Source: a virus
DNA length: 45,634 nucleotides
Reading direction: 5' to 3' (one strand)
Virus record (IMG/VR): IMGVR_UViG_3300029266_001356
Span: 1-45,634 of that record
Numbering within the stretch: position 1 is the first letter of the stretch; each line of letters starts with the position of its first letter. The position numbers and the translations under genes were made by a program. Positions 1 through 45,634 of this stretch are shown here, piece after piece. The notes beneath the pieces were generated by a model. The model was not told where the DNA came from. It worked only from the letters and a program-made list of their open reading frames with translations, and did no database searches.

Positions 1-225
1 AGGAGAGAGAGAAATATTATTACTTGAAGTATATGATTTGTATTTATTGAAACAATTCATTGACTCGAATTTTTCTTTATGAGTATTATATACTTCATCA
101 TGATTATAAGAAACATTTTCTTGTTTTTTATTAGTAAATGATATTACTACATTTTTACCGATTAAGGATTTTCTGATTACAAATCTTTTAGTTTTTAGTT
201 CTTCAACTTTGTTTAATTTTGACAT
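1..225 (-). CDS. Hypothetical protein, 5' part only (runs off window start)
   Basis: An open frame of 75 codons begins with ATG at 225 on the minus strand and reaches base 1 without a stop, so the C-terminus lies outside the window. The protein starts MSKLNKVEELKTKRF and is basic and polar, with no membrane segment or domain I recognise. Support for a real gene: it is open throughout, its start follows an A-rich leader with a repeated AAAC tract (251-266), and a promoter-like motif lies just upstream (271-297). It is the only substantial minus-strand gene and marks a change in transcription direction. Function unknown. Confidence 0.65.
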   Translation of the reverse strand, partial: MSKLNKVEELKTKRFVIRKSLIGKNVVISFTNKKQENVSYNHDEVYNTHKEKFESMNCFNKYKSYTSSNNISLSP

Positions 226-250
226 ACTTTTTTTATTTAATTATTTATAT

Positions 251-310
251 TTTGTTTGTTTGTTTGTTACATTTATATTATCTTGTTAACTTCGTATTTA
301 CATTGTAAAA
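251..310. repeat. Imperfect direct repeat, copy 1
   Basis: This starts with a TTTG tract (AAAC on the minus strand), continues through ATTTATATTATC and CGTATTTACATTGTAA, and matches the block at 467-530 with small gaps. Read on the minus strand it gives promoter-like motif followed by (AAAC)n, ending about 26 bases before the ATG at 225. Confidence 0.7.
271..297 (-). promoter_or_regulatory. Promoter-like motif copy 1 (ATACGA-N9-GATAATATA)
   Basis: On the minus strand this reads ATACGA, nine bases, GATAATATAAAT, preceded by TTACAATGTAA. The TATA-like end lies about 49 bases upstream of the ATG at 225, suitable for driving the leftward gene. The same element with the same nine-base spacing occurs at 490-516 (minus) and 574-600 (plus). 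The promoter role is inferred from repetition, spacing and position. Confidence 0.55.
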
Positions 311-413
311 GTATATACTTTGTTTTGTTGATATTATTATAGTACATACATTGCTCTGCACTTGACTGTTCACAATTGTAATTGAATTCACATTTGTTAA
401 TTAGTATTGTCAT
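273..413 (-). CDS. Possible tiny protein, 46 aa
   Basis: A short ORF on the minus strand starts with ATG at 413 and stops with TAA at 275-273. It begins MTILINKCEFNYNCEQ and has four cysteines (residues 8, 14, 22, 38). It is too short to trust from coding signal alone. In its favour, it lies exactly between two copies of the promoter-like motif, both facing the same way, and has an (AAAC)n leader like the neighbouring gene. Against it, the DNA is very AT-rich and short open frames are expected, and its 3' end overlaps motif copy 1. No function can be proposed. Confidence 0.3.
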   Translation of the reverse strand: MTILINKCEFNYNCEQSSAEQCMYYNNINKTKYILLQCKYEVNKII

Positions 414-466
414 TCGTGTTATTTATAGTCGTTAAATGTTACTCAACGTCGACTGTAATTGTAATG

Positions 467-530
467 TTTGTTTGTTTGTTTCTGTTTACATATATATTAT
501 CTACATGTAGTCGTATTTGTATTGTAATCG
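467..530. repeat. Imperfect direct repeat, copy 2
   Basis: This is the second copy of the block at 251-310: TTTG tract, then TATATTATC, nine variable bases, TCGTATTTGTATTGTAA. On the minus strand it lies upstream of the tiny ORF starting at 413, so the duplicated unit looks like a promoter-plus-leader cassette. Confidence 0.7.
490..516 (-). promoter_or_regulatory. Promoter-like motif copy 2 (ATACGA-N9-GATAATATA)
   Basis: On the minus strand this reads ATACGA, nine bases, GATAATATATAT, preceded by TTACAATACAA. It faces the small ORF at 273-413, leaving a leader of about 80 bases that contains an (AAAC)n tract. Confidence 0.55.
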
Positions 531-573
531 ATATGTGAATAGTAATATGTGAAAATATTTGACTGCAAATGTA

Positions 574-600
574 ATACGAATTGCTGAAGATAATATAAAT
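574..600 (+). promoter_or_regulatory. Promoter-like motif copy 3, rightward
   Basis: On the plus strand this reads ATACGA, nine bases, GATAATATAAAT, preceded by GCAAATGTA. It is the only copy facing the virion gene series. A transcript from here would carry a leader of about 230 bases with the G-rich block and hairpin before the first gene at 836. Confidence 0.55.
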
Positions 601-686
601 ATATAAATAAGAACGCAAACGCAGAAATAAAATCAAAAAAGTGTTGAAAAAGAGTGCCGCCGGTGTAGTTAGAAGCACTTTTGATT

Positions 687-728
687 GGGGAGGGGTGCCC
701 CTATAGAGGGGGGGGAACGCAGTACCCC
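687..728 (+). other. G-rich element with hairpin and quadruplex potential
   Basis: Four-base G runs lie at 687-690 and 692-695 and an eight-G run at 708-715, followed by CCCC at 725-728. CCCCT-ATAG-AGGGG (698-711) can form a small stem, and the G runs could alternatively fold as a quadruplex. The surrounding DNA is strongly AT-rich, so this block stands out. It lies in the predicted leader of the rightward transcript. Role unknown; a packaging or regulatory RNA signal is possible. Confidence 0.45.
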
Positions 729-748
729 AATATTTACAACGTTTTTTT

Positions 749-795
749 TGTGACATTAGCCTATTAATAATTACTAGTAACAGGCAAGTGTCACA
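749..795 (+). promoter_or_regulatory. Stem-loop upstream of first rightward gene
   Basis: TGTGACA (749-755) pairs with TGTCACA (789-795). Inside, after a symmetric three-base internal loop, GCCT (759-762) pairs with AGGC (782-785). The loop contains the palindrome TTACTAGTAA (771-780). A run of five T follows at 797. It could be a weak terminator, a leader structure or an operator. Confidence 0.45.
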
Positions 796-835
796 CTTTT
801 TGTAAATTACTCTTTTACTATGTAATCATACTAGT

Positions 836-1099
836 ATGAGAAACGCTTCACTACCAGGATTAATTAAAAAGATATGTGGTTGCCATGGTAACTGCAATTG
901 TTCTGTAGATGGATATAAGAGAGATAGTCCTGATGTAAACAAAAAAGTCAATATAATACCTTCTGGCGATATAACAATGAAAGGTGTTGATTTTAAAGTT
1001 AAAGGCACGGACAATCTAGGGAATACAAAAATAATGAAACCAGGTAAAAACTATAAGTTTCCTGGAAGTATAGTAAAAGAAACTAAATACAAAAAATAA
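836..1099 (+). CDS. Small basic protein, MRNA[SP]L family
   Basis: An 87-residue protein that is first in the rightward series. The N-terminus MRNASLPGLIKK closely resembles MRNAPLKGLMKK of the 54-residue protein at 41056, and both go on to a cysteine and a GYK motif (CSVDGYKR here, CWKGYKK there). Residues 14-22 contain four cysteines (CGCHGNCNC), suggesting metal binding or disulphides; I do not recognise the family. The rest is Lys-rich and glycine-containing without membrane segments. The start is the only ATG near the frame's beginning, directly after TACTAGT. Its neighbours are tagged MAFK proteins, so a virion-associated role is possible but unproven. Confidence 0.7.
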   Translation: MRNASLPGLIKKICGCHGNCNCSVDGYKRDSPDVNKKVNIIPSGDITMKGVDFKVKGTDNLGNTKIMKPGKNYKFPGSIVKETKYKK

Positions 1100-1100
1100 T

Positions 1101-1811
1101 ATGGCATTTAAAATGAAAGGATCGCCAATGTACAGAAACTATGGCATTGGAACACCAAGCAAAAAACAATCTATGCACAAAATGCCAGATGGTACTATGA
1201 TGGCTGATTCTGCAATGAAAAAGCATACAAAAGAGCATGGGGACATACTTCCCGGAAGGCCAAAGAAAACTAAAGAAGAATTAATAAAAGAAGGCTTTAC
1301 TCCTGCTGATGCTGATAGAATGATTAAAGATGGCGCAACTACTGGAAGGACTGTGGAAAAAATGCCTGAGCTTGAAAAAGCTGAACCCGCACCAAAACCA
1401 AAACAAACTTCACAAATAATTCCTAAAAAATCTACTGTATCTGCACATGGTCAATTAAACGATGCAGAACTAGAATATCAAGAAGACTTAAAGAGATCAA
1501 AGCAATCGCCAAACAAACAAAAAGAAGTAGGTGGTACTAAAAACAAAAAAGGTAATATATTTACTAAAAGAGGTAGAACGCAAAGATCTATAAATAAAGT
1601 TGAAAAAACTAAAGATAAACTTAGAGATAACGCTAACAAAGAAGGTTTTGATACTAAAAAATCTAAAAAGTTAATGAAAAAAGTTACAAAGAAAACAGTT
1701 AAAAGAGATAATAAAATCCATAAGTATTTGTCTAAAGAAGATAGAAAAAACAACCCTGACCAATACAAAGGTGTTAAATTTGCTGGTGACGATGGAATGG
1801 ACAAAAACTAA
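1101..1811 (+). CDS. Lys-rich protein with MAFKMKGS tag
   Basis: 236 residues, one base after the previous stop. It starts MAFKMKGSPMYRNYG, a version of the N-terminal tag also seen at 1834, 6005, 6364 and 39542. The rest is highly charged, with many lysines, short polar stretches and a basic segment around residues 140-215 (repeated KK, KR), and no hydrophobic core or membrane segment, so it is probably largely disordered and possibly nucleic-acid binding. Residues 58-75 (TKEELIKEGFTPADADRM) look like a short amphipathic helix pair. I do not recognise a domain. A protein stored in the head with the DNA would fit the charge and the tag; this is inference. Confidence 0.75.
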   Translation: MAFKMKGSPMYRNYGIGTPSKKQSMHKMPDGTMMADSAMKKHTKEHGDILPGRPKKTKEELIKEGFTPADADRMIKDGATTGRTVEKMPELEKAEPAPKPKQTSQIIPKKSTVSAHGQLNDAELEYQEDLKRSKQSPNKQKEVGGTKNKKGNIFTKRGRTQRSINKVEKTKDKLRDNANKEGFDTKKSKKLMKKVTKKTVKRDNKIHKYLSKEDRKNNPDQYKGVKFAGDDGMDKN

Positions 1812-1833
1812 TAAAAATAATAAATAAACAATT

Positions 1834-2106
1834 ATGGCATTTAAAATGAAAGGTTCTGCTCTATACGGGCACGGAACACCAATGAAACAAAAAACTGACG
1901 CAGAAGAAAAGGCGGAACTTAAAAAATCTCAAGAAGCTTTTATAAAGAAGAAGTCTGATCAAATAAAGAAAAAAGGCGATGATCTAAACTTTTCAATAGA
2001 CTCTATAAACAACGTAAATAAAAATTATAAAACTCAACAACAAAAAGACTACAACACTTTATCGGTAGCTGAGTACAATAAAAAATATCCACAGAAAAAA
2101 GATTAG
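1834..2106 (+). CDS. Small charged protein with MAFKMKGS tag
   Basis: A 90-residue protein starting MAFKMKGSALYGHGTPMKQK, nearly identical in its first 13 residues to the protein starting at 6364 (MAFKMKGSAFYGHG). After the tag comes a Lys/Glu-rich helical stretch (about residues 23-50) likely to form a coiled coil, then a polar tail. No known domain. It lies 22 bases after the previous tagged gene with an A-rich leader. The near-identity of the tag against unrelated C-terminal parts suggests the tag has its own function, such as targeting to the prohead. Confidence 0.75.
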   Translation: MAFKMKGSALYGHGTPMKQKTDAEEKAELKKSQEAFIKKKSDQIKKKGDDLNFSIDSINNVNKNYKTQQQKDYNTLSVAEYNKKYPQKKD

Positions 2107-2150
2107 GGAAATACCCTAAACCAAGTCAATATTAACCTAAAACCAAAAAA

Positions 2151-2441
2151 ATGACTTATTTATACTATAAGACCAGTATGACTGGCAACCTAAAACCGAA
2201 TGAAACAACAATTAAACATTGGAAACACCTTGCTGAAAAGAAAAACTGGCGAATAACCCAACTACCTAATGGATTTTACCAAACAGAATGCCAAAACCCT
2301 GATAAAGAAGGTGAATGGCAAGATGTTACGCGTAGAGAAACAATAGAAGGTGCAGAAACTGCAATAAATGGCAGCGTAAAGCACTTTGCTGACAAATTAG
2401 AGGCTACGAAAGGGCCAAAGGTTGTAAAAACTTTCGAATAA
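2151..2441 (+). CDS. Conserved-looking phage protein of unknown function, 96 aa
   Basis: The protein begins MTYLYYKTSMTGNLKPNET and ends GPKVVKTFE. The middle has a Trp/Lys-rich stretch (KHWKHLAEKKNWRITQLPNG, residues 22-41) and a helix-forming part near residues 65-90 (ETIEGAETAINGSVKHFADK). It is compact, of balanced composition and without membrane segments, so it looks like a small folded soluble protein. I recall similar proteins from uncultured marine phages but know no function. It sits just before the chaperonin pair, separated by 28 bases. Confidence 0.65.
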   Translation: MTYLYYKTSMTGNLKPNETTIKHWKHLAEKKNWRITQLPNGFYQTECQNPDKEGEWQDVTRRETIEGAETAINGSVKHFADKLEATKGPKVVKTFE

Positions 2442-2469
2442 TATATTTTAATCAAATTTAATTTAATAC

Positions 2470-4029
2470 ATGGAATACAATCAGCCTAGCGAGATTGTCA
2501 AAGACTTAAACTTTGGCGATGGGGCTAAAAATAGAATAGCAGCTGGCGTAATAAAACTAGCTCAAGCAGTGAAATCAACCCTTGGAGCATCTGGAAAGTG
2601 CGTTATATACGAAGACGCCAGAGGACTTCCGGTCATAACAAAAGACGGTGTAACAGTTGCAGAATCTGTAGTCTTATTTGACCCGGTTGAAAACATGGGA
2701 GCTACTTTAATAAAAGAAGCGGCTAGAAATACAGTGAGAGAAGCAGGTGACGGCACTACTACAGCTACCGTCCTTGCTGAATCGTTGTTGAAAGAAGTTA
2801 ATAGTTGCAATAAAGATGTAACTATAAGAGACATAAAAGAAGGTATTAAATCTGGAGCTAAAAAAGTTAATGATTACCTAGATAAAGTTTCTGTAAAGAT
2901 CGAAGGCGATATGCTGGAATCTGTTAGTTCAATAAGCTGTAATAATGATGCGGAACTAGGAAAGATTATAGCGGAAGCTTATAATAAGGTAGGTAAGGAT
3001 GGTGTGGTAATGATGGAAGAGTCACCAACTGAAGAAACGTATGTTGAGATTGTTGATGGTGTACAGATAGATTCAGGACTCACTTCTGCACACTTTGTTA
3101 CCGATAAAGAAAAACAACTTGTTGATCTTGACAACCCACTAGTATTAATAGTATCTTCAGAAATACCAAACATAAGAAAAATACAAACAGTATTAGAACA
3201 TGTTATAAAGCATAAACGTTCACTACTTATAGTGGCTCCAGTTGATGCACAAGTAAAAGCTGCACTTGTTATGAATAAAGTGAAAGGTAATATCAAAGTG
3301 AATATAGTTGACTTACCAGGCTTTGGTCCTACTAAGAATGATACTGTAGCTGATTTAGCTTTTCTTGTAGGTGCTAGCGTAATCAATGAAGAATTAGGTG
3401 ATGATTTAGATCTTATAGATGTTAGTTGCTTAGGAGAGGCTTATTCAGCAGTAACAGATGATAAGACCACGGTGTTAACTATAGATATTCCAGAAGAAGC
3501 TATGGAAGAAAGAATAGCTATTATTAAGAAAACTATTGGTGAGTGGGATAAAAATCCATTTATACAAAAAAAGCATAGACAAAGATTAGCCATGCTGTCA
3601 GGTTCTGTTGGCGTGGTAAAAGTAGGTGCTGATTCAAAGATAGAGCTCAAAGAAAAGAAAGATAGAATAGAAGATGCTATTTACGCTACTAAAGCTGCTT
3701 TGAAAGAAGGCATTGTTCCAGGCGGTGGAGTTGCGTTACTAAATGCATCTCAAAAAATCTCCGCTAAAGCGGTTGGTGAAGAAATACTAATGAAAGCTCT
3801 TCAAGCTCCTTTTTATACTATATTAGATAATGCCGGTATAACTATGGCCGCTGGTTACGAAGATCACGAAGGTTACGGTATTGATGTTATAACCGGTGAA
3901 AGAGCTACAATGATTTCAGCTGGTATAATAGATCCGGTTTTGGTTACAAAATCGGCGCTTAAAAATGCTGTTAGCGTAGTATCGACAATAATATCTGCAG
4001 ATTGTGTAATTTCAAATATGAGAATGTAA
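2470..4029 (+). CDS. groEL: GroEL-like chaperonin (Cpn60)
   Basis: 519 residues, against about 545 for bacterial GroEL. ATP-dependent barrel chaperonins enclose unfolded proteins. Visible signatures: TLGASGK (38-44; TLGPKGR in E. coli), ITKDGVTVA (56-64), the ATP-loop motif GDGTTTATVLA (93-103), the catalytic region DRIEDAIYAT (398-407) that holds the equivalent of Asp398, and GIVPGGGVALL shortly after. The equatorial, intermediate and apical segments all appear present in order. The C-terminus ends SNMRM and lacks the Gly-Gly-Met tail. The co-chaperonin follows with a TAATG overlap, so the pair is co-translated. Phage GroELs are known in some large and marine phages; here it probably helps fold virion proteins. 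It may be an active ring or partner with host subunits. Confidence 0.95.
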   Translation: MEYNQPSEIVKDLNFGDGAKNRIAAGVIKLAQAVKSTLGASGKCVIYEDARGLPVITKDGVTVAESVVLFDPVENMGATLIKEAARNTVREAGDGTTTATVLAESLLKEVNSCNKDVTIRDIKEGIKSGAKKVNDYLDKVSVKIEGDMLESVSSISCNNDAELGKIIAEAYNKVGKDGVVMMEESPTEETYVEIVDGVQIDSGLTSAHFVTDKEKQLVDLDNPLVLIVSSEIPNIRKIQTVLEHVIKHKRSLLIVAPVDAQVKAALVMNKVKGNIKVNIVDLPGFGPTKNDTVADLAFLVGASVINEELGDDLDLIDVSCLGEAYSAVTDDKTTVLTIDIPEEAMEERIAIIKKTIGEWDKNPFIQKKHRQRLAMLSGSVGVVKVGADSKIELKEKKDRIEDAIYATKAALKEGIVPGGGVALLNASQKISAKAVGEEILMKALQAPFYTILDNAGITMAAGYEDHEGYGIDVITGERATMISAGIIDPVLVTKSALKNAVSVVSTIISADCVISNMRM

Positions 4030-4286
4030 TGAAAGCAATTAATAGATATATAATAGTAGACAGAATAAAGACAGAGCCTAAGAAGGTTGCTGGTCTTATA
4101 ATGACGGACGATACAGATGTAGACAACCGTTATATAAAAGCAAAAATAATATCATGTGGAAATTTAGTTGAAGCATTAAAAGATGGAGACGTGATATATT
4201 ACGATAAACACGCTGGACACGACATATCATGGAAAGATACTCTTTATAGAGTTATTCAAGATAGAGACGTTGTTTTGATGTGCTAG
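4029..4286 (+). CDS. groES: GroES-like co-chaperonin (Cpn10)
   Basis: 85 residues from the ATG that overlaps the GroEL stop codon (TAATG). An upstream in-frame ATG at 4002 would need 27 bases inside groEL and adds residues that do not fit the family. The start MKAINRYIIVDRIKTEPKK aligns with the GroES opening (IRPLHDRVIVKR), the segment KKVAGLIMTDD corresponds to the mobile loop with its hydrophobic tripeptide, and LKDGDVIYYDKHAG matches the conserved GD.V.F block. GroES caps the GroEL barrel. The order groEL-groES is the reverse of the usual bacterial groES-groEL operon, which argues against recent capture of a host operon intact. Confidence 0.85.
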   Translation: MKAINRYIIVDRIKTEPKKVAGLIMTDDTDVDNRYIKAKIISCGNLVEALKDGDVIYYDKHAGHDISWKDTLYRVIQDRDVVLMC

Positions 4287-4340
4287 TCACTACAACCCGG
4301 TGACGATTAAAACAAATTAATAATTAAAACAAAAACAAAA

Positions 4341-4757
4341 ATGGGAAGAGTATTTTTTGACACAAGAAAAAACATAGTAGACATTACGGCTGCTACAACA
4401 ATTTTACCTGGTGATTCTGGTAATTTATTTATGATTAACCAAGGTGCTGCTTACGCAATCACATTGCCTGCTCCTGCTCTAGCGCAGAGAGGATGGAATG
4501 CTGAATTTATTGTAGGAACTGTGGCTGCAAACGCACAAACAATTACATGTGTAGGTACAGACTTATTTCACGGTCATGGTATTGACGGTGAAGATGGTGC
4601 TGCTCAAACAGTAACAGAAGGAACTGGTATTGATGTAATCACTATTATTTCTGGTGCAACAAAAGGAGATAGAGTAGCAATAACTTGTGATGGTGCACAT
4701 TACTACTTTGTTAGCTTTGCTGCTGATAAAGCGCATATCACGATTGCTGCTGAGTAA
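4341..4757 (+). CDS. Probable virion decoration/structural protein, 138 aa
   Basis: A 138-residue, Ala/Gly/Thr-rich, weakly charged protein with an alternating hydrophobic pattern typical of beta-sheet virion proteins. It starts MGRVFFDTRKN and contains ITLPAPA, AANAQTITCVGTDLFHG and GDRVAITCDGAHYYFV, a layout seen in many phage decoration or fibre-associated proteins with a solvent-exposed beta-sandwich. No catalytic motif, signal peptide or membrane segment. The A-rich leader (AAAACAAAAACAAAAATG) and composition like highly expressed virion genes support a structural role; the exact role is unknown. A stem-loop follows 20 bases after its stop. Confidence 0.7.
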   Translation: MGRVFFDTRKNIVDITAATTILPGDSGNLFMINQGAAYAITLPAPALAQRGWNAEFIVGTVAANAQTITCVGTDLFHGHGIDGEDGAAQTVTEGTGIDVITIISGATKGDRVAITCDGAHYYFVSFAADKAHITIAAE

Positions 4758-4776
4758 TTAGCTTAACAAAATATTA

Positions 4777-4806
4777 TACCACGCTATTCATACGGGTAGC
4801 GTGGTA
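4777..4806 (+). terminator. Perfect 10-bp stem-loop after the 4341-4757 gene
   Basis: TACCACGCTA (4777-4786) and TAGCGTGGTA (4797-4806) pair perfectly around a ten-base loop. There is no T run after it, so it may be an RNA processing or stabilising hairpin rather than a classical intrinsic terminator. Confidence 0.55.
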
Positions 4807-4850
4807 CTAATAGATTAACCAAAACCGGAAACCCTAAGCCTTAAACTTAG

Positions 4851-4896
4851 AAACAAACAAACAAACAAATAAATTAATTAACAAAAAAAAAAAATT
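4851..4896 (+). promoter_or_regulatory. (AAAC)n plus A-rich leader
   Basis: AAAC repeated about four times, then AAATTAATTAAC and a twelve-base A run, directly before the ATG at 4897. The same arrangement occurs on the minus strand before the ATG at 225. It fits Bacteroidetes-style initiation without a Shine-Dalgarno sequence. Confidence 0.45.
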
Positions 4897-5283
4897 ATGA
4901 ACTTAATAAAATTTCCAAAAATAACAAGTGATGCATTTGTTATAAATTCAGAGATTATTCTTGACGCAAGCAAACTTGTTGAATGTGTTGTAACAGGCGC
5001 TACTTGTGTAGCTACTTTCGCAGGTGCTTCAGATTCAATACTTACAATTACGGTTGATGGTACTACTGCAAACAGACTAGTCAGTGCTACTGCTTTTATG
5101 AAATTACTTACAGAAACTTGTCAAACTCTTGCTGGACCAACTGGTAACTCAAAAGGAGTATTTGATTTTGTACCTGAAGCTAAAACTACTGCTGGAAAAA
5201 CTGCATTTGAAGCTAGATTTGGAGGTATAGTAGATGCAACTGCAACTGCTGGTACTGTAATAGTATCTATTGTTCTTACATAA
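4897..5283 (+). CDS. Probable virion structural protein, 128 aa
   Basis: Starts MNLIKFPKITSDAFVINSE and is rich in Ala, Thr, Val and Gly, with short beta-type alternations (TGATCVATFAGASDSILTIT) and a final TAGTVIVSIVLT strand. There are no charged clusters, catalytic motif or membrane segment. The composition resembles the 138-residue protein two features upstream, and its leader has a very long A run, typical here of abundant virion proteins. A head decoration or small structural protein is the best guess; I do not recognise a specific family. Confidence 0.65.
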   Translation: MNLIKFPKITSDAFVINSEIILDASKLVECVVTGATCVATFAGASDSILTITVDGTTANRLVSATAFMKLLTETCQTLAGPTGNSKGVFDFVPEAKTTAGKTAFEARFGGIVDATATAGTVIVSIVLT

Positions 5284-5289
5284 GAATAA

Positions 5290-5730
5290 TTGAGACTAAC
5301 CGCGCAAGATTTGCGTGAACTAAATATCCTGAAGTATTACAGGCTCACTAGAAAGTGGGTCTGTAAAACTTACGGGTTAAACGACGCAGATTTAGAACTA
5401 TTAATTTATTTAGATTGTAAAGGAAGATTTACACGAAACGATTTTATCAACGGAGTTTACACATACTCATGGGATAAAACAAGATGGGAGAGATTAAAAA
5501 GAGAAGGTTGGATAGAAACTTGGAGGCACAGAAATAGAACAACTATAATGTACTCTGTATTTAAAACTTCTTTTAAATGCTCTCAAATGATAAGTAGAAT
5601 TTACAGAGTACTTCTTGGTGAAGAAGATTTACCTACATCAGAAAGAAGTATATTTTATAATAATAAATCATATACAGATAAAGTTTACAACAAAGCTATT
5701 GATGATATGATTAAAGACAAAAACAGATAA
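5290..5730 (+). CDS. Winged-helix (MarR-like) DNA-binding protein, TTG start
   Basis: 146 residues. The start is TTG at 5290: a stop codon lies immediately upstream in frame and the first in-frame ATG is near residue 99, which would destroy the domain. The segment from about residue 25 to 90 fits a winged helix: helix (LNDADLELLIYLDCKG), helix-turn-helix (RFTRNDFINGVYTYSWDKTR), recognition helix (WERLKREGWIETW) and a wing strand (RHRNRTTIMYSV). This resembles MarR-type or phage transcription regulators. It could control phage promoters or bind DNA during packaging. It starts six bases after the structural gene, so is probably translated from the same message. Confidence 0.6.
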   Translation: MRLTAQDLRELNILKYYRLTRKWVCKTYGLNDADLELLIYLDCKGRFTRNDFINGVYTYSWDKTRWERLKREGWIETWRHRNRTTIMYSVFKTSFKCSQMISRIYRVLLGEEDLPTSERSIFYNNKSYTDKVYNKAIDDMIKDKNR

Positions 5731-5734
5731 AACT

Positions 5735-6004
5735 ATGCCAAGTAAATACGGATTTGGAAACTCAAGAAAAAAACAAAGCGCTATGCCGATGTATGGTAGT
5801 GTGCAAAAAAACCCAATAAAAAAAGCTTTAGTTGGTAGTCAAGATAATTTACCAGAAGAGTTAAAGGCTAAGATCAAAGCTGCTCCTGGTAAAATGTATA
5901 AGTCTCCAAACAAACAGGCAAAACCAGATTTTATAGATATTGACGGTGATGGTAATACAACAGAATCAATGAAGTCTGCAGCAAAAATGTATAAGAAAAA
6001 ATAA
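5735..6004 (+). CDS. Small basic protein with EF-hand-like loop
   Basis: 89 residues starting MPSKYGFGNSRKKQSAMPMY, then a basic middle and the C-terminal segment DFIDIDGDGNTTESMKSAAK (residues 65-84). DIDGDGNTTE has the D.D.DG...E spacing of a calcium-binding EF-hand or dockerin loop, followed by a short helix. I recall this ending on other small phage proteins, but its role is unknown. The N-terminal SAMPMYG piece resembles the S[AP][LMF]Y core of the MAFK tags. It is directly followed (no gap) by a tagged metallopeptidase gene. Confidence 0.65.
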   Translation: MPSKYGFGNSRKKQSAMPMYGSVQKNPIKKALVGSQDNLPEELKAKIKAAPGKMYKSPNKQAKPDFIDIDGDGNTTESMKSAAKMYKKK

Positions 6005-6346
6005 ATGGCATTTAAACTAAAAAATCAAAGCGCTTTTAAATCATCTAACAGTTATAAGTCAACACCTATAATAAGAAAAGATTTAGACGAAGGTATTTTA
6101 GGTGAAGCTAATGACGATGGTACTATATATGTTTCAAACAATGTAGAACCAGACAGTGAGCAAGAAAGATCTGTTGTTATGCATGAGATGAAACACATGA
6201 CAGATATGAAGATTGGTAAGCTAGGATATACAGATGATGAAATAACTTGGAACGGCGATAAGTTTGAAAGAGCAGAAGGACATATAAAATTTGAAGGTGA
6301 ATGGTATCCTGAAGGGGATAAAGCATTTCCTTGGGAACAACATTAA
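6005..6346 (+). CDS. Small zinc metallopeptidase (HExxH) with MAFK tag
   Basis: 113 residues. It begins MAFKLKNQSAF, a variant of the tag. Residues 60-64 are HEMKH, the zincin HExxH motif, followed by an Asp at 67 (HEMKHMTD). The downstream pattern ITWNGDKFER...FPWEQ places a glutamate (residue 111) where small phage-type gluzincins, as I recall them, have the third ligand (PWE.EA); here the protein stops soon after it. A strand (GTIYVSN, 39-45) precedes the helix as in zincins. Possible roles are maturation of virion proteins or attack on a host target after ejection. There is no signal peptide, so it acts in the cytoplasm or inside the virion. Confidence 0.75.
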   Translation: MAFKLKNQSAFKSSNSYKSTPIIRKDLDEGILGEANDDGTIYVSNNVEPDSEQERSVVMHEMKHMTDMKIGKLGYTDDEITWNGDKFERAEGHIKFEGEWYPEGDKAFPWEQH

Positions 6347-6363
6347 TAATAAAAAATTACAAA

Positions 6364-6795
6364 ATGGCATTTAAAATGAAAGGCTCCGCTTTTTACGGAC
6401 ACGGAAACGCGGCACCAACGAAACAAAAAGTATCAGGAAAATCTTTAGATAATGATATGGAAGGACCTATAGATAGAAAAAATCTAAAACTTCAAAAAGG
6501 CGAAATGGATGGTACTTATATATTCGGTAGAAACTATGGTGACGAAGGTACTAGTAAGGGTGAGGGCTTTGAACCTACTGGTACTAAAGATCAAAAGTTC
6601 ACGGCTAATGAAAGAATAAATGACTATGAAGAGAGAGCTGGTTTTTTAACTGACAATGATATTCCAGACCTTGAGGGTTCAACTAATCCTAAAGATGTTA
6701 AAAGAAGAAAAACTTTAAAAAAGACAGCAAAAAAACTTGAAGACGAAGCTCAAATAATGAGGGATAGAAGAAAAAACGAAAGAAAATCTAAATAA
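6364..6795 (+). CDS. Charged protein with MAFKMKGS tag
   Basis: 143 residues from the ATG at 6364. The frame is open from 6331, but the MAFKMKGSAFYGHG tag fixes the true start, with an A-rich leader before it. After the tag come a polar Gly/Asp-rich middle and a basic C-terminal helix (about residues 105-143, KDVKRRKTLKKTAKKLED...). No known domain, no membrane segment. The tag is almost the same as that of the 90-residue protein at 1834. Its last base overlaps the holin start codon (TAATG), so translation is coupled. Confidence 0.7.
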   Translation: MAFKMKGSAFYGHGNAAPTKQKVSGKSLDNDMEGPIDRKNLKLQKGEMDGTYIFGRNYGDEGTSKGEGFEPTGTKDQKFTANERINDYEERAGFLTDNDIPDLEGSTNPKDVKRRKTLKKTAKKLEDEAQIMRDRRKNERKSK

Positions 6796-7181
6796 TGTTA
6801 GGTAAACTTTTATCTGGTGGTGCTACTGAACTAATAAAGAGTGTTGGTGGCGTTATAGACAACTTGCATACTTCAAAAGAAGAAAAGTTAGCAGCTGAAC
6901 TTAAAATCAAAGAGATGGTTATGGGTTACGAAGCTGAAATGCAAAAGCAAGTAACGGAGAGATGGAAAATGGATATGCAGTCTGATTCTTGGCTTAGTAA
7001 AAACATAAGACCACTAGTCTTAATATTCTTAGTAGTATCAACAGTGTTGTTAATATTTATTGACGCTGGCATTATTAAGTTTGAGGTTAAATCCTCGTGG
7101 GTAGACTTATTACAATTAGTATTAATAACAGTGATTGGTGCCTACTTCGGTGGACGATCATTAGAAAAAGTAAAAAAATAA
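6795..7181 (+). CDS. Holin, GTA_holin_3TM-like
   Basis: 128 residues. N-terminal GGVIDNLHTSKEEKLAAELK (residues 18-37) forms an amphipathic helix continuing as a coiled coil, then DSWLSKNIRPLVLIFLVV opens a membrane helix (71-93), and WVDLLQLVLITVIGAYFGGR a second (101-120). The W.S.N.RP...(15-20)...GAYFGGRSLEK pattern is that of the holin family PF11351, named for gene-transfer-agent release. Holins make lesions in the inner membrane that time lysis. I see no endolysin in this window, so the lysis enzyme must be elsewhere or unrecognised. TAATG overlap with the upstream tagged gene. Confidence 0.8.
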   Translation: MLGKLLSGGATELIKSVGGVIDNLHTSKEEKLAAELKIKEMVMGYEAEMQKQVTERWKMDMQSDSWLSKNIRPLVLIFLVVSTVLLIFIDAGIIKFEVKSSWVDLLQLVLITVIGAYFGGRSLEKVKK

Positions 7182-7185
7182 AAAT

Positions 7186-7941
7186 ATGAAATCAAAATAT
7201 TTTAGTGCAGATATAAAACCAATAATGCCTGGTAACATACAGTCAGCTGCTTACGCGGATACAGAAATACTATTTGACTGGACAGAGTTTGAGATACCAA
7301 GAGGACCTGGAAAAATGCTTGGAGTTACAGCTTTAGTTGAAGGTGCAAATGGTGCTGATCAAGCAGGGGCGATTGATATAGAGCTTATATTTGCTAGAAC
7401 TAATAATCTTTTAGCTCCACCAACTTTAGGTACAACTGGTGCTTTAGTAACTAAAGCCGGTTGGAAAAATCATGTTATAGGTAGAATTTTACTTGACGCA
7501 AGTCTTGATAGTAATGATGGTGATTTAATTTATGTAAACGTAATGAAACATCAAAAGCAACCAAACATAGTAATGCAAGGCGAACCTTTATCTGGCTCTA
7601 CTATAGGTGTAGATAAGTTCTACGTAGCTGGTATATCAAAAGGAGCTCTTGATTTCTCTACAACTGTATTAGCTAGAGGAGCTGGTGCTGTAGGTGATCT
7701 TACTATAGACACTGATAAAGGTAGTAATGACGATCCAGATGCTGAATTAATATTTGCACCAGGTGATGTGTTACATGGTTCAACTGGAGCTGTTTTAGGT
7801 ACAGTTAAAAGCATAGCGGCATTTGCAAGTAATACGCAGGTTATAACATTAGAAAGCCCAGGACTAGTAGAAGTTCTAGATGACAACGAAGAGATCCACA
7901 ATTCTTCACCAATAAGATTAAAAATAGATTTTGAAAAATAA
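7186..7941 (+). CDS. Probable virion structural protein, 251 aa
   Basis: Starts MKSKYFSADIKPIMPGNIQS. The protein is beta-rich by pattern, with Gly/Ala/Asp loops; the N-terminal half contains the segment FEIPRGPGKMLGVTALVEG and the C-terminal third contains FAPGDVLHGSTGAVLGTVKS and an ending SSPIRLKIDFEK. I recall similar C-terminal blocks in uncultured marine phage structural proteins. No catalytic or export signals. It lies between the holin and the small genes before the terminase. A head-fibre or decoration role is plausible but not shown. Confidence 0.65.
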   Translation: MKSKYFSADIKPIMPGNIQSAAYADTEILFDWTEFEIPRGPGKMLGVTALVEGANGADQAGAIDIELIFARTNNLLAPPTLGTTGALVTKAGWKNHVIGRILLDASLDSNDGDLIYVNVMKHQKQPNIVMQGEPLSGSTIGVDKFYVAGISKGALDFSTTVLARGAGAVGDLTIDTDKGSNDDPDAELIFAPGDVLHGSTGAVLGTVKSIAAFASNTQVITLESPGLVEVLDDNEEIHNSSPIRLKIDFEK

Positions 7942-7974
7942 CATTAACAATTAACAATTAAATTAAATTAAATT

Positions 7975-8265
7975 ATGGCAAAAAACACAAGTAAAAAAAT
8001 TAAAGAACTTAAAGGCGTTAAACCTGAAAAACTAACTGATGATCAGTTAAAAAGAGTTCAATCAATAGTTAGTAGTATTAATAGAGCCCAAGTTGAGGTT
8101 GGTGATATGGAGTGTAAAAAACACTCTTTAATACACCAGATAGTGGGAGCGCAAAATCAATTGAAAGAACTTCAAGAAGAACTTGTTAAACAATACGGGA
8201 CAGTTGATATTAATATTACAGACGGTACAATAAACTACAAAGAAGATGTCGAAGCTAATTCGTAA
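7975..8265 (+). CDS. Coiled-coil small protein, 96 aa
   Basis: MAKNTSKKIKELKGVKPEKL is followed by a long predicted coiled coil (about residues 25-75: LKRVQSIVSSINRAQVEVGD, then QNQLKELQEELVKQYG), and a short acidic tail. No family recognised. Its last 20 bases overlap the next gene in another frame. The leader (AATTAAATTAAATTATG) is of the strong virion-gene type. It could be a scaffold helper or internal component; equally it may be non-structural. Confidence 0.65.
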   Translation: MAKNTSKKIKELKGVKPEKLTDDQLKRVQSIVSSINRAQVEVGDMECKKHSLIHQIVGAQNQLKELQEELVKQYGTVDINITDGTINYKEDVEANS

Positions 8266-8467
8266 AATTTCAGTAGGTAAAGACTATAAGAATGACGCCA
8301 TGCACTATGCCGTAGGGCAAGAAGTGTATGGTGGTCATACTATCTGCGATATAATAGAAGAAGACACTAAGTTTTCTATTTATATTAAAAAAAATAAAGA
8401 TGTGTTGCCTTGGAAAGACTTTAACAAGAACATGGCTGTGTCCGTAGAGTACAACTTAGAGTACTAA
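8246..8467 (+). CDS. Hypothetical protein, 73 aa
   Basis: Starts MSKLIRKISVGKDYKNDAM inside the end of the previous gene (20-base overlap) and ends in a TAATG overlap with the next, so it is held in a translationally coupled chain. The sequence suggests a small beta-rich fold (VGQEVYGGHTICDIIEEDTK, FSIYIKKNKDV, AVSVEYNLEY). I recognise no domain. It is just upstream of the packaging genes. Confidence 0.65.
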   Translation: MSKLIRKISVGKDYKNDAMHYAVGQEVYGGHTICDIIEEDTKFSIYIKKNKDVLPWKDFNKNMAVSVEYNLEY

Positions 8468-9078
8468 TGACAAGTGTTCATGATTTTGTCATAGCACCAA
8501 AAGGAGGAAGATACAATAACACTAAAGAGCTTGATGATGGAGAACTAATATTAAATACTGATATATTTAATCATGAGTTTGTTAACAGAGAGGCTACAGT
8601 TGTCTCTACACCTATGGTTGGTCACGCGGATATAATGCGAGGTGATACCATACTAGTACATCACAATGTTTTTAGAAGATGGAATGATGTAAAGGGTATA
8701 GAGAGAAATAGTAGAAGTTTTTTTAATGAGTCTACGTATCTTGTGGCTCCAGATCAAATCTTTTTATACAAAAGAGAAGATGATTGGATTTGTCCTAAGG
8801 GATATTGTTTTGTGGCACCATTAAAAGCTACAGATCAATTTAATGTTGAATCTGAAAAACCTTTACAAGGTATTGTCAAATATTCTGACGGTACCGTGGA
8901 AGTAAATGATCTAGTTGGTTTTAGACCAAGTAGTGAATACGAGTTTATCGTTGATGGCGAGAGACTATATCGAGTTTTATCTAATTTTATTACAATCAAA
9001 TATGAACATCAAGGAAACGAAGAAGAGTATAATCCAAGCTGGGCACAAAGCAGTGGAGGAGCTAATAAAAGTAGCTAA
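8467..9078 (+). CDS. Cpn10-like protein, probably two GroES-type halves
   Basis: 203 residues. The C-terminal part reads LQGIVKYSDGTVEVNDLVGF (133-152) then SEYEFIVDGERLYRVLSNFI (156-175), which follows the GroES plan: G.V.....V..GD.V.F, then E...DGE.Y.V....I. The N-terminal part (about 43-107) repeats it more loosely: VVSTP, IMRGDTILVHHN, then YLVAPDQIFLY. The T4 gp31 co-chaperonin shows that phages do encode diverged Cpn10 proteins. It lies directly upstream of the terminase genes, well away from the true groEL/groES pair. Possible role: a capsid-protein-specific co-chaperonin. The assignment rests on pattern only. Confidence 0.45.
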   Translation: MTSVHDFVIAPKGGRYNNTKELDDGELILNTDIFNHEFVNREATVVSTPMVGHADIMRGDTILVHHNVFRRWNDVKGIERNSRSFFNESTYLVAPDQIFLYKREDDWICPKGYCFVAPLKATDQFNVESEKPLQGIVKYSDGTVEVNDLVGFRPSSEYEFIVDGERLYRVLSNFITIKYEHQGNEEEYNPSWAQSSGGANKSS

Positions 9079-9280
9079 AGAAGCTATTGTAACTAACTCA
9101 GAAGACGATCTAACAGCCGACAAGCTGAAGAACGCTGCCGCATCAAAAAAGCTAGCTATATTCGATGCTTTTGAAATACTTAACAGGATACAAGAAGAAG
9201 AAAACTTACTTGAGGGTAAAACACCTGAAGATAAAAAAGAGAAAGTTTTTAAAGGCTTTGCAGAAGGTAGATCTAAGTAA
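9002..9280 (+). CDS. Small terminase subunit candidate, 92 aa
   Basis: The frame is open from 8915, but ATG at 9002 gives a sensible start (MNIKETKKSIIQAGHKAVEE). It overlaps the previous gene by 77 bases, which is long for this genome. The product is mostly helical: AVEELIKVAKEAI (17-29), KLKNAAASKKLAIFDAFEIL (41-60), then an acidic coil. It lies directly upstream of, and overlaps by one base (TAATG), the large terminase gene. Size, helical content and position match phage small terminases, which bind pac/cos DNA and regulate the large subunit. No clear helix-turn-helix is visible. Confidence 0.55.
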   Translation: MNIKETKKSIIQAGHKAVEELIKVAKEAIVTNSEDDLTADKLKNAAASKKLAIFDAFEILNRIQEEENLLEGKTPEDKKEKVFKGFAEGRSK

Positions 9281-11496
9281 TGTACGAGCAGAGTTTAGTT
9301 AAAATCATTGAGCCAGTTAAAAAAACTACTATAAGTAGACTTAACAAAGGTAAAAAATGGAAGTACGGTTACGATAAAGAACACGATATCATTGTGTTAT
9401 CGCGTAGTGGTCAAATAGGTGAAATTATAGAAATACAAAATCTAGCTATAGCCTTGCCAAAACCTCCAAAAGAAATATATAAAGACAAAAAAAATAAATG
9501 GGTAAAGTTTAAGCAGCCTAAAGAATTAGAACGTTTAAAAAACATATTTGATTGGAGAGCATATCCAGAGGATCAAAAAGACCAATGGCATGATTATATA
9601 GACGAAGAGTTTAGAAGAAGAGAAGAAGGTTTTTGGTTTATTAATAATGGAAAACCAACATACATAGTAGGAACACACTACATGTACTTACAATGGAGTA
9701 AGATTGATGTAGGTGCACCAGACTTTAGAGAGGCAAACAGGTTGTTTTTTATATTCTGGGAAGCTTGCAAAGCAGATAAAAGATGTTATGGTATGTGTTA
9801 CCTTAAAAACAGAAGATCTGGTTTTTCTTTTATGTCATCAGCTGAAACAGTTAACTTAGCTACTCTTGCAAGTGATAGTAGATATGGTATATTGTCTAAA
9901 TCAGGCTCAGATGCAAAAAAAATGTTTACGGATAAGGTAGTGCCTATAAGTATTAATTATCCGTTTTTCTTCAAACCAGTACAAGATGGTATGGATAGAC
10001 CAAAGTCTGAGCTAGCTTATAGAGTTCCAGCCAGCAAGTTTACAAGAAAAAAGATTACGGCTAATGAAAAGCTAGAGAACATACAAGGGTTAGACACAAC
10101 AATTGATTGGAAAAATACAGGTGACAATAGCTATGATGGTGAAAAATTAGCATTATTAGTACACGATGAAAGTGGTAAATGGGAAAGACCTGATAATATA
10201 TTAAACAACTGGCGAGTTACAAAAACATGTTTGAGATTAGGTAGTAGAATAGTTGGTAAGTGCATGATGGGCTCAACTTCAAACGCTTTAGATAAAGGAG
10301 GTGATAACTTTAAAAAATTATATAATGCATCAGATGTCACTAAGAGAAATAGAAATGGTCAAACAAAGTCTGGTTTATACTCTTTGTTTATCCCAATGGA
10401 ATGGAACTACGAAGGATTTATTGATGAGCACGGAGTTCCAGTTTTTACTACTCCTAGTGTCGACTTGTTCGCCCCAGACGGTGAGTTAATAGATATAGGC
10501 GTAATTGATAGTTGGCAAAACGAAGTAGATGGTTTAAAAGATGATCAAGATGCTTTAAACGAATTTTACCGCCAGTTTCCAAGAACAACAGAGCACGCTT
10601 TTAGAGACGAAACAAAAGGTAGTATATTTAACTTAGTTAAAATATACGAGCAAATAGATTATAACGAAGAAATGTCTAGAACACTAGGCGTAACTAAAGG
10701 TAACTTTCAATGGGTAAACGGCGTGAAAGATTCACAAGTAATATTTTATCCAGATCCAAAAGGTAGATTTAAAGTAAGCTGGGTTCCACCTCAACAAATA
10801 CAAAATAAAGTAATATTAAAAAATGGCATACGATATCCCGGAAATGAACACATGGGGGCTTTTGGTTGTGATAGTTATGATATTAGCGGGACGGTTGATG
10901 GCGAAGGCTCAAAAGGAGCGCTTCACGGATTAACAAGGTTTTCAATGGAAGATGCTCCAGCTAATACTTTTTTCTTAGAATACTTATCTAGACCACCAAC
11001 AGCTGAAATATTTTTTGAAGATGTATTAATGGCTTGCGTTTTTTATGGCATGCCTATATTAGCAGAAAACAATAAGCCTCGTTTGCTATATTATTTTAGA
11101 AGAAGAGGTTATAGAGGTTTTAGCATGAACAGGCCTGATAAAATATGGAATAAATTATCTGTAGCAGAAAAAGAAGTAGGTGGCATACCTAACTCTAGTG
11201 AAGATATAAAACAAGCACATGCCGCTGCAATTGAAATGTATATACAAGATCATGTTGGTTTGCAACAAGATGGATCAGTTGGAAATTGTTACTTTAATGA
11301 TTTGTTAAACGATTGGACTAGATTTGACATTAACAAAAGAACAAAGCATGATGCGTCAATTAGCTCTGGTTTAGCTATCATGGCTAACAACAGGCATTTG
11401 TATGCGCCAAACGCTAAAGTTGAAAAACAAAAATTAAATATACATATTGCAAAATATGAAAACAAAGGTGGTATGTCTAAAATAATTAAAAAATAA
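9280..11496 (+). CDS. Large terminase subunit (TerL), crAss-like/marine type
   Basis: 738 residues. It translocates DNA into the prohead and cuts concatemers. The N-terminal region holds NNGKPTYIVGTHYMYLQW (122-139), a hallmark I associate with TerL of crAss-like and related marine phages. The ATPase follows: a Walker A-like loop KNRRSGFS (176-183) in which the classical GKT/S is replaced, a Walker B ALLVHDESG with Asp296-Glu297, and a motif III-like GKCMMGSTSN (326-335). The C-terminal RNase H-type nuclease probably starts near GAFGCDSYDISG, with Asp531 and Asp534 as candidate metal ligands. The portal gene follows one base after the stop. Confidence 0.9.
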   Translation: MYEQSLVKIIEPVKKTTISRLNKGKKWKYGYDKEHDIIVLSRSGQIGEIIEIQNLAIALPKPPKEIYKDKKNKWVKFKQPKELERLKNIFDWRAYPEDQKDQWHDYIDEEFRRREEGFWFINNGKPTYIVGTHYMYLQWSKIDVGAPDFREANRLFFIFWEACKADKRCYGMCYLKNRRSGFSFMSSAETVNLATLASDSRYGILSKSGSDAKKMFTDKVVPISINYPFFFKPVQDGMDRPKSELAYRVPASKFTRKKITANEKLENIQGLDTTIDWKNTGDNSYDGEKLALLVHDESGKWERPDNILNNWRVTKTCLRLGSRIVGKCMMGSTSNALDKGGDNFKKLYNASDVTKRNRNGQTKSGLYSLFIPMEWNYEGFIDEHGVPVFTTPSVDLFAPDGELIDIGVIDSWQNEVDGLKDDQDALNEFYRQFPRTTEHAFRDETKGSIFNLVKIYEQIDYNEEMSRTLGVTKGNFQWVNGVKDSQVIFYPDPKGRFKVSWVPPQQIQNKVILKNGIRYPGNEHMGAFGCDSYDISGTVDGEGSKGALHGLTRFSMEDAPANTFFLEYLSRPPTAEIFFEDVLMACVFYGMPILAENNKPRLLYYFRRRGYRGFSMNRPDKIWNKLSVAEKEVGGIPNSSEDIKQAHAAAIEMYIQDHVGLQQDGSVGNCYFNDLLNDWTRFDINKRTKHDASISSGLAIMANNRHLYAPNAKVEKQKLNIHIAKYENKGGMSKIIKK

Positions 11497-11497
11497 T

Positions 11498-13891
11498 ATG
11501 ATAGGAACTTTCCCAAGTCAAGTAGTTAGTGACGCTGAAAAAATAAGCTATGAGTATGGTTTACAAGTGGGTAAAGCTATTCAAGCAGAATGGCATGGCC
11601 ACGAGTCAAGCATGCACAACTCTAACAGTAGGTATGACAACACAAAAAGAAAATTTCATAATTTAAGATTATACGCAAGAGGTGAGCAGTCAATTCAAAA
11701 ATATAAAGATGAATTATCTATAAACGGTGATTTATCATATCTTAATTTAGATTGGAAACCTGTACCTATTATATCAAAGTTTGTAGATATAGTTGTTAAC
11801 GGTATGTCTGAAAGAATGTTTGATATAAAAGCTTACTCACAAGATCCATACGGTGTTGCAAAAAGAACAGAGTACATGGAGTCAGTGTTAAAAGATGTTA
11901 AAACTCAAGAATTAAACGAGTTATCTCAACAAGCGTTTGGTATTCCACTAAACGACAACCCTCAAGAAACTTTACCGGAAACAGAAGAAGAAGTTGCTTT
12001 GCACATGCAGCTAACATACAAACAATCTATAGAGTTGGCTGAAGAGCAAGCTTTAAATGTTTTGCTAGAAGGAAATAAATATGAATTAACTAAAAAGCGA
12101 ATTTTTCAAGATTTAGTTATATTAGGTATAGGCGCTACAAAAACAGAGTTTAACACATCTGAAGGCGTTACCGTTAAGTATGTTGATCCAGCTAACTTAG
12201 TTTACTCTTATACTGATTCTCCTTATTTTGACGATATATATTATGTTGGAGAGGTAAAAGAAATACCAATAAATGAATTAGTCAAAGAGTTTCCTCATTT
12301 AAAAAACGAAGAACTACAAACTATTACAAAAGCAGGTTCAAACTATTATAATAGACTTAAAAACAATAAAGAAAACGATCACAACAAAGTTCAGGTTTTA
12401 TATTTTAATTATAAAACATATATGAATGAAGTTTATAAGGTTAAAAAAACAGGTACTGGCGCTGATAAAATGATACCTAAAAATGATAGTTTTAATCCAC
12501 CTGAGAATTTAGAAGGAGGTTATAGTAAAATGCTTAGACAAGTAGAGTGTTTGTTTGAAGGTGCAATGATACTTGGTACTGAAAAATTACTTAAGTGGGA
12601 AAAGTCTCAAAACATGATGAGGTCTAAAAGCGATTACACTAAGGTTAAAATGAACTACAGTATAGTTGCTCCAAGAATGTATGAAGGTAGGGTTGACTCT
12701 ATAGTTAATAGAATAACTGGTTTTGCCGATATGATACAGTTAACACACTTGAAGCTGCAGCAAGTAATGTCACGCATGGTTCCAGATGGGGTTTATCTTG
12801 ATGCTGATGGTTTAGCGGAGATAGATCTAGGTAATGGAACAAATTACAGCCCACAAGAAGCTTTAAACATGTTCTTCCAAACAGGATCTGTTATAGGTAG
12901 GTCGTTTACCTCTGAAGGTGATATGAACCCTGGCAAAATACCTATTCAAGAGTTACAATCAGGTTCTGGTGGTCAAAAATTACAAAGCCTAATACAAACT
13001 TACAATTATTATTTACAAATGATAAGAGATGTAACGGGTTTAAACGAGGCTGCAGATGGTTCTAAGCCTGATAAGTATTCTTTGGTTGGTGTTCAAAAAT
13101 TAGCTGCTGCAAACTCTAATACAGCAACAAGACATATATTACAGTCGGGTTTGTTTTTAACCGCTGATGTTTGTGAGAAATTGTCTTTAAGAATATCTGA
13201 TATTATAGAGTACTCACCAACTAAAGACGCATTTATACAAGCTATAGGAGCTCATAACGTTGCTACGTTAGAAGAGGTATCAGAATTACACTTATATGAT
13301 TTTGGTATATTTCTAGAATTATCGCCAGACGAAGAGCAAAAACAATTACTAGAAAACAATATACAAGTAGCTCTAGGGCAACAGTTAATCGAACTTGCTG
13401 ACGCTATAGATCTTAGAGAAATAAAAAATGTTAAGTTAGCTAATCAATTATTAAAGATTAGAAGAAAAAAGAAACTTGACAGAGACCAAGCAATGCAACA
13501 AGAGAATATTAAAGCCCAAGGAGAAGCAAACCAACAAACACAAGCCGCAGCCGCTCAGGCAGAAGTACAAAAAGCGCAACAACTAGCACAAACAGAAATA
13601 CAGGTAGAGCAAGCTAAATTTGAAATGCAATCTCAAAGAATAAGAGAAGAGGCTGAAATTAAAAAGCAGTTAATAGAAACTGAGTATAACTTTAAAATGC
13701 AATTAGCTAAAATGCAGTTAGGTGAAGGTGATGGTAAAGAAAATCAAAAAGAAGACAGGAAAGACGAAAGAACAAGAATTCAAGCAACACAGCAATCAGA
13801 ACTAATTGATCAAAGAAACAATGGTAAACCGCCTAAAAACTTTGAGAAAACAAGTGATAATATGCAAGGTGGCCTTGGATTAGGTATGTAA
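11498..13891 (+). CDS. Portal protein, crAss-like type
   Basis: 797 residues. The portal dodecamer sits at one capsid vertex and is the DNA channel and tail attachment site. Residues 84-103 read LDWKPVPIISKFVDIVVNGM, a core helix/strand pattern of portals of this type, followed by a long helical and wing region. The C-terminal part (about 650-745) is Gln/Ala/Glu-rich and strongly coiled coil (AQAEVQKAQQLAQTEIQVEQ), as in portals with an extended barrel. Position between TerL and scaffold/capsid is canonical. Long for a portal (commonly 500-750 residues), owing to the helical tail. Confidence 0.88.
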   Translation: MIGTFPSQVVSDAEKISYEYGLQVGKAIQAEWHGHESSMHNSNSRYDNTKRKFHNLRLYARGEQSIQKYKDELSINGDLSYLNLDWKPVPIISKFVDIVVNGMSERMFDIKAYSQDPYGVAKRTEYMESVLKDVKTQELNELSQQAFGIPLNDNPQETLPETEEEVALHMQLTYKQSIELAEEQALNVLLEGNKYELTKKRIFQDLVILGIGATKTEFNTSEGVTVKYVDPANLVYSYTDSPYFDDIYYVGEVKEIPINELVKEFPHLKNEELQTITKAGSNYYNRLKNNKENDHNKVQVLYFNYKTYMNEVYKVKKTGTGADKMIPKNDSFNPPENLEGGYSKMLRQVECLFEGAMILGTEKLLKWEKSQNMMRSKSDYTKVKMNYSIVAPRMYEGRVDSIVNRITGFADMIQLTHLKLQQVMSRMVPDGVYLDADGLAEIDLGNGTNYSPQEALNMFFQTGSVIGRSFTSEGDMNPGKIPIQELQSGSGGQKLQSLIQTYNYYLQMIRDVTGLNEAADGSKPDKYSLVGVQKLAAANSNTATRHILQSGLFLTADVCEKLSLRISDIIEYSPTKDAFIQAIGAHNVATLEEVSELHLYDFGIFLELSPDEEQKQLLENNIQVALGQQLIELADAIDLREIKNVKLANQLLKIRRKKKLDRDQAMQQENIKAQGEANQQTQAAAAQAEVQKAQQLAQTEIQVEQAKFEMQSQRIREEAEIKKQLIETEYNFKMQLAKMQLGEGDGKENQKEDRKDERTRIQATQQSELIDQRNNGKPPKNFEKTSDNMQGGLGLGM

Positions 13892-13903
13892 AATTTATTA
13901 ACT

Positions 13904-13919
13904 ATTATTATATTATATT
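13904..13919 (+). promoter_or_regulatory. TATTATATTATATT leader before the scaffold gene
   Basis: The bases before the ATG at 13920 form a TTATA-type repeat ending TATATTATATTATGGCA. An almost identical leader precedes the ATG at 16753. There is no Shine-Dalgarno sequence. Confidence 0.4.
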
Positions 13920-15161
13920 ATGGCAGAAAAAGAAACGCCAATCGCAAATGACGATACTGGCAAGATTAAAGTAAAACCAAAAACAGAAAAACAACCTGAT
14001 GGTAACGAAACAAAAGGAAATGTTACTAAAGTTAAAACAAAAATGAAAAAGAAACCAGAGGTAATAGAACAAACTATTACAAAGGTTGATTTAAGCAAAC
14101 CAACAAAACCAGAAGAAAATGAAATTAAAAAAGATAACCTTGACAACGAGGGAGTGGTTAGAGTCGATGAAAATGCCGATGCCGCACAAGAACAAAAAGA
14201 AGTACCAGAGGAAGCCAAAACACAGGAAACTCCAATCTTACAAGAAGTAACAAATGAAGAGAAGAAAGAAGTAATAGCTGATGTAGCTAGTAAAGCTATT
14301 AAAGAAAATTTTGAAACAGGCAAGCCTTTACCAGAAAACATACAAAAACTAGTAAATTTTATAGAGGAAACAGGAGGTGATTTAAATGACTATGTTACTC
14401 TAAATACAAATTACGACGATATGGATAGTCAAGATTTACTATTAGAATATTATAAAAATACAAAACCTCATCTTGATGGTGAAGAAATAAACTTCTTAAT
14501 GGAAGATCAATTTTCGTATGATGAAGATGTTGATGAGGAGAGAGATATTAAAAGAAAAAAACTAGCGCTTAAAGAGCAAGTTGCCAGCGCTAAAAGCCAC
14601 TTAGACGGGCTAAAGTCTAAATACTATGAAGATATCAAAGCTGGAAGCAAGCTCACTAAAGAGCAGCAAAAAGCAGTTGACTTCTTTGATAGGTACAACG
14701 AAGAAGAGTCAGAGCGAAAAGAAGTACTTGACAAAAACACTTCTACTTTTTTAAATAAAACTAATCAAGTTTTTAACGATGAATTCAAAGGTTTTGAATA
14801 TAGCATTGGAGATAAAAAGTTTAGAATGAACGTCAACGATACCGAGAAGATTAAAGACACGCAGAGTGATATCAACAATTTTATCAAAAAGTTTTTGAAT
14901 GAAAATGGTGCTATGGAAGATGCTGCTGGTTATCACAAATCTTTATACACTGCAGCTAATGCTGATACTATAGCGAATCATTTTTACGAACAAGGCAAAG
15001 CTGATGCTTTAAAAGAAAGCATCTCTACTGCTAAAAACGTAAACATGGATCCTAGACAATCGCATGGAGAAGTTTCTGCTAGTGGGGTTAAAGTAAGAGT
15101 ACTTGGTGATAGCGCTGATGATTTTAAGTTTAAAATTAAAAACAACAAATTTAAAAAATAA
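13920..15161 (+). CDS. Probable capsid scaffolding protein
   Basis: 413 residues. The N-terminal 120 residues are highly charged, low in complexity and probably disordered (repeated K/E/T/N). The middle has helical coiled-coil stretches (about 210-290: RKKLALKEQVASAKSHLDGL and neighbours), and the end is basic (KFKIKNNKFKK). Scaffolds are typically charged, helical and end in a basic tail that binds coat protein. The gene lies exactly between portal and major capsid protein, the usual scaffold position. No protease motif is visible in it. Assignment is by position and composition. Confidence 0.7.
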   Translation: MAEKETPIANDDTGKIKVKPKTEKQPDGNETKGNVTKVKTKMKKKPEVIEQTITKVDLSKPTKPEENEIKKDNLDNEGVVRVDENADAAQEQKEVPEEAKTQETPILQEVTNEEKKEVIADVASKAIKENFETGKPLPENIQKLVNFIEETGGDLNDYVTLNTNYDDMDSQDLLLEYYKNTKPHLDGEEINFLMEDQFSYDEDVDEERDIKRKKLALKEQVASAKSHLDGLKSKYYEDIKAGSKLTKEQQKAVDFFDRYNEEESERKEVLDKNTSTFLNKTNQVFNDEFKGFEYSIGDKKFRMNVNDTEKIKDTQSDINNFIKKFLNENGAMEDAAGYHKSLYTAANADTIANHFYEQGKADALKESISTAKNVNMDPRQSHGEVSASGVKVRVLGDSADDFKFKIKNNKFKK

Positions 15162-15177
15162 TTAAAAAAACAAAATT

Positions 15178-16680
15178 ATGGCAATTACAAATGGACTTAG
15201 TTTGAATAGTGTTCCAGCCTCAAGGCAACAAACACTATCTACAAACTATTTAGATTTAGCGTCTACAACTGGACAAGGTTGGGCGCAACAATATTTACCA
15301 GATCTTATGGAGCAAGAAGCTGAAGTTTTCGGACCGAGAACTATTTCAGGGTTTCTTTCACAAGTAGGAGCTGAAGAGGCAATGACAGCTGATCAAGTTG
15401 TATGGTCTGAACAATCAAGATTACATTTATCTTATACAGGTACTGTAGATGCTGATGGAGATGTTAATGGTACGATTGCAATTCTTGCTGATATCGATGG
15501 AGACACTGCGGTAGGTGCAACAACAAGTAGAGTTCATGGTATTAGAGTTAATGATATGGTGATGATAGCACAAGCTGGTGTTGTAATTAAAGCATTAGTT
15601 GTTGAAACTCCAAACTCAAATGTTATTTCTGTTGAGCCTTATGCTACAGCTGCTTTATCAACTTTAAGCGATGGAGCTGCTACTATATTAGTTATTGGTT
15701 CTGAGTATGGCAAAGGAGCGTCTTACGCTGATAACACAGGTACATTTAAGTCTGACTCAAGAGGAGCTAACGAACCAACTTTCAAAAGCTTTCAAAACAA
15801 ACCAATTATAATGAAAGACTACTACGAAGTATCAGGTTCTGATGTTTCTAGAGTTGGTTGGGTTGAAATTGCTGCTGAAGACGGAACTGCTGGTTACTTA
15901 TGGTACTTAAAAGCTGAAGCTGATACAAGAGCTCGTTTTAACGATTACTTAGAGATGACTATGCTTGAAGCTGAAAAAACTGCTGACGCATCTATTATTG
16001 GTTTCGGTCAAAATAGTGAAGTTAGAGGTGCTGCTGACGCGGGTCTTAATGGTGCTGGTACTGAAGGTTTATTCGCTGCTATTGAAAGTAGAGGTAATAT
16101 TACTTCTGGTATAACTGGTGTTAATGCTGCAACTGATTTAGCTGAGTTTGACGCTATCTTAGCTGAGTTTGACAAGCAAGGTGCTATTGAAGAAAACATG
16201 ATGTTTGTAAACAGAGCTACTTCGTTAGCAATGGATGACATGTTAGCTTCAATGAATTCTTACGGAGCTGGAGGTACTTCTTATGGAGTATTTGACAACT
16301 CAGAAGATATGGCATTAAACTTAGGTTTCTCTGGTTTCAGAAGAGGTTCTTACGACTTTTACAAGTCTGACATGAGATACTTAAATGACAAAGCTACAAG
16401 AGGTGGTATCAATGATGCTGCTGGTTCAGCTGCTATCCGTGGAGTTATTGTTCCTGCTGGAACTTCAACTGTATATGACCAACAATTAGGAAAGAATCTT
16501 AAGAGACCTTTCTTACATGTTCGTTATAGAGCTTCTCAAACTGATGACAGAAAAATGAAGTCATGGGTTACTGGTTCTGTTGGTGCTGCTACATCTGCTT
16601 TAGATGCAATGCAAATCCACATGTTATCAGAAAGATGTTTAGTTACACAAGGTGCTAACAATTTCATGTTAATGAAATAA
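15178..16680 (+). CDS. Major capsid protein, HK97-type, crAss-like
   Basis: 500 residues. The N-terminal arm includes YLPDLMEQEAEVFGPRTISG followed by FLSQVGAEEAMTADQVVWSE, a strongly recognisable block of capsid proteins in crAss-like and related marine phages. The rest is Gly/Ala/Asp-rich with an inserted beta domain (about residues 85-190) and a helix-rich P/A-domain part (LEMTMLEAEKTADASIIGFG). The C-terminus ends in MLSERCLVTQGANNFMLMK. HK97-fold coat proteins assemble hexamers and pentamers. Codons look favoured and even, as expected for the most abundant protein. It is followed by a strong terminator, which would let this gene be made in excess over its neighbours. Confidence 0.9.
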   Translation: MAITNGLSLNSVPASRQQTLSTNYLDLASTTGQGWAQQYLPDLMEQEAEVFGPRTISGFLSQVGAEEAMTADQVVWSEQSRLHLSYTGTVDADGDVNGTIAILADIDGDTAVGATTSRVHGIRVNDMVMIAQAGVVIKALVVETPNSNVISVEPYATAALSTLSDGAATILVIGSEYGKGASYADNTGTFKSDSRGANEPTFKSFQNKPIIMKDYYEVSGSDVSRVGWVEIAAEDGTAGYLWYLKAEADTRARFNDYLEMTMLEAEKTADASIIGFGQNSEVRGAADAGLNGAGTEGLFAAIESRGNITSGITGVNAATDLAEFDAILAEFDKQGAIEENMMFVNRATSLAMDDMLASMNSYGAGGTSYGVFDNSEDMALNLGFSGFRRGSYDFYKSDMRYLNDKATRGGINDAAGSAAIRGVIVPAGTSTVYDQQLGKNLKRPFLHVRYRASQTDDRKMKSWVTGSVGAATSALDAMQIHMLSERCLVTQGANNFMLMK

Positions 16681-16696
16681 GCATTATTTATATTAA

Positions 16697-16730
16697 AGAC
16701 CGGGGCTTCGGCCTCGGCCTTTTCTTTTTA
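16697..16730 (+). terminator. Intrinsic terminator with TTCG tetraloop after the capsid gene
   Basis: GACCGGGGC (16698-16706), loop TTCG, GCCTCGGCC (16711-16719), with one A/C mismatch and one G/T pair, followed by TTTTCTTTTT. A textbook rho-independent terminator. It probably attenuates transcription after the major capsid gene. Confidence 0.9.
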
Positions 16731-16736
16731 TTAATT

Positions 16737-16752
16737 TATATTATATTATATT
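16737..16752 (+). promoter_or_regulatory. TATATTATATTATATT leader before 16753
   Basis: Repeated leader matching that before the scaffold gene, running straight into ATGGCA. Probably an A/T-rich unstructured initiation region; a promoter restarting transcription after the terminator cannot be excluded. Confidence 0.4.
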
Positions 16753-17607
16753 ATGGCAAAAAAACAAACAAAAGTCTCACCACAGGCAGATCCTGGAGAT
16801 GAGCATATAGAAAAAGTAGTCACAGAATTTATTGAAGATACTGTGGTTGCAGAACCAAAAGTAAGAGAAAGATTAAAACCATCTAACGAATGGGAAATAA
16901 AAGACAGGTTATATATTTTGGTAGGTGGTAAAACACCACTTTCAAGATCTATAAAAGCCGCAAACGTTTATTATTTTGACAAAGAAAAAGGTTATGAAAG
17001 AGAGTTAAAATATTGTCAAAACCAAAAAACAGCGTTTGTTGACGAAATGAAAGGTGATCAAAGATTAGAGCACATTATATTTAGATCTGGAAGTTTGTTT
17101 GTAGAAAAAGAAAAAACAACTTTACAAAAACTATTAAGTTTATATCACCCTCACAAAGGTAAAGTTTACGAAGAGTACAAGCCAGCGGCATTAGCGGCTG
17201 ATGAAATTGACACTTTAAATATGCAGGTAGATGCGTTAGTTGCGGCTAGAAGTCTTGATATAGATATGGCAGAAGCTATTATGCGTGTTGAAAAAGGCTC
17301 TAACGTATCAGACTTGAGTTCTAAGGAACTTAAAAGAGATTTATTAGTATTTGCAAAGAATAATCCTAAACTCTTCTTAGAGTTAGCGGATGATGAGAAT
17401 GTAATGTTAAGAAACTTTGGTATTAAAGCTGTAGAAGCTGGAATACTAAGACTATCGTCAGATCAAAGAAACTTTATGTGGGGTAGTAATGGAAGAAAGC
17501 TAATGGTTATACCATTTGACGAGCATCCTTACACTGCTTTAGCACATTGGTTTAAAACTGATGAGGGAATGGAGATATACTCCAATATTGAAAAAAGATT
17601 AAATTAA
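16753..17607 (+). CDS. Probable head-neck protein, 284 aa
   Basis: Directly downstream of the capsid gene and its terminator. The N-terminus (1-40) is polar and acidic. Residues 50-150 look like a folded alpha/beta part (WEIKDRLYILVGGKTPLSRS, AANVYYFDKEKGYERELKYC). A helical half follows, containing ELKRDLLVFAKNNPKLFLEL (about 197-216). It resembles proteins placed next to the coat gene in crAss-like phages, but I know no precise function. Candidate roles: head completion, neck component or cement. No catalytic or export signals. Confidence 0.65.
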   Translation: MAKKQTKVSPQADPGDEHIEKVVTEFIEDTVVAEPKVRERLKPSNEWEIKDRLYILVGGKTPLSRSIKAANVYYFDKEKGYERELKYCQNQKTAFVDEMKGDQRLEHIIFRSGSLFVEKEKTTLQKLLSLYHPHKGKVYEEYKPAALAADEIDTLNMQVDALVAARSLDIDMAEAIMRVEKGSNVSDLSSKELKRDLLVFAKNNPKLFLELADDENVMLRNFGIKAVEAGILRLSSDQRNFMWGSNGRKLMVIPFDEHPYTALAHWFKTDEGMEIYSNIEKRLN

Positions 17608-17620
17608 TCTAACTGTAGAA

Positions 17621-17644
17621 GCGGTCGCTCTACGGAGCGATCGT
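17621..17644 (+). terminator. Hairpin with TACG tetraloop after the 284-aa gene
   Basis: CGGTCGCTC (17622-17630), loop TACG, GAGCGATCG (17635-17643), one G/T pair. The stem is strong for such AT-rich DNA, with a stable UNCG-type loop, but no T run follows; it may be a processing or stabilising hairpin rather than a full terminator. Confidence 0.6.
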
Positions 17645-17667
17645 AAACTACAAACAAAAAAGAAATT

Positions 17668-18384
17668 ATGGCAATAAGCGTAGATACAGTATATCAAAAA
17701 GTTTTAGCTTTAGCTAATAAAGAGCAAAGAGGTTACATAACACCTCAAGAGTATTTGCTATTAGCTGATCAAGCTCAACAACTTATATTTGAGCAGTACT
17801 TTTACGATGTAGACAAGTCTCTAGATTTGCTTGCCAACAATACTGAGTACAGTAATAGAATTAGTGAGATAGAAGAAAGACTAGCTCCTTTTAAAAACAC
17901 AAACGTAGCTATGGTTGGTGTGTCAGGCTCTACAATGGTACTACCAACAACGTTACATAGGTTAGGAACTGTTTTTTATAACGACGGTACTAGAAGTGTT
18001 AAAGTAGAACAAGTAGATGCAGGTGAAGCTGAGATGATGCAGCAAACAGCTTTGTATGCCGCTACTCAATTAAGACCTATTTATGTAAGAAGAACAGCAA
18101 ATTCAATCCAGTTTTATCCTAGTTCAGCATCACCGGCGTATTCTACGTCAACGGTAAACTGTAACTTTATTGATACACCTGTAAAACCAATTTGGAATTT
18201 TACTGTTGTAAACAATCAAGCTTTATATAATAGTGTAGGCTCTGTTGATTTTGAACTTCACGAGTCTGAAGAAACTGATTTAGTTTATAAAATATTAGAA
18301 ATGGCTGGTGTTGTATTAAACAAACCAGGTTTAGTACAAATAGCATCAAACGAAGAAACAGCACTAATAGCAAAAAAACAATAA
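17668..18384 (+). CDS. Ring/adaptor (neck) protein, crAss-like type
   Basis: 238 residues. The N-terminal block RGYITPQEYLLLADQAQQLI (21-40) is one I associate with the neck ring proteins of crAss-like and related phages (head-tail connector, functionally like P22 gp4 or T7 gp11). A helical hairpin follows, then a beta part (NSIQFYPSSASPAYS) and a C-terminal helix (ETDLVYKILEMAGVVLNKPG). Ring proteins sit under the portal and connect it to the tail. The next gene has a similar role and follows with three bases between. Confidence 0.75.
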   Translation: MAISVDTVYQKVLALANKEQRGYITPQEYLLLADQAQQLIFEQYFYDVDKSLDLLANNTEYSNRISEIEERLAPFKNTNVAMVGVSGSTMVLPTTLHRLGTVFYNDGTRSVKVEQVDAGEAEMMQQTALYAATQLRPIYVRRTANSIQFYPSSASPAYSTSTVNCNFIDTPVKPIWNFTVVNNQALYNSVGSVDFELHESEETDLVYKILEMAGVVLNKPGLVQIASNEETALIAKKQ

Positions 18385-18387
18385 TAA

Positions 18388-19272
18388 ATGGGATTAATAT
18401 CACAAACAGGCCAACAGTATTATAGCACAGCGTCACCAACACCTTTTGGCGATTATCAGTTTATATCACTAGAACATGTTATAAACCAATTTATAATAGC
18501 TTATGTTGGTGAAGACAAGATTATAAGTAAAATTAAAAGAACGGATGTTGCGTTTCATGCTATGAGAGCTTTGCAAGAATTATCATTTGATACTTTTAAA
18601 TCTATTAAGTCACAAGAAATAGTCTTACCACCGTCATTGCAAATGATACTACCACAAGACTACGTTAACTATGTAAAAATAACTTGGAGCGATAGCGCTG
18701 GTATAGAGCACGTTTTGTATCCAGCTGCTAAAACATCAAACCCAACAGACGTAACTCAAGATGCTGCTGGTGATTATACTTTTACCTCAACAGTTTTAGA
18801 CACGGACGCAAACTCTTCTACTTGGGACAACTTTAAAGCAAACAACTCTAACAGCGCTGACACCGTTCCTCACGGAGACGCTTATGATCATGACTTAATG
18901 CTTAGTAGTAAAAGGTATGGAATAGACCCTCAATATGCCCAGTCAAATGGAACTTTTTATATAGACGAAAACACAGGGTTAATACATTTTAGCTCTAACG
19001 TTGCAGGAAACACTGTAATTTTAAAATACATTAGTGATAGTCTTGGAACTGATGCTGAAATGAAAGTACACAAGTTTGCAGAAGAAGCCATGTATAAACA
19101 CATTGCTTACGCTGTTATGTCTACAAGAGCAAACGTACAAGAGTACATTGTACAAAGATTTAAAAAAGAGAGATTTGCCCAAACAAGAAAAGCAAAATTA
19201 AGATTATCTAACATTAAACCAGAGGAGCTTACACAAATTTTAAGAGGGAAGTCGAAACAAATAAAACACTAG
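18388..19272 (+). CDS. Second ring/tail adaptor protein
   Basis: 294 residues, beginning MGLISQTGQQYYSTASPTPFG. The section VINQFIIAYVGEDKIISKIK and AFHAMRALQELSFDTFKSIK (about 31-76) forms a helical pair, then PPSLQMILPQDYVNYVKITW gives a beta region. The C-terminal part returns to helices (FAEEAMYKHIAYAVMSTRAN) and ends basic. Size and layout match T7 gp11/P22-type adaptor proteins. It lies between the ring protein and the very large tail protein, as expected for the short-tail assembly line. Assignment by layout and position. Confidence 0.7.
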   Translation: MGLISQTGQQYYSTASPTPFGDYQFISLEHVINQFIIAYVGEDKIISKIKRTDVAFHAMRALQELSFDTFKSIKSQEIVLPPSLQMILPQDYVNYVKITWSDSAGIEHVLYPAAKTSNPTDVTQDAAGDYTFTSTVLDTDANSSTWDNFKANNSNSADTVPHGDAYDHDLMLSSKRYGIDPQYAQSNGTFYIDENTGLIHFSSNVAGNTVILKYISDSLGTDAEMKVHKFAEEAMYKHIAYAVMSTRANVQEYIVQRFKKERFAQTRKAKLRLSNIKPEELTQILRGKSKQIKH

Positions 19273-19275
19273 TAT

Positions 19276-22200
19276 ATGCCAGAGTTGAAGCGTAATTTTA
19301 CAAAAGGTAAAATGAATAAAGACCTTGATGAAAGAATGGTACCTAACGGCGAATATAGAGATGCTTTAAATATTGAAGTAGCAACTTCTGAAGGAGCAAA
19401 CGTAGGTGCAGTTCAAACAACAAAGGGTAATAAAAATTTAACTAATTTATTTGGTGCTAACGCTACTTGTGTTGGGGTCATAGGCAATGGTAAAACTAAT
19501 AAGATTTATTGGTTAGTTTCTTCTCCAGACAAAAACACGGAGGCTAGTAAAACTTATGCTCATGTTGAGGAAGATAGCAGTGGAACTGTTAGTGTTGTTC
19601 ACAACGTTTATTCTGACTATATAATGGAGTATGACGAAGAGAACGATAACAATAATTACATAACGGTAGAAAACTACAAGGTTGAATCAACTATATCTAA
19701 CGATAGTCATGGAACCAACTCTGATCATATACACGTAACTGATTTTAATAGCAATGATATAAGGGACGTTGGAATACAGCCTGGTATGGACATAACAATT
19801 AGAGGTGTTAAAACATGTATTCTTAAGATTGAAAAAGATGCTGCACCTTATAGTGGTTGGAGAGTTTATACAAAACACACTGCCGCTGATCAAGGATGGG
19901 AAAACTTAAATGATGTAGTTGCTGGTGACTCTGTAACGTTTGAACTACCTTTTAATAAAAGAGCTCTAGGCTTTACTCACTTTGCTAGTGAAAAACCTAA
20001 AAAACTTATAACAGGTATTAATATTATTGATGATTTATTATTCTGGACAGATGGAATTACAGAGCCTAAAAAAATAAACATAGAAAGATCTAGATATGGA
20101 TCTCAACACCTAAATCCTGCCGCTTATCCTAACGGCACAAACAAGTATTACACTTTACTCATTGTAAATGGCCAACCGCCATCTCCTTCAAACGGAAGAC
20201 TATCAACTGACGACTCTAATTACGTTCAAGGTTTTCAATACATGCCCTTGACTTACAGAGAAACTACCGTTATAAAAAAATCCCCTACAACCGCCTTAAA
20301 ATTAATAATGTCTAACACTACTAGAGCTGATATAGTTGTAGACGGTTCTTTAATTGTAAATGCAAATGTTAACTTACCTTTTGGTAACGCGGCACAAACA
20401 AGTTCAAACTTCTTTTTTGACTCTGTTGGTGTAGCGTTAAAATATGGAAACCTTACGCCTGCTTTGCATTTTGGATCACAAATGGATTGGCAGGTAGGTG
20501 ATTTTATTGAATTTTACCCAGATGACGATGACGCTGGTAATTCTAATGACGTATTGATATTAGCAAAAGTTGAAACCGCTGTCAACGCAGATACTTTTAT
20601 TTTTGAAATAAGAACTATATCACTACAAGTTGTAAAAACTATAACAACTTATAGAGCAAAACTTAAACAGAAAAAACCATTGTTTGAATTTAAGTTTCCT
20701 AGATTTGCTTACAGGTGGAGGTATGAAGATGGAGAGTACTCTACATATTCACCTTTTTCAGAAATAGCATTTTTACCTGAAAAATTTGATTATTTACCTA
20801 AAAAAGGTTTTAATCTTGGAATGACAAACAATTTAAGATATTTAATGCTGTCAGGCTTTAAACCAACTACAACACCTTTAGACGTTGTTGAGATAGATGT
20901 ACTTTACAAGGAGTCAAACTCACCCAATGTTTATACTGTTGAAACTATAAAATCTCCTAGTGGTAGAAATGATGTGCTAGGTACAGATTCTTTTGCTGGT
21001 GATAAAGGTTGGTTTGGATTAATTAGTCACAATGGAAATTGGTCAGAAGGACCAAACACAAAAACAACCGTATCTCACATGGTTGGTCAAAACAATTTTG
21101 ACGGTACCATACCCCTTATTACCTCTGCGGGTGTTTATTTTTATGGCATGAATCTTGATTTTGGAGATTCTAATATGAAGATTGGTGACACTATTGTTTT
21201 TACAGGTGGATTTAATTCTGGTTTAACTGGTCCAATAATTATTACTGGTATAAGAAGTGTTACAAGCCCAACAACTGGTCTTTATGAAACTAGCATGTCT
21301 TTTAAAGCTAACGGAACTCCAGTTAATCTTGCTTCGCCACCTTGGATAAGTCCATCTTCGTCTGGATTGGTTATTCGATATGCGGAAGTTGAGTTTTTTA
21401 GAACAATAGCCAAAAGACCAGCTTTTGACATTGATTATCCTAATGGTTCTTTAGAGGTAGATTCTGATATGATACACGCTACGCTACCATCAAATCAATT
21501 GTTAAGACCTTGGGACAACGTTCCTATTAAAGCTTTGTCTCAAGAAATAACTGGTAACAGAATTGTTTATGGTAATTACACTCAAAACTACAATTTAGTA
21601 GATGATAAAAATGATATAATTAAAAACAGTTTTCAACCTGTTGCAACAATAAGAAAAAACGTTAGACAAAATGTCCGCTACAACGATGCAACAACATTAA
21701 GAGATCCTTCAACTGGCGCTATTATAGACTACTGGGATATTAGAAATGCTGTAATAGAGTCTCCTGCTATGCCAGAGCGCTCGATAAAATCTTTAAGAGA
21801 TTATCAAGTGGGAGTTGTATATATGGATGAATTTGGAAGACAAACACCGATACAGACTCACGAAACAGGTGTTTTAAAATTAGCAAAAGACGAAGCCGCA
21901 AGATACAATCAACTTACTTTTCACCTTAGAGATGCTGACGATTCAACGCAAACTAAAAATGCACGATATCCAGAGTGGGCTTCTCATTACAAATACTACA
22001 TAAAAGAAAACTCTAACGAGTATTACAATTTAGCTATGGATCGCTTTTACGATGCTGAGGATGGTAATATATGGCTGTCTTTTCCTTCTTCTGAAAGAAA
22101 TAAAGTTGATGATGAAACTTTTTTAATATTAAAAAAACGACATGATAGCAATATTTTTGTTGTTGAAGATGCTAGGTTTAAAATACTAGCTATAGCGGAT

Positions 22201-25176
22201 GAAGCTCCTTTGTTTGTAAAAACTAAAACAAATAGTTTTGGTATTATAGGTAGCAACCAATATCAAACCGGCGGTGAACCTAAGGTTAATCAGCAACATG
22301 TTGATATTGAATCTAGCTTCTTCGCAACTAACGGAGCTTACGAAAAGGTTTTAAGTGCAAAAAATAGAGTTATAAGATTTTCAAACGCAACTAACACAAC
22401 AAAATTTTACGAAATTGTTAATATTGTTAATGTTAGTAATTTTAAAAGAGTTACTTTAAGAAAACCACTTGGAACAGACGTTTCTTTTACAACAGATGAT
22501 GGTACTGCTCTTGGTACTTTTATAGGTAATATATCTTTAGAAATAGCAGAAAGAGAAATTAAAAATTTAGCAGAGTTTGAGGGAAGATTTTTTGTTAAAG
22601 TATTAAAAAATGCTACGTTAGAAAAAAATATATTAGCTGACGCTGTTCAAAAAACTTACATAACATCTTCAAGCGTTAATCTTGGTCGTTTACGTGGAAG
22701 ATCAAGTGGTGGTAACATCTTAGTTCAAGGATTTTGGGATGATGAAGTTCCGTGGAAAAAATGGTTTGTTGATGAAACAATATCAGAAGGTATACACGTT
22801 GGTGATCCTGGAGGTTATAACAGCCAATCAAATTATTATCATGGACAAGGTCTTCATAATAGTAGTTCGTCTATTGATCTTGCGTATCATGGGTTTCAAA
22901 ACAAAGATCAAATGAGTAAGTGGGATCCGCCTTGGCATATACTTGATACTTCAGATCCTGGTGTTTCTAGTTACAACAAATCTGTTGCTAATAGCCTTTT
23001 AAATATTGGTCAATTGTTTAGGTGGACAGGAGACACAACAATATATAGAATAACAAATGCTACATCGCACTCTGTAGAAAACTGGAACGCTAAAGAAAAC
23101 GGCCGTTACAGAGACGCCAGTAATCATAGAGAAAAATTCAAAGTAGATTTTACTCCTGCATTAGGGGTAAGTGGTATTAACGATGCTGTAGGTAATCCAA
23201 CCACTGGGTACAATCCTTTTCATGATAAAATTCCTGATGATGGAGATAGTTGGAACAGGTATTTTGACCAGAGTAATTATGATCAAAGAAATATAGAGTT
23301 TCTAGAAGAATTTATTGGCGATAGCAGTTATAGTAGTGATAACCCTGCTATTTGGGAAACTGAGCCAAAAGAAAATATTGATGTTGATATTTATAACGAA
23401 GCAAGCGACTCTTTACCTATAAAATACGAGTGGAGTCCTTTTTTAAACAAATTTGTATTTTATACTTTTTATAGAAGCTGGAACCCTATTGATTATTACA
23501 ATTGTTTTTCTTTTAATAATGGTGTTGAATCAAATAGAGTTAGAGATGATTTTAACGCTGTAACTATAGACAAAGGTCCAAAAGTATCTACGGTTTTAGC
23601 TGAACAATACAAAGAAGAACAAAGAAAATCTGGTTTAATATACTCTGGTATATATAACTCTACTAGTGGTGTTAACAATCTTAATCAATTTATACAAGCC
23701 GAGAAAATAACAAAAGATATTAACCCTACCTACGGTAGTATTCAAAAGCTATTTTCTAGAGACACTGATTTGGTTACGCTTTGCGAAGATCGCGTGATAA
23801 GAGTTTTGGCAAACAAAGACGCGGTTTTTAACGCTGATGGAAACATTAATTTAACATCAACAAACAACGTGCTAGGCCAAGCAACTCCTTACGCTGGTGA
23901 CTATGGTATATCAACAAACCCAGAGTCTTTTGCCGTGGATCAATATAGAGCTTACTTTACAGACAAATCTAGAGGCGCCGTGATAAGACTTTCAATGGAT
24001 GGTTTAACCCCAATATCAGATATAGGTATGAGAGATTGGTTTAAAGATTCTTTTAAACGATACAACTTGTCTTTACTGGGTAGTTACGATCAAAACAAAA
24101 AAGTTTATAATTTAACAGTAGACACTACTAATCCAGAAGTAATTAAAGAGTTTGCATCTTCAAGTCCGCCAGCTGGTTCTGCAAAAACATATTTTGGTGT
24201 TACTGGTAATGGAGGTAATGGTTTAGTGCCAGGCAGTGTTATAACTAAAGACTGGGCTCCATTTGATATAAACAATAATGTAAACTTTAATCCATCTTCT
24301 ATATCTTTTATTGATGTAGCTGTTAATGATTATGACGGTGTAGACCAAACAGCTTGGTTAGCTACATTAAAAACTGCTGTTGACGCTGGTAATGCTTATA
24401 ATCTTGCTATTGGTATTGATGACACGGAAGGGTATGGCGGTGGGCCAGTTGGTGAAAATATTTTTACAATAACATCGGTAAGCGCACCAGCTTTAAGCGT
24501 AACAGGTGTTTTATATTATAGAGTACAATTAACACACGATTCTGGCGCTGTAGATTTACATTCACATAGAGCTTATATAATTTATTATTTAAAAGCCTCA
24601 AGCGTTGGTAAGAAAGACGATGTAACAAGTCCGTACACTGTAAGTTTTAGTGAAGATACTAAGGGTTGGACTTCGTTTGCCTCTTGGATACAAGAAACTG
24701 GTATCTCAATAAACGATAAGTTTTTTACTTTTAAAGGCGCCGAACTATTTCAACAACACTCTAACGAAACTAGAAATAATTTTTACGGAGAGCAATACGA
24801 TTCTAGAATAATTGCTGTTTTTAACGACATGCCTAGTAGTGTTAAGAACTTTGGTTCCTTAAGTTATGAGGGTAGTCAGTCTAAAATTGATTTAGATTTA
24901 ACTGATCAAGAATATTATAATAACACTACGGTTAGTGGTTGGTATGCTGAGTTGATAGAAACAGATTTAGAAACAGGTTTTGTGCCTGAGTTTAAAGAAA
25001 AAGAAGGTAAGTGGTTTAACTACATTAGAGGAAATCAAGAAAACACTTTAGACAATCTCAATGTTAAACAATTTTCAACACAAGGTATAGGAACGCCATC
25101 GGGCGTAGCACTTTTTGCGTCGGGATCAACAGTGTTGAGCAAATTAACAACAAAAGATGTTGGGGACAATGATTAA
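19276..25176 (+). CDS. Tail nozzle/stabilisation protein (crAss-like, T7 gp12/P22 gp10-like)
   Basis: 1966 residues. The N-terminus contains MNKDLDERMVPNGEYRDALN (13-32) followed by ATSEGANVGAVQTTKGN, the signature I associate with the crAss-like tail stabilisation protein (muzzle); T7 gp12 and P22 gp10 have the same place in the short tail. The protein is very beta-rich with repeated YR, YD and TY strands, consistent with a beta-propeller nozzle. It is more than twice the length of T7 gp12 (about 794 residues), and the extra length may form surface domains. It would plug the tail until adsorption. One uninterrupted frame, with no sign of frameshift. Confidence 0.8.
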   Translation: MPELKRNFTKGKMNKDLDERMVPNGEYRDALNIEVATSEGANVGAVQTTKGNKNLTNLFGANATCVGVIGNGKTNKIYWLVSSPDKNTEASKTYAHVEEDSSGTVSVVHNVYSDYIMEYDEENDNNNYITVENYKVESTISNDSHGTNSDHIHVTDFNSNDIRDVGIQPGMDITIRGVKTCILKIEKDAAPYSGWRVYTKHTAADQGWENLNDVVAGDSVTFELPFNKRALGFTHFASEKPKKLITGINIIDDLLFWTDGITEPKKINIERSRYGSQHLNPAAYPNGTNKYYTLLIVNGQPPSPSNGRLSTDDSNYVQGFQYMPLTYRETTVIKKSPTTALKLIMSNTTRADIVVDGSLIVNANVNLPFGNAAQTSSNFFFDSVGVALKYGNLTPALHFGSQMDWQVGDFIEFYPDDDDAGNSNDVLILAKVETAVNADTFIFEIRTISLQVVKTITTYRAKLKQKKPLFEFKFPRFAYRWRYEDGEYSTYSPFSEIAFLPEKFDYLPKKGFNLGMTNNLRYLMLSGFKPTTTPLDVVEIDVLYKESNSPNVYTVETIKSPSGRNDVLGTDSFAGDKGWFGLISHNGNWSEGPNTKTTVSHMVGQNNFDGTIPLITSAGVYFYGMNLDFGDSNMKIGDTIVFTGGFNSGLTGPIIITGIRSVTSPTTGLYETSMSFKANGTPVNLASPPWISPSSSGLVIRYAEVEFFRTIAKRPAFDIDYPNGSLEVDSDMIHATLPSNQLLRPWDNVPIKALSQEITGNRIVYGNYTQNYNLVDDKNDIIKNSFQPVATIRKNVRQNVRYNDATTLRDPSTGAIIDYWDIRNAVIESPAMPERSIKSLRDYQVGVVYMDEFGRQTPIQTHETGVLKLAKDEAARYNQLTFHLRDADDSTQTKNARYPEWASHYKYYIKENSNEYYNLAMDRFYDAEDGNIWLSFPSSERNKVDDETFLILKKRHDSNIFVVEDARFKILAIADEAPLFVKTKTNSFGIIGSNQYQTGGEPKVNQQHVDIESSFFATNGAYEKVLSAKNRVIRFSNATNTTKFYEIVNIVNVSNFKRVTLRKPLGTDVSFTTDDGTALGTFIGNISLEIAEREIKNLAEFEGRFFVKVLKNATLEKNILADAVQKTYITSSSVNLGRLRGRSSGGNILVQGFWDDEVPWKKWFVDETISEGIHVGDPGGYNSQSNYYHGQGLHNSSSSIDLAYHGFQNKDQMSKWDPPWHILDTSDPGVSSYNKSVANSLLNIGQLFRWTGDTTIYRITNATSHSVENWNAKENGRYRDASNHREKFKVDFTPALGVSGINDAVGNPTTGYNPFHDKIPDDGDSWNRYFDQSNYDQRNIEFLEEFIGDSSYSSDNPAIWETEPKENIDVDIYNEASDSLPIKYEWSPFLNKFVFYTFYRSWNPIDYYNCFSFNNGVESNRVRDDFNAVTIDKGPKVSTVLAEQYKEEQRKSGLIYSGIYNSTSGVNNLNQFIQAEKITKDINPTYGSIQKLFSRDTDLVTLCEDRVIRVLANKDAVFNADGNINLTSTNNVLGQATPYAGDYGISTNPESFAVDQYRAYFTDKSRGAVIRLSMDGLTPISDIGMRDWFKDSFKRYNLSLLGSYDQNKKVYNLTVDTTNPEVIKEFASSSPPAGSAKTYFGVTGNGGNGLVPGSVITKDWAPFDINNNVNFNPSSISFIDVAVNDYDGVDQTAWLATLKTAVDAGNAYNLAIGIDDTEGYGGGPVGENIFTITSVSAPALSVTGVLYYRVQLTHDSGAVDLHSHRAYIIYYLKASSVGKKDDVTSPYTVSFSEDTKGWTSFASWIQETGISINDKFFTFKGAELFQQHSNETRNNFYGEQYDSRIIAVFNDMPSSVKNFGSLSYEGSQSKIDLDLTDQEYYNNTTVSGWYAELIETDLETGFVPEFKEKEGKWFNYIRGNQENTLDNLNVKQFSTQGIGTPSGVALFASGSTVLSKLTTKDVGDND

Positions 25177-25186
25177 AATAAAATAA

Positions 25187-27406
25187 ATGGCAAATAATTA
25201 TTTAGTATCAAATTTTACAACTTTAGAAAACAGTGGTGACAACGTTGCTAACGGAACAATTTTATCACCTGTATATTTGTATATAACTCCAAACCCTGGT
25301 TTTGTTATACAGGCTAGTGATTTTTTTATTGGAACTGCCTTACCGGCAGAAGCAACATCTGTAGTATTTACTGATACAACAACGGCTCTTGATACAACAA
25401 ACTTAGTAAAAGTTACTGTGGAGTTGGCATCTTGGTATATTCACGGAAACACTGCTTTTACTATAGATGTAGATATAGACGGTCGAACGCACGTAGCTAA
25501 TAAAAGATTAAATTGGACTACTGTGCATAATAGCGGGGCGAGCAACGTTACACAAACTTTAACTGCTACTAATAAAACAGCGGTAACAAACGGTGACATC
25601 ACAACTAACACTTGTTTTTTAGACATACAACAAAGCTTAACCTCTGAAGTTGCTACTTTTCTATACACGGCTGCTTCTGATTTTCATTTTGCTACAGTTC
25701 CTTCTTTTCAAATTACATCACAAGACTTAACAAAATGGAGCTCAATAACTAGTGACGAGGCTTATAACAGTGACAATCAACTAACTGCTATAAAATATTC
25801 TTTTAGCTACGATATGGGCACTACAGATGTACCGTTGTTAGATGGCGAGTCTATAATACTTGAAACGCCTGTATTAAGAGCTGATAGAGTTACTTGTAAT
25901 AAAATAACAGCCGTTTATTACGATAAGTTTCCAAATGAATCTACTTTAGATGCTTTTGAAAATTTATTAAATTTAAATGTTGTTGGTACTGAAGATGCTA
26001 CTTACAAAATATCAGTACAAGATAATATTGGATTGACTTATGATTTTGAAAATGATGTTTTTTCAAGAGAGGGTTCTCCTTTTTCTCCAGAGCAAACTAT
26101 ATTTTCACCATCAAAACAATTAGTGCTTGGAAGATTTAGAAATAAAAACGTTCATAGTATAATTGTGCCAGAAAACACTTTAGGTGCAGCAACATATCAA
26201 ACAACCGTGATACCAACTGGTGCTACAAAAACATCAGCAGATTGCACTAGCACAGAAAGTTATAAAATAACACACAACAAATACGGTGTGGTTGATTATG
26301 TTTTAACTACAGCTGCAGATGACTTTGGTATTAATGCCGCTAGCACTACTGTAAAAAGTGTATTAAACAAAACACCTTTTTTAGAATTAACAAATTTTAA
26401 CCCAGTAGACTTTCCAGGTCAAAGCACTCTTAATAATGGTTACTTTACTTTTTCTCAAGTTCTAGGTTACACTATTAATGGAACCGTGTCTAGTCATGGT
26501 TCTTCGTCGGCAACAACTGTAGTTTTAACAGCAACTGCCGCCTCTTTAAAACTTAGAGTTGGTGATGGGGTTACAGGTACAAATGTAACGGGCGCATCTG
26601 TTATTTCAAGCTTTGAAGAAAGCTCTATTGTTTTAAGCAAAACTCCAGCTGGAACTATTTCAGGAGGCTTAGTATTTACTAGAACTGTTGGTATATCTAG
26701 ACAGCCTTTAATTAGTGATATAAGATCAACGTCACCAATAACAACGTTTAACAATTTGCTTGAGGCCGCTGAATACACAGTTATTAGAGCCGTTACAGAT
26801 ACGACTGTAATTGCAATAACCGACAGTGACGGTAGTGATTTTTCTAACTTAGACGTAGGTATGTTAGCCGAAGGAGATACTATACTAGGAACTCCAACTA
26901 TAGTAAGTGTGTCAAAAGGTAGTGTGGTACTTTCAAGTAAGCAAACTTTATCAGCTGGTGATGATATAAGGTTTTCTGTTGCTGGTAGTAAGCTTTGGAT
27001 AGATAAAATTGATGTAACAGGAGCTGGTACTTCTTCTTGTAAGTTAAATATAGATGGTTATATTGAAAGGTTAGGAAACGTAGACGTAGCGGCAGAAGTT
27101 GTGTTAAACAATTTTGTACAAGCTTACGTAGCTCCTACTATTACAGCTTCAACAGCCGTAACAGCACTTGGTGGTAGTATTATAATAAGACCTTTAGATA
27201 CAGACACTTTTAGCTCACAAAGATTGATAATAACAGAAATCACTAGTTCTGGTAACTCAAGAGCAATATCACTAAGTTCTGATGGTCAAGCTATTAAATA
27301 TTTAGCTCCGCTTACAGGTACTACAGATACTATATCATACAAAATATCTGATGGTGTCTCTGCAGAGTCATCAGCTGCTAACATAGTAATAACATTAACT
27401 TCATAA
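25187..27406 (+). CDS. Tail protein with Ig-like C-terminal domain
   Basis: 739 residues, almost all beta-type: Thr/Ser/Val-rich, low in charge, with many TxT and VxxT strands. The last 80 residues (from about PTITASTAVTALGGSIIIRP, then DGQAIKYLAPLTGTTDTISY and SDGVSAESSAANIVITLTS) match the cadherin/Big-type Ig-like pattern seen in adhesins and phage tail proteins. Such domains bind surface sugars. Placed after the nozzle gene, it is a good candidate for a tail appendage or receptor-binding component. It overlaps no neighbour; the next gene starts one base after its stop. Confidence 0.65.
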   Translation: MANNYLVSNFTTLENSGDNVANGTILSPVYLYITPNPGFVIQASDFFIGTALPAEATSVVFTDTTTALDTTNLVKVTVELASWYIHGNTAFTIDVDIDGRTHVANKRLNWTTVHNSGASNVTQTLTATNKTAVTNGDITTNTCFLDIQQSLTSEVATFLYTAASDFHFATVPSFQITSQDLTKWSSITSDEAYNSDNQLTAIKYSFSYDMGTTDVPLLDGESIILETPVLRADRVTCNKITAVYYDKFPNESTLDAFENLLNLNVVGTEDATYKISVQDNIGLTYDFENDVFSREGSPFSPEQTIFSPSKQLVLGRFRNKNVHSIIVPENTLGAATYQTTVIPTGATKTSADCTSTESYKITHNKYGVVDYVLTTAADDFGINAASTTVKSVLNKTPFLELTNFNPVDFPGQSTLNNGYFTFSQVLGYTINGTVSSHGSSSATTVVLTATAASLKLRVGDGVTGTNVTGASVISSFEESSIVLSKTPAGTISGGLVFTRTVGISRQPLISDIRSTSPITTFNNLLEAAEYTVIRAVTDTTVIAITDSDGSDFSNLDVGMLAEGDTILGTPTIVSVSKGSVVLSSKQTLSAGDDIRFSVAGSKLWIDKIDVTGAGTSSCKLNIDGYIERLGNVDVAAEVVLNNFVQAYVAPTITASTAVTALGGSIIIRPLDTDTFSSQRLIITEITSSGNSRAISLSSDGQAIKYLAPLTGTTDTISYKISDGVSAESSAANIVITLTS

Positions 27407-27407
27407 C

Positions 27408-27767
27408 ATGGCATTAGTAAGTATAACATTTGCAAATAAAATAAATGACTCAACACAAACTGGAGACATGATTATGTATTCTAACCCTACAACTGTTGGG
27501 GGTTTTTCTACCTCAGCCACTTCAGATGTGATTTTTTTAGGCGCGGTAAGCTCTATTGCAACAAGTAGATTAAATATGGTTGTTAATTTTAACAGCGCGA
27601 CAACAGTGCCTCCAACAACTAGTAGCTTTATATTGTTCAGTAAAGACAAGATAATTAATCCAAGTGGAACGCTTGGTTATTATGCCGAAGTTTGTTTTAG
27701 AAACAACTCTACAATAGAGTCTGAACTGTTCGGTATTAACGCCAACGTATTTGAAAGTAGTAAATAG
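27408..27767 (+). CDS. Small virion-associated protein, VFESSK family
   Basis: 119 residues. It starts MALVSITFANKINDSTQTGD, has the segment SFILFSKDKIINPSGTLGYY, and ends GYYAEVCFRNNSTIESELFG...VFESSK. I recall this ending (GYYAEV..NNS...E.F...VFESSK) on small proteins of many marine phages, always near structural genes, but know no function. It is Thr/Ser-rich and beta-type with no membrane segment. Confidence 0.65.
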   Translation: MALVSITFANKINDSTQTGDMIMYSNPTTVGGFSTSATSDVIFLGAVSSIATSRLNMVVNFNSATTVPPTTSSFILFSKDKIINPSGTLGYYAEVCFRNNSTIESELFGINANVFESSK

Positions 27768-27810
27768 CTACTAAAAACTGTGACTATATAGGCATATTAA
27801 ATAAAATTGA

Positions 27811-28278
27811 ATGTATATAAACAAAAGAAAATCAGAGCTACTAGTAACTCACAGGGATAAAGTGACAAAACTTGAAAATGCTTTGATTAGTATTGCTGAT
27901 GAAAAAAATATAATCACAAAACAAAACACTAAAACGTTTCCATTAAAACATACTTTTGCTGACGGCATATATGTTAGACAAATGAGCATGAAAAAAGACA
28001 GCTCTGTTATAGGCGCAATACACAATCATTTACATGTTTGGTTTTTATTAACTGGAAACATATCTGTAGCAACAGAAGGAGCAGTTGAAGAATATTTAGC
28101 CCCTTGTTATGTTGTGGCAACGCCTGGAACTAAAAGAGTTATATATGCTAACGAAGATTCTATATTTGTCAACGTTCATAAAAACCCTTCTAATACACAA
28201 AACATACAAGAACTAGAGAACGAATTAGTATCAAGAAATTATGAAGAATATGAAAAATACATTAACAAAAATAAATAG
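27811..28278 (+). CDS. Cupin-fold protein
   Basis: 155 residues. Residues 44-125 fit a cupin barrel: PLKHTFADGIYVRQMSMKKD, then GAIHNHLHVWFLLTGNISVA, where HxH (71-75) is the first metal-binding cluster and GNISV the turn, and later YVVATPGTKRVIYANEDSIF, with a second-motif histidine at 123. The usual glutamate of motif 1 is not obvious, so metal binding may be altered or lost. Cupin-like proteins recur beside tail genes in marine phages; the role is unknown and could be structural or sugar-binding. The C-terminal 30 residues are helical and acidic. Confidence 0.65.
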   Translation: MYINKRKSELLVTHRDKVTKLENALISIADEKNIITKQNTKTFPLKHTFADGIYVRQMSMKKDSSVIGAIHNHLHVWFLLTGNISVATEGAVEEYLAPCYVVATPGTKRVIYANEDSIFVNVHKNPSNTQNIQELENELVSRNYEEYEKYINKNK

Positions 28279-28281
28279 CTT

Positions 28282-28929
28282 ATGAGTTTTATATTAGTAG
28301 GCATAGGTGCTGCGGCTGGAGTTGCACAAATAGGTATGGCTTTAGCTGGTGGTAAAAAAAGAAGAGCAGAGCAAGCTAATGCCGCTGCGGACTTGCAGCG
28401 ACGTAAAAATGATTATGAAAACATGGATACTAGTAATCCCTACGCTAACATGGAGAATACTATGGAAGATCTAACTGTTAACACTCAGCAAGCTCAATTT
28501 CAAGCACAACAAGGTCAACAACAGCGAGCTAACATAATGCAAAACATGCAAGGCGCAGCTGGTGGATCTGGTATTGCTGGGCTAGCTCAAGCTATGGCAA
28601 ATCAAGGTGCTCTCGCTACACAGAAAGCATCAGCTTCAATTGGCCAACAAGAAGCATCTAATAAACAAGCTATGGCAAGAGAAGCTTCTAAACTGCAAAC
28701 AATGGAAAGACGTGGTGATGCTAGAAGTCAAGACTTACAAAAAGACAAAACAGAAACCTTACTCGGCATGGCTCAACAAAGAAAAGGTGCTGCAGATGCG
28801 GCTAGACAAAGAGCTAGAGATCAAGTTGCTGCTGGTATAGGTACTATTGGCGCTGCGGGTATGCAAGGAGTTAAAGCTGGTCAAGCAAATCAAGAAGAAG
28901 GATTATCATTTTTTGGTAAAGAAAAATAA
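28282..28929 (+). CDS. Internal virion/DNA-ejection-type protein
   Basis: 215 residues. A hydrophobic N-terminus (FILVGIGAAAGVAQIGMALA, 3-22) is followed by a very Ala/Gln/Arg/Lys-rich helical body (AQFQAQQGQQQRANIMQNMQ, GALATQKASASIGQQEASNK) and a second Gly/Ala-rich hydrophobic patch near the end (VAAGIGTIGAAGMQGVKAG). This profile is that of short-tail-phage ejection proteins such as T7 gp14, which leave the head and line the channel through the outer membrane. It lies just before the giant internal proteins, like the T7 gp14-gp15-gp16 order. Confidence 0.7.
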   Translation: MSFILVGIGAAAGVAQIGMALAGGKKRRAEQANAAADLQRRKNDYENMDTSNPYANMENTMEDLTVNTQQAQFQAQQGQQQRANIMQNMQGAAGGSGIAGLAQAMANQGALATQKASASIGQQEASNKQAMAREASKLQTMERRGDARSQDLQKDKTETLLGMAQQRKGAADAARQRARDQVAAGIGTIGAAGMQGVKAGQANQEEGLSFFGKEK

Positions 28930-28935
28930 ATAACT

Positions 28936-30843
28936 ATGGCAAAGAAATTTAAAAAACACATGATGTATGGTGATGGTAAAGAAAAAATGGCCAACACTCA
29001 TAAAGAACATTTAAAGCTTAAAGCTAAAGGTTGGGGTCATAGTAAGCCTAAATCTAAAACTCCTTTAGACTTAAATCAAACTTTAGTTAGAGGCGCTGGT
29101 ATTTCTAACTATCAGCTTGGTGGTTCAACTTCTTTGTCAGCTGGTGACTGGAAAGGTGAGTTAATAACACAACCTATTATGGATCAGTTGGTTGGTAAAA
29201 AATTAACTGAGGAAGAGCAAAAAGCAGCTGATAACAAAGATAAGAAAAATAATAAAGATAAGGAGGTTAAGAAAAATAATAAAGATAAGGAGGATAAGAA
29301 AGATAAGAACGATGATTTTGATGATCCATATTTAGAGGTTGATGAAGAGCCAGATGTTGAAAAGAAAGATGTTGAAAAGAAAGATAAGGTTGACGAGAAA
29401 AAAGATAAAAAAGATAAAGTTAAAAACACAAATAAAAAACAGAAAAATGTTGACGTAGTTAATGTTTCAAAGAAAAAAAGAAATGCTATACAGAGGTTGT
29501 TTTCAAAAGACAACAGTAGATATAAAAAAGCTTTAGGTAAAGATGCTAGACGGGCGGTTAATGATGAAATGAGAAAATACGTTAAAGAAGGTGGTAGCAA
29601 AGATGACAAAGCCTATAAAGATTTACAATCTAAAAGGGATGAAAATTTTTATAGATTAAAAAGAAAAGGCTTGTTTAACGATAAAACTTTATCTAGAAAA
29701 GAGATGGACGATTATATTGCAAAAAATAATCTTTCAAGGAAATACAATAGCTCACGTTACGAAGGTGATTACTACTCTCCACTTGAAATGAACTCTAGAG
29801 AAAAAGCTTTAAGAAAAAGATCTTCTAACTCTAATAGTCACGCTCCTTTTGCTTACAAGGAAAGAATTGGTGATAGCACTCCTTTTTATCAAATTGAAAA
29901 AGTCAAACAAAACCGTGGAGATGGCGGGGAACTATCTGCTAATGTAAAACTTCAAGAGGTTGAAGTTCAAGGTAATGTTTTTGACTTAATGGAACAGTAT
30001 GGAGATTTAAAAGTAGGAAAAGCAGTAAATAACATGCAGCTTATTGGCGATGAAAAGCCACCACAGTTATTAGGCCCGCCAGCTATCAAGGCTGTGTCAG
30101 ACTTTATGCAGCTTCAAAAAAATGAAATGTTCAACGTGGTAACGGGGTCAGGAGTTGATGCAGCAAGAAATCGTGAGGGTATTTTATCTAACGCTAAGAG
30201 TTTGTCTGTAAACATGAATAAGGTTGGTAGTTGGGTTGCTGAAAACATAGAGGCTATAAGCCAAGATAATGAATCAAAAGGATCCTCTGTTGCAAACACT
30301 TATTTAAGAGACATACTTGTTACTAAAAAAACAGATGAAAAAGGTGAACCTTTAACAACAATGATAGTTGATAATAATAACGACTTGGCAATAAAGTTTA
30401 GGGATATTGCAGAAACTTACCACTTAGACTCTATAAACGAAAACATATTTCCTAAATCATTTGAAACTTTTGAAACTATATCTAAGGCAATGAGGTCAAC
30501 TATGGAGGAGGCTATTTCTGGTTTACCTTTCAACGAAGAAGGAGCAAGGGCTTTAGTGAACAACGCTTTGAGAACACAAGAACAGATACTCTCTACAATA
30601 CACGACGAAGAAAGCCCGCTACATAAAATACTAGAAGACTTTGCAGAAGCATATCCTAACGCTAATATGGATTTTTTCCACATAGACTCTCCTTATTTTG
30701 CTTTAGACGATGTAAAACCTATGGTAAAAGATTATGCAATAAAAAAATTAAGAAGCCAACACGCTTTGTACTCTAAGCAACCAGGTGGTAGTAGTAAAAA
30801 TAATCGTTTAACAGCTGATGAAATAATCAAAAAATATAGTTAA
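28936..30843 (+). CDS. Charged internal virion protein, 635 aa
   Basis: The N-terminus MAKKFKKHMMYGDGKEKM is basic and ends in a MYGDG piece like the tag cores. Residues about 95-175 are almost only Lys, Asp, Glu and Asn (KDKKNNKDKEVKK...), encoded by short tandem DNA repeats. A basic folded part (about 185-310) and a helix-rich C-terminal half with mixed composition follow. It sits between the ejection-type protein and the giant protein and overlaps neither, so by analogy with T7 gp15 it could be an internal core protein ejected with the DNA. No enzyme motif recognised. Confidence 0.65.
   Translation: MAKKFKKHMMYGDGKEKMANTHKEHLKLKAKGWGHSKPKSKTPLDLNQTLVRGAGISNYQLGGSTSLSAGDWKGELITQPIMDQLVGKKLTEEEQKAADNKDKKNNKDKEVKKNNKDKEDKKDKNDDFDDPYLEVDEEPDVEKKDVEKKDKVDEKKDKKDKVKNTNKKQKNVDVVNVSKKKRNAIQRLFSKDNSRYKKALGKDARRAVNDEMRKYVKEGGSKDDKAYKDLQSKRDENFYRLKRKGLFNDKTLSRKEMDDYIAKNNLSRKYNSSRYEGDYYSPLEMNSREKALRKRSSNSNSHAPFAYKERIGDSTPFYQIEKVKQNRGDGGELSANVKLQEVEVQGNVFDLMEQYGDLKVGKAVNNMQLIGDEKPPQLLGPPAIKAVSDFMQLQKNEMFNVVTGSGVDAARNREGILSNAKSLSVNMNKVGSWVAENIEAISQDNESKGSSVANTYLRDILVTKKTDEKGEPLTTMIVDNNNDLAIKFRDIAETYHLDSINENIFPKSFETFETISKAMRSTMEEAISGLPFNEEGARALVNNALRTQEQILSTIHDEESPLHKILEDFAEAYPNANMDFFHIDSPYFALDDVKPMVKDYAIKKLRSQHALYSKQPGGSSKNNRLTADEIIKKYS
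29244..29297 (+). repeat. 27-bp tandem repeat (two copies) in the 635-aa gene
   Basis: Two 27-base units (29244-29270 and 29271-29297) differ at one base and encode KNNKDKEVK/KNNKDKEDK. A second pair of 15-base repeats (29356-29370, 29371-29385) encodes VEKKD twice. Both lie in the charged linker and are typical of slippage-expanded, disordered coding DNA. Confidence 0.85.
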
Positions 30844-30845
30844 AT

Positions 30846-33800
30846 ATGGATGAGGAATTACAAGTAATTATTGAAGGGATGAAGGCTGAAAATAAAGCCT
30901 CAGAAGACGAAGGTGGCTTAGAAATATATAGTGAAAATCAGTTTAAAGAGGTTGTTGAAACTTATAAGGCTACAGCCGTAAAAACAAAAGAAACTCCTAT
31001 TACAAGTAACGTGGAAAAGACAAACGGCTCAACAAATGTTGCGATTGTAGAGCCGAGAAGCACGGCAACAAATGGGGAGTTCAAGGATGGAAATGGTTTA
31101 TTGGAATCAGTAGAGTTTGAAGATGAGTCACTAAATAAGTCTAACAGTTGGGTGGATACTAATGGTAATCCAATAGGCTTTTTGTACCCTGAAATGAAAA
31201 TAACTTCAAAGAGCGAGAACGAAGAAATTAAAAAACCTACTTTATTAGAAAAAATAGGTAATATAAATATTTTTAAAGGTAAAACTCTTAACGATTTTTT
31301 TCCAGAAAAAAAAGATAAAAAGGAAGAGATAGAGGAAGAAATAAAAGAGGTAAAAATAGAGATACCAACACCAGAGGCAGATGCAACTCAAACTAAAAAA
31401 GTAGTAGAACCAGAAATCATAGAAGAAGAAAAACCAGGTACAAGCTATTATTATGATGAAAAAGACGGTGAGATTAAAGAAAACGTAGTAGAAACTCTAG
31501 ATGAGCTTCTTGAAGATAGACCTTTTACGTTTACCTTTGATGGTGAAAAAATTTATCTTGATAAGCCAGTAGAAGAAGAAAAAGAAGAAGAGCCCGAATT
31601 GGCGACAACTGCACTTGGTGATGTTTTTACGGGTATTGCAAAAATATATAATCTTGGTAAAAGTGTTTTTGATGACAAAAACGTAAAAGATAAGCTTTTA
31701 GACAATGTTGAAAAAAGGTATTACGATATCAACAATAATCTAGCTATAGGTCTGCAAAGCATTTATATTGATGGCTTAAAGTTGCTTGAAGAAAGCATGG
31801 GGGATAAAGCGGGTGTGACAGCATTGGATGACATGTTTGGTGATTACGGTGAGGCTGTGTGGTTTACTACAGAGGGTAAAATTGTTCCTTTATCAGACAG
31901 AACACTTACAAATGAAGAAAGTTACGCTCAAGGTCACATGTTGATATATAAAGATTCTGGCATAAAAGTTGGAGATCCTTACAAGCAATACGTTATAAAA
32001 CAATATGAATACATTTTAGAAGTTGAGCTACTAAAAAATAACCCAGAGCTTTCTATTACAGATGGTTACAAAGATGGTGATGCAGCAATGTTTTTTGGTG
32101 GGGTTTTTAATGCCATAACAAGTTTGGCGGAGACTATGGGGCCAGCTATAGCAACTAGAGGTTTTAGTTTAATACCACAAATAACGGCACCGTTTTATAT
32201 TGACGCTGCTAGAGAGAAGGCTAAAAGATTATACCCAGGTTTATCAGAAAAAGCTGCTATTGCTAAGTTGGTTTTGAACGGTGAAGAAGACGTTTTGATA
32301 CCCAACTTATTAGGTTTAGCCGCTGGTCAATTAGAGAGAATTGGTTTTAGGGGTATTATAAAAGCTATGCGAATGAACCCCGCCACTTTTAGCCAAGGTT
32401 TTGCTAATATTTTTCTATCCGGCCAAAGAGAAGGTATTACAGAGCTAGGTCAAACCGGTTTAGAAATTTACAACAAAAGTTTAGCGGCTGGAGAGGAAAA
32501 AGCAATTTATCTTGCTTGGGCGGGAATGACAGGTCCTCAAGGTTTAGAAGCTTACTTGCAAGGAGTTGTGGGTGGTACTGGCGTATCTACCGGTGGTAGT
32601 TTAATCAGTAGAGCATTTAGAACTAACAAAGAAGATATAAAGAAAATAAACAACAATATCAGAAAACAATCTGAATTAAAAGGTAAGCTAAACTTCTTCA
32701 ATAACAACAAAGGTGAGAGTAATAAAAAGCTGCGAGACTACTACATGTCAGAGATAGCAAAGTTAAATTCAGAGCTTGTAGATATAGTTGACAATAGTAA
32801 TAAGTTATCAAGATATTTAACTAAAGAAGAACAAGAGTTTGTTGTATCTTTACTACAATCTTATGACAATAAAACTCAAGAGTACCATAGTGAATACTAC
32901 GATGCTTATAAAGGTGTTTTTGAGTTTGCTGATTCTAATGGTATATCTGTAGAGCAAGCTTTAAAAGAAAACTACCCACAATTAGAAGCTCAGTGGCAAG
33001 AGTTAAAAGAGGTTTTAGAAAAAGAAGCTATTGACATTGTTAGTCAGATAGATGCTATAAGAAAACGTGCCAATGAGAGAATGATTGATGATGGTATAAA
33101 AAAGGCTGACAAACGAGGTATAATGCGAACTGTCTTTGAAACTAAAGAAGAGGTTGATGCTTGGTTAAACGATCCGGCTAATGAAAAGCTGTTTGAAAAA
33201 CAAGCAAAAGAAGATGGTGTGACTGTAACTGAACTTAAAAATAGATATAAAAACGCTAATGGTTGGGAATTAGATGGAGAAGTGTTTGTTAACAAACCTA
33301 AGGCTATAGAAACTGGTGCTATTGGAGTTACGGAGCACGAGATAGCTCATCTTTTATTTGGTAAAAGTATTAGAGATAAAAACGGTAACATAACAGAAGA
33401 AGGACACGCTTTAATTGTAAAGTTTAAAAAAGCAATAGGACCAAGAGTTGAAACAATAATAACATTACAACTTTTAGCTAATGGATACAACTTGAGCGAT
33501 CCAAACATACAGGAAGAATATTTAACTACGTACCTAGATGGTGTCAAGGACGGTTCGTTTAAAACAAACAAAAAAGCGTTAAGGTTATTAGGTAAAGAAG
33601 TTACAAGTTTACTTAAGGACTCTGGTTATACTAATATAAAGTTTAAAACCGTTCAAGACATAATGGATTGGTTTACAAGTTATATTGGCGATAAAGATAC
33701 CGGTAAAAGTGAAGTGGAAAGAACACCACCTTCAACATCAATACCTTTATCTAGCTTTAGTAGAACTGATTTAGAGGGACCAATCATAGAGCTTGGTAAA

Positions 33801-36800
33801 GTTAGTCAAGATGTTTGGAGTAAAACAGGCGCCGACAATGCTATAACTTACATGTTTGGCAAGTTAGATGGTTTGATAAAAAGCAAGATAACGCTAGCAA
33901 TGCAAGATCTGCCTGATTTTAGCGAGGAAGATTTTATACAAAGAACTTATGTGGAGCTCATACCACATATTAGAAACTTTGTACCAGCTCAATACAATGA
34001 AGATGGAAGTAGAAAGCTTGATGGTAACGGTAATGCAATAGGTAACGATAATCTTTGGGCTTGGATAACAAGTCAACTTAGAAATAAGTCTTTAGAAGCA
34101 CTTAAAAGTGATGATGTAACTAAATCTCAGTTTGAAGAAAGCGTACAAGACGAAGGTAGTTTTATAAACGATATAGAGTCTGATGATTACGTTGATTTAG
34201 AATTGTCTATAGAAGAAGATGTTACGTATAGTGGTTTAAGAAATATATTAGGTATTAAAAGAGGTGATGAGCTTCACAAAAAAATAATAGAAGGTATTAA
34301 AAAAATAATACCATTAGAGATAAAAAACCTAGATACTCCAGCTTTCAAAAAAGCTCTTAAAAAGTATTTTAACGATTATTTGTTTGATGATATTAAAAAG
34401 ATTTTAGGTGGTATTCCTACAAAAGATGGCTACAAAAACTTTATTACAAACAACGCGGAAGCTTTATATAATTTGTTTCCACAGTCGGTATTCAACAAAT
34501 CATTTGGCGACTTCGTAATAGAGCTTGAAAGCAACATACCCCCAACAAGAGTTGATGAGCTTGTAAAAGAAGGGAAGTTACCAAAAGAAATGTCAGGTGC
34601 GAAAAAAAGACTCTCTGGCCCTTCGTTGTTTGGAAAACTACCTTGGAACGAAGATACAAAGCAAAAATGGATAGATAATTTTTTAAACCCACCAAAAGGT
34701 AGACCAGCTTCAAAGCAAAATTCATTAATAGAGTTGATATCTTACACTTTAGGTATTGACGCTACAATGGAAGTTATAAACTCTGAGGAGTTTAAAGGTA
34801 AACATGAAATATCTGATATTGTTATCGCTACTATTGGTATGAAAATAGATAGAGGTGCGAATGTTAGGTTTAATAAAACCAACGGTAGCGAAGGTAATCT
34901 TAACGAAAATAACTTCGACAAAAAGCAAGCCGAGGAAATGGTTAAGTATATAGAAACTGAAATTGGTTTTGATGAGATTGGCCCTGGTGATGTGGCAGAT
35001 TTGTTAAAAACCAACTTTCCTACAGCTGCTGAAGATGTAATAGCCTTAATAGAAAAGATGGCTGATTTAGGCTATATAAAAGATCAAAACGGCACAATGT
35101 TTTTGCAAGGCATAATGCTTTCTAAGGATATAGATAAAAAAGACAAAGATCAAGTAAAAAACGATACCCTAGAAGATAAGCAAGATAAACTAAATAAAGC
35201 TGCAAACATTTTAGCGCCAAGGCTTGGGCCAGAAGTAATGAATTTACTTAAGTACGATATACTTGGCTATATTAATAGAATGATGGATGCAGCATTTAAA
35301 AAGAAAAACCCAGAATACAAGTATGATAAAACGCAACCGCAATACCTGGAAGACGACGCTGGTAACTTAATAAGCGGTCCGTTTTACAAGGCTTTAGAGG
35401 CTTTAAAATTAAAAGTTAAAAATAGTGAAGTAATACTTCCAGAAGGATTAAACCTTAATCTTGTTCGTTTGATGAACAAAAAGTTTGCTTTATTTACAAA
35501 AATAGAGAAAATACTTAATGATGGAGATAGTAAAATTGATGGTAGTAATATTGCGTGGAAAAAAGCTGAAATACTTAAATTAAATGGTGAGATAACGGCT
35601 GCTGGTGAGGCTAATATTAAATTAGCAAAATTCATAGCAAGCGAAATAATCAAGGCAGATGAGATAGATGTTGTGACAGCAATTCATTTATTGCAAATAC
35701 AAACAAACGCTGTATCTGGCTTTAGAGCGTTAACTACCTTAGATCTTATAACTATATTAGAAGGATCACAGAAAGCTGATGAGAATCACCCTTATTACAA
35801 GGCTGAGCTTGCTATAGCTAAAAAAGCAAAACACAAATCAGGTGAATTTGAAGGCCAACTAAAGTATCCTACTGAAGAGTTAGCTATTGAAGCCGCTATA
35901 AAGGCATTGGGCACTAAAGGAGAGCACGCGGCGGCAAACGCTAACACTATGTTGAAATTAGCTATTTTGAAAGCTAAGTACATGAAGGATAAAAATATAG
36001 ATGTAGACTTAGAGCTAGCAAAAATATTTCAAGGTCACGGTCAAATACATGGTACTAAAGGAACGTTTAATCTATTAGATAAGTTTGGTACAACTAATGT
36101 AGCTGATTGGCTTAGAACAATGCTCGACCCTAGAAGAAACGATATGTTTAGTCCAGACGGGAGGACAGCTGAGCAAGTTGTTATTGAAAAACTCATAGAT
36201 CAAGAATCAGTGGTAACACCTAATCTCTCTATAAGTGATGAGTTCAACCAAATGCTTGAGGAAAACGAAGGTGTTGGCAAAGAAAAAGTATACTCTAAAG
36301 CAAAGGGCAGAATAGAAGGTGGTGAAAGATCAAATATATGGGACTACATACTGCCTCCATCCGCTTATGATTTTGAGTTATTTATATACAGAATTATTGG
36401 AAAAAAAGACAAAGGAGCGCAAGACATGGCCTTCTTTAAAAAATATTTGTTTGATCCTTACAACGTAGCTTATAAAAACATGCAGGATGATGCTCAAAGA
36501 GTAGCTGACGATTTTAAGGCTTTAGTTAAAAGACTTCCTCAAGTTAAAAAGAATTTAAAAAAGCTTATTCCAGGGACAAAATGGACGTACGAACAAGCTG
36601 TGAGAGTTTCTATATGGAATGAAATGGGGTTAGAAATACCTGGTTTATCAAAAACAGATCTAGCAATATTAATAAAAGCTGTTAAAGGTGACGCTAAGTT
36701 AATTGAATATAAAGATGGTTTAAAAAACGTTATACCAGATAGTTATCCACCTCCAACGGATTACTGGACTATTGAAGGGATCGCTTACGACTTGAATCAA

Positions 36801-38471
36801 TCTGTAAACAAAGTGTCTAGAGCTAAGCACTTAGAGATTTGGAAGAAAAATAAAGAATTAATATTTTCTCCGGAAAATAGAGCTAAGTTAGAGGCTATTT
36901 ATGGCGCAAGATATGCAGAGTCACTAGACAACATGCTATATAGAATGGAGTATGGTAGCAATCAAAAAAGTTCTTCTAGGATAGAGTCTAATTGGAATAA
37001 TTGGGTTAACAACTCTGTTGGGGCTATTATGTTTTTTAACTTTAAATCTGCATCGCTGCAATTAATTTCAGCGGCAAACTTTATTGACTTAGAAAATAAC
37101 ACGCCATATAAAGCAGCTAAACAATTTGCAAACGTTCCAAGATACAAGAAAAACTTTGTTAAAATATTGTATTCTAGTTACCTAAAGCAAAGAAGAAGTG
37201 GAAGTACAAGAACTGTAAATGAAGCTGAGCTTACTGAGTATTTAAAAGGAAAGAAAAACCCGTTAAAAGCAGCTTTAGCGTGGTTGCTAAACAAAGGTTT
37301 TGCACCTACTTCAGCGGCGGATAGTCTTGCCATTGCGGTAGGTGGTGCTAGTTTTCTTGCTAACCAAGAGGATTTTTATATTGCTCAAGGGAAGTCTGTT
37401 GCCGAAGCAGAGGCACAAGCGTGGATTGACTTTAATGATAAAGCTGAAAAAGGACAACAGTCTTCTAGACCTGATCTTATATCAGAGCAACAAGCTGGTG
37501 GTTTAGGTAGGTTGATTTTAGCGTTTAAAAACACTCAACAACAGTACTTCCGTATAATGACAAAAGCGGTTTTAAATATAAAAAACAAACGAGGTAACCT
37601 AAAGTCTCATATATCTCAAATTGCTTATTATGCTTTTTTACAAAACGCTTTATTTGCAACTTTACAAACAGCTTTATTTGCCGCTCTTGGCGATGACGAA
37701 GAGTGGGATAATAAAACAGATAGAATAGCTCAAACTATGATTGACAGTGTTCTTGCTGGTATGGGATTAACGGGAACAGTAATCATCACTATTAAAAATG
37801 GTGTTATGATGTACAAAAAGCAAAAGTTAAAAGGCTTTAATGCTGATCACACTAAAACTATACTTGCTTTTGCAAATCTATCACCAACAATTGGCTCTAA
37901 GCTTAGAAAACTATATTCAGCTATAAGAACAGAGGAATTAAACCAAGACGCTATTGATGCAATGGGACTTGATATTAATAGTCCAGCGGTAAACGCTATT
38001 GCTAGTTTAATATCAGCGGCAACTAACGTGCCTGTAGACAGGGCCGTTTCAATAACTCAAAATTTAATATTAGCATCACAAGATGAAACTGAGTTTTTTG
38101 ATAGTTTAGCTTTAGTTTTAGGCTGGTCTGCTTGGGACGTAGGTGTTGAGCCAATTTCAAGAAAAATAAATCAAGAAGCTAAAGAGAAGAGAAAAAAGTT
38201 GATGAAAGAGCTTAAGCTAATGGAGAAGGAAAAAGAAAACTTAGCAAAACAAAAGTTGTTAAAAAGTAAAGGTTTTTGTGCAGGTGCTAAAAAGGATGGA
38301 AAAGATTGTGGTTTGCCAGTTGTTGAGGGCACTAGCTTTTGTACTATACATGCAAAGGTAAAAGAAAGAAAAGATGGTAAAAAAGTAAGGTGTTCAAAAA
38401 TTAAAAAAGGAGGAAAACAATGTGGTGTTATGACTTCGGCTGAAAGTGGCTTATGTTATTACCACGATTAG
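30846..38471 (+). CDS. Giant internal virion protein with HExxH motif and two C-terminal zinc fingers
   Basis: 2541 residues. The first ~250 are acidic and disordered. Residues 831-835 are HEIAH (in VTEHEIAHLLFGKS), a zincin metallopeptidase motif. Around 1030-1081, FIQRTYVELIPHIRNF and LWAWITSQLRNK form a helical block faintly like sigma factor region 2. The region near 1870-2250 is helix-rich, with a hydrophobic segment at 2256-2281 (ISQIAYYAFLQNALFATLQT). The C-terminus carries two C-x9-C-x10-C-xx-H fingers: Cys2478, 2488, 2499, His2502 and Cys2516, 2526, 2537, His2540. Giant proteins at this place in short-tail phages are stored in the head and ejected; this one may add peptidase and nucleic-acid or protein binding. 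A virion RNA polymerase was considered but no polymerase motif is visible. Confidence 0.7.
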   Translation: MDEELQVIIEGMKAENKASEDEGGLEIYSENQFKEVVETYKATAVKTKETPITSNVEKTNGSTNVAIVEPRSTATNGEFKDGNGLLESVEFEDESLNKSNSWVDTNGNPIGFLYPEMKITSKSENEEIKKPTLLEKIGNINIFKGKTLNDFFPEKKDKKEEIEEEIKEVKIEIPTPEADATQTKKVVEPEIIEEEKPGTSYYYDEKDGEIKENVVETLDELLEDRPFTFTFDGEKIYLDKPVEEEKEEEPELATTALGDVFTGIAKIYNLGKSVFDDKNVKDKLLDNVEKRYYDINNNLAIGLQSIYIDGLKLLEESMGDKAGVTALDDMFGDYGEAVWFTTEGKIVPLSDRTLTNEESYAQGHMLIYKDSGIKVGDPYKQYVIKQYEYILEVELLKNNPELSITDGYKDGDAAMFFGGVFNAITSLAETMGPAIATRGFSLIPQITAPFYIDAAREKAKRLYPGLSEKAAIAKLVLNGEEDVLIPNLLGLAAGQLERIGFRGIIKAMRMNPATFSQGFANIFLSGQREGITELGQTGLEIYNKSLAAGEEKAIYLAWAGMTGPQGLEAYLQGVVGGTGVSTGGSLISRAFRTNKEDIKKINNNIRKQSELKGKLNFFNNNKGESNKKLRDYYMSEIAKLNSELVDIVDNSNKLSRYLTKEEQEFVVSLLQSYDNKTQEYHSEYYDAYKGVFEFADSNGISVEQALKENYPQLEAQWQELKEVLEKEAIDIVSQIDAIRKRANERMIDDGIKKADKRGIMRTVFETKEEVDAWLNDPANEKLFEKQAKEDGVTVTELKNRYKNANGWELDGEVFVNKPKAIETGAIGVTEHEIAHLLFGKSIRDKNGNITEEGHALIVKFKKAIGPRVETIITLQLLANGYNLSDPNIQEEYLTTYLDGVKDGSFKTNKKALRLLGKEVTSLLKDSGYTNIKFKTVQDIMDWFTSYIGDKDTGKSEVERTPPSTSIPLSSFSRTDLEGPIIELGKVSQDVWSKTGADNAITYMFGKLDGLIKSKITLAMQDLPDFSEEDFIQRTYVELIPHIRNFVPAQYNEDGSRKLDGNGNAIGNDNLWAWITSQLRNKSLEALKSDDVTKSQFEESVQDEGSFINDIESDDYVDLELSIEEDVTYSGLRNILGIKRGDELHKKIIEGIKKIIPLEIKNLDTPAFKKALKKYFNDYLFDDIKKILGGIPTKDGYKNFITNNAEALYNLFPQSVFNKSFGDFVIELESNIPPTRVDELVKEGKLPKEMSGAKKRLSGPSLFGKLPWNEDTKQKWIDNFLNPPKGRPASKQNSLIELISYTLGIDATMEVINSEEFKGKHEISDIVIATIGMKIDRGANVRFNKTNGSEGNLNENNFDKKQAEEMVKYIETEIGFDEIGPGDVADLLKTNFPTAAEDVIALIEKMADLGYIKDQNGTMFLQGIMLSKDIDKKDKDQVKNDTLEDKQDKLNKAANILAPRLGPEVMNLLKYDILGYINRMMDAAFKKKNPEYKYDKTQPQYLEDDAGNLISGPFYKALEALKLKVKNSEVILPEGLNLNLVRLMNKKFALFTKIEKILNDGDSKIDGSNIAWKKAEILKLNGEITAAGEANIKLAKFIASEIIKADEIDVVTAIHLLQIQTNAVSGFRALTTLDLITILEGSQKADENHPYYKAELAIAKKAKHKSGEFEGQLKYPTEELAIEAAIKALGTKGEHAAANANTMLKLAILKAKYMKDKNIDVDLELAKIFQGHGQIHGTKGTFNLLDKFGTTNVADWLRTMLDPRRNDMFSPDGRTAEQVVIEKLIDQESVVTPNLSISDEFNQMLEENEGVGKEKVYSKAKGRIEGGERSNIWDYILPPSAYDFELFIYRIIGKKDKGAQDMAFFKKYLFDPYNVAYKNMQDDAQRVADDFKALVKRLPQVKKNLKKLIPGTKWTYEQAVRVSIWNEMGLEIPGLSKTDLAILIKAVKGDAKLIEYKDGLKNVIPDSYPPPTDYWTIEGIAYDLNQSVNKVSRAKHLEIWKKNKELIFSPENRAKLEAIYGARYAESLDNMLYRMEYGSNQKSSSRIESNWNNWVNNSVGAIMFFNFKSASLQLISAANFIDLENNTPYKAAKQFANVPRYKKNFVKILYSSYLKQRRSGSTRTVNEAELTEYLKGKKNPLKAALAWLLNKGFAPTSAADSLAIAVGGASFLANQEDFYIAQGKSVAEAEAQAWIDFNDKAEKGQQSSRPDLISEQQAGGLGRLILAFKNTQQQYFRIMTKAVLNIKNKRGNLKSHISQIAYYAFLQNALFATLQTALFAALGDDEEWDNKTDRIAQTMIDSVLAGMGLTGTVIITIKNGVMMYKKQKLKGFNADHTKTILAFANLSPTIGSKLRKLYSAIRTEELNQDAIDAMGLDINSPAVNAIASLISAATNVPVDRAVSITQNLILASQDETEFFDSLALVLGWSAWDVGVEPISRKINQEAKEKRKKLMKELKLMEKEKENLAKQKLLKSKGFCAGAKKDGKDCGLPVVEGTSFCTIHAKVKERKDGKKVRCSKIKKGGKQCGVMTSAESGLCYYHD

Positions 38472-38505
38472 GTAAACAATTGAAAAAATAAGTGATAATA
38501 AAAAG

Positions 38506-39540
38506 ATGGTAAGAATACTAATAATAATACTAATGTTAGCTTGCAACATTACACAAGCTCAAGAGCTAAAAAAACTTTTTAAGTTTTCTACGTTCTATGC
38601 TGCTGTTAACGGTGGTAACTCTATATCTGACGTAGATGTTTTTTCCGTGTCTAACGGGTTAGAGACAGCTACAGTTAAAACTCCTTATGATTATAACATA
38701 TCACTAGGTATACGTAAAATTGCTAGATTTGGTTATGAAAACAAAGCGCAAACTTTTTACGATGGTACTGAGGAGTCTTGGTCGGACGGTGCTAATATAG
38801 GTAAAGTTTCTGGTTTAGAGTTTTTGTTTGAAGTAGATTACAAAAGAGAACAAAACGTAGACTATTTAGACCAACATCATTTTATTAGATATGTTAAAGA
38901 CAATTATGTACTAAAAGGTGAATACCTAGAAGATGGTTTTGCTGATATAAAGTATTTTGAAACATCAGAAAGATATAGATATAAAGTTAATGACAAATTA
39001 TCGTTTAACGCTGGGCTTGCACAAAGATTATCTGAACCTTATGGGTATGATCCTTTAGCAGAGTGGATGTTAAGCAGTGGTAATATACATTACACTTACC
39101 TAGCATTACAACAAGGTTACAATGTTGATGTTGCTGCTAGTGAGTATTTTTCTCCTAACGGAGAGCTCGTTGCTACAAGCAAAGAGGTTTGGGAAGAAGT
39201 TGTTATACCAACAATGTTAGCTGACTATACTGAAAAGAAAAGAAATGAGTTAGAAAAAACTATACAACACTCTTTTGTTGTTGGTTTTGACTACTATAAG
39301 TATACAAAATCTAACTGGATACACACCTGGGCAAGTTTAATGCCTTATCATTACGATGACATTAGTGAGTTTTCGTATCACAACTACGTAGATGGTCAAT
39401 GGTATGATTACTCTGCTGGCTTGATATATGGCGTAAAAGTAAATAAAAGTTTAGGTTACTTTGTAGAGGGAAAATACAATAAGTACTGGAATAGACGCTG
39501 GTACGATTTTAAATTAGGATTAAATTATACAATATTTTAA
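38506..39540 (+). CDS. Exported outer-membrane-barrel-like protein
   Basis: 344 residues. It starts with a signal peptide (MVRILIIILMLACNITQAQE; cleavage probably after ITQA). The mature part is rich in aromatic-flanked alternating strands (FSTFYAAVNGGNSISD, YRYKVNDKLSFNAGLAQRLS, YFVEGKYNKYWNRRWYDFKL) and ends in a terminal Phe, as Gram-negative outer-membrane beta-barrels do. The sequence contains long loops. A phage-encoded barrel could block receptors against other phages, or change host surface properties during infection. It starts 34 bases after the giant gene. I recall similar proteins in uncultured marine phages; function not established. Confidence 0.65.
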   Translation: MVRILIIILMLACNITQAQELKKLFKFSTFYAAVNGGNSISDVDVFSVSNGLETATVKTPYDYNISLGIRKIARFGYENKAQTFYDGTEESWSDGANIGKVSGLEFLFEVDYKREQNVDYLDQHHFIRYVKDNYVLKGEYLEDGFADIKYFETSERYRYKVNDKLSFNAGLAQRLSEPYGYDPLAEWMLSSGNIHYTYLALQQGYNVDVAASEYFSPNGELVATSKEVWEEVVIPTMLADYTEKKRNELEKTIQHSFVVGFDYYKYTKSNWIHTWASLMPYHYDDISEFSYHNYVDGQWYDYSAGLIYGVKVNKSLGYFVEGKYNKYWNRRWYDFKLGLNYTIF

Positions 39541-39541
39541 C

Positions 39542-40036
39542 ATGGCATTCAAACTAAAATCAGGAAACACAAGTTCTTTTAAAAAAATGGGATCGTCCGC
39601 GGCAAAACAAAGAAGAACAGGTAAATTTGTAGTAAAAGATGGTAAAAAAGTTTACCAAGAAAATGAAAAAGGTGATGATGGTTATGGAGGCGAAGGTTTT
39701 ATGCAGCCACCTTACAGGTATCCAGCTGGGCCAACTGAAAAAAGAAAAGGTTACCACGGTTACAAGCCAAAAGAAATAAACTTTAACAAAAAAGTTATGG
39801 TTGATGGTGAAACTAATGAGTTTAATAAAGCTAAAATAAAAGCTAATAAAGAAACATTTGACAAACTAAGCCAAGCAGATAAAGATAAACTACAAAAAGC
39901 TGCGAATGAAAAAAGAGCAAAATTTGAAGCAAGTGATGAATATAAAAAAAGAAAAAAGAATAGTAGTTCACCAGCAGGATTTGTATCAGCTGCGCAGCGA
40001 AAAGCTGTGTGGGCAAGTAAAAACGAAAAGAAGTAA
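39542..40036 (+). CDS. Basic protein with MAFKLK tag and SAAQRKAVWAS motif
   Basis: 164 residues from ATG one base after the barrel gene. It begins MAFKLKSGNTSSFKKMGSSA, a variant of the tag found far upstream at 836-6800. The middle is Lys/Gly-rich; the end contains SPAGFVSAAQRKAVWASKNE, a motif I recall from small basic phage proteins. No membrane segment. It is followed by a TAATG overlap. A basic, tagged protein placed among exported proteins shows the tagged family is spread over the genome and not one local duplication. Confidence 0.7.
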   Translation: MAFKLKSGNTSSFKKMGSSAAKQRRTGKFVVKDGKKVYQENEKGDDGYGGEGFMQPPYRYPAGPTEKRKGYHGYKPKEINFNKKVMVDGETNEFNKAKIKANKETFDKLSQADKDKLQKAANEKRAKFEASDEYKKRKKNSSSPAGFVSAAQRKAVWASKNEKK

Positions 40037-40320
40037 TGGCTAAAGAATTAAACGAAAACACTGGATTTAACGTAAGTATTAAAACTTTAATGGCAATTGG
40101 AGCTGCAATAACGACTGTTGTTGGTATGTGGTTTGCTTTACAAGCTGATATAGCCGAAGCAAAAGAACTTCCAAAAGCTCCTCCGCCAGATGTAAGCCGT
40201 ATGGAATTTGATATGAAAGATCAAAACATTAGGCTGTCTATTGAAAATACAGAAAAAGCAGTAGACGAGTTAAAACAAAGGTTGATTAGAATGGAAGAAA
40301 AAATAGACGACTTGAGATGA
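40036..40320 (+). CDS. Membrane-anchored coiled-coil protein (possible spanin or holin partner)
   Basis: 94 residues: a short polar N-terminus, one membrane segment (about 14-36, SIKTLMAIGAAITTVVGMWF), a proline-rich spacer (LPKAPPPDVSR), then a coiled coil (RMEFDMKDQNIRLSIENTEK and on to the end). One N-terminal anchor with a periplasmic coil is the layout of an inner-membrane spanin; a regulatory holin partner is equally possible. No outer-membrane lipoprotein mate is evident here. Stop/start overlaps bind it to both neighbours (TAATG before, ATGA after). Confidence 0.6.
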   Translation: MAKELNENTGFNVSIKTLMAIGAAITTVVGMWFALQADIAEAKELPKAPPPDVSRMEFDMKDQNIRLSIENTEKAVDELKQRLIRMEEKIDDLR

Positions 40321-40676
40321 AAAAAATTGACACTACTTGGAAGATTTTTGCTGGTTATTTATTAGTATTGTTTTTAATGATATGCAGTTCAGTAGCTAAT
40401 GCTCAGGTAGTAGTAACACATTTTAACGCGGCTTGGAACGATCCAAACAAAGTAGCTTACATAGGTAAATTAACAGATTGTGAGATAGTATATGTAGATA
40501 TAGCTAAATCACCTAAGTTACAAGCTAAACACGAGATAGTTGTAGTGCCTACCGTAGTTATATATAAAGATGGTGAAGAAGTAAAAAGGTTTCAAGCTGA
40601 CATATCGTTTAGCATGAAAGCTACAAGAAAAGAAATGCAGCAAGTGATAGATGAATTATTAATGAGCGACTTTTAA
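40317..40676 (+). CDS. Exported thioredoxin-fold protein lacking the active cysteines
   Basis: 119 residues. A signal peptide (about 1-29, ending SSVANA|Q) is followed by a thioredoxin-like domain: strand VVVTHFNAAW, then NDPNK where thioredoxin has CGPCK, a helix, strand EIVYVDIA, the cis-proline turn VVPTVVIYKDGEEVKRF (Pro78) and a final helix. Both catalytic cysteines are absent (W40-NDPN in place of WCGPC), so it cannot be a dithiol oxidoreductase. An inactive exported fold suggests a binding role, for example partner or inhibitor of a host periplasmic protein. It overlaps the previous gene by four bases. Confidence 0.65.
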   Translation: MKKIDTTWKIFAGYLLVLFLMICSSVANAQVVVTHFNAAWNDPNKVAYIGKLTDCEIVYVDIAKSPKLQAKHEIVVVPTVVIYKDGEEVKRFQADISFSMKATRKEMQQVIDELLMSDF

Positions 40677-40677
40677 A

Positions 40678-41037
40678 ATGGCATACGTACAAGCAAATAA
40701 TCCTTTTCCAGTTACAAGTTGTGGTAGACGTAGGTCTTTCATGCAAGGTGGTAATCCTGGAGACGACAGAACAAAACAAAGTCCTTTTGAGCAGTCAAAC
40801 AAAAGAACAAAAGGTAAAGATAGACATTTTAGAACACCAGAGGAAGGCGCTGGGATGACATCTAAAGGAGTTGCATCTTACAAGGCAGCAAATCCAGGTA
40901 GTAAATTAAAAACAGCTGTTACAGGTAAAGTTAAAGCAGGAAGCAAAGACGCGGGTAGAAGAAAATCATTTTGTGCTAGATCTATAGGATGGAAAGGTGA
41001 AAGAGGTAAAGCCGCTAGGGCAAGATGGAAATGTTAA
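40678..41037 (+). CDS. Basic protein with GRRKSFCAR/ARWKC motif (DUF6321-like)
   Basis: 119 residues, very basic. It starts MAYVQANNPFPVTSCGRRRS and has the conserved-looking tail GMTSKGVASYKAANPGSKLK, then DAGRRKSFCARSIGWKGERG and RARWKC at the very end. The RRKSFCARM.G...R..WNC type of ending recalls the DUF6321 family of phage proteins, function unknown; two cysteines and many arginines suggest metal or nucleic-acid binding. It follows the previous stop by one base and precedes the short MRNAPL gene. Confidence 0.65.
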   Translation: MAYVQANNPFPVTSCGRRRSFMQGGNPGDDRTKQSPFEQSNKRTKGKDRHFRTPEEGAGMTSKGVASYKAANPGSKLKTAVTGKVKAGSKDAGRRKSFCARSIGWKGERGKAARARWKC

Positions 41038-41055
41038 CAAATAAATATATATAAA

Positions 41056-41220
41056 ATGAGAAATGCACCACTAAAAGGATTAATGAAAAAAGCTTCGCCA
41101 ATGATGTTTAAAGGAGCCGACTCTTCAAACTCCTCATGCTGGAAGGGATACAAAAAAGTAGGAACAAAAAAATCTCCAAGCGGAACTGGAAAAACAGTTA
41201 ACGACTGTAAAAAAATATAA
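41056..41220 (+). CDS. 54-aa protein of the MRNA[SP]L family
   Basis: Too short for usual ORF calling but well supported: ATG at 41056, stop overlapping the next start (TAATG at 41218-41222), and an N-terminus MRNAPLKGLMKKASPMMFKG matching the protein at 836 (MRNASLPGLIKK). It then has a CWKGYKK motif, parallel to CSVDGYKR there. Contains SPMMF, like the tag core of the MAFK proteins. Basic, no membrane segment. Function unknown. Confidence 0.7.
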   Translation: MRNAPLKGLMKKASPMMFKGADSSNSSCWKGYKKVGTKKSPSGTGKTVNDCKKI

Positions 41221-43106
41221 TGAAAAAACTACTACTACTTGTATTATTAATACCAAATCTATTACTAGCTCAGTATTGCACTGACGCTTTTGTGTTGGTA
41301 AATCTAGATCAATATCCAAGTGAAACATCTTGGCAAATAGCAGATACAAATGGTGCTGTGTTGTTTTCAGGCGGTCCTTATACTGGCCAACCTTTTTACT
41401 CACCACAAACAACTATGATGTGTTTACCTCATGGTTATTTAGAATTTACTATATTCGATCAATATGGTGATGGTTTAGCTGGTAGTTTATGGGGTGGGCA
41501 AGACGGATCATACTACGTGGTGCAATGTGGAGATACTTTAGTTTATGGTGATACAGCAAACTTTGGGTACGATTCCGCCCACGTATTTATATCCGCTCCA
41601 TGTCCCCCGCCTCCAGTTATTCTTGGTTGTATGGATAGCTTATACTTTGAGTACATGCCTAACGCTACTTTAGACGATGGAAGTTGTTTAAACTTAGTAG
41701 TAGTAGGTTGTTTAGATACAAATGCTTTTAACTATGATCCATTAGCTAACGTTATGGATTTTATTGATAGCTGTACATTTGATTTATACTTACATGACTT
41801 AGTAGGTAACGGTTGGGTTGGAAGTAGATTAGAAATATACCAAGGTAGCGACACATCTGTATTTTTTATGACAAACAATGGTGCTAGTCAATTGTTTAAT
41901 ATAGATCTAGCTTCGCCTGAAGATGTTAGTGCAAGATTTTTTATAAACCAACAAGCTTTTAACACGTTGGTTGAGTGTGGTTTTACTTTATTGAACCCGT
42001 TTGGAGATACAGTTATGAGTGTTGTACCTCCTTTTATTTTACCGTTTATTAATTATGAAGGAACTACATATTGCGGCAATGAATGTATAGATGTTGTTGA
42101 AGGCTGTATGGACAGTTTAGCTTTTAATTACATGGACACGGCTAATACAAATGATTTTTGCTATTACAATCCAGGTTGTACTAGTCCAGCTTATTTAGCT
42201 TACCACGTGGATACTGCAATGGGAATAGTTAGAGATTACAATAATCAAGACAGTTGTTTAATAGGTGGTTTAGCTGTTTTTGGTTGTACAGATTTTTTAG
42301 CTTACAACTACAATCCGATAGCAAATGTTAATGTTGGTTGTTTACCATTTATTTATGGTTGTATGGATGTAACTATGTACAACTACGATCCGCTTGCTAC
42401 GGCGCCTGACACTTGCGTGCCTTTTGTTTATGGTTGTACTGATCCTTTAGCATTTAATTATGATCCACTTGCAAACAGTGATAACGGTAGTTGCACTGCG
42501 TTCGTATACGGTTGTACAGACAGTACAGCTTTTAACTATAACCCACTAGCCAATGCTGATAACTCTTCTTGTGTTGCTTTTATATACGGTTGCACGGACC
42601 CTTCTGCTCTTAACTATTCCCCGTCAGCAAACACGGAAGACTTTAGTTGTATTGCTTATGTTTATGGGTGTATGGATAGTTTGGCTCTTAACTACGATCC
42701 ACTGGCTAACACGGATAACGGTGCGTGTATTTCTATCGTTATGGGTTGCATGGATCAAACAGCGTATAACTTTAATGCAAATGCTAACACTGACAATCCT
42801 ATATCTTGTCGTTATAGCGCAGGTTGTATTACTGGTGATAGCATTCCTTACTGGTTAAACGATCCTTGCTACGCTTGGGTTATAGATATAGATAACTATT
42901 GTTGTGATAACGAGTGGGACGAAATATGTCAAGCAACATACGATTATTGTGAAGGTACTTGGGTTGGACCATTACCAAGAAGAATAGCTAACTTACTAAG
43001 AATAACAGATCTACTAGGTAGACCTGCTAAAATGAATACAAATCAATTACTGTTTTTCATATACGATGACGGAACAGTAGAAAAGAAAATATTAAAAAAA
43101 CAATAA
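41220..43106 (+). CDS. Secreted cysteine-repeat surface protein with T9SS-like C-terminus
   Basis: 628 residues. A signal peptide (MKKLLLLVLLIPNLLLA|Q, 1-17) is followed by ten repeats of the GC[MT]D..AFNY.P.AN...G.C type (136-156, 163-185, 295-314, 355-374, 380-399, 405-425, 430-451, 457-477, 483-503, 509-530), familiar from secreted Flavobacteriia proteins. A cysteine-rich block (CYAWVIDIDNYCCDNEWDEIC, split at 550-570) precedes the tail. The end, RRIANLLRITDLLGRPAK (587-604) and FFIYDDGTVEKKILKK, resembles T9SS sorting domains or host-protein ends with GR and YDDGTVEKK. It would be exported and surface-anchored in a Bacteroidetes host. Possible roles: superinfection exclusion or adhesion. 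It is unusual in a phage and supports the host assignment. Confidence 0.75.
   Translation: MKKLLLLVLLIPNLLLAQYCTDAFVLVNLDQYPSETSWQIADTNGAVLFSGGPYTGQPFYSPQTTMMCLPHGYLEFTIFDQYGDGLAGSLWGGQDGSYYVVQCGDTLVYGDTANFGYDSAHVFISAPCPPPPVILGCMDSLYFEYMPNATLDDGSCLNLVVVGCLDTNAFNYDPLANVMDFIDSCTFDLYLHDLVGNGWVGSRLEIYQGSDTSVFFMTNNGASQLFNIDLASPEDVSARFFINQQAFNTLVECGFTLLNPFGDTVMSVVPPFILPFINYEGTTYCGNECIDVVEGCMDSLAFNYMDTANTNDFCYYNPGCTSPAYLAYHVDTAMGIVRDYNNQDSCLIGGLAVFGCTDFLAYNYNPIANVNVGCLPFIYGCMDVTMYNYDPLATAPDTCVPFVYGCTDPLAFNYDPLANSDNGSCTAFVYGCTDSTAFNYNPLANADNSSCVAFIYGCTDPSALNYSPSANTEDFSCIAYVYGCMDSLALNYDPLANTDNGACISIVMGCMDQTAYNFNANANTDNPISCRYSAGCITGDSIPYWLNDPCYAWVIDIDNYCCDNEWDEICQATYDYCEGTWVGPLPRRIANLLRITDLLGRPAKMNTNQLLFFIYDDGTVEKKILKKQ
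41625..42809 (+). repeat. Ten GC[MT]D..AFNY repeats
   Basis: Ten cysteine-bounded repeats of about 20-23 residues; the last seven are nearly tandem with a spacing of about 25 residues. Each has a cysteine at each end, so each could close its own disulphide loop, and several have D/N-rich loops that could bind calcium. DNA identity between units is moderate, so divergence rather than recent slippage is indicated. Confidence 0.85.
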
Positions 43107-43107
43107 C

Positions 43108-43500
43108 ATGGCGACATTAACACCAACACTAACACTAACAAGCACAGATGTAACTGGAGATGCTTTAAGTCTATCAGTAACAGATGCTTTAGCACTAGGA
43201 GCTAACGATCTTAGAAAAAGTTCAATATTCTCACCTAATGACTTAGATCCAGGTGGTCCTAAGATATTCTCCACGGCGCAAGGTAAGTCATATATATACG
43301 TTAAAAATATACACGCAACAAAGCAAATATATTTAGCAGCGGCAGCTACTACAGCAGCAAATGCTACTTGGATGCACTTAGCTCCACAAGAGTTTGCTTT
43401 TTTTCCTTGGTCTGGACTTGTAGATATATTTGCTCACACTGGAGCTAACGGTCAAGGAATAGCTGTAGCGGGTTTAGAAGTAATGATATTTGAAGCTTAA
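43108..43500 (+). CDS. Small structural protein, MATLTPTLTL family, copy A
   Basis: 130 residues. It starts MATLTPTLTLTSTDVTGDAL, has YIYVKNIHATKQIYLAAAAT and ends with an APQEFAFFPWSGLVDIFAHT block and VAGLEVMIFEA. It is a paralogue of the next gene, sharing the first 11 residues and the EFAFFP block. Beta-type and low in charge. This kind of protein is, as I recall, common in uncultured marine phages near fibre genes; I take it as a fibre- or head-associated structural protein. It starts one base after the secreted gene. Confidence 0.7.
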   Translation: MATLTPTLTLTSTDVTGDALSLSVTDALALGANDLRKSSIFSPNDLDPGGPKIFSTAQGKSYIYVKNIHATKQIYLAAAATTAANATWMHLAPQEFAFFPWSGLVDIFAHTGANGQGIAVAGLEVMIFEA

Positions 43501-43520
43501 TAACAATTAAAAATTAAAAC

Positions 43521-43949
43521 ATGGCAACATTAACACCAACATTAACATTAACAGCAAACGCTAGCACATCTTCTACGTCGCCAGGCTTACAGAGTGATGC
43601 TATAAGTCTATCTGTAACCTTACCTTTAACAACAACAGCTCCTAGCATGGGTATAAGTACTCTATCATCGGCTGTAAACTTTGGAGACGGTGCTGGAGTA
43701 TTAATTCCAGAAGAAGACACTACTATAAACTATGTTTATATAAAACATTTAGGTAAATTAGCTTCTGATGGCACAACAGCAACAACAAATTTAGTTGAAA
43801 TAGACTCTGATGATAACTCAGATGGTTTTCGTTTATCACTAGGTGCTGGTGAGTTTGCTTTCTTTCCACTGCTTGGAAGTGAAGGACTTAGAGTTACAGC
43901 GGCAAGCGCAGCTGTTATGCTTGAATTTGCTTACTGGTCTAAAGGATAA
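43521..43949 (+). CDS. Small structural protein, MATLTPTLTL family, copy B
   Basis: 142 residues, a tandem paralogue of the preceding gene: MATLTPTLTLTANASTSSTS, then NYVYIKHLGKLASDGTTATT and GAGEFAFFPLLGSEGLRVTA, ending LEFAYWSKG. The middle has diverged. The leader AACAATTAAAAATTAAAACATG is again A-rich. Tandem duplication with divergence suggests two copies now occupy different positions in the virion. Confidence 0.7.
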   Translation: MATLTPTLTLTANASTSSTSPGLQSDAISLSVTLPLTTTAPSMGISTLSSAVNFGDGAGVLIPEEDTTINYVYIKHLGKLASDGTTATTNLVEIDSDDNSDGFRLSLGAGEFAFFPLLGSEGLRVTAASAAVMLEFAYWSKG

Positions 43950-43952
43950 TAA

Positions 43953-44300
43953 GTGGCTTTTAAATATTTTAATGTAAGTACAGATAGTGTATTAGTTATT
44001 ACAGATAAAGATACTGTTGATCTATCTAACTTAGCTAATAAAATAACTGGGCCACCAAAATATGTTACAATTTGTAACAATGATGCTAGTGGAGATGAGT
44101 GTACAGTAGATTTATTTTTAGAAAACACTGCATTAACAGTTTCTAAAGTTTCAATATTACACGACATTGTAATACCAGGTGGGTCAACTTTATTGCTAGA
44201 ACCACCAGAGTTAAATTATGACTCAACAACATACGCACTTAAATTTAAATTAACAAGTGTTGCCGCTACACAGCTGGTAGACATAAAAGTAGAATACTAA
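43953..44300 (+). CDS. Small structural protein, GTG start
   Basis: 115 residues. The start is GTG at 43953, three bases after the previous stop, giving MAFKYFNVSTDSVLVITDKD. Despite MAFK at the front this is not a tag protein: the next residues do not match. It has TICNNDASGDECTVDLFLEN and HDIVIPGGSTLLLEPPELNY, a beta-sandwich pattern I recall from small virion proteins of marine phages. Role unknown; the context is the fibre region. Confidence 0.65.
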   Translation: MAFKYFNVSTDSVLVITDKDTVDLSNLANKITGPPKYVTICNNDASGDECTVDLFLENTALTVSKVSILHDIVIPGGSTLLLEPPELNYDSTTYALKFKLTSVAATQLVDIKVEY

Positions 44301-44301
44301 T

Positions 44302-44541
44302 ATGAAATGGATCGGTAGAACGGTAGAATCAAGCCCAATCATAGGTGCGACTACTTTCATACACAACCAAGGTGGAGCTTCAACTACATGGAGTGTAACA
44401 CACGCTCTAGGGCGTTTTCCTTCAGTTACAATTGTAACAGATAGCAATGTAGTTATTATAGGTGACGTAACCTACAACAATAAAAATCAACTAACAATAA
44501 CTTTAGCTTCTGCCGACTCAGGAAAAGCATATCTTAATTAA
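44302..44541 (+). CDS. Tail-fibre-associated protein, 79 aa
   Basis: Contains THALGRFPSVTIVTDSNVVI (33-52), then GDVTYNNKNQLTITLASADS and ends GKAYLN. This H.LG.FPSV.V......V.GD..Y...N...I.......GKAYLN pattern is the ending of many phage tail-fibre chains, here as a separate small protein. It could be the tip or a fibre-trimer component. It directly precedes the long fibre gene. Confidence 0.7.
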   Translation: MKWIGRTVESSPIIGATTFIHNQGGASTTWSVTHALGRFPSVTIVTDSNVVIIGDVTYNNKNQLTITLASADSGKAYLN

Positions 44542-44552
44542 AACAAAAAACA

Positions 44553-45634
44553 ATGCCATTATTTAATGCAAATATAAATCTAGACCGAAACCAATTACAA
44601 AACGTGGTGATACACTCTGGTAGTGCAAAGCCAGATGCTGCAAGTGGTTATACTGCTGTTGCCGGTCAAATATTTTATGACACAGATACAGCTCAATTAC
44701 AAATTTTCAATGGAAGTATTTGGCAAGGTTTAGCTACAGAAACAGTAGACACAGACGATATTTTCAACGTAGGTCTTAGAATAGGTAGAGATTCTCATAA
44801 CATGTTTGACTTTGAGACTGCTGATAATACAATAGATGTTTATCTTAACAACGCTAAGGATTTTGTTTTTACCGCTAATACATTTACAGCTGAAAGTGGT
44901 AGCACTATAGCTGGTCAAGTAATAACAGGTACTACAATTGATGCGACAACTGATTTTACTATTGGAAATCTTGTTATAACTGATAACACTCTTACAGGTA
45001 CAGCTTTGAATCTTGCTGGTGGTTCTGGAGAGATTGACGTAACAACTACTGGCGCACTGGATCTTAACTCTGGCGCTTATACACTTAACTCAGCTGCTAA
45101 TACTACTACTGCTTCTGGTGCTCTAGCTATTGTCACTACTGGAGCAGCTAGTGATATTTCAATTACTTCATCACACACGGCTGGAGTCGCATTTCACTTA
45201 GATGCTAACGCTAATGCTGGTTCAGAGGTACAAATAGATGCTGGGATATTAGATATTGATGTAACAGCTGGTATAACCATAGATGGTACTACTTTATCTA
45301 TAGATGGTACTGATGATTCAAACTTAACTGTTACCGGATCCGCTAAAGATCTTAATCTTGTTGTTGCCGGTGGTGGTACTCAAGAATTACGATTGCTTTC
45401 TGCTGGAACAGGTAATAGTGCTCTTGATTTAACCACAAGTGCGGGTGGTATAGATATAAACTCTGCTGATATGATTAGTGTTGACGCGGCAGATGAAATA
45501 GTTGTTAAAACAACTTCAGCCGACGGTCATATTAGCTTAGTGTCCGCTCATACAGCTGGTCAAGCTATTCACTTAGACGGTAATGCAAATGCTGGTTCTA
45601 TAGTAGACATAGATGCAGGTATTCTAGATATAGA
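44553..45634 (+). CDS. Tail fibre protein, N-terminal part (runs off window end)
   Basis: Open from ATG at 44553 to the window's last base (360 full codons). It begins MPLFNANINLDRNQLQNVVI with a typical fibre-head pattern GQIFYDTDTAQLQIFNGSIW (residues about 39-58). The body is low-complexity beta: Thr/Gly/Asp/Ser-rich with frequent ITIDGTTLSIDGTD-type strands, suggesting a triple beta-helix. It contains a repeated unit (see the separate repeat). A receptor-binding long fibre is likely. The C-terminus, and any chaperone or tip domain, lies outside. Confidence 0.8.
   Translation, partial: MPLFNANINLDRNQLQNVVIHSGSAKPDAASGYTAVAGQIFYDTDTAQLQIFNGSIWQGLATETVDTDDIFNVGLRIGRDSHNMFDFETADNTIDVYLNNAKDFVFTANTFTAESGSTIAGQVITGTTIDATTDFTIGNLVITDNTLTGTALNLAGGSGEIDVTTTGALDLNSGAYTLNSAANTTTASGALAIVTTGAASDISITSSHTAGVAFHLDANANAGSEVQIDAGILDIDVTAGITIDGTTLSIDGTDDSNLTVTGSAKDLNLVVAGGGTQELRLLSAGTGNSALDLTTSAGGIDINSADMISVDAADEIVVKTTSADGHISLVSAHTAGQAIHLDGNANAGSIVDIDAGILDI
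45171..45634 (+). repeat. 125-residue repeat in the tail fibre
   Basis: SHTAGVAFHLDANANAGSEV (from 45171) recurs as AHTAGQAIHLDGNANAGSIV (from 45546), 375 bases apart, each followed by DAGILDID. The second copy is cut by the window end. Repeating modules are typical of extended fibre shafts. Confidence 0.75.

Follow-up and report, generated by a model that had tools for sequence, protein, structure and literature searches.

In uncultured marine viruses, four linked genes encode a predicted outer-membrane beta-barrel (B), a small coiled-coil protein with a membrane anchor (T), an exported protein of thioredoxin fold that lacks the catalytic cysteines (X) and an exported protein with Cys repeats (C). 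Together they may form one late phage module that remakes the infected cell's envelope and blocks re-adsorption, a reading to which we give slightly less than an even chance. The linkage of the four genes, the barrel model of B, the loss of the CxxC motif from X and, in some C relatives, a curated type IX secretion system (T9SS) domain were observed directly. We analysed a 45,634-nt stretch of DNA, hereafter the window, in which the genes lie on the + strand (Table 1). The first-pass annotation had placed three exported-protein genes at 38506-43106, between virion genes. The ORFs of B, X and C were confirmed there, flanked by a giant 2541-aa gene and by small virion- or tail-like genes, but T, directly upstream of X, had been overlooked, as had three genes for basic proteins (g2, g5, g6) and the sorting domain at the end of C.

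Table 1. Features of the module and its neighbours in the window.
Feature	Position	Strand	Description	Basis
B	38506..39540	+	predicted exported outer-membrane beta-barrel, 344 aa, phage-only family	AlphaFold2, Foldseek, signal-peptide rule
g2	39542..40036	+	basic protein, 164 aa, variable neighbour	after B in 0/74 other loci
T	40036..40320	+	one membrane span and coiled coil, 94 aa	sequence reading; phrog_1009 (function unknown)
X	40317..40676	+	exported thioredoxin fold lacking the catalytic cysteines, 119 aa	PF00085, signal-peptide rule
X loop	40434..40448	+	Trp-Asn-Asp-Pro-Asn replacing the thioredoxin active-site loop	both former Cys are Asn
g5	40678..41037	+	basic DUF6321 protein, 119 aa, variable neighbour	PF19846, E 1.1e-10
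g6	41056..41220	+	small basic protein, 54 aa, variable neighbour	phrog_4359, E 7.3e-6
C	41220..43106	+	exported protein with Cys repeats, 628 aa, probably a T9SS cargo	signal-peptide rule, repeats, family profiles
C end	42942..43103	+	last 54 residues, short 'form 2' C-terminal sorting domain	profile A4

We examined the co-occurrence of these genes in IMG/VR loci and found that it holds in related phages and also beyond one lineage. Among the 45 X-anchored loci whose contig extends 4.4 kb or more in each direction, B and T were each present in 45/45 and C in 44/45, the sole locus keeping B, T and X in the absence of C being L216; T was present in all 80 X-anchored loci. In the B-anchored loci, where the contig was long enough downstream of B, T was found in 68/68, X in 62/62 and C in 40/40. 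Most loci show one of the gene orders B-T-X-C, T-X-C-B and C-B-T-X, which are three rotations of one ring, and the set is kept despite changes of gene order and of phage type, including in phages with a distant terminase or in which no terminase was found. The searches of IMG/VR gave at least 598 stretches with encoded relatives for B and at least 580 for X, each among 599 matches listed. Plain chance was ruled out as the cause of the co-occurrence, since the linkage and the conservation are too regular. The neighbours are less constant: g5 follows B in 28/59 loci, and g2, which matched nothing in Pfam or PHROG, is probably outside the module core.

The X-anchored count takes only the first X match per locus, at score thresholds that we chose, and the B- and X-anchored sets are not independent, having 25 contigs in common (counted by eye). 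The window itself (L001) was excluded from the counts, as were the C-search matches in L039 and L048 and the first match in L078, which lack the cargo layout; L082, L083, L084 and L088, repeats of contigs already included, were left out of one count. Every locus was anchored on B, X or C, a sampling that related module-free phages would escape, and two other window genes used as queries for module-independent phage sampling found no relatives.

The signal peptides previously noted on B, X and C were borne out by a pattern rule, which in the barrel-anchored set called 82/82 B, 70/72 X and 56/57 C proteins (the C of the window included), against 0/34 of the other window genes. This final rule was drawn up after a first, looser one, which called 79/82 B, 64/72 X, 39/57 C and 1/34 other window genes, as well as 61/74 T proteins. 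By these pattern-based signal peptides, B, X and C are predicted to be exported.

The AlphaFold2 model of B is a beta-barrel (mean pLDDT 75.7), and the best 50 matches listed when it was compared with the PDB by Foldseek were all outer-membrane beta-barrel proteins. A second structure comparison matched it to Tsx (Z 13.4, rmsd 3.7, 190 aligned); PorV, SprF and Lom were not among the 50 matches listed there, which excludes none of them. With both a signal peptide and a predicted closed barrel fold, B agrees with its earlier description as an outer-membrane-barrel-like protein. Foldseek against its viral library gave one strong match to B (A0A516LKJ4, E 3.5e-20). The B profile matched 1/196 Flavobacteriales genomes, on a phage-like contig that bears the entire module next to an endolysin-like gene; acquisition of the whole block from host genes is thus not supported.

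X matches the Pfam thioredoxin family PF00085 just above its cut-off (23.8 bits against 23.5), and 73/75 of its relatives match the family at E up to 0.01. The usual thioredoxin loop is WCGPCK, whereas that of X in the window reads WNDPNK, and Asn-x-x-Asn stands in place of Cys-x-x-Cys in 75/75 and 80/80 X copies in two counts, so that the inactive exported thioredoxin fold seen in the first pass is upheld. An active periplasmic thioredoxin, or a Dsb-type helper for the Cys-rich C, was ruled out because neither catalytic position carries a cysteine. In the 196 Flavobacteriales genomes, the module contig aside, X found only scores at the level of ordinary thioredoxins (best 1.7e-7).

The T gene overlaps that of X by 4 bases in the window, and such overlaps are frequent elsewhere. 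Its span and coiled coil are read from the sequence; T is probably anchored in the inner membrane, with the coiled coil reaching the periplasm. Two-component spanins have a membrane anchor with a coiled coil, as predicted for T, and an overlapping neighbour gene. We considered whether the module is an outer-envelope lysis helper, in which T would be spanin-like in the inner membrane, X would bridge the periplasm and B would destabilise the outer membrane as infection ends, with C a passenger. In some other lineages, the module adjoins an endolysin or holin gene: an M15 peptidase and a holin come after X in L089, and an endolysin-like gene in L091 and L094. However, X differs from a spanin partner in being a soluble exported thioredoxin fold, with a lipobox in 0/72 by the pattern rule, and the module adds an outer-membrane barrel and a surface protein to what a two-component spanin has. 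Lysis has no need of a surface cargo. The holin of the window phage lies at 6795-7181 (phrog_3427, E 2.4e-31), before the terminase and about 33 kb from the module, and therefore speaks against the module as the main lysis cassette. A lysis helper seems unlikely. Of the role first proposed, the envelope remodelling fits the evidence, and superinfection exclusion or lysis may be its purpose.

C carries nine copies of a Cys-rich motif in the window and, with its signal peptide, answers to the secreted cysteine-repeat protein first described. A curated T9SS type A domain was found at the C-terminus of 8/44 C relatives by TIGR04183 (best 1.5e-10) and of 8/44 by PF18962 (best 7.9e-12), while neither matched the remaining 36/44, and the window's own C matched neither at E up to 0.1. 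Most other C proteins, that of the window included, end instead in the short form 2, which comes after the same junction as the type A end. Form 2 bears a weak likeness to type A (score 17.9, probability 11%; at most 14.7 in 60 column shuffles). Its profile A4 matched 23/60 Flavobacteriales genomes, all 23 of them SprA-bearing, although 29/52 SprA-bearing genomes had no form 2; in the sampled cellular proteins it lay 1-3 residues from the end in 22/22. The only failure among 43 closed C proteins was that of L013, whose frame stops before the sorting domain; the remainder sits in another frame, and the two parts were not joined for the count. With a signal peptide at one end and a sorting domain at the other, the C of the window is probably a phage-encoded T9SS cargo. 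The uncultured marine viruses that bear the module probably infect Flavobacteria-like bacteria.

Partner barrels serve some T9SS adhesins, and B, T and X could by analogy be dedicated partners that load or anchor C, whose purpose would be separate. C adjoins B in two of the three gene orders, with overlapping start and stop in L093. However, type A cargos are not known to require a dedicated barrel, the sequence of the window's B had no match in Pfam, PorP/SprF included, at E up to 1, and B, T and X are retained in L216, which has no C; we regard such a secretion helper as decidedly improbable.

The number of repeats varies among C proteins, of which 5/44 carry MAM domains, while B, T and X are conserved. 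AlphaFold2 gave a poor model of C (pLDDT 55.6) with borderline fold matches, of which the best, at residues 185-284 and CBM60-like (Z 7.3, rmsd 2.8, 88 aligned), falls within the range of chance arrangements. With this match, the MAM domains and the C-type repeats of 60/99 Flavobacteriales genomes, C might stick infected cells to particles, other cells or glycans and so aid spread, rather than serve exclusion, but a lytic late operon would give scant time for such a gain, and we find this ecological role quite improbable. Similar repeats also occur in a Synechococcus phage S-CAM3 protein annotated as a virion structural protein and, in L048, in a 1527-aa protein encoded close to tail-fibre-like genes. 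The block sits between the giant gene and virion-like genes, and C, and perhaps B and X, could be parts of the particle, such as tail decorations. We give this little credence, as signal peptides and a sorting domain would remove the proteins from the cytoplasm, where particles are assembled.

We favour envelope rebuilding that blocks re-adsorption. The variability of C beside the conserved B, T and X agrees with this reading, as do tail-fibre-like genes close to the module in several lineages. The four proteins appear destined for every envelope layer of the infected cell. The module would be transcribed late with the structural operon, and C would pass by Sec to the periplasm and then, by its C-terminal domain, be carried by the host T9SS onto the surface of the cell, as the variable, exposed component. 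B would lie in the outer membrane, X free in the periplasm and T in the inner membrane with its coiled coil probably in the periplasm. The three might assemble into a conserved scaffold across the envelope, to which X would contribute a docking surface, at its cysteine-free active-site face, rather than an enzyme. The likeliest benefit would be that the dying cell and its debris cease to bind progeny or competing phages. That T as coiled coil, X as adaptor and the phage-only barrel B form a trans-envelope machine acting with T9SS-exported C, in a cassette exchanged among unrelated marine phages, is conceivable but rather doubtful.

Llp of T5 and Lom of lambda are phage-encoded envelope proteins, Lom being an outer-membrane protein whose gene lies in a late operon close to tail genes. 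Another phage-encoded envelope protein, Cor of phi80 and N15, inactivates a receptor (PMC11436027). Unlike the proposed module, all three are single proteins of Enterobacteria phages with no T9SS route. Cryophage has been reported to encode proteins that carry T9SS type A sorting domains, and the authors raise superinfection exclusion and remark on variable cargos (PMC7468147). The cargos, all from a single phage type, comprise an endoglucanase, a glycoside hydrolase and a PA14 protein, and the available text describes no barrel, pseudo-thioredoxin or coiled-coil partner (PMC7468147). In crAss-like phages of Bacteroidota, T9SS sorting domains likewise occur close to head genes, but near BACON genes and with BACON domains rather than Cys repeats, and the portion of that report available describes no four-gene module (PMC6949934). 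The B, T, X and C profiles found nothing in MW202828 (50,000 of 60,850 bases), NC_021794 or NC_055852, and tblastn of the B proteins of the window and L094 against 50,697 phage records gave no match at E up to 0.1. The module was not described in the literature searched, which covered few subscription journals and included the available text of PMC7468147, PMC6949934, PMC5332604 and PMC11436027. In summary, isolated phage T9SS cargos were already known, and what appears to be new is that such a cargo belongs regularly to a set of four genes.

This module is common to many uncultured marine phages, and it offers a direct way to study a conserved but inactive thioredoxin. It also draws attention to a short C-terminal sorting domain, common in Flavobacteriales, which two family libraries missed in these phage proteins. 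If the surface role is true, it would show how phages of marine Flavobacteria-like hosts redesign the cell envelope before lysis.

The four linked genes studied here, B, T, X and C, lie with the variable neighbours g2 and g5 in a run of seven closely successive ORFs, all on the + strand. For B (344 aa) the structure model is an outer-membrane beta-barrel (pLDDT 75.7); the best 50 PDB matches of this model in Foldseek were outer-membrane barrel proteins, and Tsx was top-ranked in a second fold comparison (Z 13.4, rmsd 3.7, 190 aligned). T (94 aa) reads from its sequence as a coiled coil with a single membrane span, and its best family, phrog_1009, is of unknown function. The thioredoxin match of X (119 aa) barely exceeds the Pfam cut-off, and 73/75 X relatives have such a match at E ≤0.01; both catalytic positions are Asn in all 75 aligned copies and in 80/80 of a second sample, and a proline, read as the cis-proline, is conserved in 75/75. 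C (628 aa) runs from a signal peptide through Cys-rich repeats to a C-terminal domain, and varies in length and repeat number, with MAM domains in 5/44. Using a pattern rule that replaced a first, looser rule, which performed worse on both sides, we found signal peptides in 82/82 B, 70/72 X, 56/57 C and 0/74 T proteins, and in 0/34 other window genes.

We assessed linkage in B-anchored and X-anchored samples of 80 loci each, which were all drawn from module-anchored searches and are not independent events, since 25 contigs (counted by eye) are common to both and one lineage dominates the first. Downstream of B, where the locus was long enough, T was present in 68/68, X in 62/62 and C in 40/40 loci, while g5 followed B in 28/59 and g2 in 0/74. 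T was found in all 80 X-anchored loci. In 45 of them both flanks extend for 4.4 kb or more; all of these contain B and 44 contain C, the exception being locus L216. The orders in these 45 were B-T-X-C (32), T-X-C-B (8), C-B-T-X (2), a second C (2) and T-X-B (1, L216). Rotating a single ring gives all three main orders, and T always precedes X, with small genes intervening in some loci. Two contigs from bacterial genome bins have the orders C-B-T-X (L094) and T-X-C-B (L093). On contig L030, B occurs twice, once before T and once directly after C, as if two module orders had been joined. A partial module (C end, B, T, X) was found on CALBOT010000064.1 (L095), which was binned under the archaeon Candidatus Nitrosopelagicus; this is probably a mis-binned phage contig.

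The terminase is at least 78% identical to that of the window in 73 of the 80 B-anchored records (sets of 50 and 30); it is distant (23-25%) in three (L024, L048 and L078) and was not found in four. Despite these distant terminases, the three records have a B that shares 71-77% identity with that of the window. Among 28 X-anchored records, hand-picked from the 80, terminases were close (80-89%) in 3, 41% identical in 1, 23-26% in 6 and not found in 18, although a missing terminase alone proves nothing because records may be fragments. Seven of these 18 have lengths of 87-158 kb, and in several there are genes read, by sequence and not by family search, as ribonucleotide reductase. These comparisons indicate that the module moves between phages. 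A tblastn search of 50,697 cultured phage records with B from the window and from L094 gave no match at E ≤0.1.

The terminase of the window, a linear record of 45,634 bases, is 64% identical to that of the uncultured podovirus MW202828 and, among the matches listed, 31-47% identical to those of Flavobacterium, Cellulophaga and Tenacibaculum phages. From the terminase to the giant last gene, its gene order is similar to that of the Elemovirus record NC_055852. In NC_055852 and NC_021794 the late block ends, by annotation, with a giant structural gene, and, judged by position and size, the giant genes of all three are probably equivalent. In the window the module is placed after this gene, 34 bases separating it from the first ORF of the block, a position that would imply late expression. 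In L048 a tail-fibre match lies two genes upstream of B. The window also has GroEL-like and GroES-like genes, and PMC5332604 reports GroEL in a group of putative Flavobacteriaceae phages. We infer the host of the window phage from the sorting domain of C and from its relatives.

Coordinates of the module block and of other genes in the window and related loci
Record	Position	Feature	Family match
Window	38506-43106	seven-ORF block, + strand	
Window	2470-4029	phage GroEL-like gene	PF00118, E 9.3e-54
Window	6795-7181	holin	
Window	8467-9078	phage GroES-like gene	phrog_13932, E 4.3e-15
L017	10096-11100	exported, third C-terminal motif	
L034	10002-11036	exported, third C-terminal motif	
L040	9688-10197	exported, third C-terminal motif	
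L048	10247-10765	exported, third C-terminal motif	
L048	1429-6012	1527-aa Cys-repeat protein	
L030	7989-9086	B	
L030	13723-14796	B	

In some loci additional exported proteins adjoin the core, including a lipoprotein-like protein (182-186 aa) and others of 166-172 aa, and some end in a further, third short C-terminal motif. The L017 protein with that motif is Omp28-like with a CxxC (E 7.7e-8, under the Pfam cut-off), so some phages pair an inactive exported thioredoxin-like protein with one that may be active; a neighbour in L055 is PAP2-like (E 3.1e-5, also under the cut-off). X is followed by an M15 peptidase and a holin in L089 and by endolysin-like genes in L091 and L094. The large L048 protein, encoded near tail-fibre-like genes, has Cys repeats like those of C and no signal peptide was seen in it, suggesting that the repeat may serve tail and surface proteins alike.

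The curated type A sorting domains of the type IX secretion system (T9SS), TIGR04183 and PF18962, each match 8/44 full-length C proteins (best 1.5e-10 and 7.9e-12, respectively), and neither matched the window's own C in NCBIfam and Pfam scans. A short C-terminal form, form 2, to which the window's C belongs, was tallied in 37 C ends, the other 13 being type-A-like by eye (12) or an early-ending frame (1); in phage proteins it goes unrecognised by both scans. A form 2 profile built from 30 sequences has matches in 23/60 Flavobacteriales genomes, as many as 49 in a single one, and stops 1-3 residues before the protein end in 22/22 distinct proteins sampled from two genomes. SprA, a T9SS component, is present in all 23 genomes with form 2; form 2 occurs in 0/8 genomes lacking SprA, and 29 SprA-bearing genomes are without it. 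From cellular loci L120-L139, form 2 has the look of a C-terminal sorting domain that is common in some Flavobacteriales. In phage C proteins one shared junction precedes both form 2 and type A ends, as expected if each can substitute for the other. Profile comparison with cellular type A ends gave a weak similarity (score 17.9, probability 11%; 60 column-shuffled controls ≤14.7). All these observations together make T9SS transport of the window's C a good inference rather than a demonstration.

In summary, the sequences are best explained if B, T, X and C form a single envelope module, since the four proteins are aimed at all layers (inner membrane, periplasm, outer membrane and cell surface as predicted targets, one per protein) and stay linked despite changing phage type, order and neighbours. 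The variable C would be the exposed part, B, T and X being conserved. Ranked below remodelling of the host surface are, in falling order, a role as lysis helper, an ecological role at the surface, a secretion helper and a virion role. Llp and Lom are counted, like Cor, among receptor-inactivating phage proteins, and these three are the nearest precedents for the proposed function. Receptor inactivation by Cor is described in PMC11436027. For the export route of C, the nearest precedent is Cryophage, which encodes T9SS cargos and for which PMC7468147 also raises the possibility of superinfection exclusion. Because of these precedents in function and route, we put first the tentative reading, held at somewhat less than an even chance as a whole, that the module may remodel the host surface against re-adsorption.

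Follow-up and report, generated by a model that had tools for sequence, protein, structure and literature searches.

An exported thioredoxin-fold phage protein with asparagine at both catalytic cysteine positions: a putative non-redox adaptor paired with a membrane protein

The locus considered here raises the question of what a phage might do with an exported thioredoxin fold in which both catalytic cysteines have been replaced. The window, i.e., the whole stretch of DNA that was analyzed, is the linear, 45,634-base virus record IMGVR_UViG_3300029266_001356 (IMG/VR-class). The protein in question, TRX, is a 119 amino acid exported thioredoxin-fold protein encoded on the plus strand at 40317..40676; three neighboring genes are referred to as TMCC, OMB, and T9. 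The leader of TRX is hydrophobic and ends N-A-Q; after it come VVVTHFNAAWNDPNK, then a turn reading VVPTVVIYKDGEE, and finally a helix at the C-terminus. All TRX features lie on the plus strand. Residues 1-29 (40317..40403) form a signal peptide with a predicted signal peptidase I cut before Q30, leaving a mature domain of 90 residues (40404..40673) with the minimal thioredoxin fold, whose first element is the strand preceding the active-site helix. The active-site motif W40-N41-D42-P43-N44 (40434..40448) occupies the place of WCGPC, and Asn stands at both Cys positions, as the first-pass annotation had read; the cis-proline turn that it described was likewise found in the sequence, as V77-P78-T79. 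P78 (40548..40550, in VVPT) is the cis-Pro position, assigned from sequence, and its P-T pair is invariant among the TRX family sequences. TRX has two cysteines, C23 in the signal peptide and C55 (40479..40481; mature residue 26); the latter is the sole Cys of the mature protein and is not invariant.

By sequence, the window TRX scores just above the cut-off of the Pfam thioredoxin family PF00085 (E 4.6e-5; 23.8 bits, cut-off 23.5), and every one of 74 distinct mature family sequences, among them that of the window, has a PF00085 match at E<=0.01, the best being 7.6e-8. A search of PDB sequences with the window TRX returned thioredoxins from E 2.3e-5, and a family profile built from the 74 distinct mature sequences improved the best value to 1.7e-9. 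An AlphaFold2 model of the mature 90 residues, made on the 74 sequences, has a mean pLDDT of 80.2 and a pTM of 0.61, and its order of elements, b-a-b-a-b-b-a, is that of the minimal thioredoxin fold. Thioredoxins rank first for this model in VIA-align (Z 6.6, rmsd 2.2-2.3 over 66-67 residues), although a Z under 8 is by itself insufficient as proof of fold. Thioredoxins are also listed by Foldseek (best PDB E 1.4e-3), with an rmsd of ~15 A, and the global packing of the model is thus imperfect. Nearly all structural matches are thioredoxin-fold proteins; the BFVD match is the viral protein A0A516MHR8 (38% identity). Weak Pfam matches within the family were to KaiB (11 of 74 members) and TrbC_Ftype (2 of 74), and PHROGs gave no useful family for TRX. 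Sequence and predicted structure combined make the thioredoxin fold secure; structure prediction had been suggested in the first-pass annotation as a check on the fold, and the predicted fold is indeed thioredoxin-like.

Relatives were collected from IMG/VR in three ways. The first set consists of the best 80 of 188 TRX relatives and the window, making 81 loci (three of them, L074, L076, and L080, were re-read by an ORF caller, and all 80 loci plus the window are counted in the 81); the second is the best 80 of 450 TRX relatives found with a second profile; and the third was reached from the partner gene, as the best 80 of at least 589 TMCC relatives, i.e., those nearest the window TMCC. Note that the three TRX sets share contigs, and their counts are not additive.

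A Gln directly after the signal-peptide cut is described as the Bacteroidetes Q-rule (PMC5837995). Gln at +1 with A, G, or S at -1 was present in 81/81 loci of the first set, and Gln was present in 80/80 of the second. In the TMCC-found set, judged by a loose pattern and reading, 74 of 78 TRX have a fitting Q, 69 after A/G/S/C and 5 after T. The earlier claim that the protein is exported is thus borne out by a signal peptide and Q-rule site, both predicted from sequence. The four TMCC-found members without a Q after the leader (L312, L314, L325, and L330) are diverged and carry an extra Cys pair ahead of the first strand; their phages may have hosts outside the Bacteroidota.

Replacement of the catalytic cysteines is fixed across the family. 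Asn occupies both Cys sites in 81/81 loci of the first set, 80/80 of the second, and 78/78 of the TMCC-found set, the last count including four members with YNA that were read as WN..N in their sequences. The residue ahead of the motif is less constant, Phe replacing Trp in 12 of 78 TMCC-found TRX. At either site the 74 distinct sequences employ both Asn codons (42/32 and 49/25), which indicates that the amino acid is maintained as the underlying DNA changes.

Searches for a family member that retains cysteines pointed the same way. A pattern combining WC with KDGEExxR(F/Y)xAD found no WCxxC TRX in IMG/VR; 14 of its 15 matches were out of frame, and the in-frame one (L226) lies at another Trp. 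A looser pattern, WCxxC..PT..KDGEE, gave 33 thioredoxin-like matches in IMG/VR, all outside the TRX family and all, by the pattern itself, with Cys at both sites. A scan of ~85,000 bacterial and archaeal genomes with two short peptide patterns yielded 32 thioredoxin-like matches, 31 of them with CxxC; none of the 32 had [W/F]NxxN, and none had a TMCC match in the surrounding DNA examined, but with just two short patterns a cellular relative that has diverged strongly might escape detection. A tree was made from 28 NxxN rows and 32 phage rows with CxxC, by a quick method with the motif columns included and a 33-residue piece (L258) left out; in it the NxxN rows form one side of a branch with an SH-aLRT of 99. 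Two members (L274 and L320) have a longer N-terminal part that by eye resembles full thioredoxin, which fits a descent of TRX from ordinary thioredoxin. One of the 33 looser-pattern matches, L250, encodes both a WCGPC thioredoxin without a leader (L250:329-652), adjoining a gene that by eye reads as ribonucleotide reductase, and an exported NxxN TRX (L250:4645-5019); because the two forms are carried separately, that phage appears to keep redox work and TRX apart.

As judged from these sequences, TRX is not a one-off decay but a large phage family in IMG/VR, found so far only in phages. No cultured phage with TRX was seen in annotated phage records. The window TRX has 139 matches there at E<=10, none with 80% coverage; among the 40 matches listed, E is at best 1e-3, and those with an annotation are mostly named thioredoxin. 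Of two diverged family proteins run against the annotated phages, one had no match and the other ten weak partial ones (best E 3e-4). Because Asn stands at both Cys sites, TRX is incapable of thiol-disulfide exchange at the motif, and its role is probably to bind a partner, not to carry out redox chemistry. The first-pass annotation had likewise proposed a non-redox binding protein, and the signal peptide, the fold, and the fixed NxxN at the place of CxxC support it in this.

The window phage itself can be placed with the help of its large terminase, which matches 87 phage records, each covered to at least 80%; by host, these are Flavobacterium (68), Cellulophaga (15), Tenacibaculum (2), Maribacter (1), and unassigned (1). 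PHROG families are also matched by the terminase, portal, and virion proteins of the window. A flavobacterial or related host is likely for the window phage, and TRX-carrying phages in general are apparently many, uncultured, and hosted by Bacteroidota bacteria. By eye, two ORFs at 2470-4286 resemble phage GroEL and GroES; the phage whose terminase is nearest, MW202828, is annotated with both groeL and a chaperonin 10 kd subunit. A 2541 amino acid ORF (30846-38471) ends in two C-terminal Cys/His-rich repeats, recognized by eye, and had no match in the annotated phage collection.

The constant companion of TRX is TMCC (94 aa; 40036..40320, plus strand), which has one transmembrane segment near its N-terminus, a Pro-rich stretch, and, by eye, a likely coiled coil; the end of its reading frame and the start of TRX share 4 nt (ATGA). 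TMCC lies upstream of TRX within 1.7 kb in 81/81 loci, at a distance of up to 30 nt in 72, 31-400 nt in 3, and more than 400 nt in 6. The coupling is not universal, because in these last six TMCC stands more than 400 nt upstream. When first-ATG starts are used, 43 of the 66 directly adjacent pairs overlap by 1 or 4 nt. The reverse test, starting from the best 80 of at least 589 TMCC relatives, recovered TRX in 78/80 loci, and the two misses are contig ends. Across the family, the TMCC hydrophobic segment starts near residue 17 (KD19 median 1.96, n = 73) and is followed by net negative charge. In PHROGs, most of the families that TMCC matches have no assigned function (11 of 24 members match phrog_1009); there were weak single matches to a holin family (1/24) and to phrog_739, an Rz-like spanin (1/24, at 0.0095), both near E 0.009. 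Against annotated phages, the window TMCC had no match and the L250 copy had one, at E 0.5.

We therefore read TRX as a secreted, non-redox thioredoxin-fold adaptor that would pair with TMCC in a late envelope (possibly lysis) module. This reading as a whole, that the window is a tailed phage of a Bacteroidota host included, is tentative, and we put its probability at about 0.45.

Two further exported proteins are frequent in the neighborhood, and they bear on the strongest alternative. OMB (344 aa; 38506..39540, plus strand) has a signal peptide (..TQA|Q) and is modeled as an outer-membrane beta-barrel (pLDDT 76.3, pTM 0.73), its best structural match being Tsx (Z 14.9, rmsd 3.5, 193 residues aligned); it had no match in annotated phages. 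T9 (628 aa; 41220..43106, plus strand) has a signal peptide and Cys-rich GCTD..NY.P.A repeats. Several OMB homologues have the leader C-A-A-P-K-K-C-C-S-Q, which resembles a lipobox and a Q-rule site together. Among 66 T9 ORFs of over 400 aa, sorted by pattern, 19 have a sorting-type tail and 36 a tail like that of the window copy; another 10 are truncated, and 1 has a different ending. TIGR04183, the type A sorting domain of type IX secretion, was above cut-off in 6/6 homologues picked for sorting-like tails and below it in the one tested homologue with a window-type tail; the window T9 itself, with its other kind of tail, showed no TIGR04183 sorting domain at E<=1. The gene directly after TRX belongs to the DUF6321 family in 12/81 loci; in the window this family is represented by a small protein at 40678-41037 (DUF6321 E 1.1e-10).

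TRX could be a substrate-holding chaperone for T9 or OMB, in the manner of the non-catalytic b domains of PDI. In keeping with this, by rough counts from single-linkage clusters the T9 family occurs in 74/81 loci and the OMB family in 73/81; T9 is Cys-rich, with 35 Cys in the window copy, and is the next gene after TRX in 29/81 loci; and OMB lies inside the 2.5-kb flanks in 63/80 TMCC loci. The constant neighbor, however, is TMCC and neither T9 nor OMB: with ~4 kb examined on each side, a T9-family ORF is absent from L060 and L097 and an OMB-family ORF from L023, and L250 has no OMB match within the 14.9-kb stretch examined. The core is thus TMCC together with TRX, and we regard the chaperone role as unlikely.

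A second alternative, for which the decoy idea of the first-pass annotation was the starting point, looks to the host: TRX would be a decoy or inhibitor of a periplasmic thioredoxin-family partner, such as a DsbD/TlpA-like reductase or a receptor biogenesis factor, and its proposed effect would be superinfection exclusion or redox disturbance. In its favor, TRX is exported, thioredoxin-like, and without CxxC, and Q-rule exported proteins of unknown function are described in Porphyromonas phages (PMC10367356). A host protein is, however, a less economical choice of partner given the constant pairing with a phage-encoded TMCC, and a face that binds the proteins of diverse hosts would be expected to vary, whereas the motif is conserved, and so is the C-terminal stretch; by position, moreover, the TRX gene comes after the structural genes. 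On balance this seems to us rather improbable. Position is also what speaks for TRX being a part of the virion, or injected with the DNA, instead of a free periplasmic protein, since it lies downstream of the virion genes and the 2541 amino acid ORF on the same strand, and s43-family genes, structural-looking by eye, intervene between TMCC and TRX in 6/81 loci. Against this, a hydrophobic leader with A/G/S before the cut is present in 81/81 loci and no PHROGs virion family matches TRX, so we give a virion role little credence. That TRX is still redox-active through C55 is scarcely believable, for although mature position 26 is Cys in 70/81 loci (90- and 91-residue forms counted), 7/81 members have no Cys at all in the mature part, and in the model this residue opens the following strand and does not sit at the N-terminus of the helix. 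In descending order of probability, the main rivals are a chaperone for T9 or OMB, a host decoy, and a virion part.

Returning to the adaptor reading, the following sequence of events can be proposed. Sec export and the signal-peptidase cut would deliver a 90-residue periplasmic domain, the N-terminal Gln of which would probably be cyclised; cleavage and cyclisation are both suggested by the leader sequence. The thioredoxin groove, with its aromatic residue and cis-Pro loop, is kept, and NxxN allows no thiol-disulfide exchange there. The groove might then hold a peptide of a fixed partner with no mixed disulfide being formed; the constant gene pairing makes the periplasmic portion of TMCC the foremost candidate for that partner. 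Gene position suggests that the pair would work late, at the inner membrane, and in a module that often includes OMB and the exported Cys-rich protein. Its most likely purpose would be the control or execution of envelope disruption or lysis, holin/antiholin- or spanin-like in design and built of unrelated parts.

That the pair serves lysis is the weakest step, and the gene neighborhoods are divided on it. The location of TRX behind the virion genes speaks for it. An amidase-cluster gene lies directly after TRX in L055 and L056 (Pfam was run on the L056 copy), and holin-like, M15 peptidase, or amidase clusters occur in 22/81 loci and are absent from the flanks of 59/81; these genes were counted inside the fetched flanks, many of which were ended by contig edges, and the counts have no random baseline. 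A holin-like homologue lies near TRX in 10/81 loci, and one member of that cluster is 76% identical to the holin-like gene of the window. The latter (6795-7181), just under the cut-off of GTA_holin_3TM (PF11351; E 7.1e-5, 23.7 bits, cut-off 24.8), is 33 kb from TRX, which counts against the link to lysis, as does the fact that holin and spanin families are each matched by a single TMCC of 24. OMB and T9 as neighbors fit a role in surface remodelling as well. A bolder version would have TMCC, TRX, and OMB form a trans-envelope machine of Bacteroidota phages, with the inner-membrane coiled coil, the redox-dead periplasmic adaptor, and the outer-membrane pore acting together to time or execute rupture in place of known spanins or antiholins; we consider this doubtful.

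A search of the available literature found no description of the TRX family or of the TMCC-TRX pair. We class TRX as a new family within a known fold, distinguished by a genetic partnership that is also new, and its relation to known systems can be set out accordingly. With thioredoxin (PF00085), including the short phage form of L230, it shares the fold, the cis-Pro loop, and the aromatic residue before the motif, and the phage CxxC thioredoxins that score best on the TRX profile (~46 bits) are also short at the N-terminus. Unlike thioredoxin, TRX is exported, has Asn for both catalytic Cys, and has TMCC as a constant neighbor; it also falls far below the cut-off of the curated thioredoxin equivalog (27.4 bits against 96.8).

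TrbC and TraF, two periplasmic proteins of F-type conjugation, offer a precedent. Both are described as thioredoxin folds without CxxC that serve a secretion machine (PMC10939261). TRX resembles them in having such a fold without CxxC, but the surrounding genes differ and homology is not convincing, only 2/74 members touching PF09673 (best E 0.0057).

The holin T of T4 has one transmembrane segment and a periplasmic domain, and its antiholin, RI, suggests an analogy. RI is described as small and exported, with a signal peptide that can be cleaved, and as binding a membrane protein of the phage (PMC8385771, PMC11413866). TRX and TMCC recall RI and T in that a small exported protein accompanies a phage protein with one transmembrane segment; the likeness is one of design, TMCC is at most a candidate holin, and the window has a separate holin-like gene. 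In the Rz/Rz1 system, the inner-membrane spanin has an N-terminal transmembrane segment and then a coiled coil, and the second protein is an outer-membrane lipoprotein. TMCC would be like the inner-membrane spanin in its predicted N-terminal transmembrane segment and in a coiled coil that is judged likely by eye, and the TMCC and TRX genes often overlap; TRX, unlike Rz1, has no lipobox (Gln stands at +1 in 81/81) and so does not match an o-spanin, and its fold is that of thioredoxin.

Some T9 homologues, finally, are like proteins of Cryophage and crAss-like phages in being tagged for host type IX secretion: Cryophage is described as encoding T9SS cargo, and T9SS domains as lying near BACON genes of crAss-like phages (PMC7468147, PMC6949934). 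The available text of those reports describes no TMCC-thioredoxin pair, and the window T9 differs in having no detected sorting domain. Thioredoxin folds without CxxC are already known as adaptors in cells and in conjugation machines, and the NxxN phage family extends them. A fixed replacement of both cysteines, tied to one phage membrane protein, points to an undescribed periplasmic step in the action of phages on Bacteroidota, and the TMCC-TRX pair is small enough for direct tests of binding and expression.

Follow-up and report, generated by a model that had tools for sequence, protein, structure and literature searches.

A phage Cys-repeat protein with a short C-terminal tail as a probable cargo of the host type IX secretion system

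A Cys-repeat gene and its neighbors

The window analyzed here, the whole 45.6-kb stretch of a virus record, carries genes for a terminase, a portal, and virion proteins with PHROGs matches. The terminase shares 64% identity with that of a podovirus from Manatee Spring, and lower identity was found for another 86 terminase matches; among the matches listed were Flavobacterium phages near 47%, and by organism the matches also included Cellulophaga, Tenacibaculum, and Maribacter phages. Because of these terminase relatives, Bacteroidota hosts fit this phage group, in line with the host phylum (Bacteroidetes) named by the initial annotation. The ending of the Cys-repeat protein described below also points to this phylum, and more precisely to marine Flavobacteriales. 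The window also carries a phage GroEL gene (2470-4029; PHROG 5725, E 9e-129), and GroEL is likewise annotated, with a 10-kDa chaperonin, in the related podovirus MW202828.

An intact open reading frame (ORF) on the plus strand (41220-43106) encodes a protein of 628 amino acids from an ATG start (Table 1). The closest upstream in-frame stop lies at 41208 with no start codon in between, and the ORF is genuine. Promoter-like sites around it were no more frequent than in shuffled sequence. Immediately upstream, 40678-41037 and 41056-41220 encode short proteins containing Lys and Cys, the first of which corresponds to the C-terminus of larger proteins from phages (phrog_10346, E 5.3e-19).

The N-terminus of the 628-residue protein, MKKLLLLVLLIPNLLLAQ, has the typical makeup of a Sec signal peptide that ends in LLLAQ with Q at +1, so that the protein starts as T9SS cargo proteins do. 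Signal peptides of this protein and its relatives were judged by sequence pattern, and among the 100 relatives whose 5' end is complete, 91 carried one ending in Q by a loose pattern. Strict GC[MT]D motifs occur at nine positions (136, 295, 355, 380, 405, 431, 457, 483, and 509), spaced by 25 to 26 residues from 355 to 509, compared to a mean of 0.02 and a maximum of 1 in shuffled versions of the protein. Looser counting adds GCLD at 163 to give 10 and GCTS at 319 to give 11. The signal peptide reported in the initial annotation is thus confirmed as Sec-type and kept in relatives, as is its GR...YDDGTVEKK-type ending, present as ITDLLGR...IYDDGTVEKKILKKQ and conserved among relatives. The GC[MT]D repeats are also present, but because the strict motif occurs only nine times, the count of ten given there is valid only with GCLD at 163. 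A Pfam P35 match within the Cys repeats (residues 325 to 394; E 0.0061) was under the gathering score and was taken as chance.

Table 1. Features of the Cys-repeat gene and of its co-travelling neighbors in the window
Feature	Position	Strand	Basis
Predicted 12-strand outer-membrane beta-barrel with signal peptide	38506..39540	+	AlphaFold2 pTM 0.72; 117/164 viral loci
94-aa protein, one hydrophobic segment and coiled-coil-like C-terminus	40036..40320	+	Conserved in 126 loci
Secreted or membrane-anchored thioredoxin-like protein without CxxC	40317..40676	+	NCBIfam TIGR01068; 134 loci
Sec signal peptide (residues 1-17, predicted cut before Q18)	41220..41270	+	Sequence, hydrophobic core
Beta-sandwich domain 1 (residues 20-128)	41277..41603	+	AlphaFold2 with 65 sequences, pLDDT about 90
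Cys-repeat region (residues 136-535), broken by beta-sandwich domain 2	41625..42824	+	Repeat positions, alignment
Beta-sandwich domain 2 (residues 184-290)	41769..42089	+	AlphaFold2 pLDDT about 90
PYWLND...YCCDNEWDxxC Cys domain (residues 536-579)	42825..42956	+	Columns invariant across 11 and across 65 sequences
Short tail at the C-terminus (residues 588-628), candidate short-form T9SS sorting signal	42981..43103	+	Comparison with relatives, AlphaFold2

Sequence searches for PDB relatives with the protein and with its profile found none. The second beta-sandwich domain aligned with 2xfd in VIA-align (Z 7.5, rmsd 2.8, 87 residues), a range that may reflect only a common arrangement, and weakly resembles in its predicted fold the Ca-dependent carbohydrate-binding module vCBM60. 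Foldseek with the full model returned only C2/adhesin-like beta-sandwich matches with very low TM-scores, which we considered uninterpretable.

Four genes, encoding the Cys-repeat protein, a barrel, a thioredoxin-like protein, and a 94-residue protein, co-travel in most of the 164 viral loci, while other neighbors vary. The barrel is well conserved (mean column identity of 70% in 67 members), and its closest folds are outer-membrane barrels, with Tsx as the best VIA-align row (Z 14.1, rmsd 3.6, 195 residues). Foldseek gave FadL among many barrels; a FadL-like barrel has 14 strands, and the model has 12. The barrel had no match in Pfam or PHROGs. Identity as PorP/SprF or PorV found no support in profiles, since NCBIfam gave no match except one unrelated (E 0.21). 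No barrel relatives were found in 16 bacterial genomes or in the phage-record collection. Many barrel relatives begin with a lipobox-like CAAPKKCCSQ. The thioredoxin-like protein matched TIGR01068 under the curated cut-off (E 2.9e-6) and has an N-terminal membrane segment and FNAxWN at the CxxC site; CxxC was found in none of the 84 family members, and the phage-record collection held no relatives of the gene.

The 94-residue protein is possibly holin- or spanin-like, judging by its single hydrophobic segment and coiled coil. This layout and the co-travel of the four genes would also suit a cassette for lysis or release, whose four products would jointly weaken or rupture the outer membrane. 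None of these proteins matched a lysis family, however, and a T9SS signal would take the cargo outside the cell, and a lysis factor has no use there. We consider a lysis cassette improbable relative to a role of the Cys-repeat protein as exported cargo.

Alternative tails on a common phage body

Comparison of the last 70 residues with T9SS sorting-domain profiles, the check proposed in the initial annotation, gave no match, a result that by that test alone would count against a T9SS substrate. Neither the window protein nor the tails of four short-tailed relatives (L001 to L004) contained a T9SS sorting domain in Pfam and NCBIfam up to E = 1; the window protein fell short of the TIGR04183 and PF18962 cut-offs and also matched no type B or type C domain (TIGR04131 and NF033708; NCBIfam, up to E = 1). 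Because of this lack of a profile match, the tail does not qualify as a canonical type A domain. Type A domains (TIGR04183, PF18962) are Ig-like folds of about seven strands and 70 to 100 residues with YPNP, whereas the tail, without YPNP, has 41 residues and three predicted strands (592-596, 610-615, and 620-624; pLDDT 67 to 79).

The two tail types nevertheless share a C-terminal place, a Sec signal peptide, and Lys-rich last residues, and each follows homologous bodies at the equivalent position, in phages as well as in hosts. In its motifs, the short tail, which ends as RITDLLGR...IYDDGTVEKKILKKQ, looks like the end of a type A domain, with D..GR followed by IY.DG and a Lys-rich terminus. 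In the type A cargo HBP35, the last 22 residues are enough for secretion of GFP, and Lys residues of the final motif matter (PMC10202324). When the profiles of short and type A tails were compared with each other, only 13 columns aligned, with 3.7% probability; an alignment this weak is no basis for homology, and we do not assign the two tails a shared origin.

Relatives of the window protein were found on at least 450 contigs in IMG/VR. Those aligned have in common a signal peptide and Cys repeats as well as a highly conserved PYWLND...CCxNxWDxxC domain, after which one of two alternative ends follows: the short tail (ITDxLGRPx...IYxDGTVEKK) or a TIGR04183/PF18962 domain. The short tail was present in 97 of 111 distinct relatives of a first collection, which was partly assembled from loci picked by tail. 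Among 85 loci picked by body, 63 had the strict short tail, 14 had a type A domain, and 8 were variant or cut, including 3 near-variants of the short tail and 1 that looks like type A. Six relatives (L005 to L010) with 41 to 66% identity to the window protein and the invariant Cys domain ended in TIGR04183/PF18962 domains over the cut-offs, while the window protein and L001 to L004 carried the short tail on this same body. TIGR04183 scores of the type A ends in phage relatives were 28 to 58 bits (cut-off 23). A body tree, built quickly from a core of 175 columns and possibly blurred by recombination, required tail type to change 8 times, with no fewer than 3 of these changes forced by well-supported branches.

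GC[TM]D-type repeats also occur in the Synechococcus phage S-CAM3 (NC_031906.1, 36811-36954), in a protein annotated as virion structural. The host group of this phage is not known to have a T9SS. Because the repeats occur in this cyanophage virion protein, sequence comparison indicates that Cys repeats by themselves mark no T9SS link. Many GCTD repeats were also found in host loci, including L276, L280, and L286 (25 in the fetched part of L276), with open frames up to 2826 residues and a type A-like domain at the end of L280. Judged by these sequences, the phage GCTD-type repeats have close cellular relatives.

The similar repeats of S-CAM3, together with the position of the window gene amid large late genes and fiber-like genes, could indicate that the protein is a virion component, such as a tail or fiber decoration, with signal-like ends inherited from hosts and without a role in export. 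Yet virions assemble in the cytoplasm, and the signal peptide was kept in nearly all complete relatives. Furthermore, the tail, instead of being lost, was retained or swapped for a genuine type A domain, and the co-travelling neighbors are envelope-like proteins, not conserved virion genes. We give little credence to a virion component and favor export as T9SS cargo.

The short tail in bacterial genomes

A scan of 84,980 genomes for the short tail gave 139 loci, the best 80 of which were all named as Bacteroidota, nearly all of them marine Flavobacteriales such as Crocinitomicaceae and Cryomorphaceae. The bodies that bear the tail vary widely and are unrelated, including esterases, leucine-rich repeats, and fibronectin-like proteins. 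With a loose pattern, a signal peptide with Q at +1 was found in 51 of 75 short-tail proteins versus 78 of 320 other ORFs. Sixteen marine Flavobacteriales-type genomes contained 1 to 42 short tails and 31 to 134 type A tails each, and T9SS components were detected in all, with SprA over the cut-off in 14 and PorV in the remaining two. As expected of a T9SS cargo signal, the short tail is thus a C-terminal element common to unrelated secreted proteins of T9SS-bearing genomes. With even sampling of the phylum, it occurred in 1 of 392 genomes, the center genome itself, a number that yields no co-occurrence statistic; this rarity suggests that the tail is clade-restricted. A metagenome-assembled genome of about 1.5 Mb deposited as Chryseobacterium gleum contained 22 short tails (L171, L175, L177, L178, L200, and L211 among the loci), as the small marine genomes do, and given this size and these signals the label looks wrong.

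Tail exchange was also observed in bacteria. A PHA-depolymerase-like esterase family of the short-tail genomes has mostly short tails and few type A domains. Two of its members, L249 and L264, from two metagenome-assembled genomes, have bodies that are 95% identical (302 of 319 residues up to the tail). L249 ends in the short tail without TIGR04183, L264 ends in a TIGR04183 domain (35.3 bits; cut-off 23), and the similarity of their DNA ends at the tail. This swap is the strongest single piece of sequence evidence for functional equivalence of both tails. A second bacterial family that we tested had no swaps and short tails only.

The short tail might instead sort proteins to another route or anchor them, and exchange with type A domains because both lead to the outer membrane. 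The absence of profile similarity to domains of type A, B, or C and the coexistence of both tail kinds in host genomes would be consistent with such a route. In the 95% identical orthologues, however, the type A domain was fully replaced with no other T9SS signal left, and among the genomes checked the short tail was found only in T9SS-bearing ones. Sorting by another route thus appears unlikely. Because the tails swap in phages and in bacteria and the short tail is spread in T9SS-bearing genomes, it probably represents a short T9SS signal class not described before, which hosts use and phages have borrowed.

Export model and biological meaning

The initial annotation considered that a phage product on the T9SS route would be a new way to modify the host surface. 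The route itself was already known for phages because Cryophage genes are predicted T9SS type A cargo (PMC7468147) and a crAss-BACON ORF bears a T9SS sorting domain (PMC6949934). The window protein resembles these in being a phage-encoded protein predicted to use the host T9SS. The known examples, however, have annotated sorting domains (type A in Cryophage) on enzymes or on PA14 or BACON bodies, in contrast to the Cys-repeat body, uncatalogued short tail, and conserved envelope cassette described here. No description of the short tail, the repeat strings, or the cassette was found in a literature search whose coverage left out most subscription journals and bioRxiv, and both the signal and the cassette appear to be novel.

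For type B cargo, a barrel of the PorP/SprF kind serves as cognate shuttle and anchor (PMC12618676, PMC9143113). As in those systems, the phage cargo gene adjoins an outer-membrane barrel gene, which leads us to the hypothesis of a similar pairing of cargo and barrel in the phage cassette. Unlike type B cargo, the window protein has no TIGR04131 match and a much shorter tail; the barrel of the phage, with 12 strands predicted, matched no PorP/SprF profile.

Our analyses make it likely that the window protein is a phage-made cargo of the host T9SS, exported through an uncatalogued short signal. The T9SS reading of the initial annotation stands insofar as the tail swaps naturally with type A domains, but not in a profile match, and the surface change that it envisaged may follow from export. 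The Sec signal peptide would bring the protein to the periplasm, where the host T9SS, with its SprA translocon and PorV-type shuttle, would read the tail of about 40 residues as a short-form sorting signal; as the natural swaps suggest, this tail would stand in for the longer type A domain. The Cys-rich body with its two beta-sandwich domains would then reach the surface of the infected cell or be released, perhaps held by the outer-membrane barrel of the same cassette. Gene position and weak similarity of the predicted fold point to a surface function, and the exported body would most likely bind glycans or surface receptors and might thereby mask the cell or debris from further phage adsorption. 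Some phage lipoproteins block receptors, and by analogy the purpose is most likely surface masking or decoration. We propose only tentatively, and with more doubt than confidence, the wider view that marine Flavobacteriales have a compact further T9SS class on tens of proteins per genome and that marine phages carry a cargo/barrel cassette that remodels the infected-cell surface.

If the short tail is a T9SS signal, up to 42 proteins in some small marine genomes carry a mark that current T9SS profiles overlook, and the secretomes of these genomes would be underestimated because of this omission. The natural swap pairs are ready-made constructs for asking what the T9SS minimally recognizes. Phages of mostly uncultured ocean bacteria would, in that case, export their own proteins via the host T9SS, with the exported cargo encoded beside a phage outer-membrane barrel.
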